From the NCBI GenBank assembly GCA_017631385.1, contig JAGBTH010000125.1, positions 1 through 39,709 on the forward strand: a stretch of DNA of 39,709 nt, read 5' to 3'. Numbering within the stretch: the stretch's first letter is position 1; the number at the start of each line of letters is the position of its first letter. The notes beneath the pieces are model-generated. The model made no database searches and was not told the origin of the DNA. It saw only the letters and a list, made by a program, of their open reading frames with translations. A program made the position numbers and the translations under genes. Shown in pieces: positions 1 through 39,709 of this stretch. This DNA comes from Kiritimatiellia bacterium. Lineage in GTDB: Bacteria; Verrucomicrobiota; Kiritimatiellia; RFP12; UBA1067.

Positions 1-2256
1 TGGGATCAAACTGCATTGTCTGATAAACTTTCAAATGTTGCGACCTTTAGAAATAAAGGTGGTAACAACGCAGAAAATAAGACTTATTCGTCTGGTGGCG
101 GCGGTGGCGCAATAGAGGCTGGTCAAGCTCCTGGCTCATCTAGCTATGGTGGTTATGGCGGTAAGGGCCTTACATCTTCGATTACAGACGTAGAAAAAAT
201 GTATGGTTCTGGCGGTTCGGGCGCAACAGCTAAAAATGGTGGCTATGAAATTATATCTCCTGACGGCGCTGGAAGTAGCTATCCTGCGGCTAAGGGTACA
301 GACGGAGCCGACAACCAGGGCGGCGGCGGTGGCGGCGGCGGCTATCAGAGCAATGGCGGTAAGGGCGGTTCAGGCATTGTCGTATTCCGCTATACGCTTA
401 AGAGCGAAGTTAAGGTCGATGCAGCTGAATATATCGAATCCAAGCTTACGGACAAGGTATATACTGGCTCACTCTTGATGTCTGGCTTGACCGAAGATAC
501 GGCGTATACCGTCTCTGAAGAGGGTGGCGTTAATGTTGGTGAATACACTGTTCAAGTTACGCTTAAGTCTGGCTTCGTTTGGGCCGACGGTAATACGAGC
601 TCTACGAGTAACTTCACTTGGAAGATTACTAAGAATGCGAACGAGTGGGCGACTGAGCCTTTACTCTCGGTCACGAGCTGGGCTCAGGGCTATGCTCCTA
701 ATGTCAAGTTTGTCGCTCCCGTTCAGACGATTGGCGAGCTTAATGCTACGATTACTACGAACGGCGTAACTGAGGCATTTAGCGGAACCTTGCCGATAGA
801 TCCAGGCGAATATACGATTAATTATTCGGTCTCTGAGACTGATAATTATAATGGTCGTACTTGGAGCGCATCGTTTAAGATTTATCGCTCTGAACCCATA
901 AATGGCGGCTATAGGGTCTTTGGTCTTGGCGAGGATGGTAACGAAGAGGCGATGGTATTTACCCAGTCTGGTAGCTGGAATATTGATAAGAACCTCAAGA
1001 ATGTCCAGTTCCTCGTCGTTGGCGGTGGTGGCGGCGGCGGCGCTGATATTAGTACGTCCAACGAAATTCAGGCTGGCTCTGGCGGTGGCGGCGGTGGCGT
1101 CGTTACAGGTCTTGTAAACTTTGCAGCAGGTCAGACTGTAGCTATTACCGTTGGTGCAGGTGGCCAGGGCGGTGAACGCGGTGGTTCAACAAGTCCATAC
1201 GGTGCAGTTAAGACCCAAGCCGAGAATTCCTCTTTCGCTATTGGTACTGAAACCTCTGTAGTTGCATACGCAGGTGGTGGAGATACAGGGTCAACTGTCA
1301 GCGGAGGTAATAATAATGCTAATACGACTGGCGGTCAGACTGGTGGTAATGGCGGCTCGAGCGCAGGTTCGCGTGCAACTGCGACTGGGCGCGGCGAAGC
1401 TACTTGCGGCAGTGTAAACGATACTGCTAATGTCATCATCTGCTCCAATACACTCGGTAATAAGGGTGGCGCTGGTGCAGCTCAGTACCAGGCTGGCGGT
1501 GGCGGCGGCGCTACAACTGAAGGCGAAGATGGTACTGAAAACGCCGGCGGTAATGGTGGAGAAGGCTTAGCCTCTAATATTATCGGTACAGACCTCGTTT
1601 ACGGTTCTGGCGGCGGCGGTGGTGCCGTAGCTGGTGGCGCTCAAGGTCCTGGCTTAGGTGGTACTGGTGCTGGCAATGGCGGTCAGAGAGAGAATGCTAC
1701 CTCGGCTGCTCCCAACCAGGGCGGCGGCGGTGGCGGCGGCGGCCGCGTTGGTAACGGCGGCAACGGCGGCTCAGGTATCGTAGTCTTCCGTTATATCGTT
1801 AATACTACACCTACAGTTGGTGGCATCGAAGTTAAGGTAGATGCTAATGGCGTAATTACTAATATTACAACAGCTTGTGATAATTTTGTAGTGGTAGGCG
1901 ATATAAGTAATTATAAGTTTGCTGATTATTACACAGCAAGCGTTACGGACGAAGGTAAACTTAAAATTGCTTTGAATCCTGAGGTTGCTACACCTGTAAT
2001 TAACGAAACAGCCTCTGATAAGGATGATGCAATCGTAGTTACTGACGAGGTGGTTACGCTTGGCGTTATTAATGCGAAGGTGGGGCTTTATTATAGTGTT
2101 GAGGCGTATAGCGATCCAACTTGTGCTGGAGAGGCAATTATGGCTACAACACCAGAGCTAGCAACTAGCGAAACTCTTAGCCTTGAAATCGCTAAGCCTG
2201 ATGCTGACGCGGCATTCTTTAGGGTTGTTGTAACGGATATACCGACAGCTGAGTAA
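1..2256 (+). CDS. Glycine-rich surface protein with Ig-like segments, 5' partial
   Basis: The reading frame is open from base 1, so the true start lies outside the window. A TTG at base 16 is only an in-frame leucine codon and I do not take it as the start. About 750 residues are visible. There are two glycine-rich domains: the tail of one (about residues 1-130) and a complete one (about 330-600). Both end in the same signature, runs of seven or eight glycines followed by NGG-GGSGIVVFRY. The complete one begins with QFLVVGGGGGGG. This pattern fits the glycine-rich domain family found in large secreted proteins. Two Ig-like or MBG-like beta segments lie between them (VYTGS...YTV and PGEYTINYSVSETDNYNG). 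The C-terminus (AAFFRVVVTD) lacks a clear sorting signal or membrane segment. It is probably exported and cell-surface or extracellular; the function is unknown. A strong terminator follows. Confidence 0.75.
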   Translation, partial: WDQTALSDKLSNVATFRNKGGNNAENKTYSSGGGGGAIEAGQAPGSSSYGGYGGKGLTSSITDVEKMYGSGGSGATAKNGGYEIISPDGAGSSYPAAKGTDGADNQGGGGGGGGYQSNGGKGGSGIVVFRYTLKSEVKVDAAEYIESKLTDKVYTGSLLMSGLTEDTAYTVSEEGGVNVGEYTVQVTLKSGFVWADGNTSSTSNFTWKITKNANEWATEPLLSVTSWAQGYAPNVKFVAPVQTIGELNATITTNGVTEAFSGTLPIDPGEYTINYSVSETDNYNGRTWSASFKIYRSEPINGGYRVFGLGEDGNEEAMVFTQSGSWNIDKNLKNVQFLVVGGGGGGGADISTSNEIQAGSGGGGGGVVTGLVNFAAGQTVAITVGAGGQGGERGGSTSPYGAVKTQAENSSFAIGTETSVVAYAGGGDTGSTVSGGNNNANTTGGQTGGNGGSSAGSRATATGRGEATCGSVNDTANVIICSNTLGNKGGAGAAQYQAGGGGGATTEGEDGTENAGGNGGEGLASNIIGTDLVYGSGGGGGAVAGGAQGPGLGGTGAGNGGQRENATSAAPNQGGGGGGGGRVGNGGNGGSGIVVFRYIVNTTPTVGGIEVKVDANGVITNITTACDNFVVVGDISNYKFADYYTASVTDEGKLKIALNPEVATPVINETASDKDDAIVVTDEVVTLGVINAKVGLYYSVEAYSDPTCAGEAIMATTPELATSETLSLEIAKPDADAAFFRVVVTDIPTAE

Positions 2257-2284
2257 GTATCTATTTTACTTCAATAAAAACATA

Positions 2285-2322
2285 GCCCGTGACTTTAAAA
2301 AAGTCGCGGGTTTTGTTTTTTT
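2285..2322 (+). terminator. Rho-independent terminator of the glycine-rich gene
   Basis: The arms are gcccgtgact and agtcgcgggt, which pair over 10 bases with G-U wobbles around a short A-rich loop. A T-rich run (ttttgttttttt) follows. It lies 28 bases after the stop codon and separates this gene from the comM-recA operon. Confidence 0.9.
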
Positions 2323-2385
2323 AAGATTAAAAAAATCTTCTAAAAAATTGGCTTCATTTTAGGCCGTTTTTTCGGGCGTTTTTGA

Positions 2386-2455
2386 GAAGTGTTACATTAT
2401 CGTTACAATAACGTTACAAAAATGTAACGATAATGTAACGATAATGTAATACTTC
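2386..2455. promoter_or_regulatory. Palindromic array with 11-bp period upstream of comM
   Basis: Two 33-base arms (2386-2418 and 2423-2455) are inverted copies around an AAAA centre, with only three non-matching positions, one of them a possible G-T pair. The sequence is also built of 11-bp units: GTTACATTATC, GTTACAATAAC, GTTACAAAAAT, GTAACGATAAT, GTAACGATAAT, GTAATAC. The GTTAC orientation flips to GTAAC at the dyad. One helical turn is about 10.5 bp, so the units fall on one DNA face. The right end overlaps where the -35 of the promoter at 2469 would be. I infer a multi-site operator for the operon ending in recA. A hairpin acting in RNA (T-rich bases follow) is the alternative. Confidence 0.7.
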
Positions 2456-2468
2456 TTTTTCTTAAATA

Positions 2469-2477
2469 TGCGATAAT
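2469..2477 (+). promoter_or_regulatory. Likely extended -10 promoter for comM operon
   Basis: TGC-GATAAT matches an extended -10 with one mismatch from TATAAT. It lies 39 bases before the comM ATG and directly downstream of the palindromic array. No good -35 is visible outside the array. Confidence 0.5.
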
Positions 2478-2516
2478 CTTTTTGTCGACTGAGATGTCAG
2501 ACAGAAAGGATTTCAA

Positions 2517-4067
2517 ATGTTATCGAGATGTTATAGCGCCGCGGTAAATGGTGTTGACGCGTCAACTGTTGAGATAGAAGTGTATTCCGCTAAGGGTACA
2601 AATTCTTTTACGATAGTGGGCTTACCTGACACCGCTGTTAAAGAAGCTAAGGATCGTGTATCAACAGCGCTTAAGAATTCTGGGTATAAATCGAAAGATG
2701 AATTTTCGGTAACAGTTAATTTAGCGCCGGCTGATGTTAAAAAAGAAGGCCCTATTTATGATTTACCGATTGCGATTGGGCTTTTATGCGCTACAGGGCG
2801 GTTAAAGTCGTTGGATTTAGAGGATTATGCTTTAGTTGGTGAGCTTTCGCTTTCTGGTAAAGTTCGTCGTGTAAGAGGTATTTTACCAATGGTTATTGAG
2901 ATGAGGCGCATTGGTAAGGCTGCTGTTTTAGTTCCAGAAGAAAATGCTGAAGAAGCGAGTATTGTCTCAGGGATTGATATTATTCCTGTTGCGACATTGC
3001 GCGATGCGGCTGAGTTTTTAAACGGTAATCTTACTATCGAGCCTATATTTACAAATCTTGAAGATCTTGTTGAGTTAAATCGAGATAATGGTGATGATTT
3101 TGCAGATGTTAAGGGGCAAGCGTTCGTTAAGAGAGCTTTGGAGGTCGCGGTAGCTGGTGGCCATAATGTTCTGATGATTGGATCACCCGGCTCAGGTAAG
3201 ACGATGCTAGCGCGGCGAATACCGTCGATTTTACCGCCTATGTCAGTTGAGGAGGCCTTAGAAGTTTCGCGAATTCATTCAGTAGCTGGGCGTGAAAAAG
3301 GTGGCGGACGGTTTATCACTACTCGCCCGTTTCGCGCGCCGCATCATACTGTAAGTTCTATCGGGCTTTTAGGTGGTGGAGCGCATCCTTTACCGGGTGA
3401 AGTTTCGCTCGCGCATCGCGGCGTATTATTTTTAGATGAGTTTCCTGAATTTCCGCGCCAAGCGTTGGAAGTTTTGCGCCAACCGCTCGAAGATGGTCAT
3501 GTAGCTGTTTCTCGCGCAGCTGCTGCGTGCGATTACCCGAGTAGATTCATGCTTGTAGCAGCGATGAATCCTTGCCCATGTGGATATTATAATGATCCGA
3601 CGCGTGAGTGTCGTTGCAGTCAGTCTCAGATTTTAAAGTATCAGCGTAGAGTATCGGGACCTTTATTGGATCGTATAGATATTCAAGTTGGTGTTAGCGC
3701 AGTACCGGTTAAGGATTTAGATTCATTATCTACTGGGGAATCTAGTAGTGTAATTCGTGAGCGCGTTTTACAAGCTAGAGAAATGCAAAAATTACGTTAT
3801 CGAGGTGTTCACGGTGTATTTTCGAATGCGGATGCTAAAAGTCGAGATTTAAAAGAGGTTTGTAAGCTAACTACAGAGGCGGCGGGTGAGGTTAGACGAA
3901 CGATTGAAGCGCTTAGTCTTTCGGCTAGAGCGTACGATAGGATCTTAAGAGTCGCTAGAACTATAGCTGATCTCGCGGGTGAGGAATGTGTAAATCGCGA
4001 GGCTATACTTGAAGCTGCGTCATATAGGCAGTTGGATTCTGAGGATGGAGAGTCATTTTGGGCGTAA
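2517..4067 (+). CDS. comM: YifB/ComM family Mg-chelatase-like AAA+ ATPase
   Basis: The protein has 516 residues, the usual length for this family. The N-terminal Lon-S5-like (ChlI) domain begins with the typical MLSRCYSAAVNGVDA and carries NLAPADVKKEGPIYDLP. The AAA+ core has Walker A GSPGSGKT at residues 222-229 and Walker B GVLFLDEFPEF near 302. The cysteine motif NPCPCGYY follows, and the C-terminal Mg-chelatase domain ends the protein. ComM is known as a hexameric helicase that promotes branch migration during integration of transformed DNA. Other family members have no proven role. An AGAAAGGA Shine-Dalgarno supports the start. It is the first gene of an apparent operon with an unknown gene, yraN and recA, which agrees with a recombination role. 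Confidence 0.93.
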   Translation: MLSRCYSAAVNGVDASTVEIEVYSAKGTNSFTIVGLPDTAVKEAKDRVSTALKNSGYKSKDEFSVTVNLAPADVKKEGPIYDLPIAIGLLCATGRLKSLDLEDYALVGELSLSGKVRRVRGILPMVIEMRRIGKAAVLVPEENAEEASIVSGIDIIPVATLRDAAEFLNGNLTIEPIFTNLEDLVELNRDNGDDFADVKGQAFVKRALEVAVAGGHNVLMIGSPGSGKTMLARRIPSILPPMSVEEALEVSRIHSVAGREKGGGRFITTRPFRAPHHTVSSIGLLGGGAHPLPGEVSLAHRGVLFLDEFPEFPRQALEVLRQPLEDGHVAVSRAAAACDYPSRFMLVAAMNPCPCGYYNDPTRECRCSQSQILKYQRRVSGPLLDRIDIQVGVSAVPVKDLDSLSTGESSSVIRERVLQAREMQKLRYRGVHGVFSNADAKSRDLKEVCKLTTEAAGEVRRTIEALSLSARAYDRILRVARTIADLAGEECVNREAILEAASYRQLDSEDGESFWA

Positions 4068-4108
4068 TTTTAACTAAATCAATAACAAAAAAAAGAAAGA
4101 GGTGAAAA

Positions 4109-4702
4109 ATGAATAATAATGAATACACCAATACTAATGCAACGAGGAGATTTAGACCTAAGTTGTCGTTTTATAGGGCGAATGCTAAATGTACGGGTGG
4201 AGCTTTAAAGTTGGAGCTTCATCCAGCGCATGATGATGTTGATGGCTCGATAATGGCGACTTTCGCTAAACAGCTTACTATTGGCGATAGGCATAAAATG
4301 CCTCCGGTTTTCGCGACATTTGATTGGGATAATAGTATTTGTGTTAAGTTGGATTTTAATGATCTTACTAAAATGCTCGAAGTTTTTAGAGGTTTTAAGG
4401 AGTCGCTAGAAGATGGTAAAGGGTTATTCCATGTTTCGCCCGCAGGTACAACTAAGATTTCGCTTCGCCATTTAGTTGAGCGCGAAGGTTGTTATTCATT
4501 CGATGTTTACAGGAGTAAGCCTGGCTCTCCCGAATCGAAGAGCGCTCATATTATGCTTTCGGCGAATGAAGCGTATGGACTAGCGATAGCTATAGAGGAT
4601 TCGTTAGGCGCGATATGCTTCGGGATTCCCGAAGTAATTCCGCGAGATACCAGTAATTATAAGCGCCGCGTTAAGGAGATGGGTAATGTTCCTGCTGCGT
4701 AA
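4109..4702 (+). CDS. Uncharacterised protein in the recA operon
   Basis: A 197-residue soluble protein with no signal peptide or membrane segment. I do not recognise a named domain. It begins with an Asn-rich tail (MNNNEYTNTNATRR). Predicted beta-type segments follow (FRPKLSFYRANAKCTGGALKLEL, written here only as its course from residue 16 to 38), then FATFDWDNSICVKLDF, GLFHVSPAGTTKISL and a C-terminal helical part around NEAYGLAIAIEDSLGAICFG. The order of strands then helix recalls small ssDNA-binding folds such as PC4/Whirly, but that is only an impression. It may be a lineage-conserved PVC protein. The GAAAGAGGTG Shine-Dalgarno is good. The 3' end overlaps yraN by 17 bases, so translation is probably coupled. 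Its place between comM and yraN-recA suggests DNA processing or recombination. Confidence 0.75.
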   Translation: MNNNEYTNTNATRRFRPKLSFYRANAKCTGGALKLELHPAHDDVDGSIMATFAKQLTIGDRHKMPPVFATFDWDNSICVKLDFNDLTKMLEVFRGFKESLEDGKGLFHVSPAGTTKISLRHLVEREGCYSFDVYRSKPGSPESKSAHIMLSANEAYGLAIAIEDSLGAICFGIPEVIPRDTSNYKRRVKEMGNVPAA

Positions 4703-5135
4703 GAAAGCGCGTAACCCCAACGCCAGTATTATAAACGGGCGTTGGGGTGAAGATGTTGCCGTTAAATTTCTTGAGCGGCGTGGGTATAAAATACTTGAGC
4801 GCAATGTTCGCCCTTATAAAAAGGATGAGCGACTCGAGATAGATATTGTCGCATATTCAGAAGAAGCGAGAGCTATTGTATTTGTAGAGGTTAAGCAGCA
4901 CTCTAAACATAGTGAATATGAGCGGCGCTTACGTAGTATTGATAGGCGAAAGCGTTTACTTATGCGCCGAGTTTGTAAGGCGTGGATTTTAGTGCATAAA
5001 TGGACGGGGTCGTACAGATTCGATGTTATTGAAGTTTTCGGAACGCCGGAAGCTAAAAATGAAGTTGAGATAGATCATATAGAGCGCGTTGATATTTTTG
5101 TCGGGCGTGAAAAATATGTAAATTGGTGCGAATAA
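4686..5135 (+). CDS. yraN: YraN family (UPF0102) nuclease-like protein
   Basis: A 149-residue protein with the full YraN/UPF0102 core: RWGEDVAVKFLERRGYKILERN near residue 20, the acidic pair EIDIVA, then IVFVEVKQHS. The spacing of E, D and ExK fits the PD-(D/E)xK nuclease fold of the family, which resembles Holliday-junction resolvases. The biochemical role remains largely unproven. It is slightly longer than the usual 115-130 residues. An AAGGAGATGGG Shine-Dalgarno lies inside the end of the preceding gene. With comM upstream and recA 32 bases downstream, a recombination function is plausible. Confidence 0.88.
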   Translation: MFLLRKKARNPNASIINGRWGEDVAVKFLERRGYKILERNVRPYKKDERLEIDIVAYSEEARAIVFVEVKQHSKHSEYERRLRSIDRRKRLLMRRVCKAWILVHKWTGSYRFDVIEVFGTPEAKNEVEIDHIERVDIFVGREKYVNWCE

Positions 5136-5167
5136 ATTTAAATTAAATAAACTGAAAGGGGGCTATT

Positions 5168-6190
5168 ATGGCCAAAGACGGAATAATAAATAAAATTAGT
5201 TCAGCTCTTGATGATGTAATGAAGTCAATACGTAAAGAATTTGGGGAGATGTCGATAATGCGCTTGGGCGAAGAAGCGCGTAGCGATATTGAAGCAATAT
5301 CAACGGGAGCACTTTCGTTAGATATGGCTTTAGGTATTGGAGGATTGCCTAAAGGGCGTATTATTGAACTTTATGGGCATGAATCATCGGGTAAAACCAC
5401 TCTCGCCTTACATGTAGTAGCGAACGCTCAAAAGTCTGGAGGTGTTGCCGCGTTTATAGATGCAGAGCATGCTTTAGATCCATCGTATGCGCGTAAAATC
5501 GGGGTGGATTTAGAGAATTTAGTAGTTTCGCAACCTTCAAGCGGAGAAGAAGCTCTATGTATTTGTGAGTCATTAATAAAATCTGGCGCTGTAGATGTAG
5601 TAGTTGTCGATTCTGTAGCTGCATTAACGCCTAGAGCTGAGATAGATGGTAATATGGGTGATAGTCACATTGGATTACAGGCGCGACTTATGTCTCAGGC
5701 AATGCGCAAATTAACTGCCGCGATAGCACAAACTAAGACATTGTGCATATTTACAAATCAAGTCCGCGACAAAATCGGGGTTATGTTTGGTAATCCTGAG
5801 ACTACGCCTGGTGGTAAGGCATTAAAGTTTTATGCTTCATGCAGATTGCAAGTTCAGCGTATCGGAGCGATAAAAAATAGTCAAAACGAAGTAGTTGGTA
5901 ATCGTACGCGTGTAAAAATTGTTAAAAATAAGGTCGCGCCTCCCTTTACTGATGCTGAATTTGATATTCTTTATTCTTGCGGAATTTCGCGAGAAGGCTC
6001 GGTTTTAGATGCGGCATTAGCGCGCGGCATAGTAGAGAAGCGCGGCAGTTGGATTAGTTATGGCTCTAGCCAATTAGGTCAGGGTACACTCGCGGCAATC
6101 GACTATTTAAGAGAAAATCCAGATGTTTGTGAAGAGATAATAGAAAAGGTACAAATAACCCCTGTTTTAGAAGCTAGTAAAAAGAAATAA
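5168..6190 (+). CDS. recA: Recombinase RecA
   Basis: A 340-residue RecA that forms the ATP-dependent filament on ssDNA for homologous recombination and SOS induction. Walker A is GHESSGKT at residues 70-77; most RecA proteins have Pro where His71 stands. The family signature [16 protein letters not shown] (usually ALKFYASVRLDIRR) is present, as are loop L1/L2 sequences ([19 protein letters not shown] and [21 protein letters not shown]). The C-terminus is short and Lys-rich (EASKKK) rather than acidic. A strong AAAGGGGG Shine-Dalgarno precedes the ATG. It closes the comM operon. No LexA gene is in the window, so SOS control cannot be judged beyond the array upstream of comM. Confidence 0.98.
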
Positions 6191-6235
6191 TTTTGGGTGT
6201 TTAGGAATATCAATTGCGCATTTTAGAGAGAAATG

Positions 6236-6244
6236 TGGTATAAT
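6236..6244 (+). promoter_or_regulatory. Extended -10 promoter of metallophosphoesterase
   Basis: TGG-TATAAT lies 33 bases before the ATG at 6278. No convincing -35 is visible; TTGCGC at 6214 has a 19-base spacer. It implies a separate transcript after recA. Confidence 0.7.
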
Positions 6245-6277
6245 TTGGTAAATAGATTTTTAAGGAGGGATATCATA

Positions 6278-7495
6278 ATGAATAGAAGAGACTTTTTAAA
6301 GCTTTCAACAATGGCTGCGGCTACGCCAATAGTTTCGGCTTTTGGAGCGTCGAATAATGACGCGGGTTCCCCAAAGTCTACGTCAGGTTCAGCGCTATTT
6401 AGGGTTAAGCCTTATGTTCAGCTTTTTGACGAGGATTCTGTTTGCATTACTTGGATGACGAGCGAGAAGACTACGGGATATGTGACCTGGAGTCAGGATA
6501 ATTGGAGCTCTAAGGAGCGCGCATGGGATGAGACTGACGGCTTATTAGACGCTAACTTCTTCGTTCATCGCGCGACGATTGTCGGCATTGATCCTAAAAA
6601 GCCTCTTCTTTATCGTGTTCATTCTCGCCCGTTCGAGAAGTTCGGTCCTTATGGTGTAAAATATTCTGCTCCTGAAGAAACTCTCGATGGCGAGATTAGG
6701 GAGCTTCTACCTAAGAATGGTGTTGTTTCGTGGGGTATGCTTAATGATGTTCATGAAAGAACGTCAATTGTTAAGCGCTTTATCCCTCACATGAAGGATC
6801 TTAACGGCTTTTGCTGCATGAACGGCGATATCATGAATTACGTCGAGAGCGAAAACGGAGTTCTCGGGTGCATCAACAAGCCGTTTTCGTGGGTCGCTCA
6901 GGAGGCGCATCTGCCGGTTTGGTATTTGCGCGGCAATCACGAAACTCGCGGGTGCTTCGCGCGTAATTTGCGCGATTATCTCGCGCTTAAAGATGGTCGC
7001 TATTATGGCGCGGCGACTTTAGGCGGAGTTCGCTTCGCGTTTCTCGACTCTGGCGAAGATAAGAGCGATAAAAACGGCCAATATTCAGGTCTCGTAGCGT
7101 TTGATAGATATCTCGAGGCTCAGAATAAGTGGCTCGAGCGCGAGGTCGCCTCACCCGCTTGGAAGAAAGCGCAGGCGCGCATCGTTTTTCGCCATATCCC
7201 GTTCCCGCTTAGACCAACCGATTCTAAGGGCGGCTGGAAGCATAAATTGCCGCGCTTAACGGATATGGATAAAATCCTTCAGGGCGCGAATGTCTCGCTC
7301 GGTATGTCGGCGCATATTCACTTTGCCGAATGGTATCTGCCGATTCCTGAAAGGCCTTACCACCTTATTACAGGCGGTGGTCCTGATCCGAATGACGCGT
7401 TCCTTACTAAATGCTTTTTCTATAAGCGTAAACTTAAGATTGTTCAGATAGACGAGAAGAGCAAGAAGAGTTTCGATAGAACGATTCATGTCTAA
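6278..7495 (+). CDS. Tat-exported calcineurin-like metallophosphoesterase
   Basis: A 405-residue protein. I chose the ATG at 6278 because a perfect AAGGAGG lies ten bases before it and the N-terminus becomes a classic twin-arginine signal (NRRDFLKLS, then an Ala-rich segment). The upstream in-frame ATG at 6233 would overlap the promoter. A fibronectin-like segment (about residues 35-130, VQLFDEDSVCITWMTS) precedes the phosphoesterase domain, as in purple acid phosphatases. Metal-binding motifs are NDVHE, NGDIMN, RGNHETR, FRHIPF and SAHIHF. It probably hydrolyses phosphate esters or phosphodiesters in the periplasm after folding with its metals in the cytoplasm. The substrate cannot be told from sequence. 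The ACP-like gene follows after five bases. Confidence 0.88.
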   Translation: MNRRDFLKLSTMAAATPIVSAFGASNNDAGSPKSTSGSALFRVKPYVQLFDEDSVCITWMTSEKTTGYVTWSQDNWSSKERAWDETDGLLDANFFVHRATIVGIDPKKPLLYRVHSRPFEKFGPYGVKYSAPEETLDGEIRELLPKNGVVSWGMLNDVHERTSIVKRFIPHMKDLNGFCCMNGDIMNYVESENGVLGCINKPFSWVAQEAHLPVWYLRGNHETRGCFARNLRDYLALKDGRYYGAATLGGVRFAFLDSGEDKSDKNGQYSGLVAFDRYLEAQNKWLEREVASPAWKKAQARIVFRHIPFPLRPTDSKGGWKHKLPRLTDMDKILQGANVSLGMSAHIHFAEWYLPIPERPYHLITGGGPDPNDAFLTKCFFYKRKLKIVQIDEKSKKSFDRTIHV

Positions 7496-7500
7496 TTATT

Positions 7501-7722
7501 ATGGATGAAAAGCAAAACGAATTTTTAAGTCAATTAGCAGGAGTATTAGAAGTTGATTCTATTACTCCTCAAGATGACTATCGTCAAACTCCACTTTGGG
7601 GGTCGCTTACTTGCTTCGCGCTTAAAGTTACGATAATGCAGCATTATGGGCTAGATATTCCTTTAAAGGAACTAGATTCATTTAGCGATGTTAATGCGTT
7701 GATGGAGAAGGTTCTCGCGTGA
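7501..7722 (+). CDS. Acyl carrier protein-like small protein
   Basis: A 73-residue acidic protein with ACP proportions: helix 1 (NEFLSQLAGVLEVD), then TPLWGSLTCFALKVTIMQHYG and a C-terminal helix (DVNALMEKVL). The Ser in WGSL occupies the position of the phosphopantetheine-bearing Ser of DSL, although the preceding Asp is replaced by Gly. The stop codon overlaps the GTG start of the acyltransferase gene that follows, so the two are probably translated together. Freestanding ACPs beside NeuD-type acyltransferases are usual in surface-glycan modification clusters. The donor acyl group is unknown. It could carry a specialised acyl group rather than fatty-acid intermediates. Confidence 0.7.
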   Translation: MDEKQNEFLSQLAGVLEVDSITPQDDYRQTPLWGSLTCFALKVTIMQHYGLDIPLKELDSFSDVNALMEKVLA

Positions 7723-8351
7723 AGAATCTCGTCATAATCGGTGCGGGCGGCTTTGGGCGCGAAATGTTCGCTACAGCTTTAGAGGCGGTAGGATATGGAA
7801 CTGAATTTACTGTCGCGGGGTTTTTAGATGATAATTTCGCCGCGCTAGATTCGTTTAAAAACTATCCGCCTATTTTAGGATCGCTGAAGGATTATGAGAT
7901 AAAAGAGAATGATGTTTTTATAACGGCTTTAGGCTCGGTAAAAACACGTAAAAAGTGTGTTCAAGCGATAGAAGCGCGAGGAGGGCGCTTTATCTCTATT
8001 ATTCATCGCTCAGCGACGGTTGGGCCTAACGTTGAAATTGGCGAAGGCTCATTTTTAGCGCCTAATACTACGCTTACAGCCGATATAAAAATAGGGCGTC
8101 ATTCTTGCGTTTTTCATAATTCATCGATTGGTCATGATAGCGTTTTAGGTGATTTTACTCACGTCTATGCCCAATGCGCGATAGGCGGTGCTGTTGTTAT
8201 GAGCGCTGGCTCGGTAGTCTACCCAGGCTCAGTAGTAACGCCGCGCCGTAAAATAGGCGAAGGCGCTGTCGTGGGAGCCATGTCAGCAGTATTTACAGAT
8301 GTCCCCGATAACGTAACGGTTTTTGGTAATCCCGCTAAAGAACTTAGTTAA
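7719..8351 (+). CDS. NeuD/PglD-type sugar O- or N-acyltransferase
   Basis: A 210-residue protein. The N-terminal Rossmann-like sugar-nucleotide domain begins with NLVIIGAGGFGREMFATA. A left-handed beta-helix of hexapeptide repeats follows (GPNVEIGEGSFLAPNTTLTA, IGRHSCVFHNSSIGHDSVLG). The His in SIGHDS is the likely catalytic base. The ending VFGNPAKEL is typical. The family transfers acetyl or other acyl groups to sugars on sialic acid, capsule or LPS precursors. The start is GTG at 7719, overlapping the stop of the ACP-like gene. The pair may use the ACP as acyl donor; this is an inference. Confidence 0.85.
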   Translation: MKNLVIIGAGGFGREMFATALEAVGYGTEFTVAGFLDDNFAALDSFKNYPPILGSLKDYEIKENDVFITALGSVKTRKKCVQAIEARGGRFISIIHRSATVGPNVEIGEGSFLAPNTTLTADIKIGRHSCVFHNSSIGHDSVLGDFTHVYAQCAIGGAVVMSAGSVVYPGSVVTPRRKIGEGAVVGAMSAVFTDVPDNVTVFGNPAKELS

Positions 8352-8360
8352 AATTTAACA

Positions 8361-9674
8361 ATGAGAGAGAAACTTTCGTCTAGACTTGGCTTTTTAATGT
8401 TAGCTGCTGGTAGTGCAGTAGGTTTAGGTAATGTGTGGCGTTTTCCGTATGTTGTAGGCGAGAATGGGGGAGCTGCATTCGTAATAGTTTATCTCGCTTT
8501 TTTAGCAATTTTAGGCTTTCCACTTTTAGCTGTTGAGTTAGGTATTGGCCGCGGCGCCAATAAGAGTTTAGCCGCGGCATTAGGAGCGCTCTCGCCAACT
8601 AAATATAGCGTTATTTGGCGTAAAATCGGTTCATTTTTAGCGGCTGGATGTTTTATTTTAATGATTTATTATACTGATGTTTGCGGATGGCTTTTAAAAT
8701 ATGCGAGCGATTATATTACTCTTTCGCCCCCAGGTGATACGACTAAGGCATTTAGTGAGTTAACAAGTAATTGGCAAATTTCGGGTCTCTTTATGCTCAT
8801 TGTAGTTGCGATTTCGACGTTTGTCTGTATAATTGGTGTTGTAAAGGGCGTTGAGAGTGTTACTAAATGGATGATGCTGTCGTTACTTGTATTGTTGGTA
8901 ATTTTAGCAATAAAATCTCTTACATTATCAGGCGCGGCAGAAGGGTTGGAGTTTTATCTTAAACCGAATTGGTCTAAGTTTATGGAGCATCCGTTGAAAT
9001 CGCTTTTCGCCGCGATGGGGCAGGCGTTTTTTACACTTTCATTGGGAATAGGCTCAATGACGATTTGCTCTAGTTACATTGGTCAAGAGCATTCCTTAGT
9101 CAAAGAGTCGTTAGTAATTATTGTAATTGATACGTTTGTGGCGTTATTGGCTGGACTTGTTATATTTCCAGCCTGCGCGACGTATGGCGTTGAATATACG
9201 TCAGGGCCTGGGCTTATTTTTGAGGCGCTACCTAAAGTTTTCGCTAGAATGCCTTATGGTTATGTATGGGGAGGGGTGTTTTTCTCATTTCTAGCGTTAG
9301 CTGCGCTTACTACAGTTATTGCTGTTTTTGAGTGTCTTATAGCTGGTATTATGGATGTCTTTAATTTAAAGCGTTTTTCATCCTCCGTTATTGTTGGAAT
9401 TTCGGTAGCTTTTTTATCAATGCCGTGCGTTTTATGGGAGAGTGTTTTAGAATGGGAGGATTTCGCGGTAAGTCAGCTTTGGTTGCCGTTAGGCGCTTTA
9501 ATACAAGCGTTTTTTGTAGTAAATGGCTCGTTAGGATGGGGGTGGGATAAGTTCCGCGCTTCAGTATCGATAGGGCGAGGGGTGAAGATGCCTCAGTTTA
9601 TGAAATGGCATTATGTCTTTGTTGTACCGATTTTAATCTTGATAGTTCTTGTAAGCGGGTTTTTTAATATTTAA
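8361..9674 (+). CDS. SNF family Na+-dependent transporter
   Basis: A 437-residue polytopic membrane protein with 11-12 predicted helices. TM1 has the hallmark sequence GSAVGLGNVWRFPYVVGENG, which in LeuT-type transporters binds sodium and substrate in an unwound helix. FPLLAVELGIGRG follows TM2. TM6 carries QAFFTLSLGIGSM, the second unwound helix. Bacterial members import amino acids or related solutes with Na+. The specificity is not readable. It starts nine bases after the acyltransferase gene and may be cotranscribed. No terminator is evident after it. Confidence 0.93.
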   Translation: MREKLSSRLGFLMLAAGSAVGLGNVWRFPYVVGENGGAAFVIVYLAFLAILGFPLLAVELGIGRGANKSLAAALGALSPTKYSVIWRKIGSFLAAGCFILMIYYTDVCGWLLKYASDYITLSPPGDTTKAFSELTSNWQISGLFMLIVVAISTFVCIIGVVKGVESVTKWMMLSLLVLLVILAIKSLTLSGAAEGLEFYLKPNWSKFMEHPLKSLFAAMGQAFFTLSLGIGSMTICSSYIGQEHSLVKESLVIIVIDTFVALLAGLVIFPACATYGVEYTSGPGLIFEALPKVFARMPYGYVWGGVFFSFLALAALTTVIAVFECLIAGIMDVFNLKRFSSSVIVGISVAFLSMPCVLWESVLEWEDFAVSQLWLPLGALIQAFFVVNGSLGWGWDKFRASVSIGRGVKMPQFMKWHYVFVVPILILIVLVSGFFNI

Positions 9675-9723
9675 TCGTATAACTTAAGGTAATAAGTTTC
9701 GCTGGCGTTTATATGTCAAGATA

Positions 9724-9732
9724 TGGTATAAT
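9724..9732 (+). promoter_or_regulatory. Extended -10 promoter of FHA gene
   Basis: TGG-TATAAT lies 41 bases before the ATG at 9774. TGGCGT at 9703, with an 18-base spacer, is only a weak -35. Confidence 0.7.
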
Positions 9733-9773
9733 TAATTCAAGTTTATTTTAAACTAACCACAAGGTATAAATAT

Positions 9774-10520
9774 ATGAAAATCACTTTGATAGCCAATAAT
9801 AATGGTTCGTTGCTTAAGTTATGCTATACGGCCGAAAAGGTAATTAGCATTGGTCGTGACGTTGGTAATACTATAGCTCCGTTGTCGGTTGAAGGGCTTT
9901 CGCGTCAGCATGCTAAGATTTACGAAAAAGACAATAAGTGGTTTTTGGAGGACCTTGGCAGTATGAACGGTACTTACCGTTTAGGTCAGAAGGTTGAGGG
10001 AGCTGTAGAACTCGCTCCTAAGGATATGCTTCAGTTTGGTAAATTTATCGTATCGGTTGATGAAATTGCTTCTGACGATGCTGTTGTAGCTCCCGTCTCT
10101 GCGGTACCTCCAGTAGTTGAAGCGATTAAGAGCGAAGAGCCATCTGCGCCTGCAGTAGCTCCCGCTGTTGAGCCCGTAGCAGAGGTAACGCCAGCGGCAG
10201 CTCCAGTTGAAAGCGCTCAAGCCGCTCCTCAGGCAGCTGCCGCGCCAGCATCGCCTTTAACTCCGGCTGCTGCTCCTGCTGCCGCGCCAGCTGCTGCGAT
10301 TCGTCGCCCTCAGTTACCTTCGATGAAGTCGGGTCTTAAGCTTCCGCCTAAACCGGGCTTAGGCGCTGGTCTTAAACTCCCCCCGAAGCCAGGTCTCGCA
10401 TCTGGTCTTAAGTTACCTCCTAAGCCGGGCTTAGGCGCTGGTCTTAAGCTCCCGCCTAAGGCTCCCGCGGCGCCTGCAGCTCCTGTTGATGGTGTAGCGG
10501 AGCTTACTCCTGTTGAATAA
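9774..10520 (+). CDS. FHA-domain protein with Ala/Pro-rich tail
   Basis: A 248-residue cytoplasmic protein. Residues about 1-95 form a forkhead-associated domain with the phosphothreonine-binding residues: IGRD (Arg), LSRQHAKI (Ser-Arg-x-x-His) and LGSMNGTY (Asn-Gly-Thr). The rest is low complexity: an Ala/Pro/Val linker, then a tandem repeat of the 12-residue unit GLKLPPKPGLGA, present 3.75 times. PxxP-like runs of this kind often serve as flexible binding sites. There is no signal peptide or membrane segment. FHA domains read Ser/Thr kinase output, and a kinase of that type lies at 36622 in this window. It has its own promoter. The DUF1080 lipoprotein gene follows 36 bases downstream. Confidence 0.9.
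   Translation: MKITLIANNNGSLLKLCYTAEKVISIGRDVGNTIAPLSVEGLSRQHAKIYEKDNKWFLEDLGSMNGTYRLGQKVEGAVELAPKDMLQFGKFIVSVDEIASDDAVVAPVSAVPPVVEAIKSEEPSAPAVAPAVEPVAEVTPAAAPVESAQAAPQAAAAPASPLTPAAAPAAAPAAAIRRPQLPSMKSGLKLPPKPGLGAGLKLPPKPGLASGLKLPPKPGLGAGLKLPPKAPAAPAAPVDGVAELTPVE
10332..10466 (+). repeat. In-frame 36-bp tandem repeat, 3.75 copies
   Basis: Units start at 10332, 10368, 10404 and 10440, each encoding GLKLPPKPGL plus GA or AS. The last unit is cut to nine codons. Third-codon positions differ between copies while the peptide is kept. This suggests an old duplication under selection for the protein sequence. Confidence 0.9.
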
Positions 10521-10556
10521 TTCATTTTTAAATCTTAAAAGTTAAGGATAAAATAA

Positions 10557-11534
10557 ATGAACGTTAAGTCAATTCTTTTTTCGTCAGCTGTTATCGCGAT
10601 GGCTGGATGTTGCAGCATTCAGGATAAGAAGTGCTGCTGTGAATGCAAAGATCCTATCGTTGGTAATTGGGGTCTTAAGCTTCCTTATGACGCTATGAAC
10701 GCTGGCTCAATGATTATTGAGCGCGATGCTGAGGGTAAAGCATCTGGTCTCGTTCTTTGGCGTTGGGCGTCGCCAAACCCCGTTAAGAACCTCGTTATCA
10801 AGGGTAATGAATTCTCGTTCGATCATCCTTGGAAGTTTAGGATTGAGGGTAAAGTTTGTGGTGATAAGCTCGAGGCTACAGTTGTTAATAACGATGGTAC
10901 AGACGCTCGTAAGATTATCGGTTGGCGTAATCCTCCAATTACTGAGAAGGTTTCGACTAAGGACGCTAAGTTCGGCGAGAAGATTGATCTTTTAAAAGAC
11001 GGTCTTAACGGCTGGAAGTCGATGAACCCCGAGTCTAAGTTCGCTTGGAAGTTTAAAGATGGTATTCTTTCGAATAATCTTGGTCGTAAGCCCAATGGCG
11101 AGTGGAATCATGGTGGCGCCAATCTTATGACGAAGCGTAGTGATTTCTACGATTTTAAGTTGGAGTATGATGTCCGCGTTCCTAAAGATTCTAACTCTGG
11201 TGTTTATCTTCGCGGTCGTTACGAGATTCAGACGATCGACAGCTACGGAAAGCCGGTCGACTGCCATAACATGGCCGCTTATTACGGTCGTGTAACTCCG
11301 TCTGTCGCCGCCGAGAAGCCCGCTGGCGAGTGGCAGCATGTTTCGGTAGTTCTTTATAAGCGTCATCTTACTGTTGTTCTCAATGGTAAGACGATTATTG
11401 AGAATGCGCCTGTAGTAGGTATTACCGGTGGTGCGATGGATGCGAACGAGTTTGTTCCTGGTCCTCTTTATCTCCAGGGCGATCACTCTGACGCTGACTA
11501 TAAGAACATGTATCTCTATCCTGTTGTTAAGTGA
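10557..11534 (+). CDS. DUF1080 (3-keto-disaccharide hydrolase-type) lipoprotein
   Basis: A 325-residue lipoprotein. Its signal peptide has the lipobox-like end VIAMAGCC, with Cys18 as the probable lipidated residue. A Cys cluster follows directly (CCSIQDKKCCCECK). Residues about 35-135 form a small beta domain around IVGNWGLKLP. The C-terminal part, from about residue 140, is the DUF1080/PF06439 concanavalin-like domain: LLKDGLNGWKSMN, FAWKFKDGILS, FYDFKLEYDVRV, NSGVYLRGRYEIQ, and the ending GPLYLQGDHSDADYKNMYL. Characterised members hydrolyse 3-keto-glycosides. Many PVC and Bacteroidota genomes carry numerous copies. It should act at the cell envelope on glycosides. The start is supported by an AAGGA Shine-Dalgarno. 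Confidence 0.87.
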   Translation: MNVKSILFSSAVIAMAGCCSIQDKKCCCECKDPIVGNWGLKLPYDAMNAGSMIIERDAEGKASGLVLWRWASPNPVKNLVIKGNEFSFDHPWKFRIEGKVCGDKLEATVVNNDGTDARKIIGWRNPPITEKVSTKDAKFGEKIDLLKDGLNGWKSMNPESKFAWKFKDGILSNNLGRKPNGEWNHGGANLMTKRSDFYDFKLEYDVRVPKDSNSGVYLRGRYEIQTIDSYGKPVDCHNMAAYYGRVTPSVAAEKPAGEWQHVSVVLYKRHLTVVLNGKTIIENAPVVGITGGAMDANEFVPGPLYLQGDHSDADYKNMYLYPVVK

Positions 11535-11581
11535 TAGAATACTAAAATATTAATTTCTCAGGATTTTCCTCTTGGAGCAAT

Positions 11582-13327
11582 ATGAGCGAAATTAGCGAAC
11601 AGCAAAGAAGACACTCGGCCGCGCACATCATGGCGCGCGCCGTTTCTAATGTATTTGAAGATGTTCAGGTAGATATTGGACCTGCGACCGACGATGGTTT
11701 TTATTATGACTTTGATCTTCCTCATCGTATTTCGACCGATGATTTCGCGAAGATTGAGGCCGAAATCGCGCGTCTTATCGCGCTTGATGAGCCTTTCGTC
11801 AAGAAAGTTGTAACGCGCGCTGAGTGCGAGAAGCTTTTAGAAGGTCAGAAGTATAAGCTCGAGCGTCTAGCTGATATTCCCGAGGGTGAGGATATTTCGA
11901 CTTATACCGTCGGTGATTATGTCGAAATGTGCCGCGGTCCTCATGTTGAGAGCTCAGCTCAGATTGGTGTTGTTAAGCTCGTTCGTGTAGCAGGCTCTTA
12001 TTATCGCGGTGACGAGAAGAATAAGATGCTTCAGCGCGTCTATGGTATTGTCGCTAAAGATCAGGCTGAACTCGATGCGATTATCGCGCGTGAAGAAGAA
12101 GCTCGTAAGCGCGATCACCGCATTTTAGGTAAACAGCTCGAGCTCTTTACGATTACCGATTCTGTTGGCCCGGGTCTCGTTCACTGGCTCCCGAAGGGCG
12201 CGCGCATTCGCGTCGCGATTGAGGAATATTGGCGCAAAAAGCATTATGACGCCGGTTATGAGATAGTTTATACTCCTCATGTTGGCCGTAGTAATCTTTG
12301 GCAGACTTCTGGGCACCTTGGCTTTTATAAAGAGGGTATGTTCCCTTGTATGAAGGTTCAGGAAGGGGCTGGTGATGACTCTTATGTAGAAGAGTATTAC
12401 GTAAAGCCGATGAACTGCCCATTCCATATTCAGATTTATCAGGCTAAGAAGCGTAGCTATCGCGATCTTCCTATGCGTTTAGCTGAACTTGGTACTGTTT
12501 ATCGTTACGAGAAGGACGGTGTTCGTCACGGACTTTTCCGCGTAAGAGGATTTACTCAGGACGATGCTCATATTCTTTGTACGACTGAGCAGATCGTTAG
12601 CGAAATTAAGGATACTGTTCGCTTTGCTAAGGACATGCTCGGGCGTTTCGGCTTTCATGATATCCAGGCGTATCTCTCGACTAAGCCAGAGAAGGCTGTT
12701 GGTGAGGCGAGCCGTTGGGAAGAGGCTACTCAGTCGTTACGCGACGCTCTTGAGCAAGAAGGTCTCTCTTACGAGGTTGACGAAGGCGGCGGCGCATTCT
12801 ACGGCCCTAAGATTGATATGAAGATTAAGGATGCTCTTGGTCGTCCTTGGCAGCTCGGTACGGTTCAGTTTGACTTTAATCTCCCTGAGAGATTCGATCT
12901 TACTTATGTCGGCGCTGATGGTAAGGATCATCGTCCCTACATGGTTCACCGTGCGCTTTTAGGCTCGATTGAACGTTTCTTCGGTATTCTTATTGAGCAC
13001 TATGCTGGTGCGTTCCCGCTTTGGCTCGCGCCTGAGCAGGTTCGTATTCTCCCTGTAAGCGATAAGGCTCTCGGGTATGCTGAAAAGGTTCGTGCCGCGC
13101 TTAAATCAGAGGGCTTCCGCGTTGATGTTGACGTCGCTCCCGATAAGCTCGGTGCGAAGATTCGCGAAGCTACGCTCCAGAAGGTTCCGTTCCAGGTTGT
13201 CGTCGGTCCTCGCGATGAGGCGGCGGGTACTGTTTCGGTTCGTTCGCGCGTAGACGGCGATCTTGGCGCAATGACTATCGCTGATTTGGCTAAACATCTT
13301 AAAGAGAAGGTAGAAGCCGCTTCTTAA
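11582..13327 (+). CDS. thrS: Threonine--tRNA ligase, TGS domain absent
   Basis: A 581-residue enzyme that charges tRNA-Thr. The editing domain (N2) starts almost at the N-terminus with HSAAHIMARA, matching the HxxxH site, and has the second metal-site motif YVEMCRGPHV. The catalytic class II core contains MNCPFHIQIY (zinc Cys), RLAELGTVYRYEKDGVRHGL (motif 2) and the motif 3 region MVHRALLGSIERFFGILIEH. The anticodon-binding domain ends the protein. The N1/TGS domain, about 60 residues in E. coli ThrS (642 residues), is missing. No in-frame upstream extension could supply it, because the DUF1080 gene ends 47 bases before. A TTGGAG Shine-Dalgarno fits the ATG. Confidence 0.96.
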   Translation: MSEISEQQRRHSAAHIMARAVSNVFEDVQVDIGPATDDGFYYDFDLPHRISTDDFAKIEAEIARLIALDEPFVKKVVTRAECEKLLEGQKYKLERLADIPEGEDISTYTVGDYVEMCRGPHVESSAQIGVVKLVRVAGSYYRGDEKNKMLQRVYGIVAKDQAELDAIIAREEEARKRDHRILGKQLELFTITDSVGPGLVHWLPKGARIRVAIEEYWRKKHYDAGYEIVYTPHVGRSNLWQTSGHLGFYKEGMFPCMKVQEGAGDDSYVEEYYVKPMNCPFHIQIYQAKKRSYRDLPMRLAELGTVYRYEKDGVRHGLFRVRGFTQDDAHILCTTEQIVSEIKDTVRFAKDMLGRFGFHDIQAYLSTKPEKAVGEASRWEEATQSLRDALEQEGLSYEVDEGGGAFYGPKIDMKIKDALGRPWQLGTVQFDFNLPERFDLTYVGADGKDHRPYMVHRALLGSIERFFGILIEHYAGAFPLWLAPEQVRILPVSDKALGYAEKVRAALKSEGFRVDVDVAPDKLGAKIREATLQKVPFQVVVGPRDEAAGTVSVRSRVDGDLGAMTIADLAKHLKEKVEAAS

Positions 13328-13348
13328 GTCGGCTGAATTCAAGGCGCT

Positions 13349-13984
13349 ATGAAAAGAGGTCGGTTTATAACTTTTGAGGGCGGCGAAGGCTGCGGTAAAT
13401 CGACTCAAATCAAGCGCCTTGAAGCTTTTCTTAAAGAAAAGGGTATTGACGTTATTGTTACTCGCGAGCCTGGTGGTACGCGATTAGCTGAGCTTATTCG
13501 AGGATTGTTAAAAGACGAGAAGGACGATCCGCCTTGTGATCGTGCTGAATTACTCTTGTTTTTAGCGGCTCGAGCTCAGTTAGTTAAGAACGTGATTATT
13601 CCAGCTCTTAACTCGGGTACATGGGTATTGAGCGATAGGTTTAGTGACTCTACTTTCGCGTATCAAGGTTATGGGCGAGGTTTAGATCTTGAGGTTCTTA
13701 AGATAGCTAATGAATTCGCTTGTGACTCTCTTAAGCCTGATTTAACTTTATTATTAGATGTCCCTCCCGAAATCGCGGCGTTAAGAATGCGTAAACGCGA
13801 AGAAGAGACTAATACATCAGCTGATCGAATTGAGCTAGCGGGTGATGAGTTTCATCGTAAACTGCGCGAGGGTTTTTATGCTCTAGCCAAGGCTGAGAAA
13901 GATCGTATTACTACTATTGACGCGTCAGGAACTCAAGATGAAGTTTGGGAGGCGGTATGCAAGTCTCTGAAGCGTTTAATCTAA
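13349..13984 (+). CDS. tmk: Thymidylate kinase
   Basis: A 211-residue kinase that converts dTMP to dTDP. The P-loop FEGGEGCGKST lies at residues 9-19, the DR(Y/F) motif is SDRFSDSTFAYQGYGRG, and TREPGGT is the typical dTMP-binding turn. The length fits the family. It starts 21 bases after thrS with an AAGAGG-like site. Its 3' end overlaps the next gene, holB, by 28 bases. The tmk-holB pairing is common in bacteria and supports both calls. Confidence 0.96.
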   Translation: MKRGRFITFEGGEGCGKSTQIKRLEAFLKEKGIDVIVTREPGGTRLAELIRGLLKDEKDDPPCDRAELLLFLAARAQLVKNVIIPALNSGTWVLSDRFSDSTFAYQGYGRGLDLEVLKIANEFACDSLKPDLTLLLDVPPEIAALRMRKREEETNTSADRIELAGDEFHRKLREGFYALAKAEKDRITTIDASGTQDEVWEAVCKSLKRLI

Positions 13985-14757
13985 TTTCTCACGCTATTGA
14001 TTCGGGGAAACCAGCTCACGGGTATTTACTTTGTGGTGATCTTCGTGGTCAATGCGATATTTTAACAGGTAAATTACTTAAAAAGCTTTTCCCTAATGAA
14101 ATCGCTCAAGTCGAAAAGCGCGCTCATCCTGATGTAGCATGGTTAGAAGCTGAGGGTAAAAGTCGAACAATTCATGTAAAATCTATGCGCGATAAAATTG
14201 TCGCGCCAATGTCTGTTACAGCGTTTTCGGGTGGATGGAAAGTCGGCGTGATAATCGGTGCTGACAGGATGGAGACTGAGGCTGCCAACGCGTTCTTGAA
14301 AACTCTTGAAGAACCTCCGTCTAAGACGTTGTTTATTCTTCAGACTGATTCTCCAGATGCGATTCTTCCTACGATTATTTCGCGCTCTCAAAGAATTGAT
14401 TTACCGCTTTCAGAAGGCGTCTTGGAAGGTGATGCTTACGAGGATGTTCGCGAGGTGATGGAAGAGGTCGTTTTGTGCGAGACCGTGTTCGAAAGGGCTC
14501 TTGCTGGTAAGCGTTTAGCTGAAATTCTCTCTTCGCTTAAAGATGAGGCTGAAGATGAAGATGTCGCTATTGTTCGCAAAGCGTTTTATAAGACTGTCGC
14601 TTCATTTGTGAGAAGATCGATGGTTAATGGTTCATTGCCGCTATTTAAAGCGTTTCGTAATCTAGAAGCTGTCGAGACGGCCTACCGTCAGAGTGAGAAG
14701 TCGATGAATGATGAGACTGTTCTTTGTGCGATGATGGATAGGATGGCTTTTAAATGA
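13957..14757 (+). CDS. holB: DNA polymerase III delta' subunit
   Basis: A 266-residue clamp-loader subunit of the DNA polymerase III holoenzyme. Its AAA+ fold begins with HAIDSGKPAHGYLLCGDLRG. No proper Walker A is present, as is normal for delta', and no zinc-binding cysteine cluster is visible. The sensor region has VGVIIGADRMETEAANAFLKTLEEPP and the SRC-like motif reads ISRSQRIDLP (SRS rather than SRC). I chose the ATG at 13957 because GGGAGG stands five bases before it. A TTG four codons earlier is less likely. It overlaps tmk, and its TGA overlaps the ATG of the next gene. Confidence 0.9.
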   Translation: MQVSEAFNLISHAIDSGKPAHGYLLCGDLRGQCDILTGKLLKKLFPNEIAQVEKRAHPDVAWLEAEGKSRTIHVKSMRDKIVAPMSVTAFSGGWKVGVIIGADRMETEAANAFLKTLEEPPSKTLFILQTDSPDAILPTIISRSQRIDLPLSEGVLEGDAYEDVREVMEEVVLCETVFERALAGKRLAEILSSLKDEAEDEDVAIVRKAFYKTVASFVRRSMVNGSLPLFKAFRNLEAVETAYRQSEKSMNDETVLCAMMDRMAFK

Positions 14758-15701
14758 AGTTCGCTCTTTCAACTAACTGGTGCAATCGAAAATATGACTC
14801 GGGTGAAGAGATAGCCGATAAGGCGTTGGAGCTTGGGTTTAAAGCGTTGGAATTAGGTTTTCGTACAACGCCTGAGCAGTTGGTTGGATTTTCGCGGCGA
14901 ATAGATGTTATGCCGGTAGAGAGTGTTCATGCGTTTTGTCCTGTACCGATTTCAGCGCCAGATGGTAGTCCGGAACTTTATTCATTAGCGAGCTTTGATG
15001 AGAATGAGCGCGCGATGGCGAGAATTCATCTTTTAAAGACGCTAGATGTTGCCTCTGATCTTGGGGCTAAAACTATTGTTCTTCACGCCGGGCGAATACC
15101 GCTTTCGACTTTTTTTGCTAAAAATCGTAATTCTCAGTTTTTATTAGATAAGCTTTTAGTGGCTAAGGGTGATGTTAAAGATGGTAAGTATCTTAAGGTG
15201 TTAAATGCCGCGCTTAAGGTTAGAGCTAAGAGAGCTAAAAGATTAACTAATATATTTTTAAAAGAATTAGATTTTATTTTACCTAATTTTGAAAAGAAGG
15301 GTATTGCTTTAGCATTGGAGAATTTGCCGTTCCTTGAAGGGTATCCTAATGAGAAGGAGAGTCTTGAAATTATCAATAAATTTAAGGGTTCTAATCTTTT
15401 CGCATGGTTTGATACTGGGCATCACCGCGTTAGAGAGATGCATGGTTGGATAGATGAAGAAGCTAAGCTAGCGCTTGATAAGCTTGAGGAATTGTCCTTA
15501 ATACGAGGAATGCATTTAAATGATGTAAAAGATTATTATGATGATCATTTCGCTCCAGGCGATGGTAATGTAGATTTTTCTGCATTGTCTAATATGATTC
15601 AAAAGGCTAAGCACGTTGTTTTTGAGCCTAAAAGCCATGTTTCTGAAGAATCTATTCAAAAATCGCTTAGCCACTTGACTTTTCTATCCATAAAACAGTA
15701 A
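14754..15701 (+). CDS. TIM-barrel sugar phosphate isomerase/epimerase-like protein
   Basis: A 315-residue protein of the AP-endonuclease-2-like xylose isomerase fold (PF01261). Markers are LGFKALELGF, SVHAFCPVPI, TIVLHAGR, IALALENLP, FAWFDTGHHR and the C-terminal MHLNDVKDYYDDHFAPGDGNVDF. The Glu in ENLP, the Asp/His in DTGHH and His-x-Asn are the likely metal ligands. Family members isomerise or epimerise sugars; some are endonuclease IV, but the DNA-repair signature is not seen here. The substrate is unknown. It overlaps holB by four bases (ATGA). Confidence 0.85.
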   Translation: MKFALSTNWCNRKYDSGEEIADKALELGFKALELGFRTTPEQLVGFSRRIDVMPVESVHAFCPVPISAPDGSPELYSLASFDENERAMARIHLLKTLDVASDLGAKTIVLHAGRIPLSTFFAKNRNSQFLLDKLLVAKGDVKDGKYLKVLNAALKVRAKRAKRLTNIFLKELDFILPNFEKKGIALALENLPFLEGYPNEKESLEIINKFKGSNLFAWFDTGHHRVREMHGWIDEEAKLALDKLEELSLIRGMHLNDVKDYYDDHFAPGDGNVDFSALSNMIQKAKHVVFEPKSHVSEESIQKSLSHLTFLSIKQ

Positions 15702-15704
15702 AAT
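15675..15704 (+). promoter_or_regulatory. Sigma70-type promoter of the surface-repeat gene
   Basis: TTGACT and TAAAAT are separated by 18 bases, and the pair overlaps the end of the preceding gene. The predicted start of transcription is about 30 bases before the ATG at 15745, which has a perfect AAGGAGG site. Confidence 0.65.
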
Positions 15705-15744
15705 ATATGTCAACAAAGAGATTTTTTATAAACAAGGAGGTATA

Positions 15745-16458
15745 ATGAATAAAATGCTCAAGATTGGTGTCGCGGCACTCGCGATTTCTACTGTTTGCCC
15801 TAGTTTCGCTCAGGATGTCGAAGAAGAGAGAGATTCTTCTGTAATTGGCTTTACTCCTGTTGCTATTGGTCTTGCTACTCCTGTTCAGCTTCCTTGGGGG
15901 CTCAATCGTTGGGATGTTTTTGGTATTGATTTTAATCTTTTCTATTCTGACGCGCCTAAGATGTATGGTATTGATTTTGGTGGCTTAGCTACTCTTACTC
16001 GCGATACTACCGTTGGTCTTGTTGTTGGTGGTCTCGGTAACTTTTCGTTTGGTGATATTTATGGTCTTCGTGTAACTTGCGGTCTTAACTATACCGAGAA
16101 GAGTGTTTGTGGCGCTGACATCGGTCTTTTAGGTGTAAGAGATACGCTTACTGGTCTTGATGTTAATCTTCTTGGTTCGTTCCAGCAGCAAAATTGCGGT
16201 CTTCAGGTTTCGGGTTTAGCCAACTTCGCTAAGGTTAAGAGCCATGGTGTAAATATTGCTGGTATTGCTAATATTGCTGATAAGGCCTATGGTCTTCAGC
16301 TCGCTTTAGTATTCAATATGACTAAGGAGCTTCATGGTGCTCAGATTGGTCTTATTAACTATACTGAAGATTGTCCGTCAGGTTTTCAGATAGGTATCGT
16401 TAACCTTATTCTCCAGAATAGAATAAAGTTCCTTCCTATCGTTAATGGTTATTTCTGA
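15745..16458 (+). CDS. LA_2272-like surface-repeat protein
   Basis: A 237-residue exported protein. Residues 1-22 form a signal peptide (MLKIGVAALAISTVCPSFA then QD). The body is a chain of about 20-residue beta repeats with the pattern G-(L/I/V)-x-(I/V/L)-(G/A)-(L/I/G)-x-N, for example YGIDFGGLATLT, CGLQVSGLANFA, HGVNIAGIANIA, HGAQIGLINYT and SGFQIGIVNLI. It ends KFLPIVNGYF. This matches the LA_2272 surface-repeat family known from Leptospira and Bacteroides, whose function is unknown. An outer-membrane or surface beta-solenoid is likely. It has its own promoter and a strong ribosome binding site. parB begins six bases after its stop codon. Confidence 0.75.
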   Translation: MNKMLKIGVAALAISTVCPSFAQDVEEERDSSVIGFTPVAIGLATPVQLPWGLNRWDVFGIDFNLFYSDAPKMYGIDFGGLATLTRDTTVGLVVGGLGNFSFGDIYGLRVTCGLNYTEKSVCGADIGLLGVRDTLTGLDVNLLGSFQQQNCGLQVSGLANFAKVKSHGVNIAGIANIADKAYGLQLALVFNMTKELHGAQIGLINYTEDCPSGFQIGIVNLILQNRIKFLPIVNGYF

Positions 16459-16464
16459 TAAGCA

Positions 16465-17466
16465 ATGGCGGCTAAAAATCCTTTCCTTAAAAAAGCTACA
16501 GGGACCTCTAAGGTCCCTGTACGTGTTGAAAAGAAACATGGTCTTGGTCGAGGTTTAGGTTCGTTAATCCCTACGAAGAATACCTCATCTGAGTCATTTA
16601 CTAAGACGCCGGTTTTAGCGAAATCTGCGATTTCAGGTGTTGATGAGAAGGTGGATTCTCCGCTTGAAATTCCGATTCTCGATATTGAACGAAGCCCTTA
16701 TCAGCCTCGTAGGGAATTTAAAGATGAAGAGCTTTCAGAGCTTGCTGAGTCGCTTAAAAATAGTGGATTAGTTCATCCTCCGACTGTACGTAAGAATTCA
16801 AGTGGTAAGTACGAGCTTATTTCTGGTGAGCGCCGTTTAAGAGCTGCTCTATTAGCTGGTTGGAAGAAGATTCGAGTTACGCTTATTGAGGCCGATGATC
16901 TTACAGCGGCTGCAATGACGACGACTGAGAATATCAATCGCGAAGATTTAAATCCGATTGAAGAAGCTGATAGCTATAAGACTCTTCAAGATACATTCTC
17001 GTTAACTCAACAAGAAGTAGCCCAACGAGTTGGTAAGGCTCGCGCTACAGTCGCTAATGCAGTTCGACTTTTAGAGCTACCCGAAGAGGTTAAGGAGCTT
17101 CTTCAGAAAAAGCTTTTGTCGGTTGGTCATGCGAAAGTGCTTCTTTCGATTGATGACGAGAAAGAGCGTGTCCTTTTAGCTCGCGATTGTGTTAACGATC
17201 AGCTTACTGTACGTGCTTTGGAGAAGCGTGTAGCGCGTTTACATGCTCCTGTTGTCGAGAAGCAACGCGGTACGCCCGATTTGCCCGATGGCTATGTTAG
17301 ATCACTGGTCGATAAGCTTAAAAAGCATTTTGGATGTGCTGTTAGATTGACAAGTGGTGTTACTCACGCCAATGGTAAGCATGTTAAAGGTCTTTTAGAG
17401 ATAGACTTTTTTGACAACGACGAACTTGATAGAGTTTTGCGCATGATTGGTGTAGAGGTCGAATAG
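16465..17466 (+). CDS. parB: Chromosome partitioning protein ParB
   Basis: A 333-residue ParB. The N-terminus contains the ParA-contact motif GLGRGLGSLIP at residues 26-36, preceded by an unusual 25-residue basic extension. The ParB/Srx CTPase domain has RSPYQPRREF and ISGERRLRAA (residues 119-128, CTP binding). The helix-turn-helix lies around LTQQEVAQRVGKARATVANA (about 182-201). A C-terminal dimerisation segment is present. It loads on parS and slides as a clamp to segregate the origin. parA, normally adjacent, is absent from this window. The Shine-Dalgarno is weak (ataagca), so translation may be coupled to the gene six bases upstream. A strong hairpin occupies codons 11-19. Confidence 0.93.
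   Translation: MAAKNPFLKKATGTSKVPVRVEKKHGLGRGLGSLIPTKNTSSESFTKTPVLAKSAISGVDEKVDSPLEIPILDIERSPYQPRREFKDEELSELAESLKNSGLVHPPTVRKNSSGKYELISGERRLRAALLAGWKKIRVTLIEADDLTAAAMTTTENINREDLNPIEEADSYKTLQDTFSLTQQEVAQRVGKARATVANAVRLLELPEEVKELLQKKLLSVGHAKVLLSIDDEKERVLLARDCVNDQLTVRALEKRVARLHAPVVEKQRGTPDLPDGYVRSLVDKLKKHFGCAVRLTSGVTHANGKHVKGLLEIDFFDNDELDRVLRMIGVEVE
16497..16521 (+). other. Perfect 11-bp hairpin inside the 5' end of parB
   Basis: The arms tacagggacct and aggtccctgta are exact inverted repeats with a CTA loop. The element covers codons 11-19 of parB, in the part coding for the N-terminal extension. No T-run follows. It could damp translation or transcription of parB, or it could bind a protein. 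It does not resemble the parS consensus. Confidence 0.6.
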
Positions 17467-17468
17467 GC

Positions 17469-18326
17469 ATGACATCAATTATTTTGGCCGCGGCATTAAT
17501 ATTTACTCCGGCCGATGCTAAAGTTGCGCATAATTCAGCCCTAGAACTCGTTGAAAATTATACTCCGCGTGATTCTGGAACATTAGGTTCTAGACGCGCG
17601 GCTAATTTTATACTTGATAAGGTTAGTTCTTTAGGGGCTGATGCGAAACTTGATTGTTTTAAAGCTAATACTCCTAGGGGAAGACGTGTATTTGTTAATG
17701 TAGAAAGCTCATTTATTTCTAATCCAACCAACGAATGGATTGTTTTAGTATCTCATTACGATACTAAGTTAGGCGTTGATTGCCCTGGCGCGAATGATGG
17801 TGCTTCTACGACTGGGTTGTTAATAGCTTTAGCCGAGAAGATCTATCAAAATAGACCTGAAAAAACGAATATACTTTTACTTTGGACTGATGGTGAAGAG
17901 TGTATGGATAATTATGATGAGAATGATGGATTGTGGGGGTCTAAACATGTAGCTAAAAAATTGAAAGATTCTGGAGTTAAAGTACGTGCGGTAGTTTGCT
18001 TTGATATGTTGGGGGATAAGGATTTAAAAATTACCATTCCTGAAAATTCTCATTATGGATTAAAAAAAGGTTTGTTGAAGATTGCTAAGCGAAAAAACGT
18101 AGGTGATAAGATTGTTGCGTGTAATGATATAATTATAGATGATCATGTTCCTTTTTTAGAGGCTGGTTTTAAGTCTATAAATCTTATCGACTTTGAATAT
18201 GGGTCTAAGCCGGGGCTGAATGATTATTGGCACACTAAAGAAGATACAGGTGATAAGATTTCTGAAAAGTCTCTTTTGTTCGCGGGTGAAATCGCTACAT
18301 GGTTAATTAATGGCTTGGATCGTTAA
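17469..18326 (+). CDS. M28 family zinc aminopeptidase / glutaminyl cyclase-like
   Basis: A 285-residue protein with a probable signal peptide (MTSIILAAALIFTPADA). The M28 zinc site is complete: VSHYDT (His, Asp), GANDGAST (bridging Asp), WTDGEEC (Glu-Glu), FDMLGD (Asp) and NDYWHTKEDT (His). Bacterial proteins of this shape are aminopeptidases or glutaminyl-peptide cyclotransferases, which are built on the same fold. The Trp/His-rich WHTKEDT ending fits the cyclotransferase branch, but sequence alone does not decide. It starts two bases after the parB stop. A terminator follows. Confidence 0.85.
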   Translation: MTSIILAAALIFTPADAKVAHNSALELVENYTPRDSGTLGSRRAANFILDKVSSLGADAKLDCFKANTPRGRRVFVNVESSFISNPTNEWIVLVSHYDTKLGVDCPGANDGASTTGLLIALAEKIYQNRPEKTNILLLWTDGEECMDNYDENDGLWGSKHVAKKLKDSGVKVRAVVCFDMLGDKDLKITIPENSHYGLKKGLLKIAKRKNVGDKIVACNDIIIDDHVPFLEAGFKSINLIDFEYGSKPGLNDYWHTKEDTGDKISEKSLLFAGEIATWLINGLDR

Positions 18327-18334
18327 GTAAAATA

Positions 18335-18376
18335 AAAATACCTAAGACCTCTTTGATAAGACCTTAGGTATTTTTT
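18335..18376. terminator. Bidirectional terminator between convergent genes
   Basis: Perfect arms aaaatacctaag and cttaggtatttt surround a 16-base loop. T-runs occur at the end on both strands. It lies between the + strand M28 gene and the minus-strand SGNH gene and can serve both. Confidence 0.88.
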
Positions 18377-18392
18377 ATTGTTTTTAAGTAAG

Positions 18393-19847
18393 TTATTTAC
18401 CGCAAATCTTTTTAAAGTACGGTAGTACTGCTTCTGCCCAGATCTTATAACCAGGAAGTTCGGGATGAAGGCGGTCTGGCATAATCCACTTTGTATCGCC
18501 ATCTTTATCAAGAAGCTTGTCGTTAAAGTCGACCCAGAAGATTTTTTCGTTGTCTGCGTAAGTTTTGATAATCTCATTAACTTTATTGTTTTTAACGCGT
18601 CTCCAATCTTTAGCATCGCCGCGAGGGAAGATAGGTAAAAGAATAACTTTAGCTTGGGGCTGCTTTTTAGCGAGTAAATCGAGGAATGTGCGAATTCCGA
18701 GCGCAACTTCTTCGGGTGTGTTACCACCGCTATTGTTAGTGCCAATCATAAGCATTACGCACTTAGCTTTGTAGCCGTCCAATTCACCGTAAAGTCCGCG
18801 CCATAAGAGATGCTGAGTTCTATCACCGCTATAGCCGATATTGAGGATGCTATACTTCTTCATGAGCTTTTGATATTCTTCTTTACCTTGAAAGCCCCAC
18901 AAATGAGTTATTGAGTCTCCTGCAAAAACAATATCTATCTCTTTATTATTAGAAATGATTCTACGGTTCGTGAAAAGTTTTTGAGTCCATACATCATAGT
19001 TGCGTGGACGATGCATACCCTTAACTCGTGCGACTGGTTGAATTGTTGTAGGCTCATTTGATTTTGGAGCAACTTTCTTTTTAGAGTAGCGATTTTTAGG
19101 AGCTTCACCTTTTTTATCAGAAAGCGCGTAATCAATGTATGGTTTTACAGCTTTGTACCAGATTTCGTAACCTTGTGCAGCAGGGTGTAGATAGTCAGGG
19201 AAGAGGTCTTTAGGTAATGTGCCGTCTTCATTAAGAAATTCATCGTTAAAATCGCACCAGAAAATTGTCTGGCCATCACAGAATTTGCAGATTTCCTTAT
19301 TAACAATCTCGTTGCGCTTACGCTTTGGATCATTAGCATCTACACCGCGAGGGAAGATAGGTAATAGTACGACGGTCGCCTTAGGTTGTTTTTTACGTAT
19401 TTCAGTAAGAATTTCTCTAATACCAAGAATAGTATCCATTGGAGGTTCATTCTCAATAGTGTTATGGCCAGTATTGTTAGTGCCAATCATAACGACAATA
19501 CATTTAGCTTCGTAGCCATCAAGCTCACCATTTTTAATTCTCCAAAGAACATGTTCGGTATGATCGGCTCCCGTTCCGAGGTTGAGCATTTTCATATCGC
19601 CTTCGGAGAAATATTTATTTAGTTGTTCCTTGCCAACTTTCTCCCAATTATGAGTAATAGAATCACCGATAAAGACGACTTTAGCTCCCCCAGCTTTAAC
19701 TAATTCCATTTTGGCATTATGTCGATCCATCTGCCAACTATCTTTACCCTTGGCCCAAAGTTTAGGCGTAGTTGCTCGTATAGCTCCGAAAGTAGCTCCT
19801 GCGATTAGTATCGCCGAGAAAACAGTTAGTGTTTTTTTTAGATTCAT
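18393..19847 (-). CDS. Secreted tandem SGNH hydrolase (two GDSL esterase domains)
   Basis: A 484-residue protein with an N-terminal signal peptide (KKTLTVFSAILIAGATFGA). It holds two full SGNH/GDSL domains, about residues 50-245 and 300-484, joined by a Lys/Pro/Thr-rich linker. Each has FIGDSITH or FAGDSITH (Ser63 and Ser312), a block I/III motif ending MIGTNN, LLPIFPRG, and the catalytic Asp-His as DYLHP or DRLHP. The copies match best around LDGYxAKC and the FPRG block, showing internal duplication. The fold is PAF-acetylhydrolase-like. Such enzymes remove acyl groups from glycans or lipids outside the cytoplasm. Both sites look intact. It is the only clear minus-strand gene in the window. 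Confidence 0.9.
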   Translation of the reverse strand: MNLKKTLTVFSAILIAGATFGAIRATTPKLWAKGKDSWQMDRHNAKMELVKAGGAKVVFIGDSITHNWEKVGKEQLNKYFSEGDMKMLNLGTGADHTEHVLWRIKNGELDGYEAKCIVVMIGTNNTGHNTIENEPPMDTILGIREILTEIRKKQPKATVVLLPIFPRGVDANDPKRKRNEIVNKEICKFCDGQTIFWCDFNDEFLNEDGTLPKDLFPDYLHPAAQGYEIWYKAVKPYIDYALSDKKGEAPKNRYSKKKVAPKSNEPTTIQPVARVKGMHRPRNYDVWTQKLFTNRRIISNNKEIDIVFAGDSITHLWGFQGKEEYQKLMKKYSILNIGYSGDRTQHLLWRGLYGELDGYKAKCVMLMIGTNNSGGNTPEEVALGIRTFLDLLAKKQPQAKVILLPIFPRGDAKDWRRVKNNKVNEIIKTYADNEKIFWVDFNDKLLDKDGDTKWIMPDRLHPELPGYKIWAEAVLPYFKKICGK

Positions 19848-19898
19848 AAGAATATGTGTTTTGTTAGTTGTTATATGCTAGAAAGTTTAGTAATATAA

Positions 19899-19907
19899 AT
19901 TATATCA
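19899..19907 (-). promoter_or_regulatory. Extended -10 promoter of the SGNH gene
   Basis: On the minus strand the sequence reads TGA-TATAAT, about 50 bases before the ATG at 19847. The 208-base divergent gap 19848-20055 contains this, the opposite promoter at 20007, and otherwise only AT-rich sequence in which I see nothing. Confidence 0.65.
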
Positions 19908-20006
19908 AATTTTATGTTTTTCCTAAATCATCACATATCATTTACGAAAGTCTTCTTACCCCTAATACTTCCACAGTTTTGGATTAATGCGATAAATTTA
20001 ATTTTA

Positions 20007-20015
20007 TGGTATAAT
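20007..20015 (+). promoter_or_regulatory. Extended -10 promoter of the MFS gene
   Basis: TGG-TATAAT occurs 40 bases before the ATG at 20056. No -35 at the right spacing is seen. Confidence 0.7.
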
Positions 20016-20055
20016 TCATGTGTTGAAATAAAGGATAACAATCGGGAATATAATA

Positions 20056-21336
20056 ATGAATGGCGAACAATCTAAAAAGAAAGATTTTTACAAGTGGACG
20101 CTTTTGGGCGCCTTGTGGCTAACTTATTTATTTTTGCAGGGAACGCGGCAGATTTTTGGGGCGACGGTTACTCAGATTAAGGCTGACTTTGCGAGTATCG
20201 GCGTAAGCGATACTCAGATTGGGGCTATCTCGACTGTCTTTGGTATTGTAATGGGTATATGCTTACCTTTTTCAGGAATCGCGGCGGATTTTTTAAGGCG
20301 CAAGTGGATAGTTATTACTGGTGTTGTTCTTTTTTCTTTTGGTACGTTTTTATCGTCATTCGCGTCAGGTATCGGGCTATTTATTCTTTCTTACGGAATA
20401 ATAACTTCGTCTGGTCAGGCGTTTGTAGGAGCTTCGGCCTCGTCATTAATAAGTCAATACCATGTTGATACTAGAGCGACGGCGTTTTCGATTTATCAAA
20501 GCGCGCTTTATTTAGGTATAATTTCGTTCTCTGCGGTTTCGGGCTATTTAGGCGGCATGAAGGATATGGGCTCCGGCGCTTGGAAGTTGCCATTTCGTGT
20601 ATTTGGATTAGCGGGGCTAGCTATCGCAGTACTTTTAATCTTCGTCCTTAATGATAAGCATCCATCAGCCGCGACGCGAGGACCGGCTAAAAAGCGCTCC
20701 TTTAAAGAGGCGGCTACCATTCTATTTCGCCGTCCGTCCGCATTACTCACTGCTTTTTCGCTACTTATGTTCATCGCGGTTGACGGTAGTTATAGAAATT
20801 GGATGCCGAATTTATTGGGTGAAAAGTTTAACGGTGTAATTGATCCTAAATGGATACCCTTAAACGCGCTCGCATGGCATTTCGCAGGCGCGTTTGTCGG
20901 CGTTGCGATTGGCAGTCGTTTTTCGGATAAATTCGCTAAATTCCGTCCTAGCGTACGTTTAGAGACGATGATGACCGGTATGCTAGCGGCTATACCATTT
21001 ATAATTTTAATGGCGTTCGCGTCGAATTTTGTTGTATGCTGCGCGGCGATGGCGCTTTTTGGCGTGTTCCGCGGCGTTTATGATTCGAATCTCTTTGCCG
21101 CGTTATTTGAGGTTATTCCTCAGCGTTATCATGCTGCGGGTGCGGCGATTGCGTTTTCGGTATCGTTTTTGTTGGGCTCGTTTTCTTCAATGATTACCGG
21201 CTGGATGAAAGATAATTTAACCGTTCAGTTCAGTATCGCGGCGTTCGCCGGGTTTTATATTGTCGGAGCGCTTATGCTGATGATAGCGAGATTTTTCTTC
21301 TTTAAAAGAGATTACGAAAGGATGAATGAACAATGA
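20056..21336 (+). CDS. MFS transporter
   Basis: A 426-residue major facilitator with 12 predicted helices. TM1 has LWLTYLFLQGTRQIFGATVTQI. The loop between TM2 and TM3 has the MFS signature GIAADFLRRKWIVITG. A central basic loop (ATRGPAKKRSFKEAA) divides the two six-helix halves. The GTRQIFGA start and the WMPNLL segment recall organophosphate/sugar-acid type MFS proteins, but the substrate cannot be stated. The stop overlaps the ATG of the SDR gene by four bases. The pair may import and then oxidise one compound. Confidence 0.88.
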   Translation: MNGEQSKKKDFYKWTLLGALWLTYLFLQGTRQIFGATVTQIKADFASIGVSDTQIGAISTVFGIVMGICLPFSGIAADFLRRKWIVITGVVLFSFGTFLSSFASGIGLFILSYGIITSSGQAFVGASASSLISQYHVDTRATAFSIYQSALYLGIISFSAVSGYLGGMKDMGSGAWKLPFRVFGLAGLAIAVLLIFVLNDKHPSAATRGPAKKRSFKEAATILFRRPSALLTAFSLLMFIAVDGSYRNWMPNLLGEKFNGVIDPKWIPLNALAWHFAGAFVGVAIGSRFSDKFAKFRPSVRLETMMTGMLAAIPFIILMAFASNFVVCCAAMALFGVFRGVYDSNLFAALFEVIPQRYHAAGAAIAFSVSFLLGSFSSMITGWMKDNLTVQFSIAAFAGFYIVGALMLMIARFFFFKRDYERMNEQ

Positions 21337-22094
21337 ATAGATTTGAAGGTAAAGTAGCTCTTCTTACGGGGGCTGGCGGATATATCGGCGGAACTTCGGC
21401 GCGACGTTTCGCGGCGGAGGGAGCGAAGGTCTTTGTATGTGACTATACGATGGAGATTGCCCAGCGCACAGTCGACGCGATTCGCGCGGCGGGTGGCGAA
21501 GCTGAGGCGTTCGCCGGCGATGTTCGCGATTCTAAATTCTGCGACGCGGCAGTTGCCGAGTGTGTAAGGCGCTTTGGCGGGATCGATATTATGGTTCATG
21601 TAGCGGGCGGCAGCGCGCGCGGCAAAATGGCTAAGTTAATCGATCAGACCGACGATGTTATTGAGAATATTCTAGGCGTTAATCTTTTAGGCGCGATTTG
21701 GATGAGCAGAGCTGCCGCGCGTGAAATGGTTAAAGCTGGTAAGGGCGGGAGGATTATTTGCTTTTCGTCGGTTGTCGCGAGATGCGGGCTTAAAAAGTGC
21801 GTAGATTATGCCGCTGCTAAGGGTGGCGTATCTTCGATGATTTGTTCGCTCGCTAAAGAACTTGGTGAGGATAAGATAACGGTTAATGCGGTCGCTCCCG
21901 GTATTGTAGTTAGACCCGATGATAATTCAGGAGAGAACATTACTCATGGTACGAATTTTCTCCATGAGAAATGTCTAGCTGACGATGTCGCTAATGTAGT
22001 GCTCTTTCTTTCATCCGAAGAAGGGCGCTTTGTAACTGGCCAGACGTATGCTATTGACGGCGGTCGCTCGCTCGCGATGAAGGGCTCTGACTGA
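21333..22094 (+). CDS. Short-chain dehydrogenase/reductase
   Basis: A 253-residue classical SDR, cytoplasmic, NAD(P)H-linked. The cofactor motif is TGAGGYIGG near residue 12. Asp in VCDYT after strand 2 favours NAD. NNAG is replaced by HVAGG, the active site has FSSVVARCG and YAAAKGG (Tyr and Lys four apart), and the C-terminus has VTGQTYAIDGGRS. These fit oxidoreductases of the 3-ketoacyl-ACP reductase type and also sugar or polyol dehydrogenases. Translational coupling with the MFS gene argues for a catabolic sugar/polyol role; this is an inference. Confidence 0.9.
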   Translation: MNRFEGKVALLTGAGGYIGGTSARRFAAEGAKVFVCDYTMEIAQRTVDAIRAAGGEAEAFAGDVRDSKFCDAAVAECVRRFGGIDIMVHVAGGSARGKMAKLIDQTDDVIENILGVNLLGAIWMSRAAAREMVKAGKGGRIICFSSVVARCGLKKCVDYAAAKGGVSSMICSLAKELGEDKITVNAVAPGIVVRPDDNSGENITHGTNFLHEKCLADDVANVVLFLSSEEGRFVTGQTYAIDGGRSLAMKGSD

Positions 22095-22104
22095 TAGGTG
22101 ATTT

Positions 22105-23130
22105 ATGGGTTGGACGGGTAGTAAAGTGAACGACGAATATTATATTGAACGAGCGATTGAATTAGCGTCTAAGGGATTAGGTCATACTAGGCCTAATCCC
22201 GCGGTGGGAGCTGTTATTGTTAAGGATGGTGTAATAATTGGCGAAGGCTGGCACAAAAAGGCTGGCGGCGATCATGCTGAAGTCGCGGCGATAAAAAACG
22301 CTCTAAAAAAGGGTGATAAAACATCAGTTTCTTTAGAGGGCGCGTCAATTTATGTAACATTGGAGCCTTGTTCAAAGGTAGGTAGAGTCGGAGCTTGCAC
22401 CGACGCGATAGCGAGTGCGGGCATTTCGCGTGTCGTTTATGTTATTTCGGATCCAAATCCTAAAAATCGGGGTAAAGCTAAGCGAGTTTTGGCTAAAAAA
22501 GGGATTGAATGCTCCCAATATAAGGGCGATAAAGTATTAATTGCGAAGTGTCAGGATCTCATCAAGGGCTTTAGTAAGCATATTCTTACGGGGATGCCTT
22601 ATGTCACCGTAAAAATAGCTATGTCATTAGATGGTAAGATTTGTGATGATTGGGGTAATGCGAATTGGATTAGCTCTACGGCATCGCGAAAATGTACGAA
22701 TCAGTTACGTGAAGTAGTTGATGCTATTATGGTCGGCGCTGAGACGGTACGAAAAGACAATCCTTCGCTTTTAGCTAGAATTCATCCAAATAAAGATCTT
22801 ATTAGAGTTATTATTTCTAAAACCGGTAAGTTACCTAAGGGAGCTCAGGTTTTTACTGATGGTAAAAATCCTACGCTTGTTTTTAATGATCCTAAAAAGG
22901 CGCTTATTGAACTTGGTAAGATGGGGGTAACGAGCGTTCTTTGCGAAGGGGGCTTAAAGCTCGCTCAATCATTAGCTCAATCAGGATTGGTTGATGAATG
23001 GATAACTGTTCTTGCGCCGGTTATTATCGGTAAAAGTCGCATTGGTAAAGCTCTTCGTCTAAAGAGTATCGCTAATAAATGTTTTATGTGCGATGGCGAT
23101 ATGTTTTATAATGCGGTTATTAAAGATTAA
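22105..23130 (+). CDS. ribD: Bifunctional riboflavin deaminase/reductase RibD
   Basis: A 341-residue enzyme of riboflavin synthesis. The N-terminal deaminase carries TRPNPAVGAVIV, the zinc His in GGDHAEVAAI and two zinc Cys in LEPCSKVGRVGACTDAI. The usual GRTPPC is changed to GRVGAC, but both cysteines remain. The reductase half (from about residue 163) has VTVKIAMSLDGKI, ANWISS, DAIMVGAETVRKDNPSL and LCEGGLKLAQSL. It acts on the pyrimidine product of GTP cyclohydrolase II. ribE lies near 31893, but ribB/ribA and ribH are not in the window. The initiator ATG 22105 has an AGGTGA site. Confidence 0.94.
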   Translation: MGWTGSKVNDEYYIERAIELASKGLGHTRPNPAVGAVIVKDGVIIGEGWHKKAGGDHAEVAAIKNALKKGDKTSVSLEGASIYVTLEPCSKVGRVGACTDAIASAGISRVVYVISDPNPKNRGKAKRVLAKKGIECSQYKGDKVLIAKCQDLIKGFSKHILTGMPYVTVKIAMSLDGKICDDWGNANWISSTASRKCTNQLREVVDAIMVGAETVRKDNPSLLARIHPNKDLIRVIISKTGKLPKGAQVFTDGKNPTLVFNDPKKALIELGKMGVTSVLCEGGLKLAQSLAQSGLVDEWITVLAPVIIGKSRIGKALRLKSIANKCFMCDGDMFYNAVIKD

Positions 23131-23145
23131 ATTAAGGATTAAGTC

Positions 23146-24579
23146 ATGTCACTAACTGTAGTTGGAGTTATTTGCGCCGCGGCATTAATACCAATGCCGA
23201 AGTCTATTCAGATTAATACAGGCTCAGTATCTACAGGAGAAGTCCAAATAGTTGAAAAAACTGATAAAGCTCTTGTTCCTGAAGGATATCGCATTAAAAT
23301 TGATGAAAAAGGAGTTGTTGTTTCAGCTTCTGACGAGGCTGGTAAGTTTCGCGCTCGCACTACTTTAAAGCAATTAAGTGAAAATGGGCGTTGGCCATAT
23401 TGCGCGATTGAGGACGAGCCTAGCTTTCGTTGGCGTGGTGTAATGTTGGATGAGGGGCGTCATTTTTTTGGTAAGGAGGCTGTAAAAAATCTACTTGATA
23501 CGATGGCTAAGTATAAGCTTAATGTATTTCATTGGCATCTTACCGAGGATCAAGGTTGGCGCTTGGATATTCCTCAATTTCCAGAACTCGTTAAATATGG
23601 CGCTGTTCGTCCCGAATCTGCGGCGCGTACTTGCCGCGGAGGACCAGATGATTTTAGAGGCGATGGCCAAAAGTATGGACCGTTCTTTTATACTAGTGCG
23701 GATATAAAAGAAATCTTGGAATATGCTAATAAAAGATTTATAACTATCGTCCCTGAGGTAGAAATACCGGGTCACGTTCGCGCTCTTTTAGCTTCTCACC
23801 CTGAGTTCGCTTGTCGAGAAGGACTTTCGCGAGTGCCGCGTTTGATGTATGGCGTTGAATACGATGTTCTTTGCGCGGGTAATGATGATGCGATTAGATT
23901 TATGGAGAAGGTTTATGATGAGGTATGTAAGCTTTTCCCTGGGCGATATATTCATATTGGAGGCGATGAATGTCCTAAAGAGAGGTGGAAGGAGTGTTCT
24001 AAGTGTCAAGCGCGTATAAAGAAGTTGGGTCTTAAGGATGAAGATGAGCTTCAAGCTTGGATTACGCGGCACTTTACGGATTATTTAGCTAAAAAGGGTA
24101 GAATAGCGATTGGATGGGATGAGGTTTTAGCCGGTAATCCTAGTCAGGATACGATAATCCAAAATTGGCGTCGCTCTAAGTACGCTGTAGACGCTGCCAA
24201 AAAAGGTCATGATATTATAATTTCACCAGTGGGAACGACGTATTTCTCGGTTCCTCAGGGTATTGAAGATGATCCATTTACTTATCTTAGTCCTAAAATG
24301 CGCAGTTCTCTTAAAAATGTATATTCGTTTAACCCATATTCGCTTATCCCGCCGGAATCTAAGGGCCGTGTTTTAGGCGGTGAGTGTTGTCTATGGACTG
24401 AATGTATTTGGAATGAATATGATTTAGCCTGGAAGTTATGGCCGCGAGGCTTAGCATTCGCAGAGGCTATGTGGACTAATCCTAAAGAGCCGCGCGACTA
24501 CGAAGAATTTAAAAAGCGCGCCAAAGTTCATCGTAAAGAACTTATAAGCTCTAAAATTAATTGCGCACCACTAGAATAG
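23146..24579 (+). CDS. Secreted beta-N-acetylhexosaminidase, GH20
   Basis: A 477-residue glycoside hydrolase with a signal-like N-terminus (LTVVGVICAAALIPMPKS). A short GH20b-like beta domain (residues about 20-90) leads to the GH20 barrel: FRWRGVMLDEGRHFFGKEAV, FHWHLTEDQGWRLDI, PEVEIPGHVRALLA, and the catalytic pair in HIGGDECPKERW (Asp274, Glu275). GGECCLWTE and WPRGLAFAEAMW complete the pocket. It releases terminal GlcNAc or GalNAc from glycans such as mucin or chitin fragments. It is 15 bases after ribD, with AAGGA before the ATG. It ends before the consensus promoter of rplU. Confidence 0.94.
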   Translation: MSLTVVGVICAAALIPMPKSIQINTGSVSTGEVQIVEKTDKALVPEGYRIKIDEKGVVVSASDEAGKFRARTTLKQLSENGRWPYCAIEDEPSFRWRGVMLDEGRHFFGKEAVKNLLDTMAKYKLNVFHWHLTEDQGWRLDIPQFPELVKYGAVRPESAARTCRGGPDDFRGDGQKYGPFFYTSADIKEILEYANKRFITIVPEVEIPGHVRALLASHPEFACREGLSRVPRLMYGVEYDVLCAGNDDAIRFMEKVYDEVCKLFPGRYIHIGGDECPKERWKECSKCQARIKKLGLKDEDELQAWITRHFTDYLAKKGRIAIGWDEVLAGNPSQDTIIQNWRRSKYAVDAAKKGHDIIISPVGTTYFSVPQGIEDDPFTYLSPKMRSSLKNVYSFNPYSLIPPESKGRVLGGECCLWTECIWNEYDLAWKLWPRGLAFAEAMWTNPKEPRDYEEFKKRAKVHRKELISSKINCAPLE

Positions 24580-24607
24580 CGGAGTAATATTTAGTTAAGT
24601 TTCAGTA

Positions 24608-24637
24608 TTGACAGTTAAAGGCGATTTTAGGTATAAT
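24608..24637 (+). promoter_or_regulatory. Consensus sigma70 promoter of rplU-rpmA
   Basis: A perfect TTGACA and a perfect TATAAT are separated by 18 bases, with a further G directly before the -10. This is the strongest promoter in the window, as expected for ribosomal protein genes. Confidence 0.92.
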
Positions 24638-24647
24638 ATTCAAACTA

Positions 24648-24683
24648 GCTTTTCGTGGAGAAGTTTCTTACCACAAGGAAAGC
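24648..24683 (+). promoter_or_regulatory. Stem-loop in the rplU leader
   Basis: GCTTTTCGTGG pairs with CCACAAGGAAAGC, leaving a two-base bulge and a 12-base loop. It fills most of the leader between the promoter and the Shine-Dalgarno (AAGGAAAA) of rplU. It may be a site for autogenous control by a ribosomal protein. No match to a known leader family is claimed. Confidence 0.5.
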
Positions 24684-24705
24684 AGGACAAAATAAGGAAA
24701 AAACA

Positions 24706-25020
24706 ATGGAAGCATACGCAGTACTCGAATCCGGCGGCAAGCAGACGCTTGTTAAGGTCGGTGATAAGATCGAGATTGAAAAGCTCTCGGTCGAAGTTGG
24801 CCAGGAAGCAGTCCTGGATACCGTTTGTGCCATCAGCGATGGTACTACGCTCAAGGTTGGCGCTCCTTATGTTGAGGGCGCTAAGGTAACGCTCGTTATC
24901 GATGGTCTTAAGCGCGGTAAGAAGGTCTTGAATTTCAAGGCTAAGCGTCGTAAAGGTTATCGTCGTCTCGTCGGTCATCGTCAGTCGATCACCGTCGCAA
25001 CTGTCAAGGCTATCGCGTAA
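24706..25020 (+). CDS. rplU: Ribosomal protein L21 (bL21)
   Basis: A 104-residue protein of the large ribosomal subunit, the standard L21 length. MEAYAVLESGGKQTLVKVGD and the C-terminal signature KAKRRKGYRRLVGHRQS are clear. I chose the ATG at 24706 because AAGGAAAA precedes it. The upstream in-frame ATG would add 17 residues read from the leader stem-loop. Codon use is shifted to C-ending codons (atc, ctc, gtc) as in highly expressed genes. rpmA follows after 15 bases. Confidence 0.98.
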   Translation: MEAYAVLESGGKQTLVKVGDKIEIEKLSVEVGQEAVLDTVCAISDGTTLKVGAPYVEGAKVTLVIDGLKRGKKVLNFKAKRRKGYRRLVGHRQSITVATVKAIA

Positions 25021-25035
25021 GGGAGGTAATTTAAA

Positions 25036-25272
25036 ATGGCTAGCTCCGCATCTGCACGTAACGGCCGCGACTCTAACCCGAAGTATCTCGGCGTCAAGGC
25101 TTATGGCGGCCAGGCTCTTAAGGCCGGCTCCATCATCGTCCGCCAGCGCGGTACGAAGATTCACCCTGGTAAGAATGTTGGTCAGGGTCGTGACTTCACC
25201 CTCTTCGCCCTCAAGGACGGTAAGGTGAAATTCATTAAGGACGGTAAGGTCGTCACGATCGTCGAAGCCTAA
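25036..25272 (+). CDS. rpmA: Ribosomal protein L27 (bL27)
   Basis: A 78-residue large-subunit protein whose N-terminal tail reaches the peptidyl-transferase centre. Signatures are [17 protein letters not shown] and [19 protein letters not shown]. It lacks the cleavable N-terminal extension of Firmicutes L27, and it begins [13 protein letters not shown] where many have MAHKKAGGSTRNGRDS, so the Lys-rich tail is replaced by a Ser/Ala tail. GGGAGG precedes the ATG. It ends just before a strong terminator. Confidence 0.97.
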
Positions 25273-25299
25273 TAATTAGTTCTTCGACGTAAAAGTAAG

Positions 25300-25328
25300 G
25301 CCGCTCCGAAAACGGAGCGGCTTTTTTT
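25300..25328 (+). terminator. Rho-independent terminator of rplU-rpmA
   Basis: A 9-bp GC-rich stem (gccgctccg / cggagcggc), an AAAA loop and seven T residues. The obgE -10 starts only five bases after the T-run. Confidence 0.96.
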
Positions 25329-25329
25329 A

Positions 25330-25338
25330 TGATATAAT
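25330..25338 (+). promoter_or_regulatory. Extended -10 promoter of obgE, leaderless arrangement
   Basis: TGA-TATAAT ends seven bases before the ATG at 25346. Transcription should therefore begin at or next to the start codon. There is no room for a Shine-Dalgarno. The -35 region would fall inside the rpmA terminator stem. Confidence 0.65.
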
Positions 25339-25345
25339 ATTAGTG

Positions 25346-26509
25346 ATGAAAGCTAAAACGTTTATAGATCAGGTTGTTGTTCAGGTTCGCTCCGGTCGCG
25401 GAGGCGATGGTTCTATGTCATTTCGCCGCGAGGCTCTCGTAGAGTTCGGCGGTCCTGACGGTGGTGATGGTGGTCGCGGTGGCGATGTTGTATTTAAGGC
25501 GAGCGAACACGTAAATTCGCTTCTATCGCTTTATTATGATCCTAAGTGTATCGCTCAAGATGGCGGTCCAGGTCAGGGTCAGAAGATGTTCGGTAAACGC
25601 GGCAAGGATCTTGTAGTTAATGTTCCGTTAGGTACTGAGGTTTATGATGAAGAAACGGGACTGTTAGTAGCTGATATTACTGAGGTTGGCCAAAAGGTAG
25701 TTGTAGCTAAAGGTGGCGCGGGCGGCTTTGGCAATGTTCACTTTAAGTCGTCGGTTAATCAGGCTCCTACCGAGCATACGCCCGGCGGCGAGCCCGAAGA
25801 GCGTCGTTTAAGGTTAGAGCTGAAGACTATCGCTGACGCTGGATTTTTAGGTTTTCCTAACGCTGGTAAGAGTTCTCTGCTTACAGTTCTTTCGTCGGCT
25901 ACGCCTAAAATCGCGAGTTATCCGTTTACTACTTTAAATCCAATTGTAGGAACCTTAGTTTATGATGATTGGGCTAAAGTAACGTTAGCGGATGTACCTG
26001 GAATTATTGAGGGCGCGGCGAAAGGCGTTGGTCTTGGATTAGCGTTTTTAAAGCATCTAGAGCGCTCTAAAGTTCTAGTTTATATTATCGATATGGCTGG
26101 GACTGATAATCGTGAGCCTTGGAAGGATTACGAAGTTCTTAAAAAAGAAATAGACGAATATTCCATTGAGCTCGCCTCGCGTCCTTATCTTGTTGTCGCT
26201 AATAAGATGGATGTTGAGTGTTCTAAAGAGAATTTAGAGCGTTTTGAAAAAGAGATCGGTATTAAGCCTATTGCGATTTCTTGTGATTCTAGAGAGGGGA
26301 TTGAAGAATTTAAATCGGCTCTTCGCGATGTCGTAAAGCCTAAGTCTAAGTTCCATCATACTCATGAGGATCATGGGCTGGATTTATCTCAAATGCCAGA
26401 TACGACCGGTGATGAAATTCCTGCGGAAGCTCTTAAATTCGCGACCTTCTTAAAGCTTGAAAAACCGAAGGCTAAGTCTCATCCTAGCCGCGGCAATATT
26501 CATCAGTAG
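25346..26509 (+). CDS. obgE: GTPase ObgE/CgtA
   Basis: A 387-residue ribosome-assembly GTPase. The Obg fold at residues about 4-160 is rich in glycine turns (SGRGGDGSMSFRRE, GGPDGGDGGRGGDV). The G domain has GFPNAGKSSLL (G1), the switch region YPFTTLNPIVG, ADVPGIIEGA (G3), VANKMDV (G4) and ISC (G5). The usual rplU-rpmA-obgE order supports it. The C-terminal tail is short and basic (KSHPSRGNIHQ). The start could be GTG 25343 or ATG 25346. I prefer ATG because it coincides with the predicted transcript start; no ribosome binding site exists for either. Confidence 0.96.
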   Translation: MKAKTFIDQVVVQVRSGRGGDGSMSFRREALVEFGGPDGGDGGRGGDVVFKASEHVNSLLSLYYDPKCIAQDGGPGQGQKMFGKRGKDLVVNVPLGTEVYDEETGLLVADITEVGQKVVVAKGGAGGFGNVHFKSSVNQAPTEHTPGGEPEERRLRLELKTIADAGFLGFPNAGKSSLLTVLSSATPKIASYPFTTLNPIVGTLVYDDWAKVTLADVPGIIEGAAKGVGLGLAFLKHLERSKVLVYIIDMAGTDNREPWKDYEVLKKEIDEYSIELASRPYLVVANKMDVECSKENLERFEKEIGIKPIAISCDSREGIEEFKSALRDVVKPKSKFHHTHEDHGLDLSQMPDTTGDEIPAEALKFATFLKLEKPKAKSHPSRGNIHQ

Positions 26510-26526
26510 TTTCGGAGTTTTTTAAG

Positions 26527-27300
26527 ATGAAGAAGTGGAATGTAGCTAGCGTTCGAGCTGCTAAAGGGGTTCAAAAGCTTGGGTGCTTAACAGCATACGA
26601 TGCGTGCTTCGCGCGATTAGCCGATGAATCGGGAGTGCCGATTATTCTCGTTGGGGATTCTATGGGCATGACGATGCTTGGCTATGATACTACGCTCCCT
26701 GTTAAGATGGAAGAAGTTCTCTCGGCGACTGCGGCTGTAGCGCGCGTTGTAAAGAACGCGATGGTTGTTGCCGATTTGCCATTCGGCAGTTATCAATGCG
26801 GTGATGATATCGCGATGAAAAATGCGGTAGATTGCATTAAAGCTGGCGCAGATGCCGTTAAACTTGAGGGTGGGGCGCGAGTAGCGAATCTTATTAAGCG
26901 AATGACTGATGCGGGGATTCCAGTTCTCGCTCATGTAGGTATGACGCCGCAGAGTGTTAATGAATATGGTGGGTTTAAAAAGCAAGGTAAAACAGCTGCC
27001 GCCGCGCATCAAATATTAGTTGATGCTGAAAAAGTAGAGGCGTCTGGTGCGTTCGCAGTTACATTAGAGTGTATTCCTAGCGAGTTGGCTACAGAGATTA
27101 CTGAAAAGCTCTCAGTACCTACCATTGGTATTGGAGCTGGGGCTAATTGTGATGCTCAGTGGCTCGTTATGCACGATTTACTGGGTCTTAACGAATCGGC
27201 GCCTTCATTCGTTAAGCGTTATGCTAATCTCGCTGATGAAGTTCGCCGCGCTTTTTCGGCGTATGTCGAAGAAGTTGCTACCGGTAAATTCCCTTTATGA
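26527..27300 (+). CDS. panB: 3-methyl-2-oxobutanoate hydroxymethyltransferase
   Basis: A 257-residue enzyme that adds a hydroxymethyl group from methylene-tetrahydrofolate to 2-oxoisovalerate, the first step to pantothenate and CoA. Family motifs are LTAYDACFARLADESG, ILVGDSMGM (metal Asp), VVADLPFGSY, AVKLEGG, AHVGMTPQS and GIGAGANCDAQWLV (usually GIGAG...DGQ). The length is near the standard 264. Other pantothenate genes are not in the window. Its stop overlaps the queH start by four bases. Confidence 0.95.
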   Translation: MKKWNVASVRAAKGVQKLGCLTAYDACFARLADESGVPIILVGDSMGMTMLGYDTTLPVKMEEVLSATAAVARVVKNAMVVADLPFGSYQCGDDIAMKNAVDCIKAGADAVKLEGGARVANLIKRMTDAGIPVLAHVGMTPQSVNEYGGFKKQGKTAAAAHQILVDAEKVEASGAFAVTLECIPSELATEITEKLSVPTIGIGAGANCDAQWLVMHDLLGLNESAPSFVKRYANLADEVRRAFSAYVEEVATGKFPL

Positions 27301-27875
27301 GGGTTTTACTTCATACTTGTTGCGGTCCTTGTGCTTCGGCTTGTGTGCCGAGGCTAAAGGAGCTTGGGTATGAAGTAACAATGTTTTATTCGAATTCTAA
27401 TATTGATACGCGTGATGAATTCGAGAAACGCGCGGCAGAAGCTGTAAAACTTTCTGAGGCTGACGGAGTAAATATAGTCTTTGATGATTATGATCATGAA
27501 TCATGGCTTAGAGATGTAGCTAAGGACTATGAGAATGAACCTGAGAAGGGTAAGCGTTGTTTAAGATGCTTTAGGTTTAATCTTGAGCGTACAGCGCGTT
27601 ATGCCGCGAAGAATGGATTTGATGCGTTTACTACATCATTAACTGTAAGTCCTCATAAACCGAGCGCACTTATATTTGCCGCGGGTGAGGAGAAATCATC
27701 AGATGCGATTAAGTTTTTACCTGAAGATTTTAAGAAAAAAGAAGGTTTTAAGCTTTCTGTAAAGCGCGCTAACGAGTTAGGCTTATATCGCCAAGGGTAT
27801 TGCGGGTGTGAGTTTTCGAATCTTGAGATGCAAAGGCGTTCTTCGGTGAAAAACAGTCAAAATAGCTTTAACTAA
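27297..27875 (+). CDS. queH: Epoxyqueuosine reductase QueH
   Basis: A 192-residue member of the former DUF208 family, which reduces epoxyqueuosine to queuosine in tRNA. It has the cysteine motifs LHTCCGPCAS (residues 6-15), CLRCFRF (about 82-88) and YCGCEFS near the C-terminus, which hold an Fe-S cluster and a second metal. FTTSLTVSPHK is also typical. It replaces the unrelated cobalamin-dependent QueG. The ATGA overlap with panB suggests coupled translation. No other queuosine genes are seen here. Confidence 0.93.
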   Translation: MRVLLHTCCGPCASACVPRLKELGYEVTMFYSNSNIDTRDEFEKRAAEAVKLSEADGVNIVFDDYDHESWLRDVAKDYENEPEKGKRCLRCFRFNLERTARYAAKNGFDAFTTSLTVSPHKPSALIFAAGEEKSSDAIKFLPEDFKKKEGFKLSVKRANELGLYRQGYCGCEFSNLEMQRRSSVKNSQNSFN

Positions 27876-27894
27876 ACGGAATGGTAAATTTAAA

Positions 27895-28587
27895 ATGAGT
27901 CTTTTGGGCGAAATATTGATAGTTGATGATGAACGTGTTGTGCGTTCTACGTTTAAGGCTATTTTTGAAGCCGAGGGGTATTCCGTATTGCTAGCGAAAG
28001 ATGGTGAAGAGGCGATTAAGATATTTCGTGAACATCGTCCGTTACTAGTTTTAATGGATGTTATGATGCCTAAAAAAAATGGTATTGCTGCTTGTTCTGA
28101 GATAAGAGTGATAGATCCGCTTGTGCCGATTTTAGCTTTTACTGCTATGCCTAATGATATTAATATGGTTAGGGCTTTAGGGTTAGGAGCCGATGACTAT
28201 ATAGCTAAGGATCGTCCTAAAGAAGAGTTTGTAGCTCGTGTTAACGCTGCAATAAGAAAGGCTCAGTCGGTAAAATCGCTGATTCCGGGCTATGGGGATG
28301 TGTGGAAGTCAGAGTCGACCATTATTGATTTTACTGAAATGAGGGTTACGTCTGATGGTGTAACTCATATATTAACTAAATCCGAGAGAGTTTTATTAAA
28401 GCTGCTTTTATCAGAGATAGGCAGATGTTTTTCATATAATGAGATATTTACTGCTTTAAAAGGCGAAGGTTATATTGGTGATGACGCTGCTATTCGCACT
28501 TTAGTTAGTAGGTTAAAAAACAAACTAGGCCGTTTAGGTTCGCGCTTAATAAGTCGCCGATCTTATGGGTATATGTTTACAAATTAA
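27895..28587 (+). CDS. Orphan OmpR-type response regulator
   Basis: A 230-residue regulator. The receiver domain has the acidic pair in IVDDE, the phospho-acceptor Asp in VLMDVMMPKKNG (near residue 54), Thr in AFTAM, and Lys in IAKDRP. The winged-helix DNA-binding domain (from about 150) has LTKSERVLLKLLL, CFSYNEIF, AIRTLVSRLKNKL and SYGYMF. It should bind DNA as a phosphorylation-dependent dimer. No histidine kinase gene is adjacent. The gap of 19 bases from queH and of 20 to the next gene suggests it is read within a longer transcript. Targets are unknown. Confidence 0.9.
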   Translation: MSLLGEILIVDDERVVRSTFKAIFEAEGYSVLLAKDGEEAIKIFREHRPLLVLMDVMMPKKNGIAACSEIRVIDPLVPILAFTAMPNDINMVRALGLGADDYIAKDRPKEEFVARVNAAIRKAQSVKSLIPGYGDVWKSESTIIDFTEMRVTSDGVTHILTKSERVLLKLLLSEIGRCFSYNEIFTALKGEGYIGDDAAIRTLVSRLKNKLGRLGSRLISRRSYGYMFTN

Positions 28588-28607
28588 AATATCAATTTAA
28601 TTTTTCA

Positions 28608-30329
28608 ATGGGCTTTTTACCTGTTTCAAAAAAGGAAATGACGAATCTTGGCTGGGATCAGGCTGATGTGATTCTAGTTAGTGGGGATGCATATATTGAT
28701 TCTCCTTATAGCGGTGTCGCTGTGATTGGTCAGACGCTCACCAAGGCTGGCTATCGCGTCGCTATTTTAAGTCAGCCAGATATGAACGATCCTGATGCGT
28801 TTAAGTCTTTGGGAGAGCCTAAGCTATTTTGGGGTGTAAGTCCTGGGTGTGTGGATTCTATGGTAGCTAATTATACGGCTTCTGGTAAACGCCGTCGCCA
28901 AGATGATTTTACGCCAGGTGGGGAGAATAATCGTCGTCCAGATCGCGCGGCGATAATTTATTCGAATGCGATTCGTGCGGCTTGGAAGCCGTCTAAGCCA
29001 ATTCTTATTGGAGGCGTTGAAGCTAGCTTAAGGCGTATTAGCCACTATGATTTTTGGAGTGATAAAGTACGCCGCCCGATAGTATGTGATGCTAAAGCCG
29101 ACGCGCTTTCGTACGGTATGGGCGAGAGAACTCTTCTTCAATTCGCAGAAGCCATTAAATCAGGGCGTGATTGGCGCGATATAGATGGCTTATGTTATAT
29201 GGTAAGTGAGAAGAATTTTATTAGGCCTCCAGAATCTATTGAATTACCATCATTCGCCGAAGTAAGCGCGACTACACCAGAAGGTAAAAGAGCTTTCGTA
29301 GCTGCATTTAAAATATTTTCTGAGAATCAAGATCCTATAACAGCTAAGAAATTGATTCAAAAAGTTGATAATCGTTATTTGGTTCATAATAAACCATCAG
29401 CGCCATTAGAGAGTAAAGAGCTAGATGCGATTCATAATATTAAGTGGATGCTGGACGCTCCACCGTCGATTCGCCGCGAAGGTGAGATTAGAGCTCTCGA
29501 TACGATTCGTTTTGGCGTTACTACTCATCGCGGATGTTACGGCGAGTGCCGATTTTGTGCGATAGCCGTTCATCAAGGTAGGCGGGTTATAAGCCGCTCT
29601 CAAGAAAGTATCATAAATGAGGTTAAAGGTTTTTTAACGCATCCTCGCTTTAAGGGTACTGTTAGTGATGTGGGTGGACCAACGGCGAATATGTATGGGT
29701 TTGATTGTGTTAAAAAAGCTGAGAGAGGGGTTTGTAAAAATAAAGCTTGCCTCTTCCCTAAGGCTTGTCCCGCGTTAAAGGTTAATCATCAACCCCAAAT
29801 AAAGCTACTTCAATCCCTACGCTCTATAAAGGGTGTTAAGCATGTTTTTGTCGCTAGCGGGATTCGTCCTGATCTTGTCGCGGCTGATAGTGCATGTGGT
29901 GATAAATATATAGATGAGATTGTTAAGCATCATGTCTCAGGGCAATTAAAATTAGCGCCAGAACATGTTGTTACTCGCGTTTTAGAGTTTATGGGTAAGC
30001 CAGGGGTTGAGAGTCTTTTAAAATTTAAACGTAAATTCGAGGCGGCTAACAGACGCTTAGGTAAAAAGCAGTTTTTAACATATTATTTTATAGCTGCTCA
30101 TCCAGGATGCACAGAATCGGATATGCGCGAACTTAAGCGATTCGCGACGAGAGAGCTTAGGCTTAATCCTGAGCAGGTGCAGATTTTCACCCCCACTCCC
30201 CTGACAGCAGCGACATGTATGTATTATACAGGCATTGACCCTGTTACTGGTAAAAATGTATACGTAGCTTCTCGTTTAAGTGAAAAAATGCGTCAAAAAA
30301 ACATATTAACAGGCACTTTGCATCATTGA
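28608..30329 (+). CDS. YgiQ family radical SAM protein
   Basis: A 573-residue protein. The N-terminal part (FLPVSKKEM, DVILVSGDAYIDSP, WGVSPGCVDSMVANYT) and the KPILIGGVEASLRRISHYDFW block are specific to the YgiQ family. The radical SAM cluster is THRGCYGECRFCAI, with Cys310, Cys314 and Cys317. QGRRVISRSQESI and LKLAPEHV follow. The reaction is unknown, though it should use a 4Fe-4S cluster and S-adenosylmethionine. It is shorter than E. coli YgiQ at the C-terminus, within the range of other bacteria. No Shine-Dalgarno is visible before the ATG (aatttttcaatg). Confidence 0.92.
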   Translation: MGFLPVSKKEMTNLGWDQADVILVSGDAYIDSPYSGVAVIGQTLTKAGYRVAILSQPDMNDPDAFKSLGEPKLFWGVSPGCVDSMVANYTASGKRRRQDDFTPGGENNRRPDRAAIIYSNAIRAAWKPSKPILIGGVEASLRRISHYDFWSDKVRRPIVCDAKADALSYGMGERTLLQFAEAIKSGRDWRDIDGLCYMVSEKNFIRPPESIELPSFAEVSATTPEGKRAFVAAFKIFSENQDPITAKKLIQKVDNRYLVHNKPSAPLESKELDAIHNIKWMLDAPPSIRREGEIRALDTIRFGVTTHRGCYGECRFCAIAVHQGRRVISRSQESIINEVKGFLTHPRFKGTVSDVGGPTANMYGFDCVKKAERGVCKNKACLFPKACPALKVNHQPQIKLLQSLRSIKGVKHVFVASGIRPDLVAADSACGDKYIDEIVKHHVSGQLKLAPEHVVTRVLEFMGKPGVESLLKFKRKFEAANRRLGKKQFLTYYFIAAHPGCTESDMRELKRFATRELRLNPEQVQIFTPTPLTAATCMYYTGIDPVTGKNVYVASRLSEKMRQKNILTGTLHH

Positions 30330-30342
30330 ACTAATATATCGA

Positions 30343-30372
30343 TTGTTATATCATGTTTTTATTTTGTATAAT
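30343..30372 (+). promoter_or_regulatory. Sigma70-type promoter of the acetylesterase gene
   Basis: TTGTTA and a perfect TATAAT have an 18-base spacer. The predicted transcript start is about 26 bases before the ATG at 30406. Confidence 0.75.
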
Positions 30373-30405
30373 ATAAAACAATTTGTTACTAATAGGAACC
30401 ATAAT

Positions 30406-31887
30406 ATGATGAAGAAATCAATAGTAGTAGTGTTGTCGGCTTTATGTGCGACTCAACTTTTAGCTAAAATTGAAATGGGCGCTCCATTTTCAGATTATGC
30501 GGTTTTGCAGCGTAATATGAAATTACCAGTATGGGGTAAGGCTACTGTAGGTAACGAAATTACAGTTGATTTCGCAGGTCAAAAGTCTTCTACTAAAGTT
30601 AATGCAGAAGGTAAATGGCGTGTTGATCTTTCGCCTCTTGAAGCTTCGGCTGAAGGTCGTAAGATGACCATTCAGGAATTGGCTTCTGATGGGGGTGTTG
30701 TTGATACATTTGAAGTTAAGGATGTTCTCGTTGGTGAGGTTTGGTTCGCGTCAGGTCAGAGTAATATGGAGTGTCCTATCTGGGAGCCTAATCCTCGTTA
30801 TCGTGACGCTAATGGCGGTATGATGATTAATGCTACATTTTTAAATAATGTTCGTTATGCTTCCATTAAGCATAAATGGTCTACAGAGCCAGAATTTCAA
30901 AAAACTCAGTGGCGCCGCTTTATTCCTTCTGATTTAAAATCGGGTCGTCACTTTTCGGCTGTCGGCTTTTATTATGCGCGTGAAATTTACCTCGCTTTAG
31001 GCGGCGTTCCTGTTGGTATCGTCAGCGCTAACTGGGGCGGAACTAATATTGATGCTTGGACGCCGCGTAGCGGATATGAAAATTCAGATCCTTCAATTAA
31101 GGCGACAGCTGAGTATCCGGTTAAGAAAAATTGGACGCCTAAAGATGCTAAAGGACCAATCGGCAGGGCGCATCAGCAGCCTACAGTTTTGTGGAATGGT
31201 ATGGTTAGCGCGTGGGCGCCTTTCGCTAATCGTGGTTTTATCTGGTATCAAGGCTGTCACAATGCGAAAGAGGCTAATCTTTATTGCGCCAAGATGCATG
31301 CGCTTTATAACGGTTGGTCCAAGGAATTTGAAAATCCAAATCTTAAGCTTTATTTCGTGCAACTCGCCCCATATAAAACGAATTGGATGAAATTAGTTGC
31401 GGCTCAAAATAAATTTGCCGCTGAAGAGAAGAATGCCGCGATAGCAGTTACGGCCGATGTTGGTAATTTTAGCGATATCCATCCTAATAATAAGGAGATT
31501 GTAGCTAAGCGTTTGGCTCTTCATGCGCTTAAGAATGATTACGGCTTTGATATCTCGGAGGTTAATTCTCCTGTTTTTAAGAGTGTCAAGTTCGAAGGTG
31601 CTAAGGCTATAGCGACATTTGAGAATGTAAGTTTTTGGTATGTATACGCTGATAACCGCTCTACACAGCCTGCTTTTGAATTAGCCGGCAAGGATGGTAA
31701 ATGGTATCCTGCTAAGCTTCTTAATGTAAATGAATTAGGCCAGGTAAAAGGCGTTGATCTTGAGCTTAAGAGCGATAAGGTCGCTGAGCCCGTTAAGATT
31801 CGTTATATGGGGCGTAATAATACAATGGGAACGATATATAATCAGGTTTCGCTTCCGCTTTGTCCCTTTGAATCATCTTGCCCTTAA
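30406..31887 (+). CDS. Secreted sialate O-acetylesterase (SASA family)
   Basis: A 493-residue protein. I chose the ATG at 30406 because it gives a clean signal peptide (MMKKSIVVVLSALCATQLLA) and follows TAGGAA. The longer frame would read through the promoter. A small beta domain (about 25-105) precedes the SGNH hydrolase core: FASGQSNMEC with catalytic Ser119, SANWGGTNIDAWTP, FIWYQGCHNA and the His in FSDIHPNNKE. Relatives usually have YQGESNA where this one has YQGCHNA. The family removes acetyl groups from sialic acids or other sugars, opening mucin glycans to glycosidases. Secreted GH29 and GH20 enzymes nearby fit this. Confidence 0.9.
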   Translation: MMKKSIVVVLSALCATQLLAKIEMGAPFSDYAVLQRNMKLPVWGKATVGNEITVDFAGQKSSTKVNAEGKWRVDLSPLEASAEGRKMTIQELASDGGVVDTFEVKDVLVGEVWFASGQSNMECPIWEPNPRYRDANGGMMINATFLNNVRYASIKHKWSTEPEFQKTQWRRFIPSDLKSGRHFSAVGFYYAREIYLALGGVPVGIVSANWGGTNIDAWTPRSGYENSDPSIKATAEYPVKKNWTPKDAKGPIGRAHQQPTVLWNGMVSAWAPFANRGFIWYQGCHNAKEANLYCAKMHALYNGWSKEFENPNLKLYFVQLAPYKTNWMKLVAAQNKFAAEEKNAAIAVTADVGNFSDIHPNNKEIVAKRLALHALKNDYGFDISEVNSPVFKSVKFEGAKAIATFENVSFWYVYADNRSTQPAFELAGKDGKWYPAKLLNVNELGQVKGVDLELKSDKVAEPVKIRYMGRNNTMGTIYNQVSLPLCPFESSCP

Positions 31888-31892
31888 TAATT

Positions 31893-32522
31893 ATGTTTAC
31901 AGGACTTATTCAAAAAGTTGGAACGGTAAAACGCATTTCGCATGGCGCGGGTCTTGTGCTTGAAATAGGCTTTGACCCGTGGCCTCGTCCAATTGAGAAG
32001 GGCGAATCGATAGCGGTTAATGGAGTGTGCTTAACCGTAGTGAATTTTGATTCGTCGCGTTTTACAGCTGATGTTCTTATGGAGACTGTTTCGCGCACAG
32101 GATTAGGTGATTTATTACCAGGTGATAAGGTTAATCTTGAGCGAGCCTTAAGAGCTGGAGATGCGATGGGGGGGCATATTGTACAGGGCCATGTAGATTC
32201 GCGAGGTGTAATTCTCGCTAAAGAGCCTAGAGGTCGTGATTTTCGTCTTCGTATAGGTTGTGGGCGAGTTCTAGCGGCTCAATCAGTAGTTAAAGGCTCT
32301 ATCGCTATTGATGGGGTCTCGCTTACAATTACTGGCGTAGGCGATGATTGGCTAAGTGTTGATTTAATTCCAACAACCGCATCAGAAACAACTTTAGGAT
32401 CTAAAAAGGTTGGCTCTAAGGTTAATCTAGAAGGAGATATAGTTGGAAAATATATTTCCAAGATGACTCCTCGTAAAGGTCTTACCGAAGAAGATTTAAT
32501 GCGAGCCGGATTCTTAGATTAA
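31893..32522 (+). CDS. ribE: Riboflavin synthase alpha chain
   Basis: A 209-residue enzyme that dismutates two lumazine molecules to give riboflavin. The start MFTGLIQKVG is diagnostic and fixes the ATG at 31893. Two repeated barrels are present: SIAVNGVCLTV with GGHIVQGHVD in the first half, and SIAIDGVSLTITG in the second. The length matches the usual 200-220. It starts five bases after the acetylesterase stop and has no visible Shine-Dalgarno, so it probably depends on translation of that gene. ribD is at 22105 in this window. Confidence 0.96.
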   Translation: MFTGLIQKVGTVKRISHGAGLVLEIGFDPWPRPIEKGESIAVNGVCLTVVNFDSSRFTADVLMETVSRTGLGDLLPGDKVNLERALRAGDAMGGHIVQGHVDSRGVILAKEPRGRDFRLRIGCGRVLAAQSVVKGSIAIDGVSLTITGVGDDWLSVDLIPTTASETTLGSKKVGSKVNLEGDIVGKYISKMTPRKGLTEEDLMRAGFLD

Positions 32523-32531
32523 ATATCTTTC

Positions 32532-32576
32532 ACGAGTTTAAGGCAAGAAGTGCACACTTCTTGATTTTGGGCTCGT
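32532..32576. other. Unexplained intergenic stem-loop
   Basis: A perfect 9-bp inner stem (caagaagtg / cacttcttg, 2-base loop) at 32544-32563 lies inside an outer acgag/ctcgt pair. The tandem sequence gtagcgc-gtagcgc follows. The element occupies the 129-base gap between ribE and the fucosidase gene. It has no long T-run, so it is at best a weak terminator. Confidence 0.55.
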
Positions 32577-32635
32577 AGCGCGTAGCGCCAACTCCAGTTC
32601 TTGCTAAGTTTGAGTATGTAATTGGTAGGAATATT

Positions 32636-32644
32636 TGATATAAT
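32636..32644 (+). promoter_or_regulatory. Extended -10 promoter of the fucosidase gene, leaderless arrangement
   Basis: TGA-TATAAT ends seven bases before the ATG at 32652. The predicted transcript starts at the ATG. No Shine-Dalgarno is present. Confidence 0.65.
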
Positions 32645-32651
32645 TTTTATC

Positions 32652-34061
32652 ATGAAAAAATATATTTTACTTTTATTGGTAATTAGTGCAGTTATCTTTA
32701 ATGTTTCTGCACAAGATGGTATTGTTAATGGTGTTCATGGTTATACGCCTAAGAGCTATGTTCACCCTACAGATTCCGTTATTAAGGAACGATTAGAGTG
32801 GTTTAGGGACCAAAAGCTCGCCCTTATGATGCACTTTGGTCTTTATTCGGTCGCTGGTATTCGTGAGTCTTGGCCGCTTAGTGATGAAGATGGTGTGAAG
32901 TGGAGCCGTTCAGATGTTGATTGGACTAAGGATAATGAGGTCTTTAAAAAGTGGTATCAGGAGTTGATTACAAAGTTTGATCCTGTTCGTCTTAATCCAG
33001 ATGTTTGGGCTAAAGAGGCGGCTGAGAGCGGGTTTAAATATTTTATCTTTACGACTAAGCACCATGATGGATTTTGTCTTTTCGACTCCAAGTATTCTAA
33101 TTATAAGACGACATCGCCAGAATGCCCGTTTTCTGACGATCCTCGCGCTGATATAGTAAAGACTGTATTTGACGCGTTTCGCGCTAAGGAGATTCCTGTA
33201 GTAGCCTATTTCTCCAAGCCCGACTGGCATCATAATGATTATTGGGAGAATTATGGTTTAGGGTATAAGACGACGCGCATGCCTTCGTATAATGTTGAGA
33301 AGAATCCTGAAAGATGGAACCGTTTTCAGGAATATACACGCAATCAGATTCTGGAGATCATAAAGAATTACGGACGCATAGAAGCTATTTGGCTGGACGG
33401 CGGTCAAGTTCAGCGTAGATATGGTTTAGATATTAAGATTGAAGAAATTATTGCCGAAGCGCGAAAAATTCAGCCATGGCTTATCTCGGTAGATCGCACG
33501 GCTAGAGGTCAATGTGAGAATATTATTACTCCAGAACAGACTGTTCCTAAAACTCCAATCGCCGTTCCGTGGGAGAGCTGTGTTACGATGGGTAAGTATT
33601 GGAGTTATCATTATAATGAAACATATAAATCATCTGACGATTTAATTCGTCTTTTAGTAGATATTGTAGCTAAGGGGGGTAATTTAGCTCTTAATATTAC
33701 CCCTCAACCGGATGGTAGGTTGCCGCGCCCTGCAGTTGAACGCATGCGTAAGATGGGTGAATGGCTTAAAGTTAATGGTAATGCGATATATTCAACGCGT
33801 CCATTATCGCCATATCGTAAAGATGATTGGGCGTATACTCGTAATAGGGTTACAGGCGAGCATTTTGCGATTAGGCTTTTAAAGGATGGTGAAAATCTTG
33901 AAGGTAAGCAGTTTATTCCTGATATTAAAGCTTCAAAGGTAGTTCAATTAGCTACAGGTAAGGTATTTAAATTAACTAAGGTTGATGGCGGTGTTACATT
34001 TGAGCTACCAGCCGACTTTAAACCTAGTTCTGTTGCAGAAGTATTTAAGCTAGAATATTAA
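32652..34061 (+). CDS. Secreted alpha-L-fucosidase, GH29
   Basis: A 469-residue enzyme with a clear signal peptide (MKKYILLLLVISAVIFNVSA). GH29 motifs in order are WFRDQKLALMMHFGLYS, FKYFIFTTKHHDGFCLFDSK, VVAYFSKPDWHHNDYW and AIWLDGGQV, in which Asp249 is the expected nucleophile. The late segment VDIVAKGGNLALNITPQPDG is typical. A short C-terminal beta domain follows. It removes terminal fucose from host or algal glycans. The ATG at 32652 gives the signal peptide. The in-frame TTG at 32622 lies upstream of the promoter. It stands alone between housekeeping genes rather than in a fucose cluster. Confidence 0.93.
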   Translation: MKKYILLLLVISAVIFNVSAQDGIVNGVHGYTPKSYVHPTDSVIKERLEWFRDQKLALMMHFGLYSVAGIRESWPLSDEDGVKWSRSDVDWTKDNEVFKKWYQELITKFDPVRLNPDVWAKEAAESGFKYFIFTTKHHDGFCLFDSKYSNYKTTSPECPFSDDPRADIVKTVFDAFRAKEIPVVAYFSKPDWHHNDYWENYGLGYKTTRMPSYNVEKNPERWNRFQEYTRNQILEIIKNYGRIEAIWLDGGQVQRRYGLDIKIEEIIAEARKIQPWLISVDRTARGQCENIITPEQTVPKTPIAVPWESCVTMGKYWSYHYNETYKSSDDLIRLLVDIVAKGGNLALNITPQPDGRLPRPAVERMRKMGEWLKVNGNAIYSTRPLSPYRKDDWAYTRNRVTGEHFAIRLLKDGENLEGKQFIPDIKASKVVQLATGKVFKLTKVDGGVTFELPADFKPSSVAEVFKLEY

Positions 34062-34082
34062 TTATTAAAACAATCATCCGTT

Positions 34083-34111
34083 TTGCGTTTAAATCAATTT
34101 TTTGGTATAAT
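34083..34111 (+). promoter_or_regulatory. Promoter of guaB
   Basis: TTGCGT and TATAAT are separated by 17 bases, with TGG before the -10 making it extended. The predicted start is about 32 bases before the ATG at 34150. Confidence 0.8.
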
Positions 34112-34149
34112 TTTATATCAAAAGGGCTTAAATGCTCGAAGGGGAAAAT

Positions 34150-35646
34150 ATGAATAAATATATGGATTCTTTTATGAAGGCCTTTCCTTACGAAGGTCTT
34201 ACTTATGACGATGTCACGCTTGTGACTCAGTATGCCGATTTTTTACCTGACGATACGTCGCTTGAGACTAATTTAACTAGTCGTACTAAGATGAAGATTC
34301 CTTTCATCTCAGCTGCGATGGATACCGTTACCGAAGCTCCGATGGCTATAGCGATGGCGCTCGCGGGTGGTATCGGCGTTATTCATAAAAACCTCGAAGA
34401 GGATGAACAGGCTAAGGAGGTCGCTAAGGTTAAGAATTATCTTAATGGTCTTATCGCCGCGCCTGTATGTTTTCATGAGAATGATGATATCAGCTTTTTA
34501 AGAAGCGAGAAGAAGCGCATGGGGCTTAAGTTCAATGGCTTTCCTGTTCTTGATAAGAATGATAAGCTCGTTGGTATGATTACATCATCCGATATGCGCT
34601 TCGCTCCTATGGAAGCGAAGAAGCTTAAGGATGTTATGCAGCCCGCTCCTATTACTGCCGCGCCCTCTACTTCTCTCAAGAAGGCTTATGATCTTATGCG
34701 TGCAGCTAAGGTCGGTAAGCTCCCCTTAGTAGATAAGTCTGGTAAGGTTGTTGGTCTTTATAGTTTTACGGATGTTCAGCGCTTAATCGAGAACCAGAAT
34801 CCTACTTATAACTGTGATGATAAGCATCGCTTGAGAGTTTCGGCTTCGGTTTCGGGTGGTAAGGGCGATTTAAGCCGTCTTGAGAAGCTCGCTGAAGCTG
34901 GCGTAGATGTTGTTGTTGTCGACTCAGCCCATGGTCACTCCAAGGGTATTATGGAAATGACTAAGTATATCGTTAAGCATTTCCCTAAGATTGACGTAAT
35001 TGCTGGTAATATCGCTACTGGTGAAGCTGCTCTCGATCTTGCCAAGTGTGGTGCTCACGCTGTTAAGGTCGGTATTGGTCCTGGCTCGATCTGCACAACG
35101 CGCGTAGTTTGCGGCGTTGGTATTCCGCAGCTTACTGCCGTTTATAATGCTGCTAAGGCGCTTCGTGGTACTGGAGTAGCTGTTATCGCTGACGGCGGTA
35201 TTAAGCTTTCGGGTGATGTTCCTAAGGCTCTCGCTGCTGGCGCTGATTCAGTAATGCTCGGCTCTGTTCTCGCTGGTACCGAAGAGTCGCCTGGCGAGAA
35301 GATTTATTCGAATGGTCGTCAATATGTCGTTTATCGCGGCATGGGTTCAATGGCGGCGTTAAAGAATGGTAAGGGGTCACGCGCTCGCTATTTCCAAGAT
35401 AATGAGTCTGACGACGATCTCGTACCTCAGGGTATTGAGGGTATGGTTCCTTATTCCGGTCATGTTAAATCAATCATGACTCAGTTCTGTGGTGGTCTTA
35501 GAGCTTCTTTAGGTTACTGCGGCTCGAAGACGATCGAAGAACTTAAAAAGAAGGGTAAATTCTTTAGAATTACCACTGCTGGTCTTAAGGAAGCTCGTCC
35601 TCATGATATTACAATCACTAAGGAAGCTCCTAACTACCGCACGTGA
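34150..35646 (+). CDS. guaB: Inosine-5'-monophosphate dehydrogenase
   Basis: A 498-residue enzyme that oxidises IMP to XMP, the first committed step to GMP. The start [14 protein letters not shown] is characteristic. Two CBS domains (about 90-215: [19 protein letters not shown] and [19 protein letters not shown]) are inserted in the barrel. The catalytic loop is [17 protein letters not shown] with Cys315. [13 protein letters not shown] and [10 protein letters not shown] complete the site. I chose the ATG at 34150 because GAAGGGG lies five bases before it. The ATG at 34132 has no such site. It should be cotranscribed with lepB, which starts eight bases after the guaB TGA. Confidence 0.96.
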
Positions 35647-35653
35647 TTATTGA

Positions 35654-36625
35654 ATGACTAAGACTCTTAAAGATTACGCTAAAGAGTGGCTCGATACATT
35701 GGTCGTCGCGATTTCGGTCGCGATGGCCTTTCGTGCTTATTTCTACGAGCCGTTCAATATTCCGACTGGCTCTATGCAACCGACTCTTTATGGTAATCAT
35801 TATCAGGCTTGTGAGAATCCTGGCGTTTGGCAGAAGACTCCCCTTAAATGGTTTAATTGGATAACCTCTGGGCGTGAATATAAAGAACTTATAGCGCCAT
35901 TTGACGGCGAAGTAGTCGCTGAGAAGCGTGCAGACGATGGGCGCAGAGTTATGTATGTAACATCTGCGCTACAGCGATCTAAAGAGTTAAAAATGCCCGA
36001 AGATACGCTTTCGTATATTGAAAATAATTTCAAGAGCGAGGGCCTAAATCTTCAATTTATTCCGCACGATAGGTTAGGTCGTATAATGGTTCTTCATTAT
36101 ATGAATGATGAAGGAACTATTGGTAATCCCTTCCGGGTAAAAAAAGGGCGAAAGGTTTTTGCTGGTTACGATACGACTGGCGACTTTGTTTTTGTTAATA
36201 GGTGGAAGTGGCATTTTAGACTTCCATCTCGATCTGATGTTATGGTTTTTTCAACGACGGGGATTGATGGGCTTATGCAAGGTACTCACTACATTAAGCG
36301 AGTAACTGCACTTCCTAATGAAACTGTCGAAATTACTAAAAATGGTGATGTTATTATTGATGGTAAGGTAATGCCACCTTTAAAACCTATGATAGGTGCG
36401 CGAGGCGAGAAGACGCCTATGCCTAATCCAGGGCGCTCATCCATGGGATATGCGATGAGTAAGCCTGTCACTCTTGGTGAGAAAGAATATTTTACTTGCG
36501 GCGATAATTCTGATAACAGTTTAGATAGTCGTTATTGGGGGGCAGTTCCCGAAGAAAAGGTAACGGGTAACGCCTCGTGTGTATTTTGGCCAATTTTAAA
36601 TCCTAGATGGGGAACGATAAAATGA
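35654..36625 (+). CDS. lepB: Signal peptidase I
   Basis: A 323-residue inner-membrane protease that removes signal peptides. A single N-terminal membrane helix (LDTLVVAISVAMAFRAYFY) is followed by box B with the nucleophile, FNIPTGSMQPTLYG (Ser40), the general-base Lys215 in HYIKRVTALPNE, and box E GDNSDNSLDSRYWG. It needs a membrane anchor and acts in the periplasm. The central part (about residues 50-180) is longer than in small Gram-positive enzymes. Its TGA overlaps the ATG of the kinase gene (ATGA). Confidence 0.95.
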   Translation: MTKTLKDYAKEWLDTLVVAISVAMAFRAYFYEPFNIPTGSMQPTLYGNHYQACENPGVWQKTPLKWFNWITSGREYKELIAPFDGEVVAEKRADDGRRVMYVTSALQRSKELKMPEDTLSYIENNFKSEGLNLQFIPHDRLGRIMVLHYMNDEGTIGNPFRVKKGRKVFAGYDTTGDFVFVNRWKWHFRLPSRSDVMVFSTTGIDGLMQGTHYIKRVTALPNETVEITKNGDVIIDGKVMPPLKPMIGARGEKTPMPNPGRSSMGYAMSKPVTLGEKEYFTCGDNSDNSLDSRYWGAVPEEKVTGNASCVFWPILNPRWGTIK

Positions 36626-39234
36626 GCGAAGATCAATTGATTCAAACGCCTTGTGCGTTTGGTGAGAATGGCAACTTTCTTCTTGAGCGTGAGCTTGGTA
36701 AAGGGGGTATGGGCGGCGTATATTTAGGTCGTGATAAGATGCTTGATCGCCCAGTCGCTGTAAAGGTAATGCTTAAGGAGTATGGTAGCGACGCCGGATT
36801 CGTAGATCGCTTTAAAAAAGAAGCTCAGGCTGTTGCCCGTCTTATTCATCCTAATATAGCCCAGGTTTATTCTTATGGTATTGCCGATGGTATGCCATAT
36901 ATCGCGATGGAGCTCGTTGCAGGTGGTTCTTTAGATCAGATTATGCGTAATTCAGGCGCTAATTCTGATATTCCTCGCATCTTAAAGATTTGTGAACAGG
37001 TTGCCCAAGCTCTTCGTTGCGCTTCTGACCAAGGCTTAGTTCATGGTGATATTAAACCAGAGAACATTTTACTTGATGCTAATGGTAATGCGAAGATAGT
37101 TGATTTTGGTCTTGTTGCGATGCAACACGATACTGACGAAATTTGGGGTACTCCATATTATATTGCCCCTGAGAAGGTGCGTAAGGATGCTGTAGATTAT
37201 CGCGCCGATATCTATTCGTTAGGTGGAACTCTTTACCATGCGCTTTGTGGTGTCGCTCCGTTTGAAGGTGATGACGCTATGACTGTTGTTAAAAAGCGTT
37301 TTGAATTTATTCCTCGTAAGCCCAGCGAGATCCGTTCAGAGCTTTCGCCTCAGATCGATGCGCTTGTTATGAAGATGCTCGCGTTCAATCCTTCTGATCG
37401 CTATCCGTCATTTGAGGCTTTATTGGCTGACTTTAAGGCTGTTATGACGGTAGGCTTATCGTCTTCCCAGATTATGCCATCTAATCAATCAGCTGAAGAG
37501 AATACTACGACTAAAACGAGTGGTAAGAAGAAAATTCTATTAAAATCCAAGAAAAAGATTTCGTTAAAACCTAGTGCAGCTTCTTCAAATAAAACGGATA
37601 GCGAGAATGATGGTCAGTTAGATGAAGATTTAGGCGATAATTCTAAAAAGACTTCCTCCAGTGATGTGGATGAGGAAGAAGAGTCGGGCGGTAATATTGG
37701 TCTCAAGGTCGCGTTATTTATTGGTATTATCATAGCCGTAATAGGAATTATAGCTGGTGGGCTTTGGTTTATTACAGAACATAGCGCTAAGTCAGCAGCT
37801 GAAGCGATAAATGCAGAAATAAGAACTCAGGTTGACCTAGATAAAAATTATCTTGAACAGGTACGCCAGAAGGTACAATCTAGGTTAAGTGATGTTGAGG
37901 AACTTTCTAAGTCAGTAATGGACAAAACTCAAAAGTTTTCCGATGATTTAGCATCTGTCTTCAAAAATTCCGAACAAAAAGATTTATTTGCTAATTTAAA
38001 GCCTAATAAGACTGAGGAATTACTTAAGGCTGAGGCGGCCTTAATTGAGAAAGCTCCTGAAGATACAGCTCCAGTGGCTGATGCTTCTAATACTAACGAG
38101 GTAGCTAAAGTTACCAGTGAGGCTGCTCCAACTAATGAACCACCTAAAGCTCCTGAGGCTGTTGCAGTTGTTGAGCCTAATGCTTCTCAAGAAACTTCAC
38201 CTCATTTTACTAAGATGCAAGAGCTTTGGAAGACGACATATTCTATCCAGGCTCGAATTCTTGGTATTAAGAAGGAATTTATTGATCTTTCTAAGAAGAT
38301 AGATAACGCTCTTTCAAATATTGCGTATAATAATGAGATTAAGGCTTCGCTAAGATCTATTGTTACCGAGGTTGAGCCATTAACAAAATCATTAGATGGT
38401 AAGATTAGTGAAGTCAAAAAAGATTTCAATAAAAATATTTCGGCAATAAGAAAATTGTACGAAAAGGCTAAAAATGACGAAGAAAGAAGGCTCTTCCAGA
38501 ACGAAGTTAAAGAACGCGCTGAAGCGAAAAAGCGTCAGGAAGAAGAGCGTGAACAAAAGGAAAAGGAAGAATATCAGCAGTTAGTTAACGATGAGATTGA
38601 TAGAGCTAAGTCAACATTTGAGACTCAAGTTGCTAATGGAACATTTCGTCGAGCAATGTGGAAAGAGGCTGAGCGAGATTTGAAAGCTCTTGCTAATTCG
38701 TTTAAAACACCCGAAGGGCGTCATAGGGTTCAAGATTTTGAGCTTAAAAAAGTTTATTTAATGAAGTTTCTTCAGAGTATCTTTATTGAAAATATGAAGG
38801 CTAATGGCGGGTATATCTTTACGTCTAAGGTATATAAGAATAAGTTTTTCGATAAGATAGTGGTCTCGGCTAACGAAAGTGATTTTGTGTTGATAAATAA
38901 AAATAAAATCGGAACTACTTCTAAATACTCATGGCAGACAATTTTCACGAAATATCCTCTCGCTATGAATGAACTGTGGAAAAAGTATGTCTTAAACGGT
39001 AGAGAGAACGGTGTTAAAAAATTAACGCTAAAAGATTGGTCTGAAGCCCAGTTAGGTTTTGCGATGATTTTAAAAATCGTCTGTCCTAGTGTTGAGGGTG
39101 CCGAAAAAGTTTATAGGCAATGTGCGATGGATGCTGTCAGAAAGTTCCCGAGATATAAGACATTAGCGGCTGATATCTTCCCTGAGATTGACTTCTCGGT
39201 AATTGAAGCTGAGGCTGCAGCAAACGATCTTTAA
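36622..39234 (+). CDS. Membrane Ser/Thr protein kinase with long C-terminal domain
   Basis: An 870-residue protein. The kinase domain (about 17-275) has LGKGGMGGVYLG, Lys48 in VAVKVM, HGDIKPEN (Asp143, with Gly in place of the usual Arg of HRD) and DFGL (Asp161), then GTPYYIAPE and DYRADIYSLG. A Lys/Ser/Asp-rich linker follows, then one membrane helix at about 362-388 (FIGIIIAVIGIIAGGLWFI). The extracytoplasmic half has coiled-coil segments and a very charged helix (EVKERAEAKKRQEEEREQKE). It contains no PASTA repeats. Such kinases phosphorylate Thr/Ser residues read by FHA domains, like the protein at 9774. The ATG at 36622 overlaps lepB and has GGGGA before it. Confidence 0.92.
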   Translation: MSEDQLIQTPCAFGENGNFLLERELGKGGMGGVYLGRDKMLDRPVAVKVMLKEYGSDAGFVDRFKKEAQAVARLIHPNIAQVYSYGIADGMPYIAMELVAGGSLDQIMRNSGANSDIPRILKICEQVAQALRCASDQGLVHGDIKPENILLDANGNAKIVDFGLVAMQHDTDEIWGTPYYIAPEKVRKDAVDYRADIYSLGGTLYHALCGVAPFEGDDAMTVVKKRFEFIPRKPSEIRSELSPQIDALVMKMLAFNPSDRYPSFEALLADFKAVMTVGLSSSQIMPSNQSAEENTTTKTSGKKKILLKSKKKISLKPSAASSNKTDSENDGQLDEDLGDNSKKTSSSDVDEEEESGGNIGLKVALFIGIIIAVIGIIAGGLWFITEHSAKSAAEAINAEIRTQVDLDKNYLEQVRQKVQSRLSDVEELSKSVMDKTQKFSDDLASVFKNSEQKDLFANLKPNKTEELLKAEAALIEKAPEDTAPVADASNTNEVAKVTSEAAPTNEPPKAPEAVAVVEPNASQETSPHFTKMQELWKTTYSIQARILGIKKEFIDLSKKIDNALSNIAYNNEIKASLRSIVTEVEPLTKSLDGKISEVKKDFNKNISAIRKLYEKAKNDEERRLFQNEVKERAEAKKRQEEEREQKEKEEYQQLVNDEIDRAKSTFETQVANGTFRRAMWKEAERDLKALANSFKTPEGRHRVQDFELKKVYLMKFLQSIFIENMKANGGYIFTSKVYKNKFFDKIVVSANESDFVLINKNKIGTTSKYSWQTIFTKYPLAMNELWKKYVLNGRENGVKKLTLKDWSEAQLGFAMILKIVCPSVEGAEKVYRQCAMDAVRKFPRYKTLAADIFPEIDFSVIEAEAAANDL

Positions 39235-39235
39235 T

Positions 39236-39709
39236 ATGAATTACCTTATAAAAATTCTTAACGCGTCAGTTTACGATGTGGCGATAAAAACGCCTCTTGA
39301 TGAAGCTACTGAACTATCTAAAAAATACGGTTGCCGATTTCTTTTAAAGCGTGAAGACCTTCAGAGTGTTCATAGTTATAAGATTCGTGGCGCATATAAT
39401 AAGATGCGCTCCTTGCCGCGTGAAGTTTTAGAGCGCGGCGTTCTCGCCGCGTCTGCTGGTAATCACGCTCAGGGCGTTGCGCTTTCGGCTAAGAAGCTGG
39501 GTATTAAAGCTACGATTGTAATGCCCGTAACTACGCCTGAGATAAAGATTAATGCAGTTAAAGCCCATGGAGCTGAAATTGTACTTCATGGCGATGGCTA
39601 TTCAGATTGTGCTGAAGAAGCGGCTAGGCTCGTTAAAAAGTTGGGTCTTACATTTATTCCGCCGTACGACGATCCCGATGTAATCGCAGGTCAAGGTACA
39701 GTCGGTAAA
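39236..39709 (+). CDS. ilvA: Threonine ammonia-lyase, 3' partial
   Basis: The first 158 residues are visible and the gene runs off the window. It deaminates threonine to 2-oxobutanoate for isoleucine synthesis, using pyridoxal phosphate. Sequence markers are ILNASVYDVAIKTPLDEA, LLKREDLQSVHSYKIRGAYNK with the PLP-binding Lys49, SAGNHAQGVALSA and the segment FIPPYDDPDVIAGQGT. The opening ILNASVYDVA is typical of biosynthetic IlvA rather than the short catabolic TdcB. The ATG follows the kinase stop by one base with no visible Shine-Dalgarno, so coupling is likely. Whether an ACT-type regulatory domain follows cannot be seen. Confidence 0.92.
   Translation, partial: MNYLIKILNASVYDVAIKTPLDEATELSKKYGCRFLLKREDLQSVHSYKIRGAYNKMRSLPREVLERGVLAASAGNHAQGVALSAKKLGIKATIVMPVTTPEIKINAVKAHGAEIVLHGDGYSDCAEEAARLVKKLGLTFIPPYDDPDVIAGQGTVGK

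Follow-up and report, generated by a model that had tools for sequence, protein, structure and literature searches.

Upstream of a gene cluster that contains comM and recA, a Kiritimatiellae bacterium carries a short array of GTTAC/GTAAC units, and the question raised by this locus is what reads the array and for which purpose. The window, i.e., the whole stretch of DNA analysed (39,709 nucleotides), comes from a Kiritimatiellae metagenome-assembled genome (MAG) of 2.02 Mb that is 74% complete (G000); by comparison of comM, its closest named relatives are Kiritimatiellae MAGs from the ruminant gut. The genus sample comprises 61 genomes, which are incomplete MAGs; comM was located in 56 of them, and the regions upstream of it were oriented and 55 compared. 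On the basis of sequence comparison, the array can with good confidence be regarded as an activator operator of an orphan OmpR/PhoB-type response regulator (27895-28587), which would switch on comM-X-yraN-recA, most likely in the control of transformation.

The array, its promoter and the operon

A preliminary description of the locus reported six GTTAC/GTAAC units spaced by 11 bp with one change of orientation. The number of units, the constant step and the single flip are as described: GTTAC is found at 2391, 2402 and 2413 and GTAAC at 2424 and 2435, with the change of orientation at AAAA (about 2419-2422), whereas the sixth unit (2446) is GTAAT, with one mismatch. The two nearly perfect arms mentioned in that description were also recovered (2385-2418 and 2423-2456, 34 nt each, 91% complementary, with a gap of 4 nt). 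This array is the sole multi-unit site in the 2.02 Mb of the 74% complete genome, other two-unit matches being about as frequent as expected by chance. The features of the locus are listed below with their strand.

2284..2322 (+): intrinsic terminator of the upstream gene (terminator scan: 13-pair stem and T tract)
2391-2396, 2402-2407, 2413-2418 (-): three inverted half-sites GTTACA (sequence; most genus genomes have an inverted half-site at -56, ± 2 nt, from the extended -10)
2423-2428, 2434-2439, 2445-2450 (+): direct half-sites TGTAAC, TGTAAC and TGTAAT (sequence; genus-wide half-sites at -46, -35 and -24 from the extended -10)
2469..2477 (+): extended -10 element TGCGATAAT, without a -35 hexamer (alignment of 47 genus promoters)
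2517..4067 (+): comM, YifB-family Mg-chelatase-like AAA+ helicase (Pfam PF01078, PF13541, PF13335; NCBIfam TIGR00368, 605 bits)
4109..4702 (+): X, conserved 197-aa protein following comM in the genus (relatives 47-51% identical)
4686..5135 (+): yraN (UPF0102; PF02021, E 3.2e-20)
5168..6190 (+): recA (PF00154, E 4.7e-131)
27895..28587 (+): orphan response regulator of the OmpR/PhoB type, which is proposed to read the array (PF00072 and PF00486; in one clade with comM-adjacent regulators, support 100/99; recognition helix covaries with the array)

The Pfam and NCBIfam assignments agree with the comM-X-yraN-recA operon as first described, and this operon requires a promoter of its own because the intrinsic terminator closes the upstream gene. 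The array does end in the -35 region of a TGCGATAAT promoter, as had been claimed, the promoter-proximal half-site TGTAAT (2445-2450) occupying the place expected for the -35 box. In the -35 region of the 47 genus promoters, matches to TTGACA in at least 4 of 6 positions occur in 2%, against 13% in shuffles; the extended -10 was chosen by score, which makes the conservation of the -10 itself partly circular, a circularity that does not extend to the absence of the -35. As for X, no relative was found in Pfam, NCBIfam or the PDB, and structure prediction gave an uninformative model (pLDDT 33); the protein is a candidate for a new factor in transformation or recombination.

Geometry and letters of the array across the genus

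An 11-bp-phased array is present at the same place upstream of comM in 41 of the 55 genus regions. Within the 115 nt before the promoter, 384 identical 5-mers occur at a lag of 11, whereas dinucleotide shuffles give 9.8 ± 4.2; lag 22, a multiple of 11, is the other one that is clearly raised, besides weaker shoulders, and a control region 250 bp further upstream shows no lag-11 signal. When the regions are aligned on the extended -10, base identity at lag 11 peaks at -24..-19 and -35..-30, and nearly all arrays have direct half-sites at -24, -35 and -46, that is, with a head-to-tail period of 11 bp. These observations support the earlier view that a multi-unit operator lies on one helix face where the recombination operon has its promoter.

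The letters of the half-sites vary within the genus (TGTAAC, TGTCAC, CGTAAC, CGCAAC, CTTAAG, CGTAAG, CTTTAG, ATTAAG, TTCAAC, GACCC, GGACAC, CGCCAG). Conservation in relatives, on which the preliminary description would have let its proposal stand or fall, holds for the geometry at comM but not for the letters, and a refutation test based on letters would for this reason mislead. Sixteen genomes from other families of the same order have comM without an upstream array. A further Kiritimatiellae record (RGIG9934, L040:850-4192) has TTTTACAAAGA 11-bp repeats ahead of an operon whose comM gene has comEC as its immediate downstream neighbour.

According to the mechanism proposed, regulator monomers would bind the half-sites head to tail at 11-bp intervals, all on one face of the helix, and the promoter-proximal half-site would replace the missing -35 box. 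The bound regulator would then bring RNA polymerase to the extended -10, turning on comM-X-yraN-recA, with the inverted half-sites beyond the dyad adding further subunits. A point against this mechanism is that the spacing between half-site and -10 is about one helical turn longer here than that of PhoB. Members of the OmpR/PhoB family bind direct repeats, the half-sites of KdpE consisting of 6 bp with a 5-bp spacer, i.e., 11 bp (PMC3264566).

The same response regulator might instead repress the operon by keeping RNA polymerase off the -35 region, since the last half-site overlaps this region and the spacing of terminator and promoter is compatible with occlusion. This mode of action seems unlikely, however, as a promoter whose -35 hexamer is below chance (2% against 13%) would be weak when bare, and the spacing between half-site and -10 is fixed across many lineages, as is typically seen with activators.

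The orphan regulator and its recognition helix

The proposed activator comprises a receiver domain (PF00072, REC, 6.8e-28) and an OmpR-type winged helix (PF00486, Trans_reg_C, 1.6e-10). In nine genomes, a gene with this combination of domains ends 108-165 bp ahead of comM, and in a tenth the comM-adjacent response-regulator gene is cut by the contig end. The regulators adjacent to comM and that of the window belong to a clade of 53 members (support 100/99), which is set apart from the remaining OmpR-type regulators in those genomes and represented in nearly every genome by about a single copy (G080 has two members). The window protein is 73% identical to the member of its nearest relative (G009) and 44% identical to that of G023. 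Over 49 sequences, the receiver residues D58, D15 and K108 are invariant and position 86 (T86) is Thr or Ser. A regex search of the flanks (about 1.5 kb) found no kinase H-box. With the curated PhoB models the protein scores 106 bits (TIGR02154, cut-off 296) and 130 bits (NF053854, cut-off 270), and it is thus not a PhoB equivalog by these models.

Among 34 non-redundant genomes with clear arrays, the distance between half-sites correlates with the distance between recognition helices (r = 0.46, p = 2e-4, a Mantel value that treats genomes as exchangeable, phylogenetic dependence being the main statistical caveat), compared with r = 0.02 for the receiver and a weak r = 0.14 for the rest of the DNA-binding domain. 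The correlation with the helix is 0.45 when both of these are controlled for and 0.40 when the clear-array filter is omitted (42 genomes). Other OmpR-type regulators give r = 0.14, as against 0.78 for the clade members of those same genomes.

The best single columns are R204, T205 and L206 of the window protein, whereas A202 ranks fifth and R209 ninth; aligned by a shared Leu-Arg/Lys motif, R204, T205, L206, A202 and R209 correspond to PhoB D196, V197, H198, T194 and R201. The covarying residues therefore include base-contact positions of PhoB, which are T194, V197, R201 and R219 (PMC3264566). The strongest two among 2244 residue-base pairs are R204 with base 6 and R209 with base 2. Where residue 204 is Tyr, base 6 is G in 14 of 14 cases, and where it is Arg, 14 of 19 cases have C at base 6; of the remaining five, four belong to the TTCAAC group, a clade that conforms to the code only after a register shift of 1 nt, and the fifth is a genome with a degenerate array (G067). 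Asn, His or Gly at residue 209 is accompanied by T at base 2 in 12 of 12 cases, and Arg209 mostly by G. These pairings amount to a readable two-position code, in which Arg or Tyr at the equivalent of PhoB 196 goes with C or G at base 6, and Arg as opposed to Asn, His or Gly at the equivalent of PhoB 201 with G as opposed to T at base 2.

Helix and operator switch jointly between the sisters G003 (Arg, C) and G033 (Tyr, G; support 98/94), and between G005 plus G060 (CGTAAC) and G021 (CGTAAG) plus G064 (CTTAAG; support 96/90). Supported independent switches are few, namely these two and perhaps G068. Single steps are seen in one supported clade (CGTAAC/Arg-Arg, CGTAAG/Tyr-Arg, CTTAAG/Tyr-His). 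The idea that the DNA-binding domain has evolved at a strongly raised rate was considered and rejected, as its identity is 43% compared with 46% in other OmpR-type regulators at equal receiver identity.

A LexA-like or other DNA-damage repressor acting on the array would make recA damage-inducible, a reading encouraged by the presence of recA in the operon and by the palindromic operator before it, which resembles SOS boxes. The motif and the protein family are different, however, and this reading is highly improbable: the LexA DNA-binding domain (LexA_DNA_bind, PF01726) was detected in 4 of the 61 genus genomes, in all of them just at the cut-off, and not in the 74% complete genome of the window, while the covariation partner of the array is an OmpR-type regulator. 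In addition, CTGT is absent from 2386-2477, and the array accordingly lacks the E. coli-type LexA motif CTGT-N8-ACAG, a difference pointed out from the start. Of the damage or competence switch first suggested, the damage part is thus not sustained. Because the LexA domain is nearly absent from the genus and recA is present, a response regulator may have taken over the control of recA.

An RNA element, in the form of a long hairpin that terminates, attenuates or stabilizes the transcript, had been left as an option and is hardly tenable, although the array strand folds at -41.8 kcal/mol (shuffles -10.9 ± 2.7, z = -11.4) into a 34-bp hairpin of very high stability, with T-rich sequence after it: the array lies 5' of the -10 and would fall outside the comM transcript, a terminator is already present upstream, the array region has no Rfam match, the 11-bp phase lacks an evident meaning in RNA, and most relatives, with one inverted and three direct units, lack the long hairpin seen in the window.

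Probable targets of the proposed operator and related systems

Further arrays were sought with genome-specific motifs, reversed control patterns matching nothing, and a single-target regulon was rejected on account of additional arrays in G009, G064, G066, G017, G005, G004 and G028. An array with the same promoter precedes comEC in G066 and G017 (motif search) and in G033, G011 and G075 (profile scan), and it precedes a yraN gene relocated out of the operon in G004 and G028. In addition, comEC closely follows comM, with contig and strand in common, in G004, G018, G028, G059 and G067, and it lies just upstream of the regulator gene in G077; the profile scan found no array at comEC of the window's own genome. 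The targets encountered are the comM operon, comEC, yraN and some mobile genes, with no Pho regulon genes among them. Known regulators of the transformation pathway (TfoX/Sxy-CRP, ComE, ComK, ComX) are unrelated to the regulator of the array. The genes controlled are those of this pathway, i.e., the helicase ComM (PMC11612176), the helicase-associated nuclease YraN, which assists transformation, the recombinase RecA and the DNA channel ComEC (PMC12455585). Since the operator is common to comM, yraN, recA and, in some relatives, comEC, control of natural transformation is most likely, and the array would most likely be the operator of a natural-transformation regulon; the competence part of the switch first suggested is in this respect retained.

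Array promoters also precede Y1 (RAYT-type) transposase genes, two in G009 (L259:3110-4397, L260:300-430) and one in G005 (G005:C21:34463, L306), the copies in G009 being surrounded by GGGGGACTGTCCCCC palindromes. In G064, five copies of an ORF6N-domain gene (L299, L300, L301, L302, L303) are each located behind a CTTAAGG array and promoter. Because transposase and ORF6N genes are driven by the array in some relatives, transformation is not its sole output. A TTCAAC-type array (about 3024-3051) in G028 (C6:6323, L308) stands before the gene of a 184-aa protein without a Pfam family, which is another possible regulon member.

The transposase-linked copies in the nearest relative (G009) and in G005 could suggest that the array is a mobile palindrome (REP/MITE-like) tied to these transposases and inserted at comM, but this is barely credible, as those copies carry the whole promoter with equal spacing to TGCGATAAT, most genus genomes have the comM array at a single position, with letters that are specific to the lineage and fit the regulator, and the genome of the window has a single copy. 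Mobile elements seem to have taken over a host competence promoter.

The proposed activator operator shares with the Pho box of PhoB and the half-sites of KdpE the head-to-tail arrangement of half-sites of about 6-7 bp, the 11-bp period, the AT-rich spacers, a promoter without a good -35, a winged-helix regulator and covarying residues among which are positions where PhoB touches bases (PMC3264566). It differs from them in that three direct units are combined with one to three inverted ones, the letters differ between sister species, the target is a recombination/transformation operon rather than phosphate or potassium genes, and no kinase gene was found beside the regulator. An OmpR-type response regulator over competence genes is also known in Synechococcus elongatus (RpaA; PMC7125226); RpaA is a circadian regulator of global reach whose kinases are known and whose targets are many, whereas the regulator described here would be a dedicated orphan with one to few targets. 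What the sequences show directly is the array with its constant geometry, the promoters in common, the regulator clade and the covariation of helix and half-site; from these we infer that the regulator binds the array, activates rather than represses, is phosphorylated in response to a signal and has a role in DNA uptake.

The components of this system are of known kinds. In the open-access literature searched, the coverage of which is incomplete, neither this regulon nor operator drift of this kind was found to be described, and the same holds for the control of competence in this Kiritimatiellae lineage. The balance of evidence tips slightly towards a dedicated transformation regulator whose operator and helix are re-tuned together within one genus by single residue and base steps, which would record a partial OmpR/PhoB-type recognition code and insulate the competence circuit of each species from incoming homologues. 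About 40 orthologous pairs from one genus, with fixed geometry and changing letters, represent an unusually clean case of coevolution between transcription factor and operator, and the two residue-to-base rules are directly testable by mutation. As only the geometry is conserved here, operator searches based on motif conservation can miss real regulons. For the organisms themselves, the analysis predicts a transformation regulator for a whole lineage of uncultured gut bacteria.
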